This document shows positions 1-64,000 of a DNA stretch of 64,000 nucleotides, in pieces (the stretch's first letter is position 1; each line of letters opens with the position of its first letter). The notes beneath the pieces are model-generated. The model ran no database searches. It worked only from the letters and a program-made list of their open reading frames with translations, and was not told where the DNA came from. The stretch comes from an uncultured Erythrobacter sp. Lineage in GTDB: Bacteria > Pseudomonadota > Alphaproteobacteria > Sphingomonadales > Sphingomonadaceae. The stretch is from NCBI GenBank assembly GCA_947495695.1, contig CANLZP010000002.1:434001-498000 (forward strand). Reading direction: 5' to 3'. A program made the translations under genes and the position numbers.

Positions 1-134
1 AATCGAACGTCGCGGACGGCAAATTGTTCAGCCCCGATCACTCTGCGCGAAAGCTGATCGATGTTGTGATGGGCCTAGGCCCAGACGACAGCGGGAATGT
101 GTTTGATTGGCGGGGCGAGCGTATCCCAGAATAG
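1..134 (+). CDS. C-terminal fragment of a short-chain dehydrogenase/reductase-like protein (truncated by window start)
   Basis: Frame 3 is open from base 3 to TAG at 132-134: SNVADGKLFSPDHSARKLIDVVMGLGPDDSGNVFDWRGERIPE*. The tail resembles SDR C-termini. Confidence 0.5.
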   Translation, partial: SNVADGKLFSPDHSARKLIDVVMGLGPDDSGNVFDWRGERIPE

Positions 135-215
135 CCCTAAAATTAGTAGCTTGCGGTGCAAGCGCGTTCAGCATAGCTTCCACTCTTCGTTTCGTCGGAC
201 TTGTGGAGGGGACCG

Positions 216-854
216 ATGGGAATACAACAGTGGTATGATAGGCGCGTGTTGCCCGGACTGATCAAGCTGGCGTGTAGCCAGGGTCAGATTATGAAACGAC
301 GCTCGCAATTGGTTCCCTTGGCCACCGGTGCCGTGTTCGAACTGGGCTGCGGCGGCGGAATCAATCAGGAAATGTATGATCCGGTGGCGATCACCAGCTA
401 CGCCGGGATTGATCCGCATGCAGGCTTGCTGAACGATACACGAGCACTGGCCAGCGCCCGACTTGGTACCTCCGTGGATATTCGCGAAGGCGTTGGGGAG
501 GACATTCCCTTTGCTGGCAGCAGCTTTGATACCGTTGTTTGCACCTACACGCTTTGTTCGGTGGATGATCCTGACAAGGTGATGTCAGAAATGCGGCGCA
601 TTCTGAAACCGGGTGGCCGCTTGTTGTTTCTGGAACATGGCAGAGCGCCCGACGCCAATGTGTCCAAGTGGCAAGAACGGATCGAACCTGTTTGGAAACG
701 ACTGTGTGGAGGGTGCCATTTGACCCGCCCGGTCGGCTCTGCGCTGCGTGGTGCGGGCTTCGATGTCGAGCCTCTGGGGCAGGGTTACATCCCCAAGACC
801 CCGCGCTTTGCGGGATGGAATGAGTGGGGAATCGCGCGCAAGGCGGGCGCATGA
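216..854 (+). CDS. Class I SAM-dependent methyltransferase
   Basis: VFELGCGGGINQEMYD (motif I), DTVVCTYTLCSVDDPDKVMSEMRRILKPGGRLLFLEHG. ATG at 216 preferred over TTG at 201. Confidence 0.85.
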   Translation: MGIQQWYDRRVLPGLIKLACSQGQIMKRRSQLVPLATGAVFELGCGGGINQEMYDPVAITSYAGIDPHAGLLNDTRALASARLGTSVDIREGVGEDIPFAGSSFDTVVCTYTLCSVDDPDKVMSEMRRILKPGGRLLFLEHGRAPDANVSKWQERIEPVWKRLCGGCHLTRPVGSALRGAGFDVEPLGQGYIPKTPRFAGWNEWGIARKAGA

Positions 855-936
855 ACCTGATTTAGTTCACGGGCCCGCCCTGTCGTTTGCGTCTATTTTG
901 GATGCAGTCTCCGATCAAAAGATCGAAGCCTGACGA

Positions 937-3669
937 TTACTCACCAAATGTGCGTTGCCACCAACCCTTACGCGGCTGAGCATCGGTAGATTCTGATGCA
1001 TCATCGGCGCCCTTGGCTTTTGCTTCTGCCTTGGGTTTGGTGGCCGCTTTTGCCCTGGAAGCGCGCTTTGGCTTGGCCGCAGGTTTGTCTTCTGCCTTGG
1101 CCTCGGTTTCAGCGGCTGCTTCTTGCGGAGCAGTGTCCTCAACCTTTTTCTTGCGAGGCGCGCGTTTGCGCTTGGGCTTTTCTTCGGACGGAGCTTCTGT
1201 TTCGGCCGAAGAGTCAGCAGCCGTTTCAGCCACCGCTGCATCCGCGTCAACATCCGCTTTCTTCTTACGCGGTGCACGTTTGCGCTTAGGCTTTTCTTCG
1301 GCGCCAGGTACGTCCTCTGCTGGCGGGGCAACCGATGCGGTGGCCTTTTCTATGGGCGCTTCGCTGTCTGAAGTGTCGGCCTGCTCATTCGTACCTTCGC
1401 CCTCAGCCTGATCGGATTTGCCCTTGCCACGGCCTCTGCCACCACGGCGGCGACGCTTCTTGGGCTTGTCGTCACCATCTTCGGTTTCGGCATCGCCATC
1501 GCGAGAGGCATCGGGTGATTGGTCATCGCTGCTTTCATTGTCATCTGATCCATTGTCATCAGACTGTTCATCACGGCGATTCTTGTTGCGACCACGGCCA
1601 CCACGGCGGCGGCGACGACGCTTCTTGCGGGGCTCACCATCATCATCGCGTTCATCGCGATCATCGCGATCATCATTGTCCTGAGCCTCGTCTTCGATGT
1701 CATCATCATCATCATCGTCATCATCGACGATAGGTTCAAATTTAGGAGCTTTGGTTGGACGAGGGCCAGAACTGCTGACCGACATTTTGGCGCCTTCATC
1801 TTCGCCTTCTGGAATGACCTCGACCGATACATTGTAACGGGCTTCAATCTCAGCCAAATCGCTTCGCTTGGAATTGAGCAGATAAACCGCCGCTTCCGTG
1901 CTGGCTGCCAAGGTGATGATTGTGCCCTTGGCCTTGGCCGCTTCATCTTCGATGATGCGCAGCGCCGAAAGACCCGCCGAAGATGCCGTGCGGACCAGCC
2001 CGGTGCCATCACAGTGCGGACATTCGCGGGTGGTTGCTTCCAGAACCCCTGTGCGCAAGCGTTGGCGGCTCATTTCCATCAGGCCAAAGCCTGAAATACG
2101 GCCGACTTGAATGCGCGCGCGATCGTTCTTGAGCGCGTCCTTCATCGCCTTCTCAACTTTGCGGACATTGGAATTATATTCCATGTCGATAAAGTCGATC
2201 ACGACCAATCCGGCCATATCGCGCAGACGCAACTGACGGGCAATCTCGCGCGCTGCTTCGACATTGGTCGCAACAGCAGTTTGCTCAATGCCGTGTTCCT
2301 TGGTCGACCTGCCCGAGTTGATATCGATCGAGACCAAAGCCTCGGTCGGATTGATGACCAGATAGCCACCCGATTTCAGTTGGACGACGGGGTCATACAT
2401 AGCCCGCAATTGATCTTCAGCCCCATAACGCTGGAACAAAGGCACGGGGTCAGAATAGGCCTTCACCCGGCGCGCATGGCTGGGCATCAACAGCTTCATA
2501 AACTGCTTGGCCAGTTTATAGCCTTCCTCACCTTCGACCACGACTTCTTCGATTTCTCGATTGTAGATGTCGCGGATGGCGCGCTTGATCAGATCCGAAT
2601 CGGAATGGATCAATGCGGGCGCAGTGGAGGACAATGTCTTCGCTCTAATCTCGTCCCACAGGCGCGCGAGATAGTCGAAATCGCGTCGAATCTCTGGTTT
2701 CGTGCGGCTGAGGCCAGCGGTCCTGACAATCAGGCCCATACTCTTTGGCAGGCTGAGATCAGACACAACTTGCTTAAGGCGTTTGCGATCACCTGCCGAA
2801 CTGATTTTGCGGCTGATACCACCGCCATGCGACGAGTTGGGCATCAGAACCGTGTAACGGCCTGCCAGGCTGAGATAACTAGTCAGAGCAGCGCCCTTAT
2901 TGCCACGCTCTTCCTTGACCACTTGCACCAACAGCACCTGACGGCGCTGGATGACGTCCTGGATCTTATAGCGGCGACGAAGTGCCTGACGCTTGGCCCG
3001 AACTTCGTCTACTTGCTTGGAGCGTCCGCGAGGCTTGCCGCCACCTTGGCGACGACCACGGCGGCCACGCCCGCGACCACGGCGAGAACCTTTGCCCCGG
3101 TTATCGTCGTCGTCCGAATTGTTGTTTTCGTCTGAATCGTCGTCTTCATCGTCGTCCGAATCATCATCATCGTCGTCGGACGAATCGTCATCGTCATTAT
3201 CGACCTGACCGTCTTCGATGGTGTCGACTTTGTCTTTCTCGCTGGTGTCGATTTCCTCGACGCCATCTTCCGCCAAATCTTCCGCCAGGGCTTCTGCCGA
3301 TTCGTCTTCGGCATCATATTCATCGCCCGGCGATACGCCGTCTTCTTCTTCTTCAGCGCGCAGACGCGCTTCTTCCTCAGCAGCCTCGGCCTCCTCAGCC
3401 AGCAATCGCTCCCGATCTTCCTGAGGGATTTGATAGTAGTCAGGGTGGATTTCGCTAAAGGCCAGAAAGCCGTGCCGATTGCCGCCGAAATCGACGAATG
3501 CGGCCTGCAATGATGGTTCAACTCTGGTTACTTTAGCGAGGTAGATATTGCCTTTAATCTGCTTGTGTTCGGCAGATTCAAAATCAAATTCTTCGATCCG
3601 ATTGCCTTTGAGCACCGCCACCCGCGTTTCTTCCGGGTGGCGCGCGTCGATTAGCATGCGCGTTGCCAT
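937..3669 (-). CDS. rne: Ribonuclease E/G family endoribonuclease
   Basis: MATRMLIDARHPEETRVAVLKGNRIEEFDFE, S1 domain, DIEYNSN-type catalytic region (FIDMEYNSNVRKVEKAMKDAL), ECPHCDGTG Zn-link, long acidic/basic C-terminal tail. Confidence 0.97.
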   Translation of the reverse strand: MATRMLIDARHPEETRVAVLKGNRIEEFDFESAEHKQIKGNIYLAKVTRVEPSLQAAFVDFGGNRHGFLAFSEIHPDYYQIPQEDRERLLAEEAEAAEEEARLRAEEEEDGVSPGDEYDAEDESAEALAEDLAEDGVEEIDTSEKDKVDTIEDGQVDNDDDDSSDDDDDDSDDDEDDDSDENNNSDDDDNRGKGSRRGRGRGRRGRRQGGGKPRGRSKQVDEVRAKRQALRRRYKIQDVIQRRQVLLVQVVKEERGNKGAALTSYLSLAGRYTVLMPNSSHGGGISRKISSAGDRKRLKQVVSDLSLPKSMGLIVRTAGLSRTKPEIRRDFDYLARLWDEIRAKTLSSTAPALIHSDSDLIKRAIRDIYNREIEEVVVEGEEGYKLAKQFMKLLMPSHARRVKAYSDPVPLFQRYGAEDQLRAMYDPVVQLKSGGYLVINPTEALVSIDINSGRSTKEHGIEQTAVATNVEAAREIARQLRLRDMAGLVVIDFIDMEYNSNVRKVEKAMKDALKNDRARIQVGRISGFGLMEMSRQRLRTGVLEATTRECPHCDGTGLVRTASSAGLSALRIIEDEAAKAKGTIITLAASTEAAVYLLNSKRSDLAEIEARYNVSVEVIPEGEDEGAKMSVSSSGPRPTKAPKFEPIVDDDDDDDDDIEDEAQDNDDRDDRDERDDDGEPRKKRRRRRRGGRGRNKNRRDEQSDDNGSDDNESSDDQSPDASRDGDAETEDGDDKPKKRRRRGGRGRGKGKSDQAEGEGTNEQADTSDSEAPIEKATASVAPPAEDVPGAEEKPKRKRAPRKKKADVDADAAVAETAADSSAETEAPSEEKPKRKRAPRKKKVEDTAPQEAAAETEAKAEDKPAAKPKRASRAKAATKPKAEAKAKGADDASESTDAQPRKGWWQRTFGE

Positions 3670-3736
3670 TTATTATTCTCCGAGCGCCGGGGGGTGGGGA
3701 CGAGCCTCCATCCCAAGAGCGCACATATGTGTGGGA

Positions 3737-3763
3737 GCCGGCCAAAATATTTTGGCGACCGGC
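3737..3763 (-). promoter_or_regulatory. Inverted repeat/hairpin in the rne 5' leader
   Basis: GCCGG-CCAAAATATTTTGGCGA-CCGGC. Core GCCAAAATATTTTGGC (3741-3756) is a perfect 16-bp palindrome, about 70 nt upstream of the rne start. Confidence 0.45.
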
Positions 3764-4099
3764 GTTGTAGGTTCGGCCCCGGGCTGCCAGCCGGCGGGGC
3801 AAAAGTTCTGTGTCTGCAAGGGTGAGATTGCGCCAATCGGTCGCAGTCCAGCCGCCAGTATCCATAGCGCGCTGTTCGCGCTGCTTTTGGATGTGCGGGG
3901 AGGGACGTCTCATCAATGCATCAACCTGTTGCGAAACTCCATGAATGGAAATCCATGGATGTCTGGGGTCATTGTCCGAGTAAACCCTACAAAATGCAGG
4001 TTAACACGATTTATCCCCGTCAAAGCCTGCTAGCACCGTGGGTTAGGCCCCGCAACCATATTGCGTTTATATCCCGCAACACCCTAACCATGGCAGGCA

Positions 4100-4969
4100 A
4101 TGTCTCTACGCAGCCTTCTTGTTATTGTGGTTTTCGGTCCGATAGCGCTTGTCGCAGGGCTGATGGCATTGGGCGTGAGCGTTCCGATTCCCGAGCTTGG
4201 ACGCGACTATGTGTTGCGCCTGCTGCTGCCAGAATATGGCGAGCAGATTGACCTGCCGCAAATTTATGGCGAATCCGATGAGACGTTACCGTTGATCGTT
4301 ATCGATGCAGGGCATGGTGGGCGCGATCCCGGCGCGGTTAGCGGCGATATCTTGGAGAAAGACATCACTTTGGGCCTGGCCTTGGCCTTGCGCGATGCAC
4401 TGGTTCGGCAGGGCGGTGTTCGGGCAGCTTTAACCCGCGAATCCGATGAGCTGCTCGCACTGGAAGAGCGGCCCGATATTGCCAGCAGGATGGGGGCAGA
4501 CATGTTCTTGTCCATTCATGCAGATTCGGCAGGCGACATAAGCGAAGTCAGCGGTGCGAGCGTCTACATATTGTCGCGCGAAGCCTCCAGCCGCGCTGCA
4601 GCGCGATTTGCCCAGCGGGAAAACAGTGCCGATCGGCTCAATGGCATCTCGACCGAGGGGCAAAGCGATGAAGTTACGGCAATTCTGTTCGAATTGTCAC
4701 AGCGCCGCGTCCAGGAAGAATCGGCAAATCTCAGCGCGCTTATCATTCGCGAAGGCGCTGGCCGGGTGGCGTTTCATCCCCAGCCCAGCCGCTCGGCAAA
4801 TTTGGTTGTTCTGCGCGAGCCTGAACTGCCGTCGGTTCTGTTCGAAGCCGGATTTGTAACCAACGACGATGATGCGCAGCGGTTGCTGTCCGAGGAAGGA
4901 CAGTCTGAATTTGCCGATGTGATGGCGCGCGCAATTCGAATACATTTTGCCGGACGGTCCGGTAATTGA
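4100..4969 (+). CDS. N-acetylmuramoyl-L-alanine amidase (Amidase_3)
   Basis: LIVIDAGHGGRDPGAVSGDILEKDITLGLAL ... FLSIHADSAGD ... VLFEAGFVTNDDDAQRL. Confidence 0.95.
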   Translation: MSLRSLLVIVVFGPIALVAGLMALGVSVPIPELGRDYVLRLLLPEYGEQIDLPQIYGESDETLPLIVIDAGHGGRDPGAVSGDILEKDITLGLALALRDALVRQGGVRAALTRESDELLALEERPDIASRMGADMFLSIHADSAGDISEVSGASVYILSREASSRAAARFAQRENSADRLNGISTEGQSDEVTAILFELSQRRVQEESANLSALIIREGAGRVAFHPQPSRSANLVVLREPELPSVLFEAGFVTNDDDAQRLLSEEGQSEFADVMARAIRIHFAGRSGN

Positions 4970-5061
4970 GCCGCTTGCCAAGAAATTCTCATCAATCCCA
5001 AAAGGCGCTTTATTGGTTCTGGCAACAGACAGAATGTGCGTGCTAAAGCCAGCTGAAGGTC

Positions 5062-7569
5062 ATGGAAGAACAATCAACTCTTGAATATGTCCGGTTTCGG
5101 TTGAAGCGCGATCCAAAGCTCGCGTTGGACTGGTTCATGGACAATTGGCGCGCCAATCGTTGGTTCAAACTGGCAGCGGTTGCGCTGGCTGGTTTGGTCG
5201 CCCTTTGGTTGATTGCATGGGCGTGGCTGGCCAGTGATCTGCCCGATGCAGAATCGTTGGTGGATTATGAAACACCTTTGCCCACCATGGTGCGCGGGAT
5301 CGATGGAGAGATCGTCCATTCCTATGCCCGTGAACGCAGGGTCCAACTGCAATATGCCGATTTCCCCGAGCAATTGATCGAGGCCTATCTGGCGGCAGAG
5401 GATAAGACCTTCTTCAGCCACAGCGGTGTGGATGTGACAGGTACCGCCAATGCTGTGCTGGATTACGCGATCAAATATGGATCGGGCGAACGCGCGGTTG
5501 GTGGCTCCACCATCACGCAGCAGGTGGCCAAGAATTTGCTGCTGGGTGATGAATATTCGGTCACGCGTAAGCTGAAAGAAATGATTCTTGCCCGTCGCAT
5601 CGAAGGCGTGTTGAGCAAGGAAGAGATTCTGGAGCTCTATCTCAACGAAATACCGCTCGGCCGACGCAGCTTTGGCGTGCAGGCGGCATCACGCGCCTAT
5701 TTTGACCGCGATGTTGGCAACCTTCAGCTGCACCAAATGGCGTTTCTGGCAATCTTGCCCAAGGCGCCGGAGCGCTATGGCCGCAGCGCCAACCTGGACC
5801 TCGCCCTAGAACGGCGCAATTTCGTGCTGAGCCAGATGGAAGACAATGGCTTCATCACTGAAGAAGAGATGATTGCGGCGCAAAGCCAACCTTTGGGTCT
5901 GGTGCGCCAGGCATCCCAAACCCGCACTGTTGATGCTGCCTATTTCCTCGAAGAAGTCAGGCGTAAATTGCTCTCCGAATTTGGCGAGACGGCCGAGGAA
6001 GGCGAGAACAGCGTCTATGCAGGCGGGCTGTGGGTGCGCACATCGCTCGATCCGGAATTGCAAAAGGCTGCGCGAGATTCTTTGCGCGCGGGTCTGCTGC
6101 GCTATCATGGCAATCGCGGATGGGCCGGCGCTATTGCAACCATCGATGTGAGCCAGGGCAATTGGGCCAGCCAATTGGCCAGTTCTTACCTGTCTGTGCG
6201 TTACAAAGATTGGCGTATTGGTGTTGTTACCCAGCGCAGCGGATTGTCTGCTACCATCGGTTTTGCTGACGGAGATGAAGCTCCGATTATCGGCGCGCCC
6301 AATGGGTTGAAGGCAGGCGACGTTGTTGCCGTTGCGCCAAGCGGCAGTGGTTTCAGGGTGCAAGCCATCCCCGAGGTTTCAGGCGGCTTCCTTGCGCAAT
6401 CGGTCCAAACCGGCCGCATTTTGGCGATGCAGGGCGGGTTTGATCACCACCTGTCTGATTTTAACAGAGCCACTCAGGCTGACCGTCAACCCGGATCGAC
6501 TATCAAGCCATTTGTATATGCAACGGGTTTGGACAATGGCCTGACTCCAGCCAGCGAAGTTCCGGATGAAACGTTCTGCTATTATCAGGGTTCCAATCTG
6601 GGTGAAAAATGCTTCCGCAATTTCAGCGGCAGTTCTGGCGGGGTCCACACCATGCGTTGGGGGCTGGAGCAATCGCGTAATTTGATGACCGTTCATATCG
6701 CGATGGAGGCAGGTATGCCTCAGGTCATCGACACCTTTGAGAAGGTGGGGATCGGCTCGTACCAGCCTTATCCCGCATTTGCGTTGGGATCAGGCGATAC
6801 GACAGTTATGCAAATGGTGAATGCCTATGCTGCTCTTGCCAATCATGGCCGGCTGCATGAACCAACCGTTATCGATTATGTTCAAGACCGGCGTGGCAAG
6901 GTGATCTGGAAAGCGGACAAGCGTCGCTGTGATGGATGCAATATGCCCGAATGGGATGGTCAACCGATGCCGCGAATGGGTATGATGGGTCGTCCGGTGA
7001 TGGATCCGCGGACTGCTTTTCAAACGGTCCATATGTTGGAAGGTGTGGTCACTCGCGGCACTGCGGTGCGTTTGCGTGACCTCAATCTGCCGTTGTTCGG
7101 CAAAACCGGCACCACATCTGGGCCAACCAATGCTTGGTTTGTTGGTGGCTCGCCCGATATCGTTGCCGGCGTTTATGTCGGGCACGATCGTCCGCGCAAT
7201 CTGGGCGGATGGGTGCAGGGCGGCAATACCGCTGCGCCAATTTTCAAGCAATTTGTTCAGGACACCAAGGCCCGCTGGCGCGATGAGCCTGCTGTTGCCC
7301 CCAATGGCGTCCGCATGGTCCGGATTGACCGTCGAACTGGCAAGCGTGTGTTTGACACTTGGCCAACCGACGATCCCTTGGCCGACACCATTTGGGAAGC
7401 CTTCAAGCCTGACACCGAGCCACCGCGCTCAACCCGTCAGGATGAAATTGCAGCCAAGCGTGAGGAAATTCTCGCCTTAATCCGGCGCGCCCAAAATGGC
7501 CCGGAAATTCGCGGTGACCAATTTGGCCAGCCAAGCGATTTTGTCGAGGATCAGGGCGGCCTTTATTAG
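5062..7569 (+). CDS. mrcA: Penicillin-binding protein 1A (transglycosylase/transpeptidase)
   Basis: AAEDKTFFSHSGVDVTGTANAVLDY, GGSTITQQVAKNLLLG (GT51); RQPGSTIKPFVYATGL, GKTGTTSGPTNAWFVG (transpeptidase KTGT). Confidence 0.96.
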   Translation: MEEQSTLEYVRFRLKRDPKLALDWFMDNWRANRWFKLAAVALAGLVALWLIAWAWLASDLPDAESLVDYETPLPTMVRGIDGEIVHSYARERRVQLQYADFPEQLIEAYLAAEDKTFFSHSGVDVTGTANAVLDYAIKYGSGERAVGGSTITQQVAKNLLLGDEYSVTRKLKEMILARRIEGVLSKEEILELYLNEIPLGRRSFGVQAASRAYFDRDVGNLQLHQMAFLAILPKAPERYGRSANLDLALERRNFVLSQMEDNGFITEEEMIAAQSQPLGLVRQASQTRTVDAAYFLEEVRRKLLSEFGETAEEGENSVYAGGLWVRTSLDPELQKAARDSLRAGLLRYHGNRGWAGAIATIDVSQGNWASQLASSYLSVRYKDWRIGVVTQRSGLSATIGFADGDEAPIIGAPNGLKAGDVVAVAPSGSGFRVQAIPEVSGGFLAQSVQTGRILAMQGGFDHHLSDFNRATQADRQPGSTIKPFVYATGLDNGLTPASEVPDETFCYYQGSNLGEKCFRNFSGSSGGVHTMRWGLEQSRNLMTVHIAMEAGMPQVIDTFEKVGIGSYQPYPAFALGSGDTTVMQMVNAYAALANHGRLHEPTVIDYVQDRRGKVIWKADKRRCDGCNMPEWDGQPMPRMGMMGRPVMDPRTAFQTVHMLEGVVTRGTAVRLRDLNLPLFGKTGTTSGPTNAWFVGGSPDIVAGVYVGHDRPRNLGGWVQGGNTAAPIFKQFVQDTKARWRDEPAVAPNGVRMVRIDRRTGKRVFDTWPTDDPLADTIWEAFKPDTEPPRSTRQDEIAAKREEILALIRRAQNGPEIRGDQFGQPSDFVEDQGGLY

Positions 7570-7694
7570 CGGGCTGGAGTGGCCTTAGCCAATTCTGGCA
7601 AGGGCAAGCATTCGATCTTTTCCCTCATGCACTTTTCTTTACAATCGCCGCGCTTGCGCTAAGCGGGCAAGCCAATTCTCGAGAGGTATTACCT

Positions 7695-8822
7695 ATGCGT
7701 GCCGAAGGGCAGGCCAACATTGACCGGATAGAAGCCGCGCTTTCCCTCGTGCGACAATCGCTCGATTGGGAACGGGCGTTGCGCCGTCTGGATGAACTGA
7801 ACGCCAGGGTTCAGGACCCGACCTTATGGGATAATCCCAAGGAGGCCCAGGCCGTCTCGCGCGAGCAGAAATTGCTCGAAAACGCGGTGGATACGGTCAA
7901 CACAATCTCCTCGGAAATGTCAGACGCGATCGAATTCATCGAGATGGGTGAGGCCGAGGGTGAAGACGACATCGTCGCAGATGGCTTGGCTAGTTTGGAA
8001 AAGCTGGCCGACCGGGCCGATGCGGACAAGGTTCAGGCTTTGTTGTCTGGCGAGGCGGATGCCAACGATACCTATATCGAGATACACGCGGGCGCAGGCG
8101 GTACAGAAAGTCAGGACTGGGCTGAAATGCTGCAGCGGATGTACAGCCGTTGGGCTGAGCGGCGCGGCTATAAAGTCGAGGTAGTCGATTATCACGCAGG
8201 CGAGCAAGCGGGCATCAAGTCCGCAACTCTGCTGGTTAAGGGCGAGAACGCCTATGGTTATGCCAAGACGGAAAGCGGTGTCCATCGCTTGGTCCGCATC
8301 AGCCCCTATGACAGCTCTGCCCGGCGGCACACCAGTTTCAGCTCGATCTGGGTTTATCCCGTCATCGACGATGATTTCGAGGTCGAGATCAACGAGGGCG
8401 ATCTGAAAATCGACACATACCGCGCATCGGGCGCTGGCGGACAACACGTCAACACGACTGATTCAGCGGTGCGGATTACCCACCAACCCACCGGAATTGT
8501 CGTCGCGAGTCAAAATGACCGTAGCCAACACAAGAACCGCGCCACTGCGATGAATATGCTGAAAGCGCGACTGTTCGAGCGGGAAATGGCAGAGCGAGAA
8601 GCAGCGGCCAGCGGCGAGTATCAGGAAAAGAGCGACATTGGCTGGGGCCATCAAATCCGATCTTACGTATTGCAACCCTATCAGATGGTGAAGGATTTGC
8701 GCACGGGCGAAACTTCCAGCTCGCCTGATAATGTGTTGGATGGCGATCTTGATGCGTTCATCTCTGCCGCATTGGCGCAGCGGGTTACCGGCGAAACGGT
8801 TGAGGTGGAGGACGTCGAATAA
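7695..8822 (+). CDS. prfB: Peptide chain release factor 2
   Basis: ASGAGGQHVNTTDSAVRITHQPTGIVV (GGQ motif); single continuous ORF with no in-frame stop/frameshift site. Confidence 0.96.
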   Translation: MRAEGQANIDRIEAALSLVRQSLDWERALRRLDELNARVQDPTLWDNPKEAQAVSREQKLLENAVDTVNTISSEMSDAIEFIEMGEAEGEDDIVADGLASLEKLADRADADKVQALLSGEADANDTYIEIHAGAGGTESQDWAEMLQRMYSRWAERRGYKVEVVDYHAGEQAGIKSATLLVKGENAYGYAKTESGVHRLVRISPYDSSARRHTSFSSIWVYPVIDDDFEVEINEGDLKIDTYRASGAGGQHVNTTDSAVRITHQPTGIVVASQNDRSQHKNRATAMNMLKARLFEREMAEREAAASGEYQEKSDIGWGHQIRSYVLQPYQMVKDLRTGETSSSPDNVLDGDLDAFISAALAQRVTGETVEVEDVE

Positions 8823-9571
8823 TGCGGTGGTTGGTCTTCTTCGGGATGGCATTACTGGCAGCTTGTCAGCCTTCTGAGCAGGCCAGCGAACGTGCCGAAA
8901 CCGCGCTGGAGTTTCCATTGCCGGACCGGCCAGTGTCCAAAGTTACTTCCAACCAATTTTCCAACGAAGATGTCCGCGACAGCCGCGGTGAAGCGCAAAA
9001 GGTTATGGATCTGGCCAATATTGCCGATGGTAATACGGTGGCCGATATTGGTGCGGGCGAGGGCTATTACACCGTTCGTCTGGCAGCCCGTGTGGGCGAG
9101 ACGGGTCGGGTGTTGGCACAAGATATTGACCGAGAGGCGTTGGAGCGTTTGGGATCACGTGTTGAGCGAGAGCGACTGGACAATGTCTCCATCAAGCTTG
9201 GCCAGCCCGACGATCCGCAGCTGCCGGTCGATAGCTTTGACCGCATCTTTCTGGTCCATATGTATCACGAAGTGACCGAGCCTTATGCGTTCTTATGGAG
9301 GCTGTGGCCTGCGCTTGCCCAAGGCGGCCAAGTCATCGTGGTCGATACAGATCGGCCAACCGACCAGCATGGCATTCCACCGCTGTTGTTGGTGTGCGAG
9401 TTTGAAGCGGTTGGGTTTCGCCTGACCGAATTTATCGAGAAGCCCGATATTCGCGGCTATTTTGCTCGATTTGAGCCCGATGGAACACGCCGTGCTCCTG
9501 AGGAAATCGAGGCGTGCAGCACCGGCAAATTGAGCCGGGCGCGTGCGCCAAACAAGCCATCCACAAGCTGA
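8822..9571 (+). CDS. Predicted lipoprotein-signal-bearing SAM methyltransferase-fold protein
   Basis: TAATG overlap with prfB. N-terminus MRWLVFFGMALLAACQPS has a lipobox; VADIGAGEGYYTVRLAARVGETGRVLAQDID is SAM motif I. Confidence 0.85.
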   Translation: MRWLVFFGMALLAACQPSEQASERAETALEFPLPDRPVSKVTSNQFSNEDVRDSRGEAQKVMDLANIADGNTVADIGAGEGYYTVRLAARVGETGRVLAQDIDREALERLGSRVERERLDNVSIKLGQPDDPQLPVDSFDRIFLVHMYHEVTEPYAFLWRLWPALAQGGQVIVVDTDRPTDQHGIPPLLLVCEFEAVGFRLTEFIEKPDIRGYFARFEPDGTRRAPEEIEACSTGKLSRARAPNKPSTS

Positions 9572-9667
9572 TGAGATAAATACTGCGCATTCTCTGCTCA
9601 ACTGAGCTAGGGGGGTGCCAAAGAAGGGGTCGCAACGTGAGGATACGACCTCAACGGGAGTTTTTGA

Positions 9668-11071
9668 GTGTTTAAGGGATTGAGCCCTATCCAATATGCG
9701 GGGCGCGAAGTGTGGCCGCTTATTGAAGGCGGAAAAGGCGTTTCTGCAACCAACCATGCCAGCTCTGGCGCATGGGCTGCTGCTGGCGGCATTGGCACGG
9801 TTAGCGCAGTGAATGCGGACAGCTATGATGACAATGGCGATCCCATCCCCCAAGTCTATCCGCAGGCAACCCGCCGCGAACGGCATGAACAGTTGATCCG
9901 CTATGCCATCGATGGGGCGAGCGAACAGGTGCGCCGGGCGTATGAGATTTCGGGCGGCAAGGGCGCGATAAACATCAATGTGCTGTGGGAAATGGGCGGG
10001 GCTCAGGCCGTGCTCGAAGGCGTATTGGAAAACACCAAAGGCATGGTGGCCGGCGTCACTTGCGGGGCTGGCATGCCCTATAAGCTGGCCGAGATCGCGG
10101 CCCGGCACAATGTGCATTATCTGCCGATCATCAGTTCTGCTCGTGCGTTCCGCGCTTTGTGGAAGCGGAGCTATTCTAAAGTTCCCGAACTGATGGCTGC
10201 GGTGGTTTATGAAGATCCCTGGTTGGCCGGTGGCCACAACGGTCTTTCCAACGCCGAAGATCCAACCAAGCCGGAAGATCCCTATCCCCGGGTGAAGGCT
10301 TTGCGCGAAACGATGCGCAAGGAAGGCGTTTCAGAAGACACTGCCATCGTAATGGCCGGCGGGGTTTGGTGCCTGAGCGAATGGCAGGACTGGATCGACA
10401 ACCCAGATCTGGGCAAGATTGCTTTCCAGTTTGGTACGCGGCCATTGCTGACCAAAGAAAGCCCCATTCCCGACGTTTGGAAAAACATGCTGCGCACGGT
10501 CGAACCAGGCGATGTGTTGTTGCACAAATTTTCACCCACGGGGTTCTATTCGTCAGCGGTGAAAACGCCGTTTCTTTACGATCTGATGCACCGCAGCGAA
10601 CGACAGATCCCCTTCTTCAAGCGCGACGAGGAAGAGGGTACGGTCCGATTGGGTGATGAAGGCAAAGCCAAGAATTTTTGGGTAAAGCCGGATGATCGCA
10701 AGAAAGCTCTGGGCTGGATCGCGGAAGGTCATTCAGAGGCGTTGAAGACGCCCGACAATACGATTGTTTTCGTGACTCCGGACAGTCGCGATACCATTCG
10801 TAAGGACCAACAAGATTGCATGGGTTGCCTATCGCATTGTGGATTCTCGTCATGGAAAGATCATGATGATTACACCACCGGTCGGTTGGCTGATCCGCGC
10901 AGCTTCTGCATCCAGAAAACCTTGCAGGACGTTGCCCATGGCGGGCATCCAGACAATAATTTGGCCTTCGCAGGGCATGCCGCTTATCGGTTCAAACAAG
11001 ACCCGTTCTATTCCAACAATTACACCCCCACGGTGAAGGAATTGGTCGAGCGGATCCTTTCTGGCGATTGA
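9668..11071 (+). CDS. Nitronate monooxygenase (2-nitropropane dioxygenase)-family protein with Cys-rich C-terminus
   Basis: GMVAGVTCGAGMPYKLAEIAARHNVHYLPIISSARAFRAL; AFQFGTRPLLTKESPIPD. GTG start. Confidence 0.8.
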   Translation: MFKGLSPIQYAGREVWPLIEGGKGVSATNHASSGAWAAAGGIGTVSAVNADSYDDNGDPIPQVYPQATRRERHEQLIRYAIDGASEQVRRAYEISGGKGAININVLWEMGGAQAVLEGVLENTKGMVAGVTCGAGMPYKLAEIAARHNVHYLPIISSARAFRALWKRSYSKVPELMAAVVYEDPWLAGGHNGLSNAEDPTKPEDPYPRVKALRETMRKEGVSEDTAIVMAGGVWCLSEWQDWIDNPDLGKIAFQFGTRPLLTKESPIPDVWKNMLRTVEPGDVLLHKFSPTGFYSSAVKTPFLYDLMHRSERQIPFFKRDEEEGTVRLGDEGKAKNFWVKPDDRKKALGWIAEGHSEALKTPDNTIVFVTPDSRDTIRKDQQDCMGCLSHCGFSSWKDHDDYTTGRLADPRSFCIQKTLQDVAHGGHPDNNLAFAGHAAYRFKQDPFYSNNYTPTVKELVERILSGD

Positions 11072-11098
11072 TGGGTCGGGCCTAAGCCTGCAACATCG

Positions 11099-11623
11099 CT
11101 AATCCTGTGAGACTTTGATCAACTTTTGGTCTTTGGCCCGAAAGCGCTTGTCGATCAGTGCCTGCAAAGCAAAATAGGCGAGCCTTCCTTGCATGGCCGC
11201 CTGCTTGCTTACACCCTCGGGCAAATCGTCACCGAGCAATGCTTTGCCTCCGTTGACAATGTTTGTTCCTGTTGGCAGCACTTCGCTCGCCTCAGACAGC
11301 AATTGCCGGGCCTGAGCGGCCACCTGCTTGGCCTCGTCCATACTCGTTTTGCCAGCATCGACGTCTCTCACCAGCTTGCACAAATACTCGCCGCAAATCT
11401 TGGGTCGACCTTGATCATAGATTGTGCAGGCTGTGCCAGACAGGAAATGGCAGGGCAGAGGTAGCCGGTCATCAACATAAACGCCGTCGCTCTGACTCAC
11501 GCCGGCATCAGCCAGAACTGCCTTGTCGTCCTCGGTTAGCTTGGCATGTGAAAAGATCGCGCCCGTGCAACACAGGCCGCAGCTCACACACAATTCACTC
11601 AGATTGACATTTCCACCGGCCAT
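11099..11623 (-). CDS. YkgJ-family cysteine cluster protein
   Basis: LCVSCGLCCTGAIFSH ... LPCHFLSGTACTIYDQGRPKICGEYLCKL. Confidence 0.8.
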   Translation of the reverse strand: MAGGNVNLSELCVSCGLCCTGAIFSHAKLTEDDKAVLADAGVSQSDGVYVDDRLPLPCHFLSGTACTIYDQGRPKICGEYLCKLVRDVDAGKTSMDEAKQVAAQARQLLSEASEVLPTGTNIVNGGKALLGDDLPEGVSKQAAMQGRLAYFALQALIDKRFRAKDQKLIKVSQD

Positions 11624-11753
11624 TGCGTGGCATTCATGCAGAGCCAGATCGACAAAATCAATTGGCCTGCGCCAATTTTCCCAGAGCGCTTTGGTATGAC
11701 TTGCCGCCGCGTCATGCCATTATGGAATACGCATCGCTTTCGGGCTTGTTTCG

Positions 11754-12773
11754 CTAGTGGATCAGCGCTTCCAACACTTGATCAGGGGGACGATGACCGT
11801 CCATCCAAAAGCGGATATTGGCGATGACCTTCTCCCCAGATGCTTCGCGCCCTTCTGCCGTAGCGCTGCCGATATGAGGCAAGGTCATCACATTGGGGTG
11901 ATCAAGCAGCCGCTGATCGACATTGGGTTCGTCAGGATAGACATCCAGCCCTGCGCCTACCAACTGCCCGCTTTGCAAGGCTGCTATCAGGGCTTCTTGA
12001 TCGATCAATTCACCGCGAGCGGTGTTGATGATGCTGGCCCCAGGTTTCATCAAGGCAATCCGGCGCTTGTCCAACAGGCCCTTGGTTTCATCCGTCAGCG
12101 GACAATGCAGCGTGAGAATGTCGGATTGTGCGACCAGCGTATCCAGATCGCTGACAAATGTGGCCCCCAACATTTGCTCCTGCGCTTCGGGAAGTTGGCG
12201 ACGACCATGATAGGCCACTTTCAGCCCGAAGGCGCGCGCACGATGTGCAACCGCCTGACCAATCCGTCCCATTCCGACAATACCCAGAACCTTGCCGCCC
12301 AGCTTGCGGCCCAGCATTCCCGATGGCGCCCAGCCAGTCCATTCACCGCGCCTGACCAAAGCGATCCCTTCGCGAATCCGGCGGGGAACACCGATGATGC
12401 CCGCCATGGCAAGGTCAGCTGTGTCGTCGGTGAATACGCCGGGCGTATTGGTGACGATGATCTTGCGTTTGGCCGCGGCTCCCAAAGCGATATGTTCGGT
12501 GCCAGCACCAAAGCTGGCGATCAGGCGCAGATTTTCGCCTGCCTGTTCGATCATCTGAGCATCGATACTGTCTGTGACCGCAGGGACCAGAACGTCACAT
12601 TCGCGCATCGCAGCCATCAATTGATCACGCGATAGGGGGGTATCACTGCTGTTCAGCGTCGTATCGAACAGCTCGCTCATCCGTGCCTCGACATTGGGCA
12701 TCAGGTGCCGCGTCACAAAGACTTTGGGTGTTCGGTCAATCGGTTTGCGCGAAAGCGCGTCATCATTTGCCAT
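11754..12773 (-). CDS. D-isomer specific 2-hydroxyacid dehydrogenase (glyoxylate/hydroxypyruvate reductase-like)
   Basis: GKVLGIVGMGRIGQAVAHRARAFGLKVAYHGR; LTLHCPLTDETKGLLDKRRIALMKPGASIINTARGELIDQEAL; LPHIGSATAEGREA. Confidence 0.93.
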   Translation of the reverse strand: MANDDALSRKPIDRTPKVFVTRHLMPNVEARMSELFDTTLNSSDTPLSRDQLMAAMRECDVLVPAVTDSIDAQMIEQAGENLRLIASFGAGTEHIALGAAAKRKIIVTNTPGVFTDDTADLAMAGIIGVPRRIREGIALVRRGEWTGWAPSGMLGRKLGGKVLGIVGMGRIGQAVAHRARAFGLKVAYHGRRQLPEAQEQMLGATFVSDLDTLVAQSDILTLHCPLTDETKGLLDKRRIALMKPGASIINTARGELIDQEALIAALQSGQLVGAGLDVYPDEPNVDQRLLDHPNVMTLPHIGSATAEGREASGEKVIANIRFWMDGHRPPDQVLEALIH

Positions 12774-12885
12774 AAGACTTGCGCTAGGACGGGCAGGGCG
12801 ATGCGGTCAAGCATGTTAAAAGCCAAGGTTTAGAAACATCAGGGGTTGAAGCGGGGCCGCGCAATTGGGTATTACTGCCGGTGAT

Positions 12886-13356
12886 ATGCGTTCACTCATT
12901 GCCCCTATAACTGCATTTGCGTTGATTGCGCCGATGGCGACCGCCTCTGCCCAGAACCGAGAGGTACCATATTGGGCAGCGATGAGGGCGGGAGAGGTCA
13001 ATATGCGGGTCGGGCCAAGCCCCGATTATCGCATCGATTGGGTGTACACACGCAAAGGTCTGCCGATCAAAGTTGTTCGCGTGATGGAAGGTTGGCGTCT
13101 GATCGAGGATATCGACGGCACTCAGGGATGGGTCGTTGCGCGCCTTTTGACGCCAGATCGCGGTGCGATTGTGATTGGTGAAGGGGTGGCTCCTATGCGT
13201 GCCGAGCCCAATGACGCAGCGCAATTGAAGTGGAATCTGGAACCAGGCGTGGTGGGTGTGCTGGGCAATTGCACTGATGGTTGGTGCCGATTGAATGTTG
13301 GTGGCCGCGATGGCTGGGTCAAAGCAGAGCGGCTGTGGGGCGATGGCGAGCCCTAA
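12886..13356 (+). CDS. Secreted SH3-domain protein
   Basis: Signal peptide MRSLIAPITAFALIAPMATASAQ; VNMRVGPSPDYRIDWVYTRKGLPIKVVRVMEGWRLIEDIDGTQGWV (bacterial SH3). Start inside ORF 12865-13356. Confidence 0.85.
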   Translation: MRSLIAPITAFALIAPMATASAQNREVPYWAAMRAGEVNMRVGPSPDYRIDWVYTRKGLPIKVVRVMEGWRLIEDIDGTQGWVVARLLTPDRGAIVIGEGVAPMRAEPNDAAQLKWNLEPGVVGVLGNCTDGWCRLNVGGRDGWVKAERLWGDGEP

Positions 13357-13376
13357 AGCGCGGGCCTGAATGTGGC

Positions 13377-13412
13377 GCAAAGAAAAAGGGCAGCCCATTG
13401 CTGGACCGCCCC
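13377..13412 (-). terminator. Intrinsic terminator of the 13436-13828 gene
   Basis: Minus strand: GGGGCGGTCC-AGCAAT-GGGCTGCCCT-TTTTCTTT. 10-bp stem with G-U wobbles, 6-nt loop, U-rich tail. Confidence 0.8.
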
Positions 13413-13435
13413 GATTCTCAAACAGCCAAAAAGCC

Positions 13436-13828
13436 TTAGCCTTCAGCGTCAGCTTCTTCTGCTACGGGAGCAACAGAAACGGTGTCGCCATCGTCGCTGA
13501 CTGAAGTGAACGAACCATCTTCGCCAGCAGGGCTGTTGGTCCAGCAAGTGGCGCCTTCATCGTCGCCATCTGCATCAAAGCAAACTTTGCCATCTTGATC
13601 GACGTAAGTGCCGGTGCCAGTTGTCTCACCGATTGTCATCGAGAACGTACCATCGTCTTCGCTGACCATCGTGCCAACGGAACCATCAGCATAGGTCACT
13701 TCGTAGGTGCCCGCTGCAACGGGAGCAGGTGCAGCCACTTCTTCAGCGGCTTCTTCAACGGCAGGTGCTTCAGCTTCGGCGCAAGCTGCCAGTGCGGCTA
13801 TGCTTGCCAATGCGATCAGTTTCTTCAT
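13436..13828 (-). CDS. Small acidic secreted/lipoprotein-like hypothetical protein
   Basis: MKKLIALASIAALAACAEAEAP signal/lipobox; CFDADGDDEGATCWTN; paralogous to the adjacent 13851-14288 gene. Confidence 0.8.
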   Translation of the reverse strand: MKKLIALASIAALAACAEAEAPAVEEAAEEVAAPAPVAAGTYEVTYADGSVGTMVSEDDGTFSMTIGETTGTGTYVDQDGKVCFDADGDDEGATCWTNSPAGEDGSFTSVSDDGDTVSVAPVAEEADAEG

Positions 13829-13850
13829 TACTTTACCTCCAATAAATCAT

Positions 13851-14288
13851 TCAATTTGCGGAATTTTCGACCCTGGTTACGGTAAGGACGGAACCGTCAT
13901 CTGCGGTGGCCGTCCAACTCCCGTCGTCACCGGGGCGTGTTAGGTCCCAGCATAGCTTCCCGGCGTCTGCATCGTCGGGCTTGGCGCAGAATTCTGCACC
14001 ATTATCGGAATCTGTATTGGTGTAAGTGCCCGTTACGGGATCAAGGCCATTGGCCGCGAGCGTAAACGTGCCGTCTGCGTTCAAGGTCCAGATCGCCTCG
14101 GTTCCATCGCTATCAACGGTGGTAAATGCTCCGGCAATGGGGCCGCCATCAACGGCAGTGGGGCCTGCATTGGCAAGGCCTGCATCGTCGAGATTTTCTT
14201 CAACTTGCTCAAGATCAGCAGGAGCCTCTGGCTGCGAACATCCAGTCAACGTTACCGCAATTGCCGTCGCAATCAGCAAAGTCCGCAT
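13851..14288 (-). CDS. Small predicted lipoprotein, paralogue of the 13436-13828 product
   Basis: MRTLLIATAIAVTLTGCSQPEAP lipobox; DGTFTLAANGLDPVTGTYTNTDSDNGAEFCAK...KLCWDLTRPGDDGSWTATADDGS. Confidence 0.8.
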   Translation of the reverse strand: MRTLLIATAIAVTLTGCSQPEAPADLEQVEENLDDAGLANAGPTAVDGGPIAGAFTTVDSDGTEAIWTLNADGTFTLAANGLDPVTGTYTNTDSDNGAEFCAKPDDADAGKLCWDLTRPGDDGSWTATADDGSVLTVTRVENSAN

Positions 14289-14370
14289 AGCAATCCCCCT
14301 TAGCAAGCGGCATCAAACCACATTGAGCCAAGGGTGCTAGCACGTAAATCCGCGATTGAGAAATCTACCT

Positions 14371-15570
14371 TTATTCAGTGATCTCAACCGCAATGGCCGT
14401 GGCTTCGCCGCCGCCGATGCAAAGGCTGGCAACGCCCTTGGTTTTGCCCTGATTTTTCAGCGCATTCAGCAAGGTCACGATGATCCTTGTGCCCGAGGCG
14501 CCAATAGGGTGGCCCAAGGCTGTTGCGCCGCCGTTTACGTTGATCTTGTCATGCGGGATGCCGATGTCTTTCATGGCGAACATGGCAACACAGGCGAAGG
14601 CCTCGTTCACTTCCCACAGGTCGACATCATCAATGGTCCAGCCAGCGTTTTTCAAAACTTTCTCGATCGCGCCGACGGGGGCAATGGTAAAGTCCTTGGG
14701 TTCGCGAGCGTGGGCCGCGATGGCGGTGATCTTTGCGACTGGCTGCAAGCCTTTCTCTGCTGCAACGCTGGAGCGGGTGAGCACGACTGCAGCTGCGCCA
14801 TCAGAGATCGAGCTGGAGGTTGCCGCTGTAATTGTCCCGTCTTTGGCAAATGCAGCGCGCAGCTGTGGGATCTTGTCCGGACGGCCTTTGCCAGGCTGCT
14901 CGTCTACTGCAACGGTGACTTCGCCCTTGCGGGTCTTAAAGGTCACGGGAACAACCTCGTCGGCAAAAGCGCCTGTCTCGATGGCCGCATTGGCGCGGCG
15001 CAAAGATTCGATGGAATATTCGTCCATGTTCTCGCGGGTCAGCTGATATTCGTCGGCGGTGTCCTGGGCGAAGGTGCCCATCGCTCGACCTTCTTCATAG
15101 GCATCTTCCAGCCCATCCAGGAACATATGATCATAGGCCGTGTCATGTCCAATACGCGCGCCCGAGCGATGCTTTTTCAGCAGATAGGGAGCGTTGGTCA
15201 TGCTCTCCATCCCGCCGGCAATAACCATATCAACCGTACCGCAAGCCAGCGCTTCGGAACCCATGATAACGGTCTGCATACCGCTGCCGCACACCTTGTT
15301 GACGGTAGTGGCCTGAACCGATTTGGGCAGGCCTGCTTTGATGCCAGCCTGGCGCGCAGGGGCTTGTCCCAATCCCGCTGGCAGCACGCAGCCCATGTAA
15401 ATCCGGTCGAAAGTTTCCGCATCGACATTGGACCGCTCAACCGCTGCCTTGACTGCGGTCGCCCCCAAATCTGTCGCTGACACATCGGCCAATGCGCCTT
15501 GCATGCCGCCCATCGGGGTGCGGGCATAAGACAGAATGACAATCGGATCAGCGCTGGACAATTGGGTCAT
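14371..15570 (-). CDS. Acetyl-CoA C-acyltransferase (thiolase)
   Basis: TVNKVCGSGMQTVIMGSEAL; NVNGGATALGHPIGASGTRI; VASLCIGGGEATAIAVE. Start at MTQLSSADPIVILSYARTPMGG (cat at 15568-15570). Confidence 0.95.
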   Translation of the reverse strand: MTQLSSADPIVILSYARTPMGGMQGALADVSATDLGATAVKAAVERSNVDAETFDRIYMGCVLPAGLGQAPARQAGIKAGLPKSVQATTVNKVCGSGMQTVIMGSEALACGTVDMVIAGGMESMTNAPYLLKKHRSGARIGHDTAYDHMFLDGLEDAYEEGRAMGTFAQDTADEYQLTRENMDEYSIESLRRANAAIETGAFADEVVPVTFKTRKGEVTVAVDEQPGKGRPDKIPQLRAAFAKDGTITAATSSSISDGAAAVVLTRSSVAAEKGLQPVAKITAIAAHAREPKDFTIAPVGAIEKVLKNAGWTIDDVDLWEVNEAFACVAMFAMKDIGIPHDKINVNGGATALGHPIGASGTRIIVTLLNALKNQGKTKGVASLCIGGGEATAIAVEITE

Positions 15571-15741
15571 GAAATTGGGCCTTCGATGGAGAATGAACGT
15601 GTCGCGCATGTACGTTGCAGCTTTGGCAAATTCAATTCGTAATGCGTGGTCATTCGTATGAACTTGTGTTTGCGGCCAGCATCGGCAAGAACCAATGGCA
15701 ATCCGCAACTGAAACTGGCGGCACACAATTACTAGGAGCGA

Positions 15742-17175
15742 ATGATGGCTGAATCCAAACGTGACGAGATGGAGCGAATCCTAAAACTGCAACGCTCGGT
15801 CTTCACCGCCAACCGGCCAGAGGAAATGTCCAAGCGTGTCGACCGGATCAATCGCGCTTTGACCTTGCTCAAAACCCATGCGGAAGAATTCGCCAAAGTT
15901 ATGGCAGCCGATTTTGGCAGCCGGAGTATCCAGCAATCCATATTGACCGATATTGCAGCCACGGTGGGCGTTGGAGAATATTCGCTCAAGAATATGTCCA
16001 AATGGACCAAACGAGAGAAGCGCAAAGTTCAGTTTCCATTAGGTTTGCTGGGAGCCAAAGCCGAGGTTCGTTACGAGCCCAAAGGCGTGGTTGGTATCCT
16101 CAGCCCGTGGAATTTCCCGGTCAATCTGGCTTTCTCGCCCTTGATGCAGATCTTTGCCGCGGGAAATCGCGCGATGATCAAACCCAGCGAATTTACCGAG
16201 CGGACATCTTTGTTGATGGCGGAATTGGTGACCGAATATTTCACCCCTGACGAGCTTGCCGTTATTACCGGCGGACCCGAAGTGGCGGCGGAATTTTCAT
16301 CGTTGCCGTTTGACCACCTGGTGTTCACTGGCTCGACCCCGACGGGACGCCGAGTCATGGAAGCGGCCTCTGCAAACTTGGTGCCCGTGACCTTGGAATT
16401 GGGCGGCAAAAGCCCCGTTTTCATGGGACGCAGCGCCGATGTTTCTCGCGCCGGAGAGCGGATCGCCTTGGGCAAGATGATGAATGCTGGGCAGATCTGC
16501 CTCTCGCCCGATTACATGATTGTGCCAGAAGACATGGAGGACGAGGCAATCGCTGGTGTAAGCAAAGCTGCTTCGGCCATGTATCCCACCGTGCTGCATA
16601 ATGATGACTATGCATCGATTGTGTCCGATCGCCACTTTGACCGGTTGCAAGAAGTTGTCGCGGATGCGCGCGACAAGGGTGCCGAGGTGATCGAGGTCAA
16701 TCCTGCCAATGAAGATTTCTCCAACACCAATGCCCGCAAGATGCCGCTCACAATTCTGCGCAATGTGGAAGACGGTATGCTGGCCATGCAGGAAGAATTG
16801 TTTGGACCGGTATTGCCGGTAAAGACCTATCGCAACATCGATGAAGCCATCGATTATGTGAACGCCAATGACCGTCCGTTGGGCCTGTATTACTTTGGCG
16901 AGGACAAGGCCGAGCAAGAGCAAGTCCTGACCCGTACGATCTCTGGGGGTGTGACCGTCAATGATGTGATCTTCCACATCTCTATGGATGATCTGCCATT
17001 CGGCGGCGTTGGCCCTTCAGGCATGGGATCGTACCACGGTGTCGAAGGGTTCCGCGAATTCAGCCACGCGCGCTCTGTGTACCACCAACCCAAGATTGAT
17101 ATTGCGAAACTGGGCGGGTTCAAACCACCTTATGGCAAGGCAACAGACAAGGCTTTGGCTGGCTTATTGAAATGA
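15742..17175 (+). CDS. Aldehyde dehydrogenase, coniferyl-aldehyde-dehydrogenase-like
   Basis: GILSPWNFPVNLAFSPL; VTLELGGKSPVFMG; NAGQICLSPDYMIVPED; VNDVIFHISMDDLPFGGVGPSGMGSYHG. Confidence 0.93.
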   Translation: MMAESKRDEMERILKLQRSVFTANRPEEMSKRVDRINRALTLLKTHAEEFAKVMAADFGSRSIQQSILTDIAATVGVGEYSLKNMSKWTKREKRKVQFPLGLLGAKAEVRYEPKGVVGILSPWNFPVNLAFSPLMQIFAAGNRAMIKPSEFTERTSLLMAELVTEYFTPDELAVITGGPEVAAEFSSLPFDHLVFTGSTPTGRRVMEAASANLVPVTLELGGKSPVFMGRSADVSRAGERIALGKMMNAGQICLSPDYMIVPEDMEDEAIAGVSKAASAMYPTVLHNDDYASIVSDRHFDRLQEVVADARDKGAEVIEVNPANEDFSNTNARKMPLTILRNVEDGMLAMQEELFGPVLPVKTYRNIDEAIDYVNANDRPLGLYYFGEDKAEQEQVLTRTISGGVTVNDVIFHISMDDLPFGGVGPSGMGSYHGVEGFREFSHARSVYHQPKIDIAKLGGFKPPYGKATDKALAGLLK

Positions 17176-18410
17176 TGCTGCGAGCGCTGATGGCAGCTGT
17201 GGCGCTCGGCCTTGCTGCGCCTGCGTTGGCAGCGGATGCCCCCGAATGGCGCGCGGTCGATGAAGCCACCGGCCAGATCCGCGATGTAGAGGGGCTAGAA
17301 CAGCTCGCGCTCGATTTCCCCAATAGCGGAACAGTGCGCTTGCGGTTGTTGCAGCCTCTGCTAGCCGCCGGTGAGGCCGAGCGGATCATGGAGCTGCTGG
17401 AATGGCTGTATGACCGCGGCTATGTTTTCAGCGATGTCGCGCAAGCACAGATCCCAAAATTGCTCGCAGGGGTTGATCCGGGGAGGATCGCGGAACGGTT
17501 GCGGGCCGAGGCCGAAGTGATTGAAGCGAGTGAGGCAATCGCCACTGTTCCTGCTGAGACGGGGCTGATCGAAACGGTCGTATCGCCAGATGACGGCATA
17601 TTGGTCGTGACGTCCATCACCCAACAGGCCGGATTCGCCAGTATGGATGGCACCGATTGGCAGCGCCTCGAAATGCCGATGGCCAATGATCTAAGCGGAC
17701 TGGTGGCGGATACCGAGCGCAATATCGGATGGTTTGCGTCTTCGAATATCGACCAATCCGAAGTGGATGGTGCTCGTTTCAACGGATTGATCGGGCTTTC
17801 TAATGGATCTGATCAGCCTATTCTTGTGCCCGCGCCAGAAGGTGTGACTCTATCTGATCTCGAACTCGGTATTGATGGAGCGGTTTATGCCAGCGATCCG
17901 CTGAACGGGGGCGTCTATGTTGCCCGTCCAAATAGCACTGAACTTGAAGTGCTGGTCGCTCCCGGAACGCTCCGCTCGCCGCAAGGGCTTGCTGTCGGTG
18001 AGTATGGCAATCTCTTGTATGTCAGCGATTATCGTTACGGGATCGCGATTGTCGATCTCGCAGATGGCTCAGTATCGCGCCTGGCATCGGATATTCCAAT
18101 TATCCTCGACGGCGTTGACGGCTTGTGGCGCTATGGCCACGAACTGATCGCAGTGCAGAACGGCACCAGTCCAATGCGGATCAGCGCCTTTGAACTGTCA
18201 AAAGATGGCACGCGCATAACGGGTCATCGCATATTGGAACAAACCCATTCAGATTGGACCGAGCCGCTCTCTGGCAGCATCGATGGTGACGCGCTGATCT
18301 ATATCGGCAATGGACAGTGGGACCGATACATCGAAGGTGAGCTGAAGGAAGGCATGGAGGCGCTGCCAACGCAAATCCGGCGGCTGCGGCTAACGGACCC
18401 GGCAAAGTAA
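17172..18410 (+). CDS. Secreted protein with SMP-30/NHL-like beta-propeller segment
   Basis: Signal peptide MMLRALMAAVALGLAAPALAADAP; LRSPQGLAVGEYGNLLYVSDYRYGIAIVDLADGSV repeat. ATGA overlap with the ALDH gene. Confidence 0.75.
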   Translation: MMLRALMAAVALGLAAPALAADAPEWRAVDEATGQIRDVEGLEQLALDFPNSGTVRLRLLQPLLAAGEAERIMELLEWLYDRGYVFSDVAQAQIPKLLAGVDPGRIAERLRAEAEVIEASEAIATVPAETGLIETVVSPDDGILVVTSITQQAGFASMDGTDWQRLEMPMANDLSGLVADTERNIGWFASSNIDQSEVDGARFNGLIGLSNGSDQPILVPAPEGVTLSDLELGIDGAVYASDPLNGGVYVARPNSTELEVLVAPGTLRSPQGLAVGEYGNLLYVSDYRYGIAIVDLADGSVSRLASDIPIILDGVDGLWRYGHELIAVQNGTSPMRISAFELSKDGTRITGHRILEQTHSDWTEPLSGSIDGDALIYIGNGQWDRYIEGELKEGMEALPTQIRRLRLTDPAK

Positions 18411-18532
18411 TCGTGGGCGATTCCGGCGATCGCGCCTAAAGTCCTCTGAATTACCCGATTCCTGCCCTTGCGCCGCGCTTGCGAGAGGCCTAGAGGCGGG
18501 CCAAGTTTTGCCTTTTTAACTAGGACTTCCGT

Positions 18533-18907
18533 GTGGTCGATCTCAGTCAATATCTGCCAATCCTGATTTTCCTGATAATTGCGCTGGGATTGTCCTGTCT
18601 GTTCGTGTTTCTTCCCATGGGAGTTTCGCGGCTGACCGGAGCGCACAATCCCGATGCAGAAAAACTCAGCGAGTATGAGTGTGGTTTCCCCGCATTTGAA
18701 GACGCCCGCAGTCAGTTTGACGTTCGTTTTTATCTGGTCGCCATCAGCTTTATCATTTTTGACCTTGAGGCCGCGTTCCTGTTTCCATGGGCGGTCAGCC
18801 TGGGTGAAACCGGTTGGCAGGGCTGGATTGGCATGATGATCTTCCTTGGCATTCTGGCGATTGGGCTAGCTTATGAATGGAAGAAGGGAGCTCTGGACTG
18901 GGAATGA
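18533..18907 (+). CDS. nuoA: NADH-quinone oxidoreductase subunit A
   Basis: [44 protein letters not shown] start. Confidence 0.96.
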
Positions 18908-19518
18908 GTAATTCTTCGAAAATGACCTCCAGCACGATTATCACGCCGCCAACCGCACCGATCAATGCGGCGCAGGCAGCTGCACAGATGCCAACGGCAC
19001 TGGGCGGCGAAGTTCGTCAGCCGGATGCTGATTACTTCCATGCAATGCAGGCCGAGGTGAATGACAAGGGCTTCTTGCTGACCTCGACCGAAGACGTGTT
19101 CCAATGGGCGCGCACCGGATCGCTGTGGTGGATGACCTTTGGTTTGGCTTGTTGCGCGGTGGAGATGATCCATGTGAACATGCCGCGTTACGATATGGAG
19201 CGATTTGGCGCTGCCCCGCGTGCATCTCCGCGCCAGTCTGACCTGATGATTGTCGCCGGAACACTGTGCAACAAAATGGCGCCTGCCTTGCGCAAGGTTT
19301 ATGACCAGATGTCTGACCCCAAATATGTGATCAGCATGGGCAGCTGCGCCAATGGCGGCGGCTATTACCACTACAGCTATTCTGTGGTTCGTGGTTGCGA
19401 CCGCATTGTTCCGGTGGACATCTATGTTCCTGGTTGCCCGCCCACCGCAGAGGCATTGCTGTATGGCGTGATGCAATTGCAGCGCAAGATCCGCCGCGTT
19501 GGGACGATTGAGCGATGA
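18904..19518 (+). CDS. nuoB: NADH-quinone oxidoreductase subunit B
   Basis: [72 protein letters not shown] overlap with nuoA. Confidence 0.97.
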
Positions 19519-20276
19519 GCGTCGTCCACTCAGCCCCCAAATTTGCCTCAAATGATGGCGTGATTGAGACCCTGAGCTCTGCGCTGGGCAGCGCGATCCT
19601 GTCTGCACAAGGGCAGCATGGCGAAGTGCTGCTGACGGTGCAGCGTGATACGATTGTGGATACGCTTCGGGCTCTGCGCGATGATCATGATTATCAGCAG
19701 ATGATGGAGATCGCTGGCGTGGACTTTCCCGAGCGCGCCGAGCGTTTCGAGGTCGTTTATATGCTGCTCAGCCTGACCAAGAACCACCGTATCATGGTCA
19801 AGCTGTCGACAGATGAGGCAACACCTGTTCCGTCAATCACTGGCCTGTGGCCCAATGCAGGTTGGCTGGAGCGCGAAGTTTTTGACCTGTATGGCGTATT
19901 GTTTGCAGGCAATAATGACCTGCGCCGCATTCTGACCGATTACGGTTTTGAAGGTCATCCATTCCGTAAGGATTTCCCGCTGACGGGCTATACCGAATTG
20001 CGTTATTCCGAAGAGGAAAAGCGCGTGGTTTATGAGCCGGTTGAGCTGGCCCAAGATTTGCGACAATTCGACTTTCTCAGTCCTTGGGAGGGCGGGGACT
20101 ATGTCTTGCCCGGAGACGAAAAGGCGGATGGCCCGCCCGATGTCGACAAGCCAAAAGTGACCGAGGGTCCCAAGGATACAGGCGCAGGCCCGAAGGCTGA
20201 GAAGAAGGCGGCTGAAGATACGCCTGCCGATCCACCGGCCATGGATGAACCGGGCAAGAAGGAGGACGATAAATGA
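19515..20276 (+). CDS. nuoC: NADH-quinone oxidoreductase subunit C, extended charged C-terminus
   Basis: [59 protein letters not shown]. Confidence 0.96.
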
Positions 20277-21484
20277 GCGTCCAACTCGAAGAATCGCCCA
20301 CCACCGATGGCGAAGTCATCAGCAATTACACGATCAATTTTGGTCCTCAGCACCCCGCAGCGCACGGCGTTTTGCGCATGGTTATGGAGCTGGATGGCGA
20401 AATTATCGAACGGGTCGATCCGCATGTCGGCTTGCTCCATCGTGGCACTGAAAAACTGATCGAGCACAAGACCTATTTGCAGGCCTTGCCCTATTTTGAT
20501 CGGCTCGATTACTGTTCGCCTCTGTGTCAGGAACATTCCTATGTGCTGGCAATTGAAAAGCTGCTCAATCTGGAGGTTCCAGAACGGGCGCAATATCTAC
20601 GTGTTCTCTTTGCCGAGCTGACCCGCATATCCAATCACATGCTCAATATGGGCGCCCATGTGTTGGATGTTGGCGCGTTTACGCCCAACCTCTGGATCAT
20701 GGATCTGCGCGAAGACTGCATGAACTTCTTCGAGCGTGCTTCGGGCGCGCGGATGCACTCGGCCTGGTTCCGTCCCGGCGGCGTCCATCAGGATGTTCCC
20801 GAGAAATTGCTGGTCGATATTGGTGAATGGCTCGACAACCGCTTCTTCCAATTGTTCGACGATGCGATGAGCCTGGTGATCGACAACCGCATCTTCAAAC
20901 AGCGCAATGTTGATATTGCCGTGGTCAGCCGCGATGATGCGGTGGCCTGGGGCTTTTCTGGCCCGATGATCCGCGCCGCCGGCATTCCATGGGATCTGCG
21001 CAAGTCGCAACCTTATGATGTCTATGACCGGATGGACTTCGACATTCCTGTCGGCACCAATTCGGACTGTTATGACCGGTTTATGGTGCGCGTTGCCGAA
21101 ATCCGTCAAAGCGCTCGGATTATCAAGCAGTGCTTGGCCGAGATGCCGCAAGGCCCAATTGCCAGCGAAGATGGCAAAGTCTCTCCGCCCAAGCGCGGCG
21201 AGATGAAGCAATCGATGGAAAGCCTGATCCACCACTTCAAGCTTTACACCGAAGGCTTCCATGTTCCCGCTGGCGAAGTTTACGTCGCCACGGAAAGCCC
21301 CAAGGGTGAATTCGGCGTCTATCTGGTCAGCGATGGCACGAACAAGCCGTATCGTTGCAAGATCCGCCCCACCGCATTCTCGCACCTGCAGGCGATGGAT
21401 ATGATGTGCAAAGGGCACATGCTGCCTGATGCCACCGCCATCCTCGGCGCTATCGACGTCGTGTTCGGGGAGTGTGACCGGTGA
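20273..21484 (+). CDS. nuoD: NADH-quinone oxidoreductase subunit D
   Basis: [46 protein letters not shown]. Confidence 0.98.
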
Positions 21485-21714
21485 GTGAGTACAGCCTCAT
21501 GCAAAGGATAAAGGTTGCGGTTCTTTCACAATTGGCATTCTGGCTTGCGCTGCCTTTTGTATTTGTAGCGTTCACATTCTTGCCAATGGCTGCGAAGGAA
21601 TGGGTACTGAGCGCGCTTCCATTTGTTCTCATAATTGGTCTTTGCTTTACGATTTACCGTGCATTCGCAAATCGTTCTGCTGCAGTCAGCTCGCGAGGAG
21701 ATAATAATGGCTGA
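21481..21714 (+). CDS. Small membrane protein (77 aa) inside the nuo operon
   Basis: GTGA overlap with the nuoD stop; two hydrophobic segments ([40 protein letters not shown]). Confidence 0.65.
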
Positions 21715-21768
21715 TTGTAGTTTTGCGTCCAATACGTCGGCACAGGGCAAAAGCTGGAGCTTGGCAAA

Positions 21769-21951
21769 ATGATCCTGCGCGAGGTCTTGATCTTTTTGGC
21801 CGCGATCTGCCTGTTTGCAGGCGGGATCTACGCTTATCTCACCGCATTTCATGGGGGAGCTTCTATGAAGGAGGTTCTCTCCACCGCATTTGCCGCATTG
21901 GTCGGGCTGTATGCCGGACGTGCATTGCAAGGGAGGCTCAGCCGTGGCTGA
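21769..21951 (+). CDS. Small membrane protein (60 aa) inside the nuo operon
   Basis: MILREVLIFLAAICLFAGGIYAYLTAF...; 8-nt overlap with the nuoE start (GTG 21944). Confidence 0.65.
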   Translation: MILREVLIFLAAICLFAGGIYAYLTAFHGGASMKEVLSTAFAALVGLYAGRALQGRLSRG

Positions 21952-22612
21952 TCGTCATCTCGCCCCTGATACGCCGGATTTGCGCGCGCGCTGGGGCTCA
22001 TTTGAATTCACGCCCGAATATCGGGAAAAGGCCGATTATCACATCGCCAAATATCCCGAGGGCCGTCAAAAGTCTGCGGTGATGCCGTTGCTCGATCTGG
22101 CGCAGCGTCAGGTTGGCGAAGAAACCAGCACGCAAGGCTGGCTGCCGCTGCCGGTGATGGAATATGTTGCGAAATATCTCGACATGCCGATCATCCGCGT
22201 AGTCGAAGTTGCGACATTCTACTTTATGTATAACCTTGTTCCGGTTGGAAAATATCACGTCCAAGTATGCGGCACGACACCCTGCATGTTGCGCGGTTCG
22301 GACGATATTATCTCTGCCTGCAAGAAACGCGGCATGGCCAAGGGCAAAGTTTCTGAAGATGGTCTGTGGACGCTGACTGAGGTCGAGTGCATGGGCAATT
22401 GCGCCACCGCGCCAATGGTCCAGATTAATGACGACAATTACGAAGATTTGACGGTTGAACGGCTTGACGCGGTTCTGGATGCGCTGGCCAAGGGTGAGCA
22501 ACCTAAGACAGGGACGCAAGAGCCCGGTCGCCACACATCAGAGCCATCGGGCGGTGCAACCACGCTGAAAGAAATGGTCGATGCCAATCACGATTATCGG
22601 GGGGATTGGTAA
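21944..22612 (+). CDS. nuoE: NADH-quinone oxidoreductase subunit E
   Basis: [22 protein letters not shown] ... [27 protein letters not shown] start [25 protein letters not shown]. Confidence 0.95.
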
Positions 22613-23907
22613 TGTCTCTCCAGGATAAGGACCGCATCTTTACCAATGTCTACGGCTTCCAGGATTGGGGGCTTAAGGCAGCGCAGGCACGCGGTGATTG
22701 GGACAACACCAAGGCGCTGATCCAGCGTGGTGAAGACGCGATTATCGATGAGATGAAGGCCAGCGGTTTGCGCGGCCGGGGCGGGGCGGGTTTCCCGACC
22801 GGTTTGAAATGGTCTTTCATGCCCAAGGAAAGCAAGGACGGTCGTCCCAGCTTCTTGGTCATCAATGCTGACGAATCCGAGCCGGGTTCGTGCAAGGATC
22901 GCGAGATTATCCGGCATGATCCGCACAAGCTGATCGAAGGTGCCTTGGTGGCGGGTTTCGCTATGCGCGCACGGGCGGCCTATATCTACATTCGCGGCGA
23001 GTATATTCGCGAGGCGGAAACGCTGCAGAAAGCCATCGACGAGGCCTATGAAGCCGGCCTGCTGGGCAAGAATGCCAGCGGATCAGGCTTTGACTTTGAT
23101 GTGTTCATGCACCGCGGTGCTGGCGCTTATATTTGCGGTGAAGAAACCGCGATGATCGAAAGCCTTGAGGGCAAGAAAGGCCAGCCAAGGCTCAAACCGC
23201 CATTCCCGGCGGGCGCGGGCCTGTATGGTTGCCCGACCACGGTCAACAATGTCGAAAGCATTGCTGTTGTGCCCACCATCCTGCGGCGCGGGGCCAGCTG
23301 GTTCAGCAGCTTTGGCCGCGAGGGCAATGCGGGCACCAAATTGTTCCAGATCTCCGGCCATGTCGAGAAGCCTTGCGTGGTCGAGGAAGCGATGAGCATC
23401 CCGTTTGAGGAGCTGATCGAGAAGCATTGCGGCGGCATTACCGGTGGGTGGGACAATCTGCTGGCGGTTATTCCGGGCGGCTCGTCCGTACCACTGGTAC
23501 CAGCCGACCAGATCCGCAGCGCTCCGATGGATTTTGACGGGCTTAAAGAGCTGGGATCAGGCCTCGGCACGGCTGCCGTGATCGTGATGGACAAATCGAC
23601 CGATATTGTTCGGGCAATCAGCCGCTTAAGCTATTTCTACAAGCATGAATCCTGCGGCCAATGTACGCCGTGCCGCGAAGGCACCGGGTGGATGTGGCGC
23701 ATGATGGAGCGACTGCGCACAGGCGATGCAGCGATCGAGGAAATCGACATGCTGCACGAAGTGACCAAACAGGTAGAAGGCCACACGATCTGCGCGCTAG
23801 GCGATGCCGCGGCTTGGCCAATTCAAGGGCTGATCCGCCATTTCCGCCCCGAGTTGGAAAAGCGCATCCACGAACACAACGCACAATTCGCGGAGGCTGC
23901 GGAGTAA
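22612..23907 (+). CDS. nuoF: NADH-quinone oxidoreductase subunit F
   Basis: [78 protein letters not shown] overlap with nuoE. Confidence 0.98.
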
Positions 23908-23909
23908 TT

Positions 23910-25904
23910 ATGCCTAAAGTCACCGTAGATGGCGAAGAAATCGAAGTCCCCGCAGGGGCAACCGTGCTGCAAGCGTGCGAGCTTGCGGGCAAGGAAATCC
24001 CGCGTTTTTGTTACCACGAACGCTTAAGTATCGCCGGTAACTGCCGGATGTGCTTGGTGGAAGTGAAGCCTGGCCCTCCAAAGCCGCAGGCCAGTTGCGC
24101 GCTGCCAGCAGGCGACGGTCAGGAAATCCGCACCGATACACCGATGGTCAAGAAGGCCCGCGAAGGGGTGATGGAATTTCTCCTGATCAACCACCCGCTC
24201 GATTGCCCGATTTGCGACCAAGGCGGCGAGTGCGATTTGCAGGATCAGGCGGTGGCCTATGGTCGCGGCGGTTCTCGTTATGAAGAGAACAAGCGCGCCG
24301 TCACCGAAAAGAACATGGGCCCACTGATCAAGACGATCATGACCCGCTGCATCCACTGCACCCGCTGCGTGCGTTTCTCTGAGGAAATCGCCGGTGTGGA
24401 CGAAATCGGCGCGATTTACCGCGGCGAGGACATGCAGATCACGACCTATCTTGAACGCGCCGCCGAGCACGAGCTGAGCGCAAATGTGATCGATTTGTGC
24501 CCTGTGGGCGCTTTGACATCTGCGCCATACGCCTTTGAAGCGCGCCCGTGGGAACTGAAGAAAACGCTTAGCATCGACGTTTCCGATGCCATCGGCGCGA
24601 ATATCCGGCTCGACAGCCGTGGCCGCGAGGTCATGCGCGCTCTCCCTCGCACCAATGATGATGTGAATGAGGAATGGATTTCGGATAAAGCGCGCTATCA
24701 GGTCGATGGCCTGACCAAGCGCCGTCTCGACAAGGTTTTCATGCGCAAACGCGGCAAGCTGACCGAGGCGGGCTGGGACGAGGCGTTCAAGGCGATCGCC
24801 AAGCAATTGAAGGGTGCGCCCTCCAGCATTGCGGCGGTTGCTGGCGATATGCTCGATTGCGAGACCATGTTTGCGGCCAAAAGCCTGCTCAAGGCCTGCG
24901 GATCATCGCTGATCGAGGGCCGTCAAACCGGCATGGATTACGATGTGTCCAATCTGGCTGCGGTCAATTTCAATTCGACGCTCGCCGGTATTGAAGATGC
25001 CGAGGCGATCCTGATCGTGGGCAGCCACGTGCGTTGGGAAGCGCCCTTGGTCAATGTCCGCCTGCGCAAGGCCGTGAAACGCGGCGCCAAGGTGTTCTTG
25101 ATCGGGCCGGAATGGGAAACGACTTTCCCCTCGACCTTCCTCGGCAATGATCTGGGCGTGCTGAATGACTTGCCATCCGATGTGGTGGACGCCTTTAAGG
25201 GTGCCGATAAATCGGCTGTTATCCTGGGCGGAGCGGCGCTGAAGGGCGCTCATGCCAAGGCCATGGCATTGGCAGCGGACTGGGGCGCTGAGTTTAACGT
25301 GCTGCATTTCTCAGCCGCACGCATGGGCGGATTGATGCTCGGTTTTGCTCAAGCCGGCGGCATGGCCGATATCGCTGCGGCAAGCCCCAAAGTCGTGCTG
25401 GCTCTGGGTGCGGACGAGATGAATTTCGAGCCGTTTGCCGACAGTTTAAAGGTCTATATCGGCCATCATGGTGACAAGGGCGCGCATGCAGCGGATATTA
25501 TTCTGCCCGCAGCCAGCTTCGCCGAGAAAGACGGCACCTATGTGAACACCGAAGGCCGCGTCCAATTTGCCGAAAAAGCCGTGTTCGCGCCGGGTGATGC
25601 ACGCGAAGACTGGACGATCCTGCGCGCGCTGGCCGACGCACTGAAGGTGGATGTGGGCTTTGACAGCTTTGCTCAATTGCAGGCGGCAATGATTTCTGAA
25701 GTGCCTGCCCTGGGCGAAGAAGGATTGGCAGATTATGGTTCGCTTCCAGCAGCTGCCTCGGATGCGAAAGCAGAAGGCGTTTTGGAAGCCTATCCGATCA
25801 AGGATTTCTACCTCACCAACCCGATCGCCCGCGCCAGCGCGGTGATGCAGCAATGTTCGGCAGAACTGCTCCACGGCGATGAGATGAAGGAGGCGGCGGA
25901 GTGA
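23910..25904 (+). CDS. nuoG: NADH-quinone oxidoreductase subunit G
   Basis: [90 protein letters not shown]. Confidence 0.97.
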
Positions 25905-26959
25905 CCGAATTCTTCGAATCTCTCGGCATGTCCTACGAATGGGCATGGTTTGTCGCCACGGTCAGCGGTGTTTTGCTGATTGCTCTGCCGCTCATGCTGG
26001 CAGTGGCGATGGTGATCTATGTCGACCGCAAGGTTCTGGGCGCGATCATGATGCGTCGCGGACCCAATGTGGTGGGTCCGTTTGGCTTGCTGCAAAGTTT
26101 TGCCGACGGTTTGAAGGTGTTCCTGCAGGAAACCATCATTCCCAGCGCGGCGAACAAGGGCATATTCCTGCTCGCGCCGATCATCACATTTACCGTGGCG
26201 CTGGCTGCATGGGCGGTGATCCCGTTCGATGCGGGCGTGGTGTTGGCCGATATCAATGTCGGGCTGCTCTACATCCTCGCGATCAGTTCACTGGGCGTTT
26301 ACGGCGTGGTGATGAGCGGTTGGGCAAGTAACTCAAAATACCCGTTCTTTTCCGCCATGCGGGCCGCGGCACAGATGATCTCTTACGAAGTCTCGATCGG
26401 CTTTGTGCTGGTGTGCGTGGTGCTGTTTGCAGGTACGTTCAATATGAGCGGCATTGTGATGGCGCAGAAGGGCCACGGCCTCGGCTTCATCAATGGGTTC
26501 TTCGTCAATCCCTTGCTGTTCCCGATGTTTGTGGTGTTCTTCATCTCGGCCTTGGCAGAGACCGCTCGTGCTCCATTTGACTTGACCGAGGCCGAGTCCG
26601 AACTCGTCGCCGGTTATCAAACTGAATACAGCTCGATGAGCTTTGCGCTGTTCTGGCTGGGTGAATATGCCAACATCTTGCTGATGTGCTCGCTTTGCAC
26701 GCTGCTGTTCATGGGCGGGTGGTTGCCACCTGTTGAGTGGGCGCCGCTATATTACGTCCCCGGCATCATCTGGTTCATGTTGAAGACGTTCTTCTTCTTC
26801 TTCCTGTTCAGCTGGATTTGGGCAACCGTACCGCGCTATCGCTATGACCAATTGATGCGCCTTGGCTGGAAAGTCTTCCTGCCGATGAGCCTGGTCTTTG
26901 TCGCGCTGATCTCGGGCTATCTGATGGCCACCGGACACTTCACGGGAGCCTCAGCATGA
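25901..26959 (+). CDS. nuoH: NADH-quinone oxidoreductase subunit H
   Basis: [51 protein letters not shown]. Confidence 0.97.
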
Positions 26960-27444
26960 GCACCGTCACACATCTCATCAAATCCTTCACCCTATGGGAA
27001 TTCCTCAAGGCGCATGCGTTGACCTTGAAGTATTTCTTCAGGCCCAAGGTGACGATTAACTATCCGTTCGAAAAGAACCCGCTGAGCCCACGTTTTCGCG
27101 GTGAGCATGCCCTGCGTCGCTATCCCAACGGGGAAGAGCGCTGCATCGCGTGCAAATTGTGCGAGGCGGTTTGTCCTGCGCAGGCGATCACCATTGAGAG
27201 CGAACCGCGCGAAGATGGCAGCCGTCGGACCACGCGTTATGACATCGACATGACCAAATGCATCTATTGCGGGTTCTGCCAAGAGGCTTGCCCGGTGGAC
27301 GCAGTGGTTGAGGGTCCGAATTTTGAATACGCAACCGAAACGCGCGAGGAATTGCTCTACGACAAGGCGAAGCTGCTGGCCAACGGGGACAAGTGGGAGC
27401 GGGCCATTGCCGCAAACCTTGAAGCCGATGCGCCCTATCGCTAA
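26956..27444 (+). CDS. nuoI: NADH-quinone oxidoreductase subunit I
   Basis: [44 protein letters not shown] (two 4Fe-4S motifs). Confidence 0.97.
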
Positions 27445-27471
27445 CCGCCGCCGCGAAGAGAAACAGGGATC

Positions 27472-28095
27472 ATGATTCAAACCTTAGCCTTCTATCTGTT
27501 TGCCAGCCTGGTGATCGCCAGCGCGGTCATGGTGATCATGGCGCGCAATCCGGTCCATTCGGTGTTGTGGCTGATCTTGGCCTTCTTCAACGCTGCCGGC
27601 CTGATGGTGCTGGTGGGCGCTGAGTTTATCGCGATGCTGTTGGTGATCGTTTACGTCGGCGCGGTCGCGGTATTGTTCTTGTTCGTCGTGATGATGCTGA
27701 ACATTGATTTTGCCGAGATGCGCGCAGGTTTCATCAACAATGTGCCGCTGGGATTGTTGATCGCGCTGATCTTGCTGGTTGAGCTGATCATGGGCGTGGG
27801 TGCCTGGAGCGCTGGCGGAATTGCTTTGGGAACGCCCGATGGCAGTGCGGCGCAAGGTCTTGGTCAAAGCAATATCGAGGCTGTGGGCGCGCTGCTCTAT
27901 GGCAAATATGTCTTCCTGTTCGAAGTGGCTGGTATCATCTTGCTGGTGGCGATGATCGGGGCGATTGTTCTGACCCATCGCCAGCGCCCTGACGGTGCGC
28001 GTGGGCATCAAGATATCGGAAAACAGATCCGCCGCCGTCCACAAGACGCAACGGTGTTGAAGAACCCTGATGTGGGCGAGGGGGTCGAGCTATGA
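27472..28095 (+). CDS. nuoJ: NADH-quinone oxidoreductase subunit J
   Basis: [56 protein letters not shown]. Confidence 0.96.
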
Positions 28096-28193
28096 CGGGC
28101 GGTATTGGAGAGCTGGTGATCATGTTCCTCGCATTCGCACTTTGCGGTGCGGTTGGGATCGCGGTCTATGTCGTGATGGGAAAAAAGAAATGA
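28092..28193 (+). CDS. 33-aa single-TM microprotein between nuoJ and nuoK (not in the supplied ORF track)
   Basis: My translation: [36 protein letters not shown] overlaps the nuoJ TGA (ATGA, 28092-28095) and its TGA overlaps the nuoK ATG (ATGA, 28190-28193). Confidence 0.65.
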
Positions 28194-28495
28194 TCGGCAT
28201 CGAACATTACATCGTCGTCAGCGCGATCTTATTCGTTCTGGGCGTGCTCGGCATTTTCCTCAACCGCAAGAATGTGATCGTGATCCTGATGGCGATCGAG
28301 CTGATCTTGCTGGCTGTGAACATCAATCTGGTGGCGTTTAGCTCCTTTATGGGAGACCTGACGGGACAGATATTCGCGATGCTGGTCCTGACAGTTGCTG
28401 CGGCAGAGGCTGCGATTGGATTGGCTATTCTGGTGATCTACTTCCGCGCCAACGGGACGATCGCGGTCGACGATGTTAATCGGATGAAGGGATAA
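28190..28495 (+). CDS. nuoK: NADH-quinone oxidoreductase subunit K
   Basis: [51 protein letters not shown]; start inside ORF 28070-28495. Confidence 0.96.
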
Positions 28496-28501
28496 GTCGC
28501 G

Positions 28502-30496
28502 GTGCAAACCTCCATCATCCTGATTGTTTTCTTGCCATTGCTGGCTGCGATTATCGCCGGCCTGGGCAATCGAGCGCTGGGCAACACAGTCACCAAGTCT
28601 TTGACGACAGGTGCCTTGTTCATCAGCTGCGCGCTGAGCTGGCCAATCTTTATCGGCTTTCTGACTGGTGATGCCGAGGCGATGGTCGTTCCGGTCCTTA
28701 AATGGGTCGAAAGCGGATCGCTGACGTTCGACTGGGCGCTGCGCGTGGATACGCTGACCGCGGTCATGCTGGTCGTGGTCACAAGCGTTTCTGCGCTCGT
28801 CCACCTTTATAGCTGGGGCTACATGGAAGAAGACCCGGATCAACCGCGCTTCTTTGCCTATCTCAGCCTGTTTACCTTCGCCATGCTGATGCTGGTGACG
28901 GCCGATAATCTGGTTCAGATGTTCTTTGGCTGGGAAGGGGTGGGCCTGGCATCCTATCTGCTGATCGGATTCTGGTTCCGCAAACCCAGCGCCAATGCCG
29001 CCGCGATCAAGGCCTTTGTTGTCAACCGCGTGGGCGATCTAGGCTTTATGCTGGGGATCTTTGGCACCTATCTGGTGTTCGAGACGACTTCGATCCCTGC
29101 CATTCTGGAAGCTGCACCAGGCATGAGCGGAGCCACCATTGGCTTCCTCGGCTACCGCATGCAGACAATGGATATTCTGTGCATCCTGCTGTTCATCGGC
29201 GCGATGGGCAAATCCGCACAACTGGGCCTGCACACTTGGCTGCCCGATGCGATGGAGGGTCCGACGCCGGTTTCGGCCTTGATCCACGCCGCCACCATGG
29301 TGACCGCCGGCGTGTTTATGGTGTGCCGCCTGTCTCCCATGTTCGAGGCTGCCCCCGTTGCGCTGACCATTGTGATGTTTGTGGGCGCGGCGACCTGTTT
29401 CTTCGCGGCCACGATTGGCACCACGCAGTGGGACATCAAACGCGTGATCGCTTATTCTACCTGTTCTCAGCTGGGATATATGTTCTTTGCCGCTGGTGTG
29501 GGCGCCTATGGCGTCGCCATGTTCCACCTGTTCACACATGCATTCTTCAAAGCACTGTTGTTCCTTGGCGCTGGTTCCGTGATCCATGCGATGCATCACG
29601 AGCAGGACATGCGCTATTACGGCGGCCTGCGTAAACAGATCCCGTTCACCTTCTGGGCGATGCTGTTTGGTACGCTCGCCATTACCGGTGTGGGCGTTTA
29701 TCACTTGGGCGTTGGCTTTGCCGGTTTCTGGTCCAAAGATGCGATCATCGAAGTGGCGTTTGCGCGCGGTACGGAAATGGCCAATTTTGCCTTCTGGATG
29801 GGCGTTGTCGCAGCATTGCTAACCAGCTTCTACAGCTGGCGTCTGATGTTCCTGACTTTCTGGGGCAAGCCTCGCTGGATCGAGAGCGAGCACATTCAGC
29901 ACTCGGTTCACAAAACACCCGAAGAAGCGGGCGAAGACACGACCGGCGGATATCATCCGCATGAAAGCCCGCTGGCGATGTTGATCCCGCTGGGCTTGCT
30001 CAGTGTGGGCGCGATTGCGGCAGGACAGGTGTTCGCACCCAAATTCCTCGATGATGCAGCGTTCTGGGCGGGTTCCATTTTCTACAATGAGAATTTGATC
30101 CACGCGATGCATGCAGTGCCATATTGGGTGAAATATTCTGCTTTCACCGTCATGGTGCTGGGCTTTGTCGGAGCATGGTGGGCCTATATCAAGGACCCCA
30201 GCATCCCCGGCAAATTCGTGGCTCAATTCCGCTACGTCCACAAATTCGTGGCCAACAAATGGTATTTTGACGAGCTGTACAATGCGATCTTCGTCAAGCC
30301 TGCCTTCTGGATCGGGCGCAAGCTGTGGAAGTGGGGCGATGAAGGAACAATCGACCGGTTTGGCCCCAATGGAGCGGCATGGGTGGTTGCGCAGGGCGCA
30401 GTCTATGCCAAGAAAATCCAGTCGGGTTATCTCTATAGCTATGCGCTGATCATGCTGATGGGCTTGGTCGCAGCTATTACATGGGTGCTATTCTAA
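28502..30496 (+). CDS. nuoL: NADH-quinone oxidoreductase subunit L
   Basis: [54 protein letters not shown] start. Confidence 0.97.
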
Positions 30497-32052
30497 TGGG
30501 CGGTTTTCCCATTCTCTCGGCAATGCTGCTGGTGCCATTGGTGGCAGGTATCGCCTGTTTCTTCTTGGAAGCTCAAGCGGCGCGCCTCACGGCGCTGACC
30601 GCAACGCTGGTCAATCTGGCGTTGGGCATCGTGCTGTGGGCCAATTACGACATTGGCGGCGCGCAGTGGCAATTTGTTGAACAAGCAGCGCTGTTTGCAG
30701 GTTTCAACTATGCCCTGGGCATTGATGGCATCGCCTTGATGCTGATCATGCTGAGCGTGTTCCTGATGCCAATTTGTATCCTCGCCAGTTGGGAAGCCAT
30801 TTCCAAGAGGGTAGGAGAATACATGGCAGCCTTCCTGATTATGGAAGTGCTGATGATCGGCGTGTTTGCCGCGCAGGACTTGTTCCTGTTTTACATTTTC
30901 TTCGAAGCCGGTCTGATCCCGATGTATCTGATCATCGGTGTGTGGGGCGGCGATAACCGCATCTACGCCAGCTATAAATTCTTCCTCTACACGCTGCTTG
31001 GCTCGGTATTGATGCTGATCGCCATGTTCTGGATGGTGAATGAGGCGGGCACCTCCGACATTCCAACTCTGATGCAATATGACTTCCCGGCCGGGGCGCA
31101 AACCTGGCTGTGGTTGGCATTCTTTGCCAGTTTTGCGGTCAAGATGCCCATGTGGCCGGTGCACACTTGGCTGCCCGATGCCCACGTTCAGGCGCCAACT
31201 GCAGGCTCGGTTATTCTGGCGGGCGTATTGTTGAAGCTGGGCGGTTATGGCTTTATCCGTTTCAGCCTGCCCATGTTCCCCGAAGCGAGCGCGCAATTTG
31301 CGTGGCTGGTGTTTGCTCTGTCCATGATTGCGGTGATCTATACCTCGCTGGTGGCGCTGGTTCAGCACGATATGAAGAAGCTGATCGCCTATTCATCGGT
31401 CGCGCATATGGCGATTGTGACCGCGGGTCTGTTCGCCTTTAATGTGCAGGGCCTGGAAGGCGCGATGATGGTGATGCTGGGCCACGGTCTGGTATCGGGC
31501 GCATTGTTCCTTTGCGTTGGCGTGATCTACGATAGGCTGCACACGCGTGAGATTGACCGCTATGGTGGCCTCTCGATCAACATGCCCAAATATGCGCTGT
31601 TCTTTATGCTGTTCAGCATGGCGAGTGTTGGCCTGCCGGGCACCAGTAACTTCATCGGCGAATTTCTCGCGCTGGCTGGCGTCTACAAGGTTTCGACCTT
31701 GGTCACACTGGTGCTGACGACGGGTATCATTCTGGGCGCTGCCTATATGCTTTACCTGTATCGCCGCGTTGCTTTTGGCGACCAGAAGAATGCCGATGCA
31801 GCCGCGATGACCGATCTTACCCCGCGGGAGTGGGTGATGCTGGCGCCCATCGCCGCAGCGGTGCTGTGGATGGGTGTCTATCCTGAAAGTTTCCTCGCAC
31901 CGATGCGAGCAGACATTGCCGCGCTTGAAGCGCGCATGGCTCGGGCGGCACCGGCCGGGGACTCGATGCTGGAAATTGGCACTCCGCGCGAAAGCAGCGC
32001 CAACGCAATGCCGGCCCTTGAACATGATAATGCGGGCGAGGGAGCCCACTGA
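30496..32052 (+). CDS. nuoM: NADH-quinone oxidoreductase subunit M
   Basis: [45 protein letters not shown] overlap with nuoL. Confidence 0.97.
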
Positions 32053-33515
32053 TGAACCTGATTAGCTCTCTCTATTTCTCAGCTCCAGAGATTTTCCTGA
32101 CCATATCAGGTCTGGTGCTGTTGCTGGTTGCGGCCTTTGGCGGAGACAAAACCGCTCGCACGGTCACAATCCTGGCCGTAGCAGCCTTGTTTGGTGCTCT
32201 GGTTTACACCGCCGATCTGCTGACCAATCCCGCCTATGAATTGGGCGGCGAGGCGTGGGCCGGGATTTATCGGATGGATGGATTTGGCAGTTTCGCCAAA
32301 ATCCTGATCTATCTGGCTGCCATTGGCTGTTTGATCGTCACACCGAAATTCTTCACCGAGAATGGCGGCTATCGCCCGGAATATCCGATCCTGGTGCTGT
32401 TCAGCGCGGTCGGCATGGCCTTGATGGTGTCAGCGGTCAATCTGATGACGCTGTACATGGGCCTCGAGCTGATGAGCCTGTCGTCCTATGTTCTGGCCAG
32501 CTTCTCTCGCAGCGACAATCGTTCGGTTGAGGCAGGTCTGAAATACTTTGTCCTGGGTGCCTTGGCATCGGGCATTTTGCTGTACGGCATGAGCCTGCTT
32601 TACGGCTTTACCGGATCAACCAGTTACCTCGGCATTCGTTTGGCCCTGCAGGACGGTTTGTCCATGGGGGCAACCTTTGGCATCGTATTTGTGCTGGCTG
32701 GCCTGGCCTTCAAAATCGCCGCCGTACCATTCCATATGTGGACGCCGGACGTTTATGAAGGCGCGCCAACGCCGGTCACAGCATTCTTCTCTACCGCACC
32801 CAAGGTAGCAGCGGTTGCCGTGTTGATGCGCATTTCGCTCGACACCTTTGGCGAACAAACGCTCGCATGGCAGCAGATTGTTATCTTCGCTGCTCTCGCC
32901 TCGATTGTGGTTGGTGCTCTGGGCGCGATCGGACAAACCAACATAAAGCGCCTGTTGGCCTATTCGTCGATCAACAATGTCGGGTTTATCCTGATCGGTC
33001 TGGCTGCTGCCACGCCCGCAGGTGCCAGCGGAATGCTGGTGTATCTGACGATCTATGTTGCGATGTCATTGGGCGGCTTTGTGGCTGTGATGATGCTGAA
33101 AGATGCGCAGGGCAGGCAGATCGAACAGATCAGCAGTATGGCCGGCATGGTGCGCGAAAACCCTCTGCTGGCATGGTGCATCTTCTTCCTGATGCTCAGC
33201 CTGGCAGGTATTCCGCCGCTGTTCGGTTTCTACGGGAAATTCGTGGTTTTCCAAGCTGCGGTCCAGGCCGACATGATCGCTTTGGCTGCGATTGGTATCG
33301 CTGCCAGCGTGATCGGCGCGTTTTACTATCTGAAGGTTTGCAAGGTCATCATGTTCGATGATCCCGCCGGAGAAGTGGTGGGTGACACGACCAAGTCCAA
33401 TTGGGCAGTGCTGCTGATTTGCTCGGTGATCATCTCGCCTCTTGGATGGATCTTGACCAAGCCTCTTGTTGAACTGGCCGATCGGGCCGCAAGCTCTTTG
33501 TTCTTCGTCATTTGA
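32052..33515 (+). CDS. nuoN: NADH-quinone oxidoreductase subunit N
   Basis: VPFHMWTPDVYEGAPTPVTAFFSTAPKVAAVAVLMR; IGQTNIKRLLAYSSINNVGFILIGL. Confidence 0.96.
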   Translation: MNLISSLYFSAPEIFLTISGLVLLLVAAFGGDKTARTVTILAVAALFGALVYTADLLTNPAYELGGEAWAGIYRMDGFGSFAKILIYLAAIGCLIVTPKFFTENGGYRPEYPILVLFSAVGMALMVSAVNLMTLYMGLELMSLSSYVLASFSRSDNRSVEAGLKYFVLGALASGILLYGMSLLYGFTGSTSYLGIRLALQDGLSMGATFGIVFVLAGLAFKIAAVPFHMWTPDVYEGAPTPVTAFFSTAPKVAAVAVLMRISLDTFGEQTLAWQQIVIFAALASIVVGALGAIGQTNIKRLLAYSSINNVGFILIGLAAATPAGASGMLVYLTIYVAMSLGGFVAVMMLKDAQGRQIEQISSMAGMVRENPLLAWCIFFLMLSLAGIPPLFGFYGKFVVFQAAVQADMIALAAIGIAASVIGAFYYLKVCKVIMFDDPAGEVVGDTTKSNWAVLLICSVIISPLGWILTKPLVELADRAASSLFFVI

Positions 33516-34222
33516 TACATATCGCTGCTCAAACCGGCTCCACCAATGCCGACCTGCTGGAGCGCCTCAAAATGGGCGAGGCGTTGGAAGAAGGCATGTG
33601 GCTGGTAGCCGATCGGCAAACCGCTGGGCGAGGAAGGCAAGGGCGCGAGTGGTTCGATGGCCACGGTAATTTCATGGGATCCACTTTGGTGCGACTTGCC
33701 CCGAACGATCCGCCCGCGCACACGCTTTCTTTAATGGTTGGCATGGCTGTCTATGACGCGGTTTTGCCGCTTGTGCCCGATACCTCGGCGCTCAGCCTGA
33801 AGTGGCCCAATGATGTGTTGTTGAACGGTGCCAAGCTGGCCGGGATATTGCTGGAGAGCGAGGGCGGGGCGGTGGTCATCGGGATCGGTGTTAACCTGGC
33901 CCAGGCCCCCAAACTTGATGATCGCGCGACCATTGCCTTGGCGGATGTCACAACGCTTCCTGCACGCGACGACTTCGCCCCGATATTGGCACGTGGCCTG
34001 CGCGATGAGTTGGCCCGCTGGCGTCAAGTTGGAATTGAGCCATTGCTCAGGCGTTGGCTGTCAGCAGCCCATCCCATTGGCACAGCTCTCAGCGTGCATG
34101 ACGGCGATGGCGCAGTGCTGTCAGGAACATTTGCCGGCTTGAACGAAACCGGTTCGTTGCTGTTGCGCTTGGCGGATGGGGAAACCCGTGCCATCCATGC
34201 CGGCGACGTAGTACTCGATTGA
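33512..34222 (+). CDS. birA: Biotin--[acetyl-CoA-carboxylase] ligase
   Basis: [63 protein letters not shown] start overlapping the nuoN stop. Confidence 0.93.
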
Positions 34223-34232
34223 GGAACATCCC

Positions 34233-35009
34233 ATGTTGCTAGCTGCAGATGTCGGAAACACCAATGTGGTCTTTGCCCTGTTTGAGGGGCGCACCATAAA
34301 GGCGCGCTGGCGCATCGCGACCGACCCCCGGCGCACGGGCGATGAATATGCGGTGTGGCTGCTGCAATTGCTCGAGATTGAAGGGGTCAAACGCGAGGAT
34401 ATCACACAGATCCTGTTCGCATCGGTTGTTCCTCGGGCGGATCACAATCTGACCGTTCTGGCGCAGAAATATTTTGGCATCACGCCCGAGATCGCGGGGC
34501 AAGGCAAAGCCGCTTGGGGCTTTGAGATCGATGTTGATCAGCCCAGCTCGCTGGGTGCGGACCGCGCTTTGAACATCATTGCGGCGCACGACAAATATGG
34601 CGGCGATCTGGTGGTGGTCGATTTTGGTACGGCCACCAAGTTCGAGGCGGTGGATTTCACGGGTGCCTATAAGGGCGGAATAATCGCTCCGGGCATCAAT
34701 CTCTCGCTCGATGCATTGGTCGGCAAAACAGCAAAACTGCCGCGCATCGCGATCCGTAAGCCCGACAGCACCAGCGTGATCGGGCGTAACACCGAAGATC
34801 AGATGTTGATCGGCATATTTTGGGCCCATGTGGCCATGATGGAAGGTTTGATAGAGCGGATGAGAACGGAAATTGGACGACCAGCCAAGGTAGTGGCGAC
34901 GGGCGGCCTTGCCATCCTATTCGATGAATCGACCGATATTTTCGACCACGTCGATGCCGATCTGACCATCGAGGGGCTAGCCATTCTGGCGGAGCGTGTC
35001 GCCGCGTGA
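34233..35009 (+). CDS. coaX: Type III pantothenate kinase
   Basis: [68 protein letters not shown]. Confidence 0.96.
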
Positions 35010-36661
35010 AAAAGGATTACACGCCTGAAAAAGAGCTGCTTTTCCTTGCCCTAGGTGGATCCGGAGAGATTGGCATGAACGTCAACCTCTACGGCTGCGA
35101 TGGCAAATGGTTGATGGTCGATCTGGGGATGACATTCTCCGGTGATCAATATCCCGGCGTCGATCTGGTGTTTGCCGATCTGGATTTCATCGAAGAGCGT
35201 GCTGATGATCTGTTGGGTGTGGTTCTGACGCATGGGCACGAAGATCATATCGGTGCGGTCCCCTATTTTGCGGCCGAATTGGGCGTTCCGCTCTATGCCA
35301 CGCCGTTCACTGCGGACCTGATCAAGCGCAAGCTGGACGAGGCCGGTATTGCGAATGAGATTGAGCTGAATATCATTCCCGACGATCATGGATCGTTTGA
35401 ATTGGGATCGTTCGAGATCACCTATTTGCCGCTCGCTCACTCTATTGCCGAGGGCAATGCGCTGCTGGTCGACACGCCTTACGGCCGCATTTTCCACACC
35501 GGTGATTGGAAACTGGATGAGGAACCGATCATTGGCTCGCCCACGACCGAAGAGGAACTGATCGCCATCGGGGACGAGGGCGTGGACGTGCTGGTGTGCG
35601 ATTCCACCAATGCGTTCAATCCCAATCCCAGCGGATCGGAAGGGGCCGTGCACAGAGGTTTGATGGCCGAAGTTGCCAAGCATCGCGGCAAACGTGTGTT
35701 GGTGACAACTTTTGCATCCAATGTTGCCCGGTTGCAGACCTTGGGCGATGTCGCGCGCGAAAATGGCCGCCAAATTTGTGTTGCCGGGCGATCGCTCGAC
35801 CGGATTATCGAGGTGGCGCAGGACAATGGCTATCTCGCCGATTTCCCCGATACGGTGGATTTTGACACAGCGATGGGCCTTCCACGCGGTGAAGTGATGA
35901 TTGTAGCGACTGGTGGGCAAGGCGAACCGCGTGCAGCCTTGTCGCGAATTGCTGAGGAAAACCATCCGTTGGAGCTGGTTTCCGGCGATGTAGTCTTATT
36001 CTCTAGCAGGCAAATTCCCGGCAATGAGGTATCCATCGGACGGATACAAAACCGCCTGGCCGCACGCGGCATTACTATGGTCACCGACAGGCAGAGCGAA
36101 ATCCATGTCTCGGGCCATCCAGGCCGCCCAGAGCTGGAAGCGCTCTATTCTTGGCTGCGTCCAGAGCTTTTGGTGCCTGTGCATGGCGAAATGCGGCACA
36201 TGCAGGAACAAGCCCGTATCGGTCGGACCAGCAACATTCCAACGGCCTTGGTTCAGCAGAATGGTGATCTGATCCGTCTTGCTCCGGGCAAGCCGGGCAA
36301 GCTGGCCGAAGTGCGGGCAGGGCGGCTTGTGCTGGATGGCGACATCATCACGCCGGCAGATGGCGATTCGATCACCATGCGTCGCAGGCTTTCTCGCGAT
36401 GGGATGATGATGGTTGTGCTGGATCACAAATTGGCGCCAACGATTGAAGCGATGGGTATCCCGCTCGATGAGGATATGCCCGAATTCATCCAAGAAGCGT
36501 GCAAAGATATCGAGACAGCGATCCGCAAGTTGAAGGGCAAGGCCCGTCAGGATCGCAGCGATATTATGGAAGCGGCCCGTTTGGCAGCCAGACGCGCTGC
36601 GCAACGCTGGTCAGGTAAGAAGCCGCAGGTGCGGGTAATCATGCACGCAGAGGCTGGCTGA
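35006..36661 (+). CDS. rnj: Ribonuclease J family metallo-beta-lactamase nuclease
   Basis: [79 protein letters not shown]. Confidence 0.95.
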
Positions 36662-36662
36662 T

Positions 36663-36956
36663 ATGCAATGGACGTCGGTCATTGCGATCTACGCTTTGGT
36701 GTGGGTGATGACGGCCTTTGTGTCCTTACCCTTTGGTGTGCGCACCCATGATGAGCTGGGAGTGGAGAAAACACCCGGCCAAGCAGACAGCGCACCGGCC
36801 AATTTCCAACCTGGCAGGCTCGCTTTGCGAACAACGGTGATCGCGGCGATTCTCACCGCTGTTTACGTGGCGAACTTTGAATATGGCTGGATCACTATTG
36901 ATGATCTCAATCTGATGCCAGAATTGCCATCTGAATCTGAGGCCAGTGGTTCCTAG
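36663..36956 (+). CDS. DUF1467-like small membrane protein
   Basis: MQWTSVIAIYALVWVMTAFVSLPFGVRTHDELGVEKTPGQADSAP; immediately downstream of rnj. Confidence 0.75.
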   Translation: MQWTSVIAIYALVWVMTAFVSLPFGVRTHDELGVEKTPGQADSAPANFQPGRLALRTTVIAAILTAVYVANFEYGWITIDDLNLMPELPSESEASGS

Positions 36957-36957
36957 A

Positions 36958-39594
36958 TTAGTTGCGGAGGCGCTCGATCGCTTGGGCGAGCGCGACATAC
37001 AACTTACCCATATCCGAGCTGAGCAAGGTCACACCCATCGCATTGCCGTCTCTTGTCGACAGGACCGACCGAAGCATGCCTTCGAAATCATGGATGTAGC
37101 GCGAAACATCTTCGCGAAAGGCATCGTCTGACTGATAGAGGTCGACGATCTCGCGTGCTTCACCGCTATCGATCAGTCGCACGGCGCGGCGGGTGAAGAT
37201 GCCGCGATCACCCTTGAGATAGGCGGCCCAAGCAGTGTCCGAGACTTCGTGCGAAAGCGATTTTTCGATATCGATGGCGTTGGAATTCAGGCTGTCGCTG
37301 ATCAATGCCATGCGGCGAGCAAAGTCATTGTTGACCTGCTCTTCGGCCAATTCGCGGGCACGTGACACGCGTTGCTCTAGGTTTCCGGTCAGTTCATTGA
37401 CCATGGCCAGTTGATCGCGCAATTGAATGGCTGCCTCGCGACCCACGCCCGATGCGTGTGCAGCGGCCTGTTCCAATTTGCCAATCGCTTCTGCGCCGTG
37501 GGTGCGCAGTGATTTTTCAACCGCTGCAACGGCCTTTCCGCCAATTTCGTCGGCAACTTTGCTGACATTGTCGGCCGAGCCATGTTCGATGGCTGCAAAC
37601 GCTTCTTTGGTTGCCTGATCAAGCTGATCGATAGCGATCTTCAGCTCGCCCTGCGTACGGCGAGACATCCGCTCATTCTGCTCTTCCAGCTCGGACAATA
37701 GCTTCCGCAGTGCTTTTGCTTGCGCCAATTGATCGTCTGAATGTGCAGCGACACGGGCTTGTTGCTGCTCAACCGCTTCCCCGACCTTTTCGACATTGGC
37801 TTGGGTGGCGATGACATAATCAGAGAGCTCGCTGCCTTTTTGGCCGGCGAGAGAGACCGTTTCGGTAAGTTTGGCCGAGCGCGCTTCGACATCTTCCAGC
37901 AGTTTGCTTGCGCCAGCAATTGCTTCGGGCAAGTCTTCGCGACTTTGCTTCGCGCCCGATTGGATGATCTCCAGCAAGCGAATGCTTGATTCGGTGAGGA
38001 TCGAGAGGCTCTCGCCCGTCTGTTCCAGATCGGCGCGGTTGGCGGTCAGTTTTGCGCCCAGTCCTTCCAGGCCGCCGTCCAATGTCGTGTGGGCCTGTTC
38101 TGCGTGACGGGTTACTTGCTCGAACAGAGCATTTAATTCGCTGACTTTATTGGCGATATCCTCACCATGGGAAACCAGTCGCTCGGTCTCGCGCATTTGT
38201 GCCTCGCGCCGTTCTGCCAATGCCTCGTCAAGCCCGGCAAGGCGCTGTGCCAGAACTTCGCTGGCCTGAGATTCGCGGGTTTCAAACTTGGCCTGGCGAC
38301 GCGCCATTTCCTCGCTGAATTTCACATCCCGCATGGCCAGTTGATCATCGAACTTGACCGCCTCATTGCGCAATTCGGCAACGCGTGATTGCGCCGCTTC
38401 CAAGGCCTTCTGATCCAGCTGATCAATCTCTTGGATGACCTGGGCGACTTCTTGGCGCAAGCGATCCTTCGATTGGACCATCGCCGTCATGGCAGCGGTC
38501 TCTGCATTTCGGAGTGAGGCCGATACGTTCGAACCTTCACCTTGCAAGCTTTCAACTCTGGCCTTGAACAGGCCCATAGCTTCGCTCTCGCTCGTCGCGA
38601 TTTCTTCTTGGATAGCGGTGATGCCTGTGCGTACTTCGTCTGCTCGGCGGCGCATGGCTGCCAAGGCATCCACCTCGCGGCCGTCAAGATCCGTCCTGAA
38701 TTCTTCGCTCTTCTCTTTAAGCGCTTCGAACCGGGCTGCGGAATAATCTTCCAGCTTTGTCACCTGCGCTTCAAATGTGGCCAGCGTTGAGCCAATTTTG
38801 CCGCTCAGCGCCTTGACCATGCCCTCGCTGGCTTTGCCAAACTCGTTCAAACGCTCAAATCCTGCGACAAGCTTTGCCAACTGATCCTGAGCAGTGCGGC
38901 CAGCATTGCCGATTTGATTGGAGACGTCGCGCGCGGAATTGGAGACCACGGGCAAGTCATCGCGCAATTTGGTCATATTGGTCAAAGCCGTGTCACTGAC
39001 GCTGGCGATAGCGTCGACTTGCTTGCCATTGGTTTGGATCAAGCTCTGAAGCTCACCGGCGTGTGTTGAAAGCCGTTCGCTGGCCACGCGGCCCAGCGAT
39101 TCCAATTCGCGGGTTTGCGTACCAAGGAAGTCGCGAGCGAGGCTCAGTTCACGATTGACCACGGACAATCGGCTTTCCAGCGCGTCTGCCTCGATCGATA
39201 GCTTGGTCGCCGCATCGCTAAAACGTGCGGCCTCGCGCTTGCTGATGCGCATGGACAGCATCCAAACGCTGACAACCAACAACACCGGCACAGACCAATT
39301 AATGATCCAGCCCACCCATTGCGCGGGCGTGCCGCCGGCCAACAACTCGCTCTGCAATGCCCAACCATAAAAGCCGGTCCAGCCTGCAATCGCCAGTATG
39401 GCTAGCGTCGGGGCGATCCAGCTCCAATCGCGCCTGCTATCCACGAATTCATCATCCCAGACGGCGTCTTCCTCAGGATCGACCCATTCCTCGTCGAGGG
39501 ACAGAGGCGTTTCGCCCGCATCTTCTGAGGATTGATCGGGCGCCTTTTGCGCTGCGTCTGAGCCTATCGCTCTGATATTTGATCCGCCGGACAT
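36958..39594 (-). CDS. Large (878 aa) membrane-anchored coiled-coil protein, function unknown
   Basis: Two hydrophobic segments near the N-terminus (WIAPTLAILAIAGWTGFYGWAL, WIINWSVPVLLVVSVWML) followed by a long helical/coiled-coil region. Confidence 0.85.
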   Translation of the reverse strand: MSGGSNIRAIGSDAAQKAPDQSSEDAGETPLSLDEEWVDPEEDAVWDDEFVDSRRDWSWIAPTLAILAIAGWTGFYGWALQSELLAGGTPAQWVGWIINWSVPVLLVVSVWMLSMRISKREAARFSDAATKLSIEADALESRLSVVNRELSLARDFLGTQTRELESLGRVASERLSTHAGELQSLIQTNGKQVDAIASVSDTALTNMTKLRDDLPVVSNSARDVSNQIGNAGRTAQDQLAKLVAGFERLNEFGKASEGMVKALSGKIGSTLATFEAQVTKLEDYSAARFEALKEKSEEFRTDLDGREVDALAAMRRRADEVRTGITAIQEEIATSESEAMGLFKARVESLQGEGSNVSASLRNAETAAMTAMVQSKDRLRQEVAQVIQEIDQLDQKALEAAQSRVAELRNEAVKFDDQLAMRDVKFSEEMARRQAKFETRESQASEVLAQRLAGLDEALAERREAQMRETERLVSHGEDIANKVSELNALFEQVTRHAEQAHTTLDGGLEGLGAKLTANRADLEQTGESLSILTESSIRLLEIIQSGAKQSREDLPEAIAGASKLLEDVEARSAKLTETVSLAGQKGSELSDYVIATQANVEKVGEAVEQQQARVAAHSDDQLAQAKALRKLLSELEEQNERMSRRTQGELKIAIDQLDQATKEAFAAIEHGSADNVSKVADEIGGKAVAAVEKSLRTHGAEAIGKLEQAAAHASGVGREAAIQLRDQLAMVNELTGNLEQRVSRARELAEEQVNNDFARRMALISDSLNSNAIDIEKSLSHEVSDTAWAAYLKGDRGIFTRRAVRLIDSGEAREIVDLYQSDDAFREDVSRYIHDFEGMLRSVLSTRDGNAMGVTLLSSDMGKLYVALAQAIERLRN

Positions 39595-39621
39595 AAGCTG
39601 AAACTACCATTTTTATCGCAA

Positions 39622-39641
39622 GGTTAAACCCCGCTTTAACC
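39622..39641. promoter_or_regulatory. Perfect inverted repeat in the divergent intergenic region (candidate operator)
   Basis: GGTTAAA-CCCCGC-TTTAACC, 7-bp perfect arms, between the starts at 39594 (-) and 39665 (+). Confidence 0.5.
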
Positions 39642-39664
39642 CTCGCTGCGATATTTAGTGCTGC

Positions 39665-39982
39665 ATGGCATATGAAAGCGGAGCATTGGACGCTACTTTG
39701 GCAGCGGCAGCGGGGGATGATTCCGCGCTGATGGCTGAGTTGCGCGGTGCATTTGTCGAAAGCGCTGAACGGAATTTGGATCTGTTGTCCCGCGCGCGCT
39801 GCGATGGCAATTGGCATGTCGCGGCTATGCGTTTGAAAGGGCTGGCCGCCAGTTTTCATGCCGAAGAGCTGATGGTATTGGCTGACGAAGCTTTGGAAGC
39901 AGCGCCGGGCGAACCAACCGTCTTGAGCCGGATTGACGCGCATCTCGCCAAGTTTTCCGCTGGAAATGCTCTCTCAGGATAA
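39665..39982 (+). CDS. Hpt-like helical protein lacking the canonical phospho-acceptor His
   Basis: ESAERNLDLLSRARCDGNWHVAAMRLKGLAASFHAEELMVLADEALEAA resembles Hpt A-H-x-L-K-G-x-A, but the His position is Met (A-M-R-L-K-G). Confidence 0.65.
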   Translation: MAYESGALDATLAAAAGDDSALMAELRGAFVESAERNLDLLSRARCDGNWHVAAMRLKGLAASFHAEELMVLADEALEAAPGEPTVLSRIDAHLAKFSAGNALSG

Positions 39983-40044
39983 TTGCGCTTTGCAGTTGGG
40001 TTGAACCCATCCTACATTCCGTTGGTCTTTCGGGGTCAGCCACA

Positions 40045-41217
40045 TTGCGCATTGCATTACTTTCAAGCACTCATCGTTCGCATGATGGATCGCCACTTGC
40101 ATTTTTGCAGATGGGTGGCCGTAGCGTGCTCGCGTGGCAGGCAGAGCTGGCGCTTTCTCTCGGGTGCGAAAAGATTGTTTGCCTTGGTAACCAGTCCGGA
40201 CCCGAGATTGATGCCGTAAAGCAGAGGGTCGAGGAAAAAGACGCTCAATTCCGGATGATTACGAGCCTTCTGGACTTTGTTGGCCAAGTGTCTTCGGGGC
40301 ATGAAGTGGTGGTGCTTGCCGATGGCGTGATGCTTGATCGCTCGCAATTGCCCGAGCACCTTAAGGACGGTCGCGGGGTGCTTGCCATTCCCGCCGAAGA
40401 GGGCTTGAGCGCCGGTTTCGAGCGGGTGGATGCAGACTATGCCTGGGCCGGATTGCTGGTTGCTCGCGGCGATATTGTCGAGCGTTTGGCCGATTTTCCG
40501 CCCGATAGCGATATTATAGCTCTGCTGCTCAGGCTGGCTTTACAAGCGCGTACTCCACTGATCAGTCTGGGATCGGAAGTCCTTGAAAATGGTGATCTAA
40601 TTCTGGCGGTGGACGAATCAGCACTGGCCGAGCGCGAAGATATGTTGATCGCTCAGAGCGCCAGCCGCATTTCTTGGATGGGGCCGGGCAATGCTATTGC
40701 TGCAAGGGTGGCGCAAGCTTTGGCTCCGCGGTCTCTGGAGGCCGGACCCCTCATAGCTGGAGGTTTAAGTTTTGCCCTGATCACGGTCGGCGTGGTTAGT
40801 GCGTGGGCAGGGCTCCAGTCTGTGGGCCTGGGATTGCTCAGCGCTGGGGTGCTAAGCCGAGCCATCCAGACCGCGCTCAAGAACTTGAAGCAGCGCCTCT
40901 ATGCGGAAACAGGCGGCGAAAGGTTCTCAAAATATATCAATTGGATAATTGATCTTCTTCTGGTGATTTCTCTCGCTGTCCCTTTGACGCTGAAGGGTGC
41001 GCATGAGGCCTTGTTCTTGCCCGTTGTTTTGCTTGGTCTGGTGCGGCTTGCAACCAACCTCAGCCCCGATCGGTTCAAACCCTTGCTATCCGATAGGATT
41101 GTGCTGGGTATTGGTTTGGCCACAGCATCCCATTTCGGGCTCTTGCCGGAAGTCATGGGCGGTTTGACGCTGGTGACGCTGGCCGCCGCGCTGATCTTTC
41201 AGTCAAAGTTGAGATAA
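40045..41217 (+). CDS. GT-A/nucleotidyltransferase-like N-terminal domain fused to a polytopic membrane domain
   Basis: MGGRSVLAWQAELALSLGCEKIVCLG...GHEVVVLADGVMLD resembles an NTase-type Rossmann fold; several TM-like segments after about residue 245. TTG start. Confidence 0.6.
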   Translation: MRIALLSSTHRSHDGSPLAFLQMGGRSVLAWQAELALSLGCEKIVCLGNQSGPEIDAVKQRVEEKDAQFRMITSLLDFVGQVSSGHEVVVLADGVMLDRSQLPEHLKDGRGVLAIPAEEGLSAGFERVDADYAWAGLLVARGDIVERLADFPPDSDIIALLLRLALQARTPLISLGSEVLENGDLILAVDESALAEREDMLIAQSASRISWMGPGNAIAARVAQALAPRSLEAGPLIAGGLSFALITVGVVSAWAGLQSVGLGLLSAGVLSRAIQTALKNLKQRLYAETGGERFSKYINWIIDLLLVISLAVPLTLKGAHEALFLPVVLLGLVRLATNLSPDRFKPLLSDRIVLGIGLATASHFGLLPEVMGGLTLVTLAAALIFQSKLR

Positions 41218-41251
41218 CGCTGAGTTAACTATGCTGCGCTATGTGCGTGCG

Positions 41252-42208
41252 ATGAGCAATGATGCCATGAACAACCCGACGGATACAGACCCGCTGACCG
41301 CATTGCGTGCAGAACTTGCTCGCGGCGATCAGGCGTTGGCGGGTGTCGCGCCTGTTCTTGTGCATTTGCTCGGCCAATCCGGCCAAAGCCTGGTGAGCGA
41401 CCAGACCTTGGCACACCTTCGCGGAATGATGGATGATTTGGCGCGGCAATTGCTAACCCAGCTTGCCTCACAGGGCGTCGATGAGCAGACAATCGACCCA
41501 GTCCTGAAACATGATTTGGCCAATCGCCTTTCCGGCAACACGCAATTGCTCAGCCATTGCTTTGCCCTTTGTGCAGAGGCCCAGCTCAGCCAGCGTCTGG
41601 AGCGCGAACACCATATCGATCAGGTGCTATCGCCCCTGATGCAGGAATTGATTGCCTCCAGCGATGAGGCATTGGCCGAGTTGGCCATGAGCACGATGGT
41701 GGCACAAGGTCGCTTTGTTCAAAGCCAATCGCGGATGTCCTTGCCGATCCAAGAATTGCCCGCCGACCTTTTTCGCCAAGTAATTGCGATTAGCCAAGCG
41801 GTGTTGGCCAATGACACGAATGAGCAATTCGAACTGGCCAGCGCAAAGCTGAAGGAACAATTTGACGAGGCTGGCAGCCGGATTGCGCTGCTTTCCCATT
41901 TGATCACATCGCTTCGCGGTGGAGCAAGCGTTGCGCTCAATCTTGAGCATGGCGGACTGGCTCTGTTTGCAAGTGCGCTTGCCAGCATTACGGGCCAGCC
42001 GCGTGAATTGGCCGTCTTAGGATGTTCCGAACAACAGCATGCCCGGCTCGCTTTCGGATTGCGAGCCGCAGCCTTGCCATCAGAGCAAATCGAGCGCGTA
42101 ATGGCGATTGTGCATCCGCAAATTGATTTGTCATCCGCCTTTACGAATTTGTCCGCACAGGCTGCGCAAGACATGTTGAGCCAGCTGCCGGCAAGGACGG
42201 GGCGGTAA
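41252..42208 (+). CDS. All-helical protein, possibly DUF2336-like
   Basis: Predominantly helical Leu/Ala-rich sequence; 3 bp upstream of the HK-like gene. Start ATG 41252 or 41231. Family call is tentative. Confidence 0.55.
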   Translation: MSNDAMNNPTDTDPLTALRAELARGDQALAGVAPVLVHLLGQSGQSLVSDQTLAHLRGMMDDLARQLLTQLASQGVDEQTIDPVLKHDLANRLSGNTQLLSHCFALCAEAQLSQRLEREHHIDQVLSPLMQELIASSDEALAELAMSTMVAQGRFVQSQSRMSLPIQELPADLFRQVIAISQAVLANDTNEQFELASAKLKEQFDEAGSRIALLSHLITSLRGGASVALNLEHGGLALFASALASITGQPRELAVLGCSEQQHARLAFGLRAAALPSEQIERVMAIVHPQIDLSSAFTNLSAQAAQDMLSQLPARTGR

Positions 42209-42211
42209 GAC

Positions 42212-43588
42212 ATGGCGAGTGCATCACCAATCTTGGCAGCGCGTGGCCTGACCGACGAGCAAGGGCATTTGCTATCCGCAGATGCGCCACTGGTCGACTT
42301 GCAGCAACGCTGCGGCGGCACGGTTCCAGGCATGCTGGCCGCGCCAGAATTGCTGGATATTGTTCAGCAATGCCAATCGATGCAATTGCGGCTCGCCCGA
42401 GAATTCAAGGCGTATGATGGGACGGCCATTGTCACGGGGTTTGCGCGGGTGAGCCCGGTCAACAACGCCGAGCATACGGGTTGCGAATTGCTGATAGAGA
42501 ATTGGCAGCGGGAGGAATTGGCACCAGAGGACCAGCGCGCCAGTGCCGAACGTTTGGATGCGGTTGATCGCAGCACAAGCGAATGCCTTGGACGACTCGA
42601 TCGCAATCAGCGCATCCTGTCACTGGATTGCCGTGCGTCAGACCTTGTCGAATTGGCGAAGGCGGTCCGGGCGCATCCGGGGCAGGTGTGGTCAGACTAT
42701 GTCGAGTTGGTCGGCGTCGCCCATCGGCAACCGCTTCATTGGCGATTGTTGGACGGTGTTCAGTGCACCGTGCCGGGCTCTGATCGAAAATGGACAGCTC
42801 GATTGCTGCCTTTGGGAGGTGCAACCGCATCACCCAGCGGATTTGAGTTGCTGCTGGTTGCCGACAGCCCATTGCCAAGGGATCGATCGAATGATCCACA
42901 TCGCCAGTCGCCCGCCAGCCTTATCGGCGATGCTCTGACGTCTTCACTGCGCGATCCGATCACCCGGGTGATTGGTAATGCTGAAACGATCCGCACCCGC
43001 ATGGCCGGACCATTGCGTCAGGAATATAGCGACTATGCCGGTGATATTGCCACCGCTGGACAGCATTTGCTGGGGCTGTTGGATGATCTAACCGATCTTG
43101 AAGTGGTGGAAGCTGAGAACTTCAAGCCTGCCGCTGACAGGATCGATCTGGCCGAAGCCGCACGCAAAGCCGTGTCCATTCTGGGTGAAAAAGCCCGCGA
43201 TCATGGGATCAGCATCTCTATTCCCGACGAGAGAGCCTTTGCGCCCGCCGTGGGAGAGATGCGGCGGGTGTTGCAGATCTTGCTCAATCTGTTGGGCAAT
43301 GCGATCAATTACGCGCCGCGCAATTCAGCCATCATCTTGAGCGTTGGTTCCGATGCCAAAGGACGCACGACGGTCAGCGTCAGCGACGAAGGTCCCGGAT
43401 TGTCAGATGACCAACAATCGCGCGTTTTCCGCAAATTTGAACGACTTGGCAGGGACGGTGATGGAGGCTCAGGCCTTGGCCTGTATATCTCGCAACGGTT
43501 GGCACTCGCCATGAAGGGCGAATTGCTGATCGATAGCGAGGAGGGGAAGGGCGCCCGATTTACGCTCGCCCTTCCTCCCGGTAACTGA
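42212..43588 (+). CDS. Histidine-kinase-like protein with intact HATPase_c but substituted H-box
   Basis: LTSSLRDPITRVIGNAETIRTRMAGPLRQEYSDYAGDIATAGQHLLGLLDDLTDLE aligns to HisKA (MSHELRTPL...) with His replaced by Ser; LLNLLGNAINYAP (N box), DEGPGL, GSGLGLYISQRLALAMKGELLIDSEEGKGARFTLALP. Confidence 0.85.
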   Translation: MASASPILAARGLTDEQGHLLSADAPLVDLQQRCGGTVPGMLAAPELLDIVQQCQSMQLRLAREFKAYDGTAIVTGFARVSPVNNAEHTGCELLIENWQREELAPEDQRASAERLDAVDRSTSECLGRLDRNQRILSLDCRASDLVELAKAVRAHPGQVWSDYVELVGVAHRQPLHWRLLDGVQCTVPGSDRKWTARLLPLGGATASPSGFELLLVADSPLPRDRSNDPHRQSPASLIGDALTSSLRDPITRVIGNAETIRTRMAGPLRQEYSDYAGDIATAGQHLLGLLDDLTDLEVVEAENFKPAADRIDLAEAARKAVSILGEKARDHGISISIPDERAFAPAVGEMRRVLQILLNLLGNAINYAPRNSAIILSVGSDAKGRTTVSVSDEGPGLSDDQQSRVFRKFERLGRDGDGGSGLGLYISQRLALAMKGELLIDSEEGKGARFTLALPPGN

Positions 43589-44875
43589 TTAGCGGTTGAC
43601 CAGCGGCACGTAGTCGCGCTGGGTCGGTCCGGTGTAAAGCTGACGCGGACGACCAATAACCTGACCTGGATCAGAGATCATTTCATTCCACTGTGCCACC
43701 CAGCCCACGGTACGCGCGAGGGCGAACAGAGCGGTAAACATGGTGGTCGGGAAGCCGATCGAAGACAGGATGATGCCTGAATAGAAGTCCACATTCGGGA
43801 ACAGCTTCTTCTCTTTGAAATAATCGTCATTCAGCGCCAATTCTTCCAAACGAAGAGCGGTTTCGAACACGGGATCATCAACCTTCAGCGCTTCGAACAC
43901 TTCCTTCAAGGTCTGCTGCATAACAGTCGCGCGAGGATCGTAATTCTTATAAACCCGGTGGCCAAAGCCCATCAGACGGAACGGATCGTTCTTGTCCTTG
44001 GCCCGCTCGATATAGTGCGGGATACGATCAGGAGATCCAATTTCCTGCAGCATATTCAACGCGGCTTCGTTCGCGCCGCCATGGGCAGGGCCCCACAGGC
44101 ATGCGATGCCCGCAGCGATACAGGCAAATGGGTTGGCGCCCGAAGAACCGGCAAGGCGAACGGTCGAAGTTGATGCATTCTGTTCGTGATCGGCATGGAG
44201 GATGAAAATCCGGTCCATTGCCTTTTCAATCGCTGGGTGCACTTCATATTCTTCTGCTGGCACACCAAAGGTCATGCGCAGGAAGTTACCCGTATAGCTG
44301 AGCGAATTGTCCGGCTGCATCATGGGCTGGCCGATGGAATATTTATAGGCCATCGCCGCAATGGTCGGCATCTTTGCGATCAAGCGGTGGCTGCTGATCT
44401 TGCGGTGCTCTGGGTCAGAAATGTCGGTGCTGTCGTGATAGAATGCAGACAAAGCACCAACCACGCCGCACATAATCGCCATCGGGTGCGCATCACGGCG
44501 GAAGCCTTGATAGAATTGACGCAGCTGATCGTGCAGCATCGTATGGCGAGTGATGGTGTAAGAGAAATCGTCCAGTTCTTCCTTGCTGGGCAATTCGCCA
44601 TTCAACAGAAGATAGGATGTTTCCATAAAGCTGGATTGCTCGGCCAGCTGACCGATCGGATAGCCACGGTGCAACAAGACACCTTCGTTGCCATCGATAT
44701 AGGTCAGCGCGCTTTCGCAGCTGGCGGTCGATTTGTAGCCGGGATCAAATGTAAAGGCTCCGGTTTGGCCATACAGCTTGCGAATATCGATTACGTCCGG
44801 GCCAACGCTGCCCTCGAGAACGGGATAATCGTGTGTCTGCCCGCCTAAATCGAGTTTTGCCTGCTTGTCCGCCAA
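43589..44875 (-). CDS. gltA: Citrate synthase
   Basis: [74 protein letters not shown]. Confidence 0.98.
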
Positions 44876-44902
44876 GTGTCGTCTCCTAATAATCCAAATT
44901 GC

Positions 44903-46327
44903 TCAATCCGCAGACTGAGCATGCGCGCTGATGCGCGCTAACGCTTCATCCCGTCCCAAAAGGACCAGAACATCGAAAATACCGGGCGATGTCGTCGTTC
45001 CGGTAAGGGCTGCGCGCAATGGCTGCGCGAGCTTGCCAAGGCCCACATCCAGTGCCTCAGCGGTTGCCTTTGTAGTGGCTTCGAGTGCCTCAATTGTCCA
45101 GCTATTTTCAGCCTGATAGCGCTGCAAAAGCTGGCCTAGACGCACTTTCGCTTCATCATCGAGCAGTTTTGCGGCTTTTTCTGTCAATTCGAGTGGGCGT
45201 TGCTGGAACAAAAAGCCAGCTCCATCGGCCAACTCATACGTATTCTTCGCCCGGGTTTTCAGGACGGGCATCGCTTGAACCAGCAAATCGGTGTCAATTT
45301 CGCCTGGAACCGATTGCGCAATCAATGGCGCGACGATGGCTGCCAATTCAGCATCGTCGGTTTCGCGGATGTAATGACCGTTCAAATTCTCCAATTTCTT
45401 AAGGTCAAAGCGAGAAGGGCTTTTGCCAACACCGGCCAAGGTGAACAGCTCGATTGCTTCGCTGCGGGTAATTTCTTCACGATCACCGTGGCCCCAGCCA
45501 AGCCGAAGCAAATAGTTGAACAAGGCTTCGGGCAGAATGCCCATCTCGTCCCGATAGGCATCGACACCCAGCGCGCCGTGGCGTTTGGACAGCTTCGCTC
45601 CATCTGACCCGTGGATCAATGGAATATGCGCATAGGTTGGTGCAGGCCAATTGCCTTCAATCTCGTCCATGGCGTGGTAAATGGGCAATTGGCGGAAGGC
45701 GTTGTTCAGGTGATCATCGCCCCGGATCACATGTGTGACACCCATGTCATGATCGTCCACCACAGCGGCCAACATATAGGTTGGCGTGCCATCGGCGCGC
45801 AGAATGATGTAATCGTCGAGCTCTTCATTGCGAACAGAAACACTGCCCTGAACTTCGTCAACAATGGTGGTCGCCCCATCTTGCGGTGTCTTCAGTCGAA
45901 CCGTGAACGGCGCGCCTTCTGGAGCCTCAGCCGGATCACGATCGCGCCACCTTCCGTCATAACGCATGGGTTGCTTGTTGGCGCGCTGCTCGGCCCGCAT
46001 CTGCTCGAGTTCTTCCGGTGTTGCAAAACAACGATAGGCATTGCCCGCCTCGAGCAGCTTGGCAGCTACTTCAGCATGGCGCTCAGCCTGCTTGGACTGG
46101 AAAGTTGGAGGCTCATCATAGTCCAGCCCAAGCCAGTTTAGCCCGTCGAGGATCGCGTCAATGGCTTCTTGAGTTGAGCGTTTCTTGTCAGTGTCCTCAA
46201 TCCGCAGCAAAGCCTTGCCGCCGTTATGCCGAGCAAAAAGCCAGTTGAACAGCGCCGTGCGCGCTCCGCCAATATGAAGAAAGCCGGTAGGCGAGGGGGC
46301 AAATCGGGTGACAATCATTTCACTCAT
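44903..46327 (-). CDS. gltX: Glutamyl-tRNA synthetase
   Basis: [63 protein letters not shown]. Start [11 protein letters not shown] within ORF 44903-46351. Confidence 0.97.
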
Positions 46328-46390
46328 TAAAACTCTTTCATCGGGCGGCATTTCCTTGCCATAGAATACGGTGTTCTATCCAGTGCCCCA

Positions 46391-48571
46391 ATGGCGACGG
46401 AAAATCCTCCGCTGGTTCCGACCGGGAACACCTCTCAATCGGCAAATGCTGCAATGCAGCGCCCTTGGCGCAAGCCATGGCGCTTGTCCAGCATCGGCGG
46501 GCTGATCGAGCAATTTCTGAGCGACGCTGGCTTTGATCGCGGCCCATGGTTGGTGATCGCATTCGCTGCAGGCATTGTGGCGTGGTTTGGCTTTGGGTCG
46601 GCGTGGCAATGGGGTGGTGCCATCGTTGCGGGGCTGCTTGCCGCCTTGTTAGGGCTAGCCATTGTCCGGGGTGATCAGCCGAGGGCGCATGTGCGCAGCG
46701 CGCTGATCGGGATTGGGTTGTTCTTTGCTGCCGGTGTCGCAATTATCTGGATCCGATCGGACTATGTTGGCGCTGAAGCCATCGACCGGCCAATGGTGCA
46801 ATGGATCAATGGCTATGTCTTGGAACGAGAGGATCAACCCTCGCGCGGACGGTTACGGTTGACGATGGCGGTGCGCGACCCTGACAGCGGCACCGCCCGC
46901 AAAATCCGCGTCAATGTTCCCTTAGAAGCGGTACAAGATGGCATGCTGGAAGGCGCAGTGCTGCGAATGCGCGTCAGGCTGATGCCGCCAGCGCCCCCGA
47001 TGTTGCCGGGATCGTACAATTTTGCACGAGCAGCCTGGTTCCAAGGGTTGTCAGGCACAGGAAGCATGTTGGGCGAGGCCGAGGTGGTCGAGCGCGGAGA
47101 CGAAGGCGCCATTATCGCGCCAATCCAACGCAGGCTTTCTGAACATGTACGCAGCAAACTTGGCGGGTCTGCAGGGGCGATCGCTGCCGCATTTGCCAGC
47201 GGTGACCGGGGCGGCATCAGCGAGGCCGACGAAGATGCCATGCGCGATTCCGGGCTAACGCACCTTCTCAGTATCAGCGGATTGCATGTCAGCGCTGTCA
47301 TCGCTGCGGGCTATCTGCTCGCCTTAAAGATACTGGGATTGTGGCCTGCGCTGGCGTTGCGCATCCGGTTGCCGGTTGCAGCAGCGGCGGTCGGTGCTTT
47401 GGCTGGCATTGGCTATACGTTGCTGACCGGATCAGAAGTGCCCACTGTCAGGAGCTGTGCTGCGGCTTTGCTGGTGCTGATCGCTTTGGCTTTGGGCCGC
47501 GAGGCATTGTCCGCGCGAATGGTCGCAACAGCGGCCTTTTTGGTTCTGCTGGCTTGGCCCGAATCCATCGTTGGACCCAGCTTTCAACTCAGCTTCTCCG
47601 CGGTTCTGGCTATTGTTGCCTTGCACAATGCTGCTCCCATCCGGGCTTTTTTGGCACCGCGAGAGGAAAGTTGGTTCGCTGTGTTGTCACGCCGGACAGC
47701 CATGTTGCTGTTAACAGGCTTTGTGATCGAATGGGCCTTGATGCCCATTGTCTTGTTCCATTTCCACAGGGCCGGGATTTACGGTGCTTTTGCCAATGTC
47801 ATCGCGATTCCCTTGGTCACATTTGTCTCGATGCCGCTGATCGCGTTCGCATTGGTGCTGGACGTGATTGGGCTGGGAGGACCCGTGTGGTGGCTGGTGG
47901 GACAATCGCTCGATTTGCTCATCGCAATCGCTCACACCACCGCCTCTCAACCCGGTGCGGTAAAGCTGATGCCTCAGATGGATGGATGGACATTCGCATG
48001 CTTTGTGATGGGCGGGCTTTGGCTCGCGCTCTGGAAAGGACGCGGACGATTGCTGGGGCTGGCGTCGGCCGGACTGGGTGTGGGCTTGCTCCTCGCTACA
48101 CCCATACCCAATGTGCTGATCTCGGGGGATGGCCGCCATGTGGGCATTACAACCCCCGATGGCCATTTGTTGTCCTTAAGAGAAAGCCGCTCGAATTATG
48201 CCAAGGACAATTTGACCGAGCTAAGCGGCGTAACAACAGAACCGATCCCATTGGCGCAATGGCCGGGAGCGCGGTGCAGCAGTGAATTCTGCGTCATCGC
48301 GATCAAGCGCCACGGTCGAACATGGGATTTGCTGATGGCACGCAATCGCGAACTGATAGAAGAAAGGGCGTTGGCCGCTGCATGCGAGAAGGCCGATATC
48401 GTTGTGGCCGACAGGTGGCTGCCTGCATCCTGCAAGCCAAAGTGGCTAAAAGCGGATCGCAATTTGCTGGAAAAAACCGGTGGGCTAGCGTTGAACCTCG
48501 ATGCCGAGACATTTCAGACCGTTGCGGAACTTCAGGGTGAACATGGATGGTGGCGCGGGGAGGGGCCATAG
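46391..48571 (+). CDS. comEC: ComEC/Rec2 family competence-type membrane protein
   Basis: DSGLTHLLSISGLHVSAVIAAGYLLAL; polytopic domain with SFQLSFSAVLAIV. Confidence 0.92.
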   Translation: MATENPPLVPTGNTSQSANAAMQRPWRKPWRLSSIGGLIEQFLSDAGFDRGPWLVIAFAAGIVAWFGFGSAWQWGGAIVAGLLAALLGLAIVRGDQPRAHVRSALIGIGLFFAAGVAIIWIRSDYVGAEAIDRPMVQWINGYVLEREDQPSRGRLRLTMAVRDPDSGTARKIRVNVPLEAVQDGMLEGAVLRMRVRLMPPAPPMLPGSYNFARAAWFQGLSGTGSMLGEAEVVERGDEGAIIAPIQRRLSEHVRSKLGGSAGAIAAAFASGDRGGISEADEDAMRDSGLTHLLSISGLHVSAVIAAGYLLALKILGLWPALALRIRLPVAAAAVGALAGIGYTLLTGSEVPTVRSCAAALLVLIALALGREALSARMVATAAFLVLLAWPESIVGPSFQLSFSAVLAIVALHNAAPIRAFLAPREESWFAVLSRRTAMLLLTGFVIEWALMPIVLFHFHRAGIYGAFANVIAIPLVTFVSMPLIAFALVLDVIGLGGPVWWLVGQSLDLLIAIAHTTASQPGAVKLMPQMDGWTFACFVMGGLWLALWKGRGRLLGLASAGLGVGLLLATPIPNVLISGDGRHVGITTPDGHLLSLRESRSNYAKDNLTELSGVTTEPIPLAQWPGARCSSEFCVIAIKRHGRTWDLLMARNRELIEERALAAACEKADIVVADRWLPASCKPKWLKADRNLLEKTGGLALNLDAETFQTVAELQGEHGWWRGEGP

Positions 48572-48651
48572 CGCCCAACGCTCCGCCGCGCCGTCCATAA
48601 AATTTGGCTCAATCGGACCGCTAATCAGCCCGATTCAGCATAGATCTGTTA

Positions 48652-49341
48652 TCAGTGATAGCGGCGCAGCAGGCCCGCGAGCTTGCCCTGAACCTTCACT
48701 TCGCCCGCACGATACACTTGCGGTTCGTAAGAGGCATTGGCGGGATCAAGCCGCACATTGCCGTGATCACGGTGGAGATATTTCAGCGTCGCTTCCTCGT
48801 CATGGACAAGAGCCACCACAATCTCGCCATCGCGCGCTGTGTCGGTGCGCTTGATCAAAGCGAAGTCGCCATCGAAAATGCCCGCTTCCACCATGGAATC
48901 ACCGGAAACTTCCAATGCATAGTGTTCCCCAGGGCCCAACAAGGCCGCTGGAACAGGCAGGCTGCTTTGCCCTTCAAGCGCTTCAATCGGAGCGCCCGCA
49001 GCAATGCGGCCATGCAGGGGCAGTTCGATCACGTCATTGGCGGGCTCAGGCGCGCTGGGTGCCTTCGTCGCTTGAGAGACGACATCATTGGCCGCAGGAG
49101 CAGCCTTGCGAGCCGCAGGCGTTGCATCCTCGGGTTGCTTGATAACCTCCAAAGCGCGTGCGCGATTGGGCAGGCGCCGGATAAACCCACGCTCTTCCAG
49201 CGCAGAGATCAAACGGTGGACGCCAGACTTGCTCTTAAGGTCGAGCGCATCTTTCATCTCTTCAAACGAGGGTGAAATACCAGTCTCTTCAAGACGGGTC
49301 TGGATAAATTGGATCAATTCGTGCTGCTTTGCCGTCAGCAT
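48652..49341 (-). CDS. lexA: LexA repressor
   Basis: [67 protein letters not shown] cleavage region; [20 protein letters not shown]. Confidence 0.97.
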
Positions 49342-49387
49342 AGCGAAGACTCCCTTTGAGGCCTTATGTTCCGCGCACCCACAAGGT

Positions 49388-49402
49388 GAACGAATGAAGA
49401 AC
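49388..49402 (-). promoter_or_regulatory. Alphaproteobacterial-type SOS (LexA) box upstream of lexA
   Basis: Minus strand GTTC-TTCATTC-GTTC matches GTTC-N7-GTTC; about 47 nt upstream of the lexA start. Confidence 0.85.
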
Positions 49403-49435
49403 AATTAGGCAACCAATTTCACAGAGTCAAGCAAT

Positions 49436-50629
49436 TCAGCCATTTTCCAACAGAAACACCGGAACAAGCTCACCCGCACGTGCTTCGTCAGCGTTCGCTG
49501 GCCGGTGAACCAGGCAATTGGCTGCAGCTAGCGCGCGCAGGGCGCTTGAGTCTTGCGACGCTCCGCTTTTGACGTTGCTGCCATCCCATATGGCGCGCAA
49601 GAATTCGCGGCGTGAACCAATCGCGGGCAAGTCTTCTCCTGCTGGCAACTGGGCCATGCGCGGCAAGGGTGCAACGGCGCGCATTGCGGCGCGCAAGGCG
49701 GGCAATACCAACAGGAAAGCGGTGACATAGCTCGACACGGGATTGCCCGGCAGGCCGAAGATCATTTGCTCGCCCCGTTTGCCCACCATAACCGGTTTGC
49801 CGGGCTTCATAGCGACCTTCCAGAAATCCAGCTTGGCACCCCATTTCTCCAATGCAGGTTGCATCAGATCATGGTCTCCGACCGAGGCACCTCCGGTGGT
49901 GACAAGAAAATCAGCGCCTTCAGCCTTCGCCAAAGCCTGTGCCAAAGCCTGCCGGTCATCGGGAACCGGACCCAAACGGATCACCTTACAGCCCAATGAG
50001 CGCACCAGCGCAGCGATCATGGCGCCATTGCTGGCAGGAATTTGATGGGGGCCGCAGTTTGCTGGATCGGTGGTCAATTCGTCGCCGCTGTCGAGCACAG
50101 CCACCGTTGGGCACTTTGTTACCGTTACTTCGGCATGGCCTGCGGTAATGGCCAAGGCAATTTGGGCTGCGCCCATTGCGGTACCAGCGGGCAGGACCAT
50201 ATCCCCCGTGGCAAAATCAAAACCGGCCAATCGAATGTGCCGACCCTTCGCAGGAAAGTCCTGGGTACAGGTGATGGTCCGCCCATTAGCCTCCACATTT
50301 TCTTGGATCACAATGCGGTCAGCGCCTGCTGGAACATGCGCGCCGGTAGAGATCCGCACCGTCTCACCAACCGATAGAGCGCCGTCAAAGGGAGCCCCAG
50401 CTCGGCTTTCCCCGACCAAGGTCCACGGGCCCTTTGTATGATCAGCAGAGCCAATGGCATATCCATCCATGGCAGACAAATCAGCCGGAGGCTGGGTCCG
50501 GCGCGCGAGCAAATCATCCGCCAAGTATCGACCCTGAGATTCTTCAACGGGGATTGTTTCAGTGCCCATGCTCGTAACCAGAGAAAGAGCGCGTTCCTGC
50601 GCCTCCTCAAGGGTCAGCATGGGTTTCAT
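49436..50629 (-). CDS. moeA: Molybdopterin molybdenumtransferase
   Basis: [79 protein letters not shown]. Confidence 0.96.
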
Positions 50630-51099
50630 TCGGGTGCCTTCCAATGGCCTGATTTGCCGCCTTTTTTCTCGAGCAGGCGAACCGAACCAATAACCATTGC
50701 CTTGTCCAACGCTTTGGCCATGTCATAAATTGTCAGCAGCGCGGTCGAGGCCGCGACCATGGCTTCCATTTCGACGCCGGTCTTGCCGGTTAAAGACGCG
50801 GTGGCAGTGACGTTGACGCCAGTGTCGGTGAAGGCAAAATCAACATTGACCGCATCCAAGGCAAGCGGGTGACACAGCGGTATTAGCTCGCCTGTCCTCT
50901 TGGCTGCCATGATTCCAGCAATCCTCGCTGTTCCCAACACGTCGCCCTTGGGCGCATCGCCAGCCTTTATGGCTGTCAGGGCTGCATCGCTCATGGATAT
51001 GTGTCCCGCCGCAACGGCCAAACGCTCGCTGGCATGTTTGCTGCCAATATCGACCATATGGGCAGAACCGCTTTCATCGATATGGGTTAGATCGCTCAT
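50626..51099 (-). CDS. moaC: Cyclic pyranopterin monophosphate synthase
   Basis: [78 protein letters not shown]. Stop overlaps the moeA start (ATGA). Confidence 0.97.
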
Positions 51100-51107
51100 T
51101 ATCTTGG

Positions 51108-51923
51108 TCACAATTGCGGCAGGGCTTCGGTGATATCGGTGCCGGTTAGAAGCAGCCGGGTTGCCGCCGCAATATCGTCGGCACGCATGAGGCTTTCGCC
51201 CACCAGGAAAGTCCGAATGCCGCTTTTTGCCAAGCGATTGCAATCGTCATGACTGGCAATCCCACTTTCCCCGACCAGCAATGACCCTTCCGGTGCGAGC
51301 TTCGACAGGCGCTCTGATACGCCCAAGTCCGTGACAAAGCGCTTCAAATCGCGGTTGTTGATCCCGATCAAGCGGGATTTGAGTTCACCCGCGCGGGCCA
51401 TCTCGGCCTCGTTATGCACTTCCACCAGCACATCCATGCCCAGCTCGATCGAGGCGGCTTCAATCTCGTGCATCTGGCCATCGTCCAGCGCAGCCACGAT
51501 GATCAAAATCGCATCGGCACCAATGGATCTGGCTTCGGCAACTTGCCATGGATCGATCATGAAATCCTTGCGCAAGACGGGCAGATCGCAGGAAGCTCTG
51601 GCGGCGATCAGAAATTGCTCATGACCCTGAAAATACGGGGCGTCGGTCAATACTGAAAGACATGTTGCGCCGCCTGATTGATAATCGCGGGCATGGGCAG
51701 CCGGATGAAAATCGGGGCGGATTAACCCTTTGGACGGGGAGGCTTTCTTGACCTCTGCGATCAAACCAAACCCTGTGGCGGCCGCTGTGCGCAGGGCTGC
51801 CTCGAACCTGCGAGGTGCGCCTTGATCAGACGCTTTGGACAAAAGTTCTGCAAGCGAAGTGGCCGCCTTGCGTTCGGCAACTTCTGTGCGTTTGTTGGCG
51901 CAGATTTCATCCAGCTTGTTCAT
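51108..51923 (-). CDS. trpC: Indole-3-glycerol phosphate synthase
   Basis: [73 protein letters not shown]. Confidence 0.97.
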
Positions 51924-51958
51924 CGCAGAATTCTCAACTCAAAATTTTCATTCACGGG

Positions 51959-52951
51959 TCACTTGGCCAACTCGATCCAGCGCGCCAGCAAATCATGGGC
52001 TTTACCGGAATCGATCGCCTCTGCCGCCAGGGCAATCCGATCATGCCAATCTGTACCCTTGTCCGCCACCATCAACGATCCCGCTGCATTGAACAACACA
52101 GCATCACGATATGGGCCAGGCGTTCCCATCAACAGAGCCTTTAACGCGGCGGCATTGTGCTTGGCATCATCGCCTCTGATCGCTTCAACCGGCGCATGAG
52201 GCAATCCCGCCATATCGGCCGAGATCCGCATCATCTGGAAGGAATTACCACGCACCTCTGCAACTTCATTGCCACCGGCCAAACTAAGCTCGTCCAATCC
52301 TTCGTCGCCCGAGATAATCAGCGAGCGCCCGGTTCCAAGCTTCGCCATCGCGCCAGCATAGATCGGGACATAGGCGGGGCGAGCGATACCAATTAATTGG
52401 CTGGAAACACGCGCGGGATTGGACAAGGGGCCCATCAAATTGAAGATTGTGCGCCGACCAATGCGCTGCCGGATAGGTTGAATGCGGCCCATCGCAGGAT
52501 GGTGGTTTTTGGCAAATAGAAAGCAAATGCCGATCTCGGCCAGCGTCTTTTCGGCGGTTTTGCCGGCGGCATCCATATCCAGGCCAAGCGCTTCCAATGT
52601 GTCTGCTGCGCCTGCCTTGGATGATGCAGCGCGGTTGCCATGCTTAGCCACCGGGACACCGCAGGCAGCCACAACCAGACTGACAGCGGTGGAGACATTG
52701 AGAGTATGGTGCCCGTCACCTCCCGTGCCGCATACATCGATAGCATGGGCAGGGGCTTCAATTGGGATCAGACGGGCGCGCAAGGCTCTGGCAGCGCCCG
52801 CGATCTCGTCGGACGTTTCACCGCGATCAGATAAAGCTATGAGAAACTGTTCGATTTCCTCTTCGCTGGTCTCTCCATCCAGCAATCTACCAAAGGCAGT
52901 CTCGGCCTCCTGCTCGCTCAGCCGGATATCGCCATTGGGTAGGCTGCTCAT
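51959..52951 (-). CDS. trpD: Anthranilate phosphoribosyltransferase
   Basis: DVCGTGGDGHHTLNVSTAVSLVVAACGVPVAKHGNRAASSKAGAADTLEALG; GRRTIFNLMGPLSNPA. ATGA overlap with trpG. Confidence 0.97.
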   Translation of the reverse strand: MSSLPNGDIRLSEQEAETAFGRLLDGETSEEEIEQFLIALSDRGETSDEIAGAARALRARLIPIEAPAHAIDVCGTGGDGHHTLNVSTAVSLVVAACGVPVAKHGNRAASSKAGAADTLEALGLDMDAAGKTAEKTLAEIGICFLFAKNHHPAMGRIQPIRQRIGRRTIFNLMGPLSNPARVSSQLIGIARPAYVPIYAGAMAKLGTGRSLIISGDEGLDELSLAGGNEVAEVRGNSFQMMRISADMAGLPHAPVEAIRGDDAKHNAAALKALLMGTPGPYRDAVLFNAAGSLMVADKGTDWHDRIALAAEAIDSGKAHDLLARWIELAK

Positions 52952-53532
52952 GCTGGCTGCTCCGTCTCGATGCCGCATAGGGTCAGGAAATTGGCCAGCA
53001 ATGCATGACCATGTTGTGTGGCGATGCTTTCAGGGTGAAATTGCACGCCGTGGATGGGTAAATCGCGGTGACGGAAACCCATGGTATAACCATCGTCCGA
53101 TGTTGCATTGACCAGCAGATCATTCGGCTGATTTTGGACCACCAGACTGTGGTAGCGCGTCGCCTGGAAAGGGGTGGGCAGATTGGCAAACACGCCTGAC
53201 CCATCATGTGTAACTGCACTGGTCTTGCCGTGCATCAAACCGCCTTGTTCAACAGTGCCGCCAAAATGCTGGCCGATAGATTGATGACCCAAACATACGC
53301 CCAGCAAAGGCTTTGCCGCATCTGCACACGCTGCCACCAGATCGAGGCTGATGCCGGCCTGATTGGGAGTGCAGGGACCGGGCGAGATCAGAAAGCCTGA
53401 AGCATTTGTCGATAGAGCCTGTTGCGCGGTTAGCGCGTCATTGCGTTCCACTCGAACGTCTGCACCCAATTCCATCAAATAATGGACCAGGTTGAAGGTG
53501 AAGCTATCGTAATTATCGATCACCAGGATCAT
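52948..53532 (-). CDS. trpG: Anthranilate synthase component II (glutamine amidotransferase)
   Basis: MILVIDNYDSFTFNLVHYLMELG; LLGVCLGHQSIGQHFGG; GVQFHPESIATQHG. Confidence 0.97.
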   Translation of the reverse strand: MILVIDNYDSFTFNLVHYLMELGADVRVERNDALTAQQALSTNASGFLISPGPCTPNQAGISLDLVAACADAAKPLLGVCLGHQSIGQHFGGTVEQGGLMHGKTSAVTHDGSGVFANLPTPFQATRYHSLVVQNQPNDLLVNATSDDGYTMGFRHRDLPIHGVQFHPESIATQHGHALLANFLTLCGIETEQPA

Positions 53533-53534
53533 GG

Positions 53535-54386
53535 TCAGCCACCCTCAACATTTTCAACCAGGACCATAGGGCCAATTGGACCGCGATCATCAATCCTGCC
53601 TTGGGCAGGATCCCAAAGGGCGGAAATATTGCCGTCCAGATACAAGGCGTTGGGGGTCTTGATTTCGTCCCGGAAAAAGCGAGCCAATTGGCCAAAGCTG
53701 AGCGGCGTTTCCGAGATGACAAAATGGGCTTTGCCCTCGCTATCAACGCCCACGCCATTGCGGATGATCTTTGATGGACCATCGTCCTGAATCTCGGGGT
53801 GCATCTCGCCATTGATGACCAGCATCGGGCCAGACTGCAGGCCAAATGTGGGACGCACGCTGACTGTCGAATAGAAGGCATCAGTTGTTTTGATCTGCCA
53901 ATCGCCGCCAGTGCCGTAAAACACGCCATTGGGCTTTAGGTAGAAGTTGCCTTGGCCATCTTCGCGATCAAGTTCGGCCAGCCGCTCGCCCGATTCCACA
54001 TAATAGCCGATCGGCAGCCCATCGGGATCGAACATGCCGCCATTCATGGCGAACGCTATATCCTGACCTTGCTCTGCATCAGACAGCGCCTTGAGTGAAC
54101 CATAAGGCTCATCGTCATTGTTGGAATGCGCAGTGGCGATCCGATGCTGGGCTGGGTCAGCAATGCAATGGGTCAGGGGAACCCCTTCGAAATCGATCAT
54201 AGTGCAGGCAGAATTGACCAAGGTCTGCGCCTCATCTCCCGATTGAACCGCACCATCTGCGGCGATCTCTGTGCCTTGGGATCCGCTGATATCAATCCGG
54301 GTAACGGCCTGCCCTGCAGGCTCCTGCTGGCACCCGGACAAGGGCACAATCAGCATAAGTGCGGCGAGGGGTACAATCTGCTTCAT
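53535..54386 (-). CDS. Predicted phosphodiester glycosidase (NAGPA-type) lipoprotein embedded in the trp operon
   Basis: Lipobox MKQIVPLAALMLIVPLSGCQQ; AFAMNGGMFDPDGLPIGYYVESG; LQSGPMLVINGEMHP; ALYLDGNISALWDP. Confidence 0.75.
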   Translation of the reverse strand: MKQIVPLAALMLIVPLSGCQQEPAGQAVTRIDISGSQGTEIAADGAVQSGDEAQTLVNSACTMIDFEGVPLTHCIADPAQHRIATAHSNNDDEPYGSLKALSDAEQGQDIAFAMNGGMFDPDGLPIGYYVESGERLAELDREDGQGNFYLKPNGVFYGTGGDWQIKTTDAFYSTVSVRPTFGLQSGPMLVINGEMHPEIQDDGPSKIIRNGVGVDSEGKAHFVISETPLSFGQLARFFRDEIKTPNALYLDGNISALWDPAQGRIDDRGPIGPMVLVENVEGG

Positions 54387-55882
54387 TGTCCAAATCCTGC
54401 TTCATCGGCAATGCGCGCCGCTTCTTGGGCGGCCGAGATTAATGCCCCGGCTTTGGCCTTGCACTCGGCCAATTCATAGTCGGGATCGCTGTCTGCAACG
54501 ATACCAGCTCCTGCCTGAACATGCATCGTTCCGTCTTTTACCACTGCGGTTCGCAACACAATACAACTGTCCACTGAACCATCAGGAGAGAAATAGCCAA
54601 CGCCGCCAGCATAAGCGCCGCGTGTTTCGGGTTCCAGTTCTGCGATAATCTCGCACGCTCTGATCTTAGGCGCTCCGCTGACGGTCCCAGCTGGAAAGCC
54701 TGCGAACAGCGCGTCGAGTGCGTCTTTATCGCCATCCAATTGTCCGATCACATTGCTAACAATGTGCATGACATGGCTATAGCGCTCGACCGTGTAACTG
54801 TCCGTCACCTCGACACTGCCGCGTTTGGCCACGCGTCCAACATCATTGCGGCCCAAATCGAGCAGCATCAAATGTTCTGCTCGCTCTTTCGGATCTTCCA
54901 ACAGGCTAATTTCGTTTGCCCGATCTTCTGCCAGATTGTCCCCGCGTGGCCTTGTCCCGGCAATCGGGCGGATGGTCACTTCGTCATTGCGTACCCGCAC
55001 CAGGATTTCTGGGCTGCTTCCAACCACGGCAAAGCCAGGCAGGTCGAGGAAATACAAGAAAGGCGAAGGGTTCACCCGGCGCAATGCGCGATACAGATTG
55101 AGCGGCGGCAGAGGAAACGGACAGGTAAAGCGCTGCGCCAACACCACTTGGAAAATGTCGCCTGCGGTTATGTAATCCTTGGCCGCGGCAACCATCGCCT
55201 TGTAATCATCGCCCGAGATTACCGGCTCGAGAGCCATATCGGGCAGATCGCCGGTTCGAGGGGCCGCAGGCTGTGATTGCGCCAGTCTGCTCAAACTGTC
55301 GTCGATCCGCTCTCCGGCGCGGGCAATCGCGTCCTCGCAATCATCGGCCGACCATATTGGAGCAACGCAAAACAACGCATTGGTCAGGCCATCGAACACC
55401 ATGATCAGGGTGGGGCGGACGAACAGCATGTCGGGCAGGGCAAGTTCGCTCTGCTTGGCACGTGGTAAATCTTCAACCAGGCCGATAGTCTCATAGCCGA
55501 AATAGCCAACCAGACAGGCCAAAGCAGGCGGCAAATCATCGGGTACATCGATCCGGCAAGATGCAGCCAGTGCCCGCAACTCATCCAAAGCGCCGCCTTC
55601 GCAATCTACAAAGGCATCGCGGTCAAAGCGCCAATTGTTGTTGATGGCGGCCAGATTACCCGATCCACGGAATACCAAGTCGGGGTCGAGCCCCAGCAGG
55701 CTGTATCGCCCACGGACTTCACCGCCCTCGACCGATTCCAGCAAGAAATCGCCGCGCCCTGGCTCGATCAGTTTTACCGCAGCGCCAACAGGAGTTTGTG
55801 TGTCTGCGATAACTTTGCGCCAAACAAGCGCAGGCTTACCGGCACGCAAATCGCGCGCGGCAGCATCCGCATTTTCTGGCAA
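54383..55882 (-). CDS. trpE: Anthranilate synthase component I
   Basis: VVGSSPEILVRVRNDEVTIRPIAGTRPRGDN; LLDLGRNDVGRVAKRGSVEVTDSYTVERYSHVMHIVSNVIGQ; GTVSGAPKIRACEII. TTG start preceded by a GGAGG stretch. Confidence 0.97.
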   Translation of the reverse strand: MPENADAAARDLRAGKPALVWRKVIADTQTPVGAAVKLIEPGRGDFLLESVEGGEVRGRYSLLGLDPDLVFRGSGNLAAINNNWRFDRDAFVDCEGGALDELRALAASCRIDVPDDLPPALACLVGYFGYETIGLVEDLPRAKQSELALPDMLFVRPTLIMVFDGLTNALFCVAPIWSADDCEDAIARAGERIDDSLSRLAQSQPAAPRTGDLPDMALEPVISGDDYKAMVAAAKDYITAGDIFQVVLAQRFTCPFPLPPLNLYRALRRVNPSPFLYFLDLPGFAVVGSSPEILVRVRNDEVTIRPIAGTRPRGDNLAEDRANEISLLEDPKERAEHLMLLDLGRNDVGRVAKRGSVEVTDSYTVERYSHVMHIVSNVIGQLDGDKDALDALFAGFPAGTVSGAPKIRACEIIAELEPETRGAYAGGVGYFSPDGSVDSCIVLRTAVVKDGTMHVQAGAGIVADSDPDYELAECKAKAGALISAAQEAARIADEAGFGQ

Positions 55883-55908
55883 TCGAGCGTTGGTCAGCTC
55901 CGCCTCCG

Positions 55909-57846
55909 TCAGCTTTCGCCAAGCAGCAGCTTGCGCACCGCTTCGATCGCGGCTTCATTCCGCTCAACGCCCAGTTCAAGGCGCATCGCAGCGGTCATCT
56001 GATCGGCATATTCGTTGGTCAAAGCGCCCTGCAACTGCCGTTGCGCAGCGGCAATCACCGGATCGTCAATCGAGACATCGTCAGTAGAAATGTCATCCAG
56101 ATCGACAATGAACCAGCCCAGATCATTGGTGGCTTCCAGACGTTTTACCGTGCCTTCTGCCATGCTGAACATCAGCACCAGTGGAGGTGGGATCTGCTGA
56201 TTCTGGCGGGTAATCAGATCTTGCCGGTTGAGATCGACCGGCTGAGCCTGCGGAAGTTGTGCTTCTTCTTCAGAGATGGCAGCGTTCAACGTGCCTTCGC
56301 CTTCCATCCGGGCCATGATGCGATCGCTGGCCTCCTTTGCCAAACGCGAACCTTCGGATAGGCGCCAAGCGAGCGTAACCTCTTCCGTAATTTCATCCAG
56401 AGGCGCCGTCGCCGACAAGGCAATGTCGGAAGCTTCGAAGATCAGGAAGTTCACGCCCGGCACCACTTCGGCCAATTGCGGTTGGCCTTCTTCCATCTGA
56501 AACGCTGTTTCCAGGACAGGCTGCAATTGAGGGGGTACACCGCGGCGCGGGTCATCATAAACTCGTCCATCGGCAGTCAATGCAGGCGTAGATGAAATGC
56601 TGATGCCCAGTCCCTCAGCAACTTCGCCAAGCGGGGTTCCACTGTCGATCTGCTCTTCCACTCGCGCGCTGAGATCAGACAGCGCGGCAACCCGGTTCTC
56701 ATTGGTCAATTGTTCGCGAATGGCTGGCGTTGCTTGGGCCAAGCTGCGTGCTGCAATGCTGCTGACATCGTCAACCCGGACCAAATGCCAGCCCAATGGA
56801 CCGCGGCGCGGTTCGGCAATGGTACCCTCTGCCGCTGCGAACACCGCATCTGCCACATCGGCATTGGCGCTGGTGACATATGCTTCACGCTCTATCGGAC
56901 CGATGCTGGTGGTGCTGAAGCCAGCTTCACGCGCAACACTGGCCAAAGACGCACCGCCATTAATCCGGTCACGCAGCGCATTTGCACCTGCCTGTGTTGG
57001 GACGATCAGTTGGGTCAGCGTGCGTGTTTCGCGCGCTGCATATTGGTCGGCATTGCTTTGATATCGCGCCGCAATTTCCTCAGCTGTCGGATCCAAGCGG
57101 CTGTCGATGCTTTCAATACCAAAGCTGGCATAGCGAATGACCCGGCGCTCGGGGCGAATGTAGCGTTCCTTATTTGCGTCAAAGAACGTGCTCAATTGTT
57201 CGTCGGTTGGATCACCCTCAGGTGCGAATGCGGCGCTTGGGATAAAGGCAAAGGCACCTTGCCGACGCTCTTTAAACAAGGACGCATAACGCAGAGCGAA
57301 TTTTTGGGGGAAGTTTGCTCCAGCCATAGCAGGGTTCAGAACTTGCTCGGCCAGCAAGCTGATCCCCAGATCTTCGCGCACCAAAGCATCGGTCAGATTC
57401 TGCTGCTGCAAAGCTGATTGATAAATTTCTTGCGAGAAGTTTCCATCGGGGCCTTGAAAGCCCTGAATCGACAGAATTTCGCTATTCACCAAGTTATCGC
57501 CGGCACGCAGTCCATATTTCTGTGCAAATCCGCCAATCGCAGCTCGATCGATCATCTGGTCCAGCACCTCGTCCAAGCCGCCTTGTTCAATAAAGGCGGG
57601 CAAAGTTATGGTTGGGTTGTCACGCCGGATCTGATCCACAGCAGAAGTGGTGGCGCGGCTAAACTCGACAGCATCTATACGTTCGTCGCCCACCACGGCA
57701 ACACGATCCCCCCCGGCAATGCCGCCAAATGTCGCATTGCCTGCAACGTCACCGCTGGCAAATGCGAAGGCGATAAGTCCTAGAAATGCCAATGTAATTC
57801 CAAGCCCGATCTTTGACTTGAAGAAGCTGCGCATGAAAGTGATCAT
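55909..57846 (-). CDS. PpiD/SurA-like periplasmic peptidylprolyl isomerase
   Basis: MRSFFKSKIGLGITLAFLGLIAFAFASGDVAG TM anchor; SurA_N-like and PPIC-like segments (GPLGWHLVRVDDV). Confidence 0.85.
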   Translation of the reverse strand: MITFMRSFFKSKIGLGITLAFLGLIAFAFASGDVAGNATFGGIAGGDRVAVVGDERIDAVEFSRATTSAVDQIRRDNPTITLPAFIEQGGLDEVLDQMIDRAAIGGFAQKYGLRAGDNLVNSEILSIQGFQGPDGNFSQEIYQSALQQQNLTDALVREDLGISLLAEQVLNPAMAGANFPQKFALRYASLFKERRQGAFAFIPSAAFAPEGDPTDEQLSTFFDANKERYIRPERRVIRYASFGIESIDSRLDPTAEEIAARYQSNADQYAARETRTLTQLIVPTQAGANALRDRINGGASLASVAREAGFSTTSIGPIEREAYVTSANADVADAVFAAAEGTIAEPRRGPLGWHLVRVDDVSSIAARSLAQATPAIREQLTNENRVAALSDLSARVEEQIDSGTPLGEVAEGLGISISSTPALTADGRVYDDPRRGVPPQLQPVLETAFQMEEGQPQLAEVVPGVNFLIFEASDIALSATAPLDEITEEVTLAWRLSEGSRLAKEASDRIMARMEGEGTLNAAISEEEAQLPQAQPVDLNRQDLITRQNQQIPPPLVLMFSMAEGTVKRLEATNDLGWFIVDLDDISTDDVSIDDPVIAAAQRQLQGALTNEYADQMTAAMRLELGVERNEAAIEAVRKLLLGES

Positions 57847-58073
57847 GAAATCGTTTATTCCCGGTGTTGGCTAACTTGCGGCCGTCTTGAGCAAAATCCC
57901 AAATCCAAGCTGCAGCGCACGTAAATGTTCTGGCGCAGGCTCTATATATCCTGCGACCTTGCCGCAACAGGTCTCAACGTCTTTTGACTGTATTGTCGCA
58001 GTCGGCTAGCCGACGCCGCCCGGCACCCCATATAATGCGTGTGCAAGATTCGTTTCGTTAACAGGATAAATAC

Positions 58074-58835
58074 ATGCCTCAGCGGCCATACATTGTCGGC
58101 AATTGGAAAATGAACGGCACGCGCGCCATGTTGTCCGAGGCTCGGGCGATTGATCGCGCGGCGCAGCGCCATATGAAAGTGGAGGTCGCGGTTGCGCCTC
58201 CTTATACGCTTATTCATGCGGTCCATCGCGAGGCAGCGCAGATCGCGGTGGGCGCACAAGACTGCCATCCCGGCCAGGAAGGTCCGCATACCGGAGATAT
58301 TTCCGCGACAATGCTGGCTGATGCTGGCGCCAAATTCGTGATCCTTGGACATAGCGAACGGCGCGAATCACATAATGAGAGCAATTCATGCGTTCAGGAC
58401 AAAGCGCGGGCAGCTTTGGATGCTGGAATGCGCGTGATCATGTGCTGCGGTGAATCCGATAAAATTCGCCAATCAGGCAAGGCAGAAGAATTCGTGATCG
58501 AGCAATTGCGCGAATCTTTGCCGGCTATGGAAAACGCGGCTGAAAATCTGGCGGTAGCCTATGAACCCATTTGGGCCATTGGAACCGGCAATAGCGCTAC
58601 GGTTGATGACATTTCCGCCATGCACACAGCCATTAGGGCGCTGCTGGTGGAGCTTTACGGTGTAGAAGAAGGCTCAGAAGTCCGCATTCTTTACGGCGGC
58701 TCGGTCAATCCAGACAACGCACGCGAATTGTTGGGCGCTGATGAAGTGGGCGGGGCGCTGGTTGGTGGAGCCAGCCTGACGGCGGACAGTTTCATGGGTA
58801 TTGCGCTTGCAGCTGGCGAGATTCAGGACAGTTAA
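58074..58835 (+). CDS. tpiA: Triosephosphate isomerase
   Basis: VGNWKMNGTRAML; ILGHSERRESHNESN; AYEPIWAIGTGNSATVDDI; ILYGGSVNPDNARELLG. Confidence 0.97.
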   Translation: MPQRPYIVGNWKMNGTRAMLSEARAIDRAAQRHMKVEVAVAPPYTLIHAVHREAAQIAVGAQDCHPGQEGPHTGDISATMLADAGAKFVILGHSERRESHNESNSCVQDKARAALDAGMRVIMCCGESDKIRQSGKAEEFVIEQLRESLPAMENAAENLAVAYEPIWAIGTGNSATVDDISAMHTAIRALLVELYGVEEGSEVRILYGGSVNPDNARELLGADEVGGALVGGASLTADSFMGIALAAGEIQDS

Positions 58836-58971
58836 TCCGGTTTACAACATTACCTTGGGCTAAGGTGCTTCGCTCTGACGAGGCTCAATCGGGCTTCAAT
58901 CGGGCCAAGCGCCTTGCCGAAACGGTCTCGCATCCCTAAATGCCCGTCACATTGCAATTGAGTTGAGTTTT

Positions 58972-59361
58972 ATGTCGCTTTTTCTGTTTCTAACCGTTCT
59001 TCAGGCCATCATCGCAGCCGCTCTCGTGGGCGTGATCCTTATGCAGCGCTCTGAAGGTGGTGGTTTGGGTATCGGCGGCAGCCCTGGCGGCGTCATGGGT
59101 GCACGCGGTGCGGCCGACTTTCTGACCCGCGCCACGAAATGGTTGGCGGTGGTGTTTGTTGCTTTGTCGATCGCATTGGCTGCAGTTGCGGTTGAAACGA
59201 CGGGAACGGACGAGATTTCATCAACACTGGATCGTAATGTTGCGCCTCAGGCTCCGGTCGATCCATTGGCTGTTGATCCGTTGACAGGTGCACCGGTGCA
59301 AACCGCACCAGCTGCGGATCCAGCAACCAGCGATGATCCGCTGGCCGACGTCACTCAGTAA
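58972..59361 (+). CDS. secG: Preprotein translocase subunit SecG
   Basis: LFLFLTVLQAIIAAALVGVILMQRSEGGGLGIGGSPGGVMGARGAADFLTRATKWLAVVFVALSIALA. Confidence 0.94.
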   Translation: MSLFLFLTVLQAIIAAALVGVILMQRSEGGGLGIGGSPGGVMGARGAADFLTRATKWLAVVFVALSIALAAVAVETTGTDEISSTLDRNVAPQAPVDPLAVDPLTGAPVQTAPAADPATSDDPLADVTQ

Positions 59362-59454
59362 ACCTTCTTCCAGCAACAAGTTTTCGACAGCACTGTGGAT
59401 TGCGTCATGACAATGATGCCATTTCGCTTGCGCCGAATCCGATTAGGGGCTTAA

Positions 59455-61101
<1,647 letters not shown>

Positions 61102-61257
61102 TGACGCTTTTATACAATTTTGTCCCGAGACGGGGCAATTCTGTCGTTTAGTTACAAATTTAACAGAAATTCCTTGCGCAATCAAAGCGGTTGTCCCTAG
61201 GTCTTGCCTCGGGCTCTAACTTTGGTTGGAGTGAAATTCGTTGATCAACCAGTTGTT

Positions 61258-61381
61258 AGATTGGCGCGAGCGCCAATCTGCAAAGGCTTGGCTCGGATCT
61301 GACCGTCTTCTGCGACCCGGACGGTGGGATCCGGTCAAGGCGGCGAGAACGTCGCGGGGGCGAGCCTTACGGTTCGCCCCC
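61258..61381. other. Three consecutive strong stem-loops in the pyrG-hsp20 intergenic region (candidate ncRNA and/or hsp20 3' terminator)
   Basis: SL1 61258-61279 AGATTGGCG-CGAG-CGCCAATCT; SL2 61294-61333 CGGATC..ACCGTC..GACGGT..GATCCG; SL3 61356-61381 GGGGGCGAGCC-TTAC-GGTTCGCCCCC. Confidence 0.55.
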
Positions 61382-61415
61382 ACTTGATTTTCAAAGCTTA
61401 ATTATCTGAAAAAGA

Positions 61416-61898
61416 TTATGCCGCTTCGGTGCTGTCGTCTGCTGCATCGGTTGATGGCACAGCTTCCAATTTAGTTGCGCCATTAACGGCGATCTTTTTC
61501 GGCTTCATCGCCTCTGGCACTTCGCGCAGCAAATCGACGGTCAGCAATCCATCGGCAAGACCGGCGTTTTCAACGCGGACATAGTCAGCGAGTTCAAAAC
61601 GGCGTTCAAATCCGCGGTTAGCAATTCCAATGTGCAACATGTCTGCTGCAACGCCATCTTCGTCGCGCTTGCGTCCAACGATGGTCAGCAGGTTTTGCTG
61701 AGCGGTGATATCGAGATCTTCAGGCCTGAAACCTGCGACAGCCAATGTGATGCGATAATTGTCATCGCCACGGCGCTCGATATTAAAAGGGGGGTAATTA
61801 TCGCCCGAATTGTTCCGTCCTTGGCCTTCCAAGAGATCAAAAAGATGATCAAAACCAACGGTCGTGCGGCGATAAGGAGTAAAATCTAGTCGTGACAT
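61416..61898 (-). CDS. Hsp20/alpha-crystallin small heat shock protein (IbpA-like)
   Basis: MSRLDFTPYRRTTVGFDHLFDLLEG; NYPPFNIERRGDDNYRITLAVAGFRPEDLDITAQQNLLTIVGRK; GIANRGFERRFELADYV. Confidence 0.95.
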   Translation of the reverse strand: MSRLDFTPYRRTTVGFDHLFDLLEGQGRNNSGDNYPPFNIERRGDDNYRITLAVAGFRPEDLDITAQQNLLTIVGRKRDEDGVAADMLHIGIANRGFERRFELADYVRVENAGLADGLLTVDLLREVPEAMKPKKIAVNGATKLEAVPSTDAADDSTEAA

Positions 61899-62000
61899 GT
61901 GTACAAATCCTCTTTTGAGCAATCTGAAGTATGATGGACCTGCACTAGGCAGCGTCCGGTTTAATGCACCAAGATCCCATTGCGGCTATCCGGTGCAGTC
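61899..62000 (-). promoter_or_regulatory. ROSE-like RNA thermometer in the hsp20 5' UTR
   Basis: Minus strand ...UUGCUC-AAAA-GAGGA-UUUGUACAC-AUG. UUGCU faces the SD AGGA with a G-G mismatch, the ROSE signature; upstream GGACUGCAC / GUGCAGGUCC can close a long-range stem. Confidence 0.75.
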
Positions 62001-62003
62001 CCT

Positions 62004-62032
62004 AAATAGTAATCACATTTTCCGCTTTCAAG
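62004..62032 (-). promoter_or_regulatory. Heat-shock (RpoH-type) promoter candidate for hsp20
   Basis: CTTGAA (62027-62032) - 17 bp - CTATTT (62004-62009) on the minus strand. Confidence 0.55.
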
Positions 62033-62076
62033 ACATCGGTGCCGGGATCAGGCACACCCAATTTCAAGGATTTCAA

Positions 62077-62340
62077 ATGGCCACTCCAAAGGTAGATATC
62101 TACACCAAATTCGGCTGCGGTTTCTGTTATCGTGCCAAGAGTTTGCTGGAGAATAAGGGCGTTGAATATCAAGAATTTGATATCACCATGGGCGGCCCAA
62201 AGAAGGCTGAAATGCTGGAGCGGGCTCCTGGAGCGCGGACAGTCCCGCAAATCTTTATCGGTGATACCTACGTTGGCGGATCGGACGAACTGGCCGCGCT
62301 GGAATCGGCCGGCAAGCTCGACGCATTGTTAGCGGCCTGA
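62077..62340 (+). CDS. grxC: Glutaredoxin 3
   Basis: MATPKVDIYTKFGCGFCYRAKSLLENKGVEYQEFDI...RTVPQIFIGDTYVGGSDELAALE. Confidence 0.95.
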   Translation: MATPKVDIYTKFGCGFCYRAKSLLENKGVEYQEFDITMGGPKKAEMLERAPGARTVPQIFIGDTYVGGSDELAALESAGKLDALLAA

Positions 62341-62343
62341 CAC

Positions 62344-63162
62344 ATGCGCATCGCGATCCTCCAGATGACCAGCGGGATCGACCCTGCCGCCAATGCCGAG
62401 ACAATCGTGAAGGCAGTCGCAGAGGCAAAGCAGGGCGGGGCGCAGATCCTGTTCACGCCAGAGATGGCAGGTATGCTGGATCGCAATCGCAAACGGGCGG
62501 CGCCCAAAATTGCCTTTCAGGATGAAGATCTGGTGCTGCGAGCTGTCCAGGCCACAGCGCGGGAAAACGGTATTTACGTCGCGCTCGGTTCACTGCCGTT
62601 GAAGCAGCCCGATGATGACCGTTGGGTCAATCGCAGCTTTTTGATAGACGCATCGGGCAACGTGGCAGCGCAATACGACAAGATGCATATGTTCGACGTC
62701 GCCTTGGCAACGGGTGAAACGTGGCGCGAATCCGCCGCCTATGCGCCCGGCGACAAGGTGGTAACTGTCGATGACACTCCATTGGGCAGACTGGGATTGG
62801 CTGTGTGTTACGACATGCGTTTCCCGGCTTTGTTTGAGGCCCTAGGACGCGCGCAATGCGACGCAATTTCTGTCCCGGCAGCTTTCACAGTCCCGACAGG
62901 GCAGGACCATTGGCACGTCCTGCTGCGTGCACGAGCGATCGAGGCAAGCGCCTTTGTCATTGCTGCTGCGCAGGTGGGCATCCATGAAGATGGACGCGAG
63001 ACCTATGGGCATTCCTTGGTCATCGACCCTTGGGGTGAGATTGTGCTGGATATGGGGGGCGAGGGCGCGGGTCTGGGATTCTGTGATCTCAATCTTGGCA
63101 GGATCGATGAAGTAAGGACGCAATTGCCAAGTCTTGCCAATCGGCGCTCAATGCCCAATTAG
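62344..63162 (+). CDS. Carbon-nitrogen hydrolase (nitrilase superfamily)
   Basis: LFTPEMAGML; YDKMHMFDV; LGLAVCYDMRFPALFEALG (E-K-C triad); YGHSLVIDPWGEIVLD. Confidence 0.93.
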   Translation: MRIAILQMTSGIDPAANAETIVKAVAEAKQGGAQILFTPEMAGMLDRNRKRAAPKIAFQDEDLVLRAVQATARENGIYVALGSLPLKQPDDDRWVNRSFLIDASGNVAAQYDKMHMFDVALATGETWRESAAYAPGDKVVTVDDTPLGRLGLAVCYDMRFPALFEALGRAQCDAISVPAAFTVPTGQDHWHVLLRARAIEASAFVIAAAQVGIHEDGRETYGHSLVIDPWGEIVLDMGGEGAGLGFCDLNLGRIDEVRTQLPSLANRRSMPN

Positions 63163-63170
63163 GCCAACTG

Positions 63171-63644
63171 ATGATTGTTTATGATCTCTCCTGTCAGGAT
63201 GGCCACCGCTTTGAAGGCTGGTTTGGTTCATCCGATGACTTTTCTGATCAACGCGATCGCGGGTTGGTATCGTGTCCGCATTGTGGCTCAAGCGACGTGC
63301 GCAAAGCACCAATGGCACCGGCGGTCCCTGCAAAGGGCAACACCCGCAGCGACGATACCGCTCCTCATACTAACAGCGCGCAGCCAGTGGCAAACCAACC
63401 CATGCCTGCCGAGGTGCAAAAGGCGCTGGCCGAACTCGCCAAAGCTCAAGATAAAGCCTTGAAGAAGAGCACTTGGGTGGGCGACAAATTTGCCGAGAAA
63501 TCGCGCGAGATGCATTACGGCGAAGCGGATGAGAAGCCCATCCATGGTCAAGCCAGCCCAGAACAGGCTAAGGAATTGATCGACGAGGGCATTGCCGTTG
63601 CGCCGCTGCCTTTTCCTGTTGCACCACCTGAAAAATTGAACTGA
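63171..63644 (+). CDS. DUF1178-like protein with zinc-ribbon motif
   Basis: MIVYDLSCQDGHRFEGWFGSSDDFSDQRDRGLVSCPHCGSSDVRKAPMAPAVP. Confidence 0.85.
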   Translation: MIVYDLSCQDGHRFEGWFGSSDDFSDQRDRGLVSCPHCGSSDVRKAPMAPAVPAKGNTRSDDTAPHTNSAQPVANQPMPAEVQKALAELAKAQDKALKKSTWVGDKFAEKSREMHYGEADEKPIHGQASPEQAKELIDEGIAVAPLPFPVAPPEKLN

Positions 63645-63681
63645 TTGCAACCGCAGGCCGGTCTGACTAAACGGACCGCAC

Positions 63682-63758
63682 GCGCCCGTAGCTCAGGTGG
63701 ATAGAGCATCAGATTCCTAATCTGGGGGCCACAGGTTCGAATCCTGTCGGGCGCACCA
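63682..63758 (+). tRNA. tRNA-Arg (anticodon CCT), CCA encoded
   Basis: GCGCCCG acceptor pairs CGGGCGC; anticodon stem TCAGA/TCTGG with loop TTCCTAA; T arm CAGGTTCGAATCCTG; terminal ACCA. Confidence 0.95.
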
Positions 63759-63765
63759 CTTTTGC

Positions 63766-64000
63766 TTAGCCCAGAAAACCTGCTGCCTTTGCGGCATCAA
63801 TTACGCCTTGAGCCAATTCCCGCGGGCGGTCTTCCTGGCAAAAGTGGCCGCAACCGCTCAAAATTTCATGAGGCTGACCCTTAGCGCCGGCAATCTTGCT
63901 CGAGAGAGTTTCGCCGAGGCCTCCGGTTACAGGGTCATCGGCCCCGAACAACGTAAGGAACGGTTTGTCAAAGGCGGCAAGACCTTCCCAGGCAGCTTCA
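63766..64000 (-). CDS. Alpha/beta-hydrolase, haloalkane-dehalogenase-like C-terminus (truncated by window end)
   Basis: Minus-strand frame open to the window end: EAAWEGLAAFDKPFLTLFGADDPVTGG...EILSGCGHFCQEDRPRELAQGVIDAAKAAGFLG*. Confidence 0.75.
   Translation of the reverse strand, partial: EAAWEGLAAFDKPFLTLFGADDPVTGGLGETLSSKIAGAKGQPHEILSGCGHFCQEDRPRELAQGVIDAAKAAGFLG

Follow-up and report, generated by a model that had tools for sequence, protein, structure and literature searches.

The window analyzed here, a 64,000-nucleotide (64-kb) stretch of DNA from an uncultured Erythrobacter sp., contains a block of five genes (TIP, HPT, GTA, HEL and HK) that can be read, with about even confidence on our part, as a decommissioned and repurposed phosphorelay. 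In this reading the block would survive as a phosphotransfer-independent ATP-binding complex linked to TIP and to the CtrA programme. The origin of the block from a working phosphorelay is well supported. Its function (complex formation, ATP switching, location and CtrA control) we infer, as we do the joint action of its proteins. Since the phospho-acceptor histidines and the receiver have been lost, yet the genes are preserved beside TIP, protein binding has probably taken the place of phosphate transfer.

Organization of the block

The original prediction described four co-directional genes (39665-43588) divergent from a gene for an 878-aa membrane coiled-coil protein, and all coordinates and orientations proved to be correct (Table 1). 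It also described the block as essentially gapless at both of its neighbours, and this is indeed the case. Upstream lies a 97-aa ORF ending at 36956. On the other side gltA (43589-44875, minus strand) is convergent with HK and adjoins the HK stop.

Table 1. Features of the block and their positions in the window
Feature	Position	Strand	Description
TIP	36958..39594	-	878 aa; hydrophobic segments at the N terminus, a long coiled coil and a conserved C-terminal domain; encoded divergently from the operon
TIP conserved C-terminal domain	36961..37341	-	without a Pfam family, without a solved relative
WAAAC-N6-TTAAS element, CtrA-box-like	39625..39641	+	TAAACCCCGCTTTAACC with one T preceding; in the TIP/HPT divergent gap
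HPT	39665..39982	+	105 aa; predicted Hpt fold, phospho-acceptor His replaced by Met55 (codon 39827-39829)
GTA	40045..41217	+	degenerate NTP-transferase-like and CDP-alcohol-phosphatidyltransferase-like membrane protein; TTG start uncertain
HEL	41231..42208	+	all-helical, divergent DUF2336 protein; internal start near 41252 possible
HK	42212..43588	+	pseudo-histidine kinase; Ser244 (codon 42941-42943) in place of His
HATPase_c (ATP-binding) domain of HK	43262..43579	+	residues 351-456; ATP-site residues conserved

Loss of phospho-acceptor histidines in HK and HPT

In Pfam, HK matches HATPase_c (E 6e-23), and its match to HisKA (1.4e-5) falls just below the cut-off of that family. Among solved structures, ordinary histidine kinases are the closest to it, and DivL was matched at E 4e-15. 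The H-box His column is occupied by another residue in 54 of the 56 kinases (window included), most commonly Pro (32) and never Tyr. As the only two exceptions (L102 and L104, of one genus) do have His in this column, not all block kinases are His-less. The acidic residue at position +1 is missing from all 56 kinases (Ser245 in the window), and at +4, where the window has Asp248, Thr is found in two and Asn in one of the 56. The boxes of the ATP site are essentially invariant: N359, N363, D392, G394, F406, G419, G421 and G423 are conserved in 100% of sequences and G396 in 96%. Strong conservation extends to residues of the DHp helices (R252, I253, A257, Y272, Y275, A276, A282 and H285).

HPT has no match in Pfam, and NCBIfam offered nothing useful. 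However, when its AF2 model (pLDDT 90.5) was used in a PDB fold search, ranks 1-10 were all taken by Hpt proteins or domains (probability 0.44-0.99, E-values not significant). As modelled, HPT has the Hpt four-helix fold. With the HPT profile, true Hpt domains were also detected in other members of the class, and their His aligns on Met55. Among the 39 homologues (window included) this acceptor column contains Met, Leu, Trp, Gln, Glu or Ala, and in no case His. Both the kinase-like and the Hpt-like protein had been predicted to lack the defining His, and the alignments confirm it. Close homologues, which the original prediction had singled out for this comparison, share the loss in both families, and strain-specific mutation is thereby excluded.

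Two alternatives bear directly on these residues. The first is that HK acts in trans, by heterodimerizing with a canonical kinase or by acting on another protein, so that its ATP domain phosphorylates the partner. In favour of this, HK has kept its ATP-binding boxes intact although it lacks an acceptor of its own. Nevertheless, we find this alternative rather improbable. All 56 kinases have lost the acidic neighbour of the His, although this is a matter of the DHp side only, and there is no linked partner kinase. The second is that a different residue of HK or HPT takes the phosphate and the relay is still running. Some His does occur near the site in 14 of 56 HK and 6 of 39 HPT sequences, but these residues do not share a position, Pro occupies the site in most HK proteins, hydrophobic residues occupy it in HPT proteins, and the receiver is absent. 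Hidden catalysis of this kind is therefore very unlikely.

Identities of GTA, HEL and TIP

GTA is colinear over both domains with an approximately 450-aa fusion of NTP-transferase-like and CDP-alcohol-phosphatidyltransferase domains (best E 2.6e-30). In contrast to such fusions, block GTAs have lost the CDP-alcohol motif (DG...AR...G...D...D); among 51 sequences there is a single chance DGRPAR. The motif is intact, as DGVDGKLAR, in five of nine GTA relatives from the other families of the order and also in genome G078. The alignment indicates that the GT-A half of these relatives was already devoid of the classic nucleotidyltransferase signature. Judging by sequence, GTA is a degenerate nucleotidyl-/CDP-alcohol-transferase fusion.

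For the window copy of HEL there was no Pfam match and nothing useful from NCBIfam. Because the HEL model had no fold match in the PDB either, the identity of the protein was taken from profile comparison instead. Comparison with DUF2336 (PF10098) using hhalign gave a probability of 99.65% and an E-value of 4e-25 over 310 columns. The DUF2336 copy of G110 scores above the Pfam cut-off, whereas the window copy is too diverged for a match. By profile comparison, then, HEL is a divergent DUF2336 protein.

A scan of named genomes with the TIP alignment matched other Alphaproteobacteria, mostly Rhodospirillales/Kiloniellales, with no Caulobacter among the matches listed. We take the anatomy of TIP to resemble that of the Caulobacter polarity protein TipN, the likeness being one of anatomy alone.

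Conservation and linkage

Within Sphingomonadaceae, the family of the window, an HK homologue (E <= 1e-45) is present in 111 of 151 genomes, representing 70 of 96 genera. Gene neighbourhoods were compared in 55 loci from 55 genomes. These loci were picked for their HK match, so that the counts measure linkage and not frequency. HEL and HK are adjacent in 52/52 loci and GTA and HEL in 47/47. HPT and GTA lie on one strand in 36/36 loci, within 300 bp of each other in 34, and TIP and HPT are divergent in 38/38. Homologues thus stay mostly together rather than apart, the point on which the original prediction had asked for comparison with relatives, and chance clustering is ruled out by the family-wide recurrence and the near-complete pairwise adjacency.

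The claim that the cluster is self-contained holds only in part. Linkage is nearly complete, but all five genes are present in just 35 of the 55 loci, and the two sub-modules, TIP/HPT and GTA-HEL-HK, are separable. In G152, GTA-HEL-HK is located near 0.44 Mb while HPT and TIP are found near 0.765 Mb; the sub-modules are also separated in G065. HPT was not found in 17 and GTA in five of the 55 loci, which means that not every part is needed everywhere.

Could these be unrelated neighbours doing different jobs and kept together by chromosomal inertia? The separable sub-modules would be consistent with this, as would the presence of rnj, coaX and gltA as further neighbours in many loci. However, the block also holds together in four loci (L084, L085, L108 and L109) in which no rnj and no gltA was detected next to it, indicating linkage beyond regional synteny. 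Moreover, HPT is usually absent where HK is absent: of 20 genomes of the family that have no strong HK match, 18 had no HPT match either. We therefore consider mere inertia to be highly improbable. TIP is kept in 19 of the same 20 genomes, and its C-terminal domain occurs in 93 of 240 genomes of the class.

Decay, in which the genes are functionless remnants of a dying pathway, is hardly credible. It might be argued from the loss of catalytic residues in HK, HPT and GTA, from the fast evolution of block members L091 and L334 and from the internal TGA in the kinase frame of G197. Yet every other listed block kinase is an open frame, the genes recur across most genera of the family, and the ATP site is invariant. 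In addition, new conserved motifs have appeared, MAYESGALDA in HPT and FERID...WAG in GTA.

Origin of the block and order of losses

Outside Sphingomonadaceae, families of the same order and class often have a true Hpt gene divergent from TIP; the His is present in 15/15 found. Within the order, the other families often have two more genes after this first Hpt, one for a receiver with an FGPDRRR tail and one for a second Hpt. Derivation of HPT from the second Hpt family was rejected, as the profile similarity is not significant, and the first Hpt beside TIP was accordingly taken as the source of HPT. The kinases with a His that come closest to HK (36-37% identity) follow immediately downstream of DUF2336 genes in 4/4 genomes examined, the same order as that of HEL and HK. 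DUF2336 relatives also sit beside TIP. An ancestor can thus be identified for each of HPT, GTA, HEL and HK, and to this extent the proteins are less uncharacterized than originally described.

In a kinase tree computed without the H-box, His-bearing kinases, both from other families and from same-family genomes G102, G113 and G073, form a grade outside the block-kinase clade (99/88). Two changes of the His state suffice to explain the tree, one loss and what looks like a regain or a misplacement within a single genus. The joining of L334 and L091 was regarded as a meeting of long branches, and this grouping was set aside.

Several genomes represent living intermediates, making the order of loss both readable and testable. 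G102 has TIP/Hpt(His)-receiver-Hpt2 and DUF2336-HK(His); G113 has TIP/receiver-Hpt2-GTA and DUF2336-HK(His); G073 has GTA-HEL-HK(His). In G078, HK is without the His, and GTA has both the new ERID motif and the intact CDP-alcohol motif. Searches for the receiver located it in G102 and G113 and in three of four genomes from other families, but in none of 36 block genomes and in none of G078, G065 and G073. The second Hpt follows the same pattern in a smaller sample, being found in no sampled genome with a His-less kinase.

The following scenario may account for these observations. In the ancestor, a true Hpt would have been encoded divergently from TIP and accompanied by a receiver and another Hpt, and the DUF2336-histidine kinase pair would have had a different location. 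Both the kinase and the Hpt would have lost the phospho-acceptor His in the forebears of most of the family; the receiver and the second Hpt would have disappeared, and a bifunctional transferase that lost its CDP-alcohol motif would have joined the cluster. The remaining genes would then have been held by selection as a phosphotransfer-independent complex. In this complex HK might bind ATP and change conformation, with HPT, HEL and GTA as its putative binding partners at a membrane site marked by TIP. CtrA would time expression, and the complex would probably belong to the CtrA cell-cycle/motility programme. A point against this scenario is that other receivers encoded in the genome might act as partners.

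CtrA-type sites in promoters

The TIP/HPT gap holds TTAAACCCCGCTTTAAC, the sole match to WAAAC-N6-TTAAS in the window. The same pattern occurs in 16 of 39 homologous gaps, 22-26 bp ahead of the HPT ATG, with no further copy in the 55 block loci. The window element is one mismatch away from the CtrA consensus at N7 spacing, this consensus being TTAA-N7-TTAA (PMC9437464). In the 1.34 Mb of neighbourhood loci, TTAA-N7-TTAA was found 26 times; 17 of these sites are in TIP, HPT or DUF2336 promoter windows against 0.9 expected (P 1.7e-19, homologous promoters not being independent). Spacings 8 and 10 are enriched too, less strongly, while control motifs are not, and the comparison of N7 with the other spacings pooled gave a Fisher P of 0.0003. 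The promoters are TTAA-rich, a caveat on the enrichment of CtrA sites. A sigma-70-type promoter was not found in the TIP/HPT divergent region. These patterns suggest that CtrA-type sites mark the TIP, HPT and DUF2336 promoters and that the block may be under CtrA control.

Relation to known systems

HPT resembles Hpt domains (Pfam PF01627) in its predicted fold and in the position of the acceptor site in the alignment, and the outgroup genes beside TIP are true Hpts; the block protein differs in having neither the His nor a Pfam match. Arabidopsis AHP6 is a pseudo-Hpt that has lost its His. In this respect it is comparable to HPT, and it still regulates. AHP6 is, however, a plant protein and an inhibitor of an active relay (PMC3572949), whereas no receiver of the relay was found for the block. 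The nearest bacterial analogy is Caulobacter HmrB, like HPT a small helical protein without the HxxKG motif from an alphaproteobacterial signalling cluster. HmrB is an atypical Hpt, predicted to form a helical hairpin dimer, and two His residues are required for its function (PMC11481889).

Caulobacter DivL has Tyr at the H-box site (Ala in one species) and binds ATP weakly (PMC4211667). Compared by features, DivL is likewise an alphaproteobacterial HisKA-type protein without the acceptor His that is functional as a binding module. As a precedent it holds insofar as a His-less HisKA-type protein can function. The block kinases, however, vary at the substituted site, retain the ATP site in full and are accompanied by changes in the Hpt and the receiver. 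A DivL-like sensor would be one in which the DHp surface of the pseudokinase binds an unlinked receiver of the DivK type, reads its phosphorylation and allosterically signals to another kinase. The DivL precedent and the strongly conserved DHp residues speak for such a sensor, but we consider it unlikely, although the most serious competitor. A linked receiver is absent, no unlinked partner was identified, and the invariant ATP site of HK does not agree with the weak ATP binding of DivL.

Our preferred reading remains that of a repurposed relay. The original view of linked genes forming a pseudo-phosphorelay with non-canonical signalling is supported by homologues that are mostly together and by close homologues without the His. 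A literature search returned no paper naming DUF2336 or PF10098 and no description of this cluster. Nor did it return any described cluster in which the kinase and Hpt acceptors have been lost and the receiver is gone, yet which is kept across a family. Isolated pseudokinases and a pseudo-Hpt are already known; the part that appears new is the joint loss of acceptors and receiver in one conserved cluster. The TIP C-terminal domain, DUF2336 and the receiver/Hpt pair, all of them alphaproteobacterial families that had gone unstudied, are here linked with each other and with CtrA-type promoters. Somewhat more tentatively, we suggest that in most of the family a phosphorelay has turned into a phosphate-free, ATP-switched scaffold; controlled by CtrA and together with a degenerate lipid-transferase-like protein, it may act on a membrane coiled-coil organiser.

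Relay genes beside TIP and variants of the block kinase

In other families of the order, the membrane coiled-coil protein TIP is adjoined by a compact relay (L208, L209, L211, L213 and L223-L227) whose members are two Hpts, the second containing HDMKGQGGTFGY, and a lone receiver ending in an FGPDRRR tail, which lies between them. This set looks like an undescribed phosphorelay. The C-terminal domain of TIP itself occurs widely among Alphaproteobacteria, no Pfam family covers it, and it may be related to TipN. In the window, a 97-aa ORF with hydrophobic segments ends two bases ahead of the TIP stop.

His occupies the H-box column of the block pseudo-histidine kinase, followed by Ser, at L102 and L104, which represent one small-genome genus (G170 and G085, about 2.1 Mb). 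The His may reflect regain, retention or chance; no HPT was found beside TIP in these genomes. The frame of the block kinase at L089 has an internal TGA; either this copy is broken or the sequencing introduced an error.

CtrA-type sites at DUF2336 genes

DUF2336 genes of several families, HEL being a divergent member of this domain family (PF10098), carry TTAA-N7-TTAA sites immediately 5' (seven loci listed). PF10098 is also present in Caulobacter vibrioides. Judging from these motifs, DUF2336 in general may be a CtrA-regulated family.

Positions of the features discussed
Feature	Position	Strand	Context
Compact relay adjoining TIP	L208:7393-9483		other families of the order
Kinase frame with TGA	G197:C1:319282-320613		L089
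TIP C-terminal domain, DTAWAAYLKGDRG...SSDMGKLYVALAQAIERLR	window 36961-37341	-	
97-aa ORF	window 36663-36956	+	between rnj and TIP
CtrA-type sites	L218:3644, L219:2499, L223:2990, L224:10539, L225:2941, L328:6694, L329:16628		upstream of DUF2336 genes
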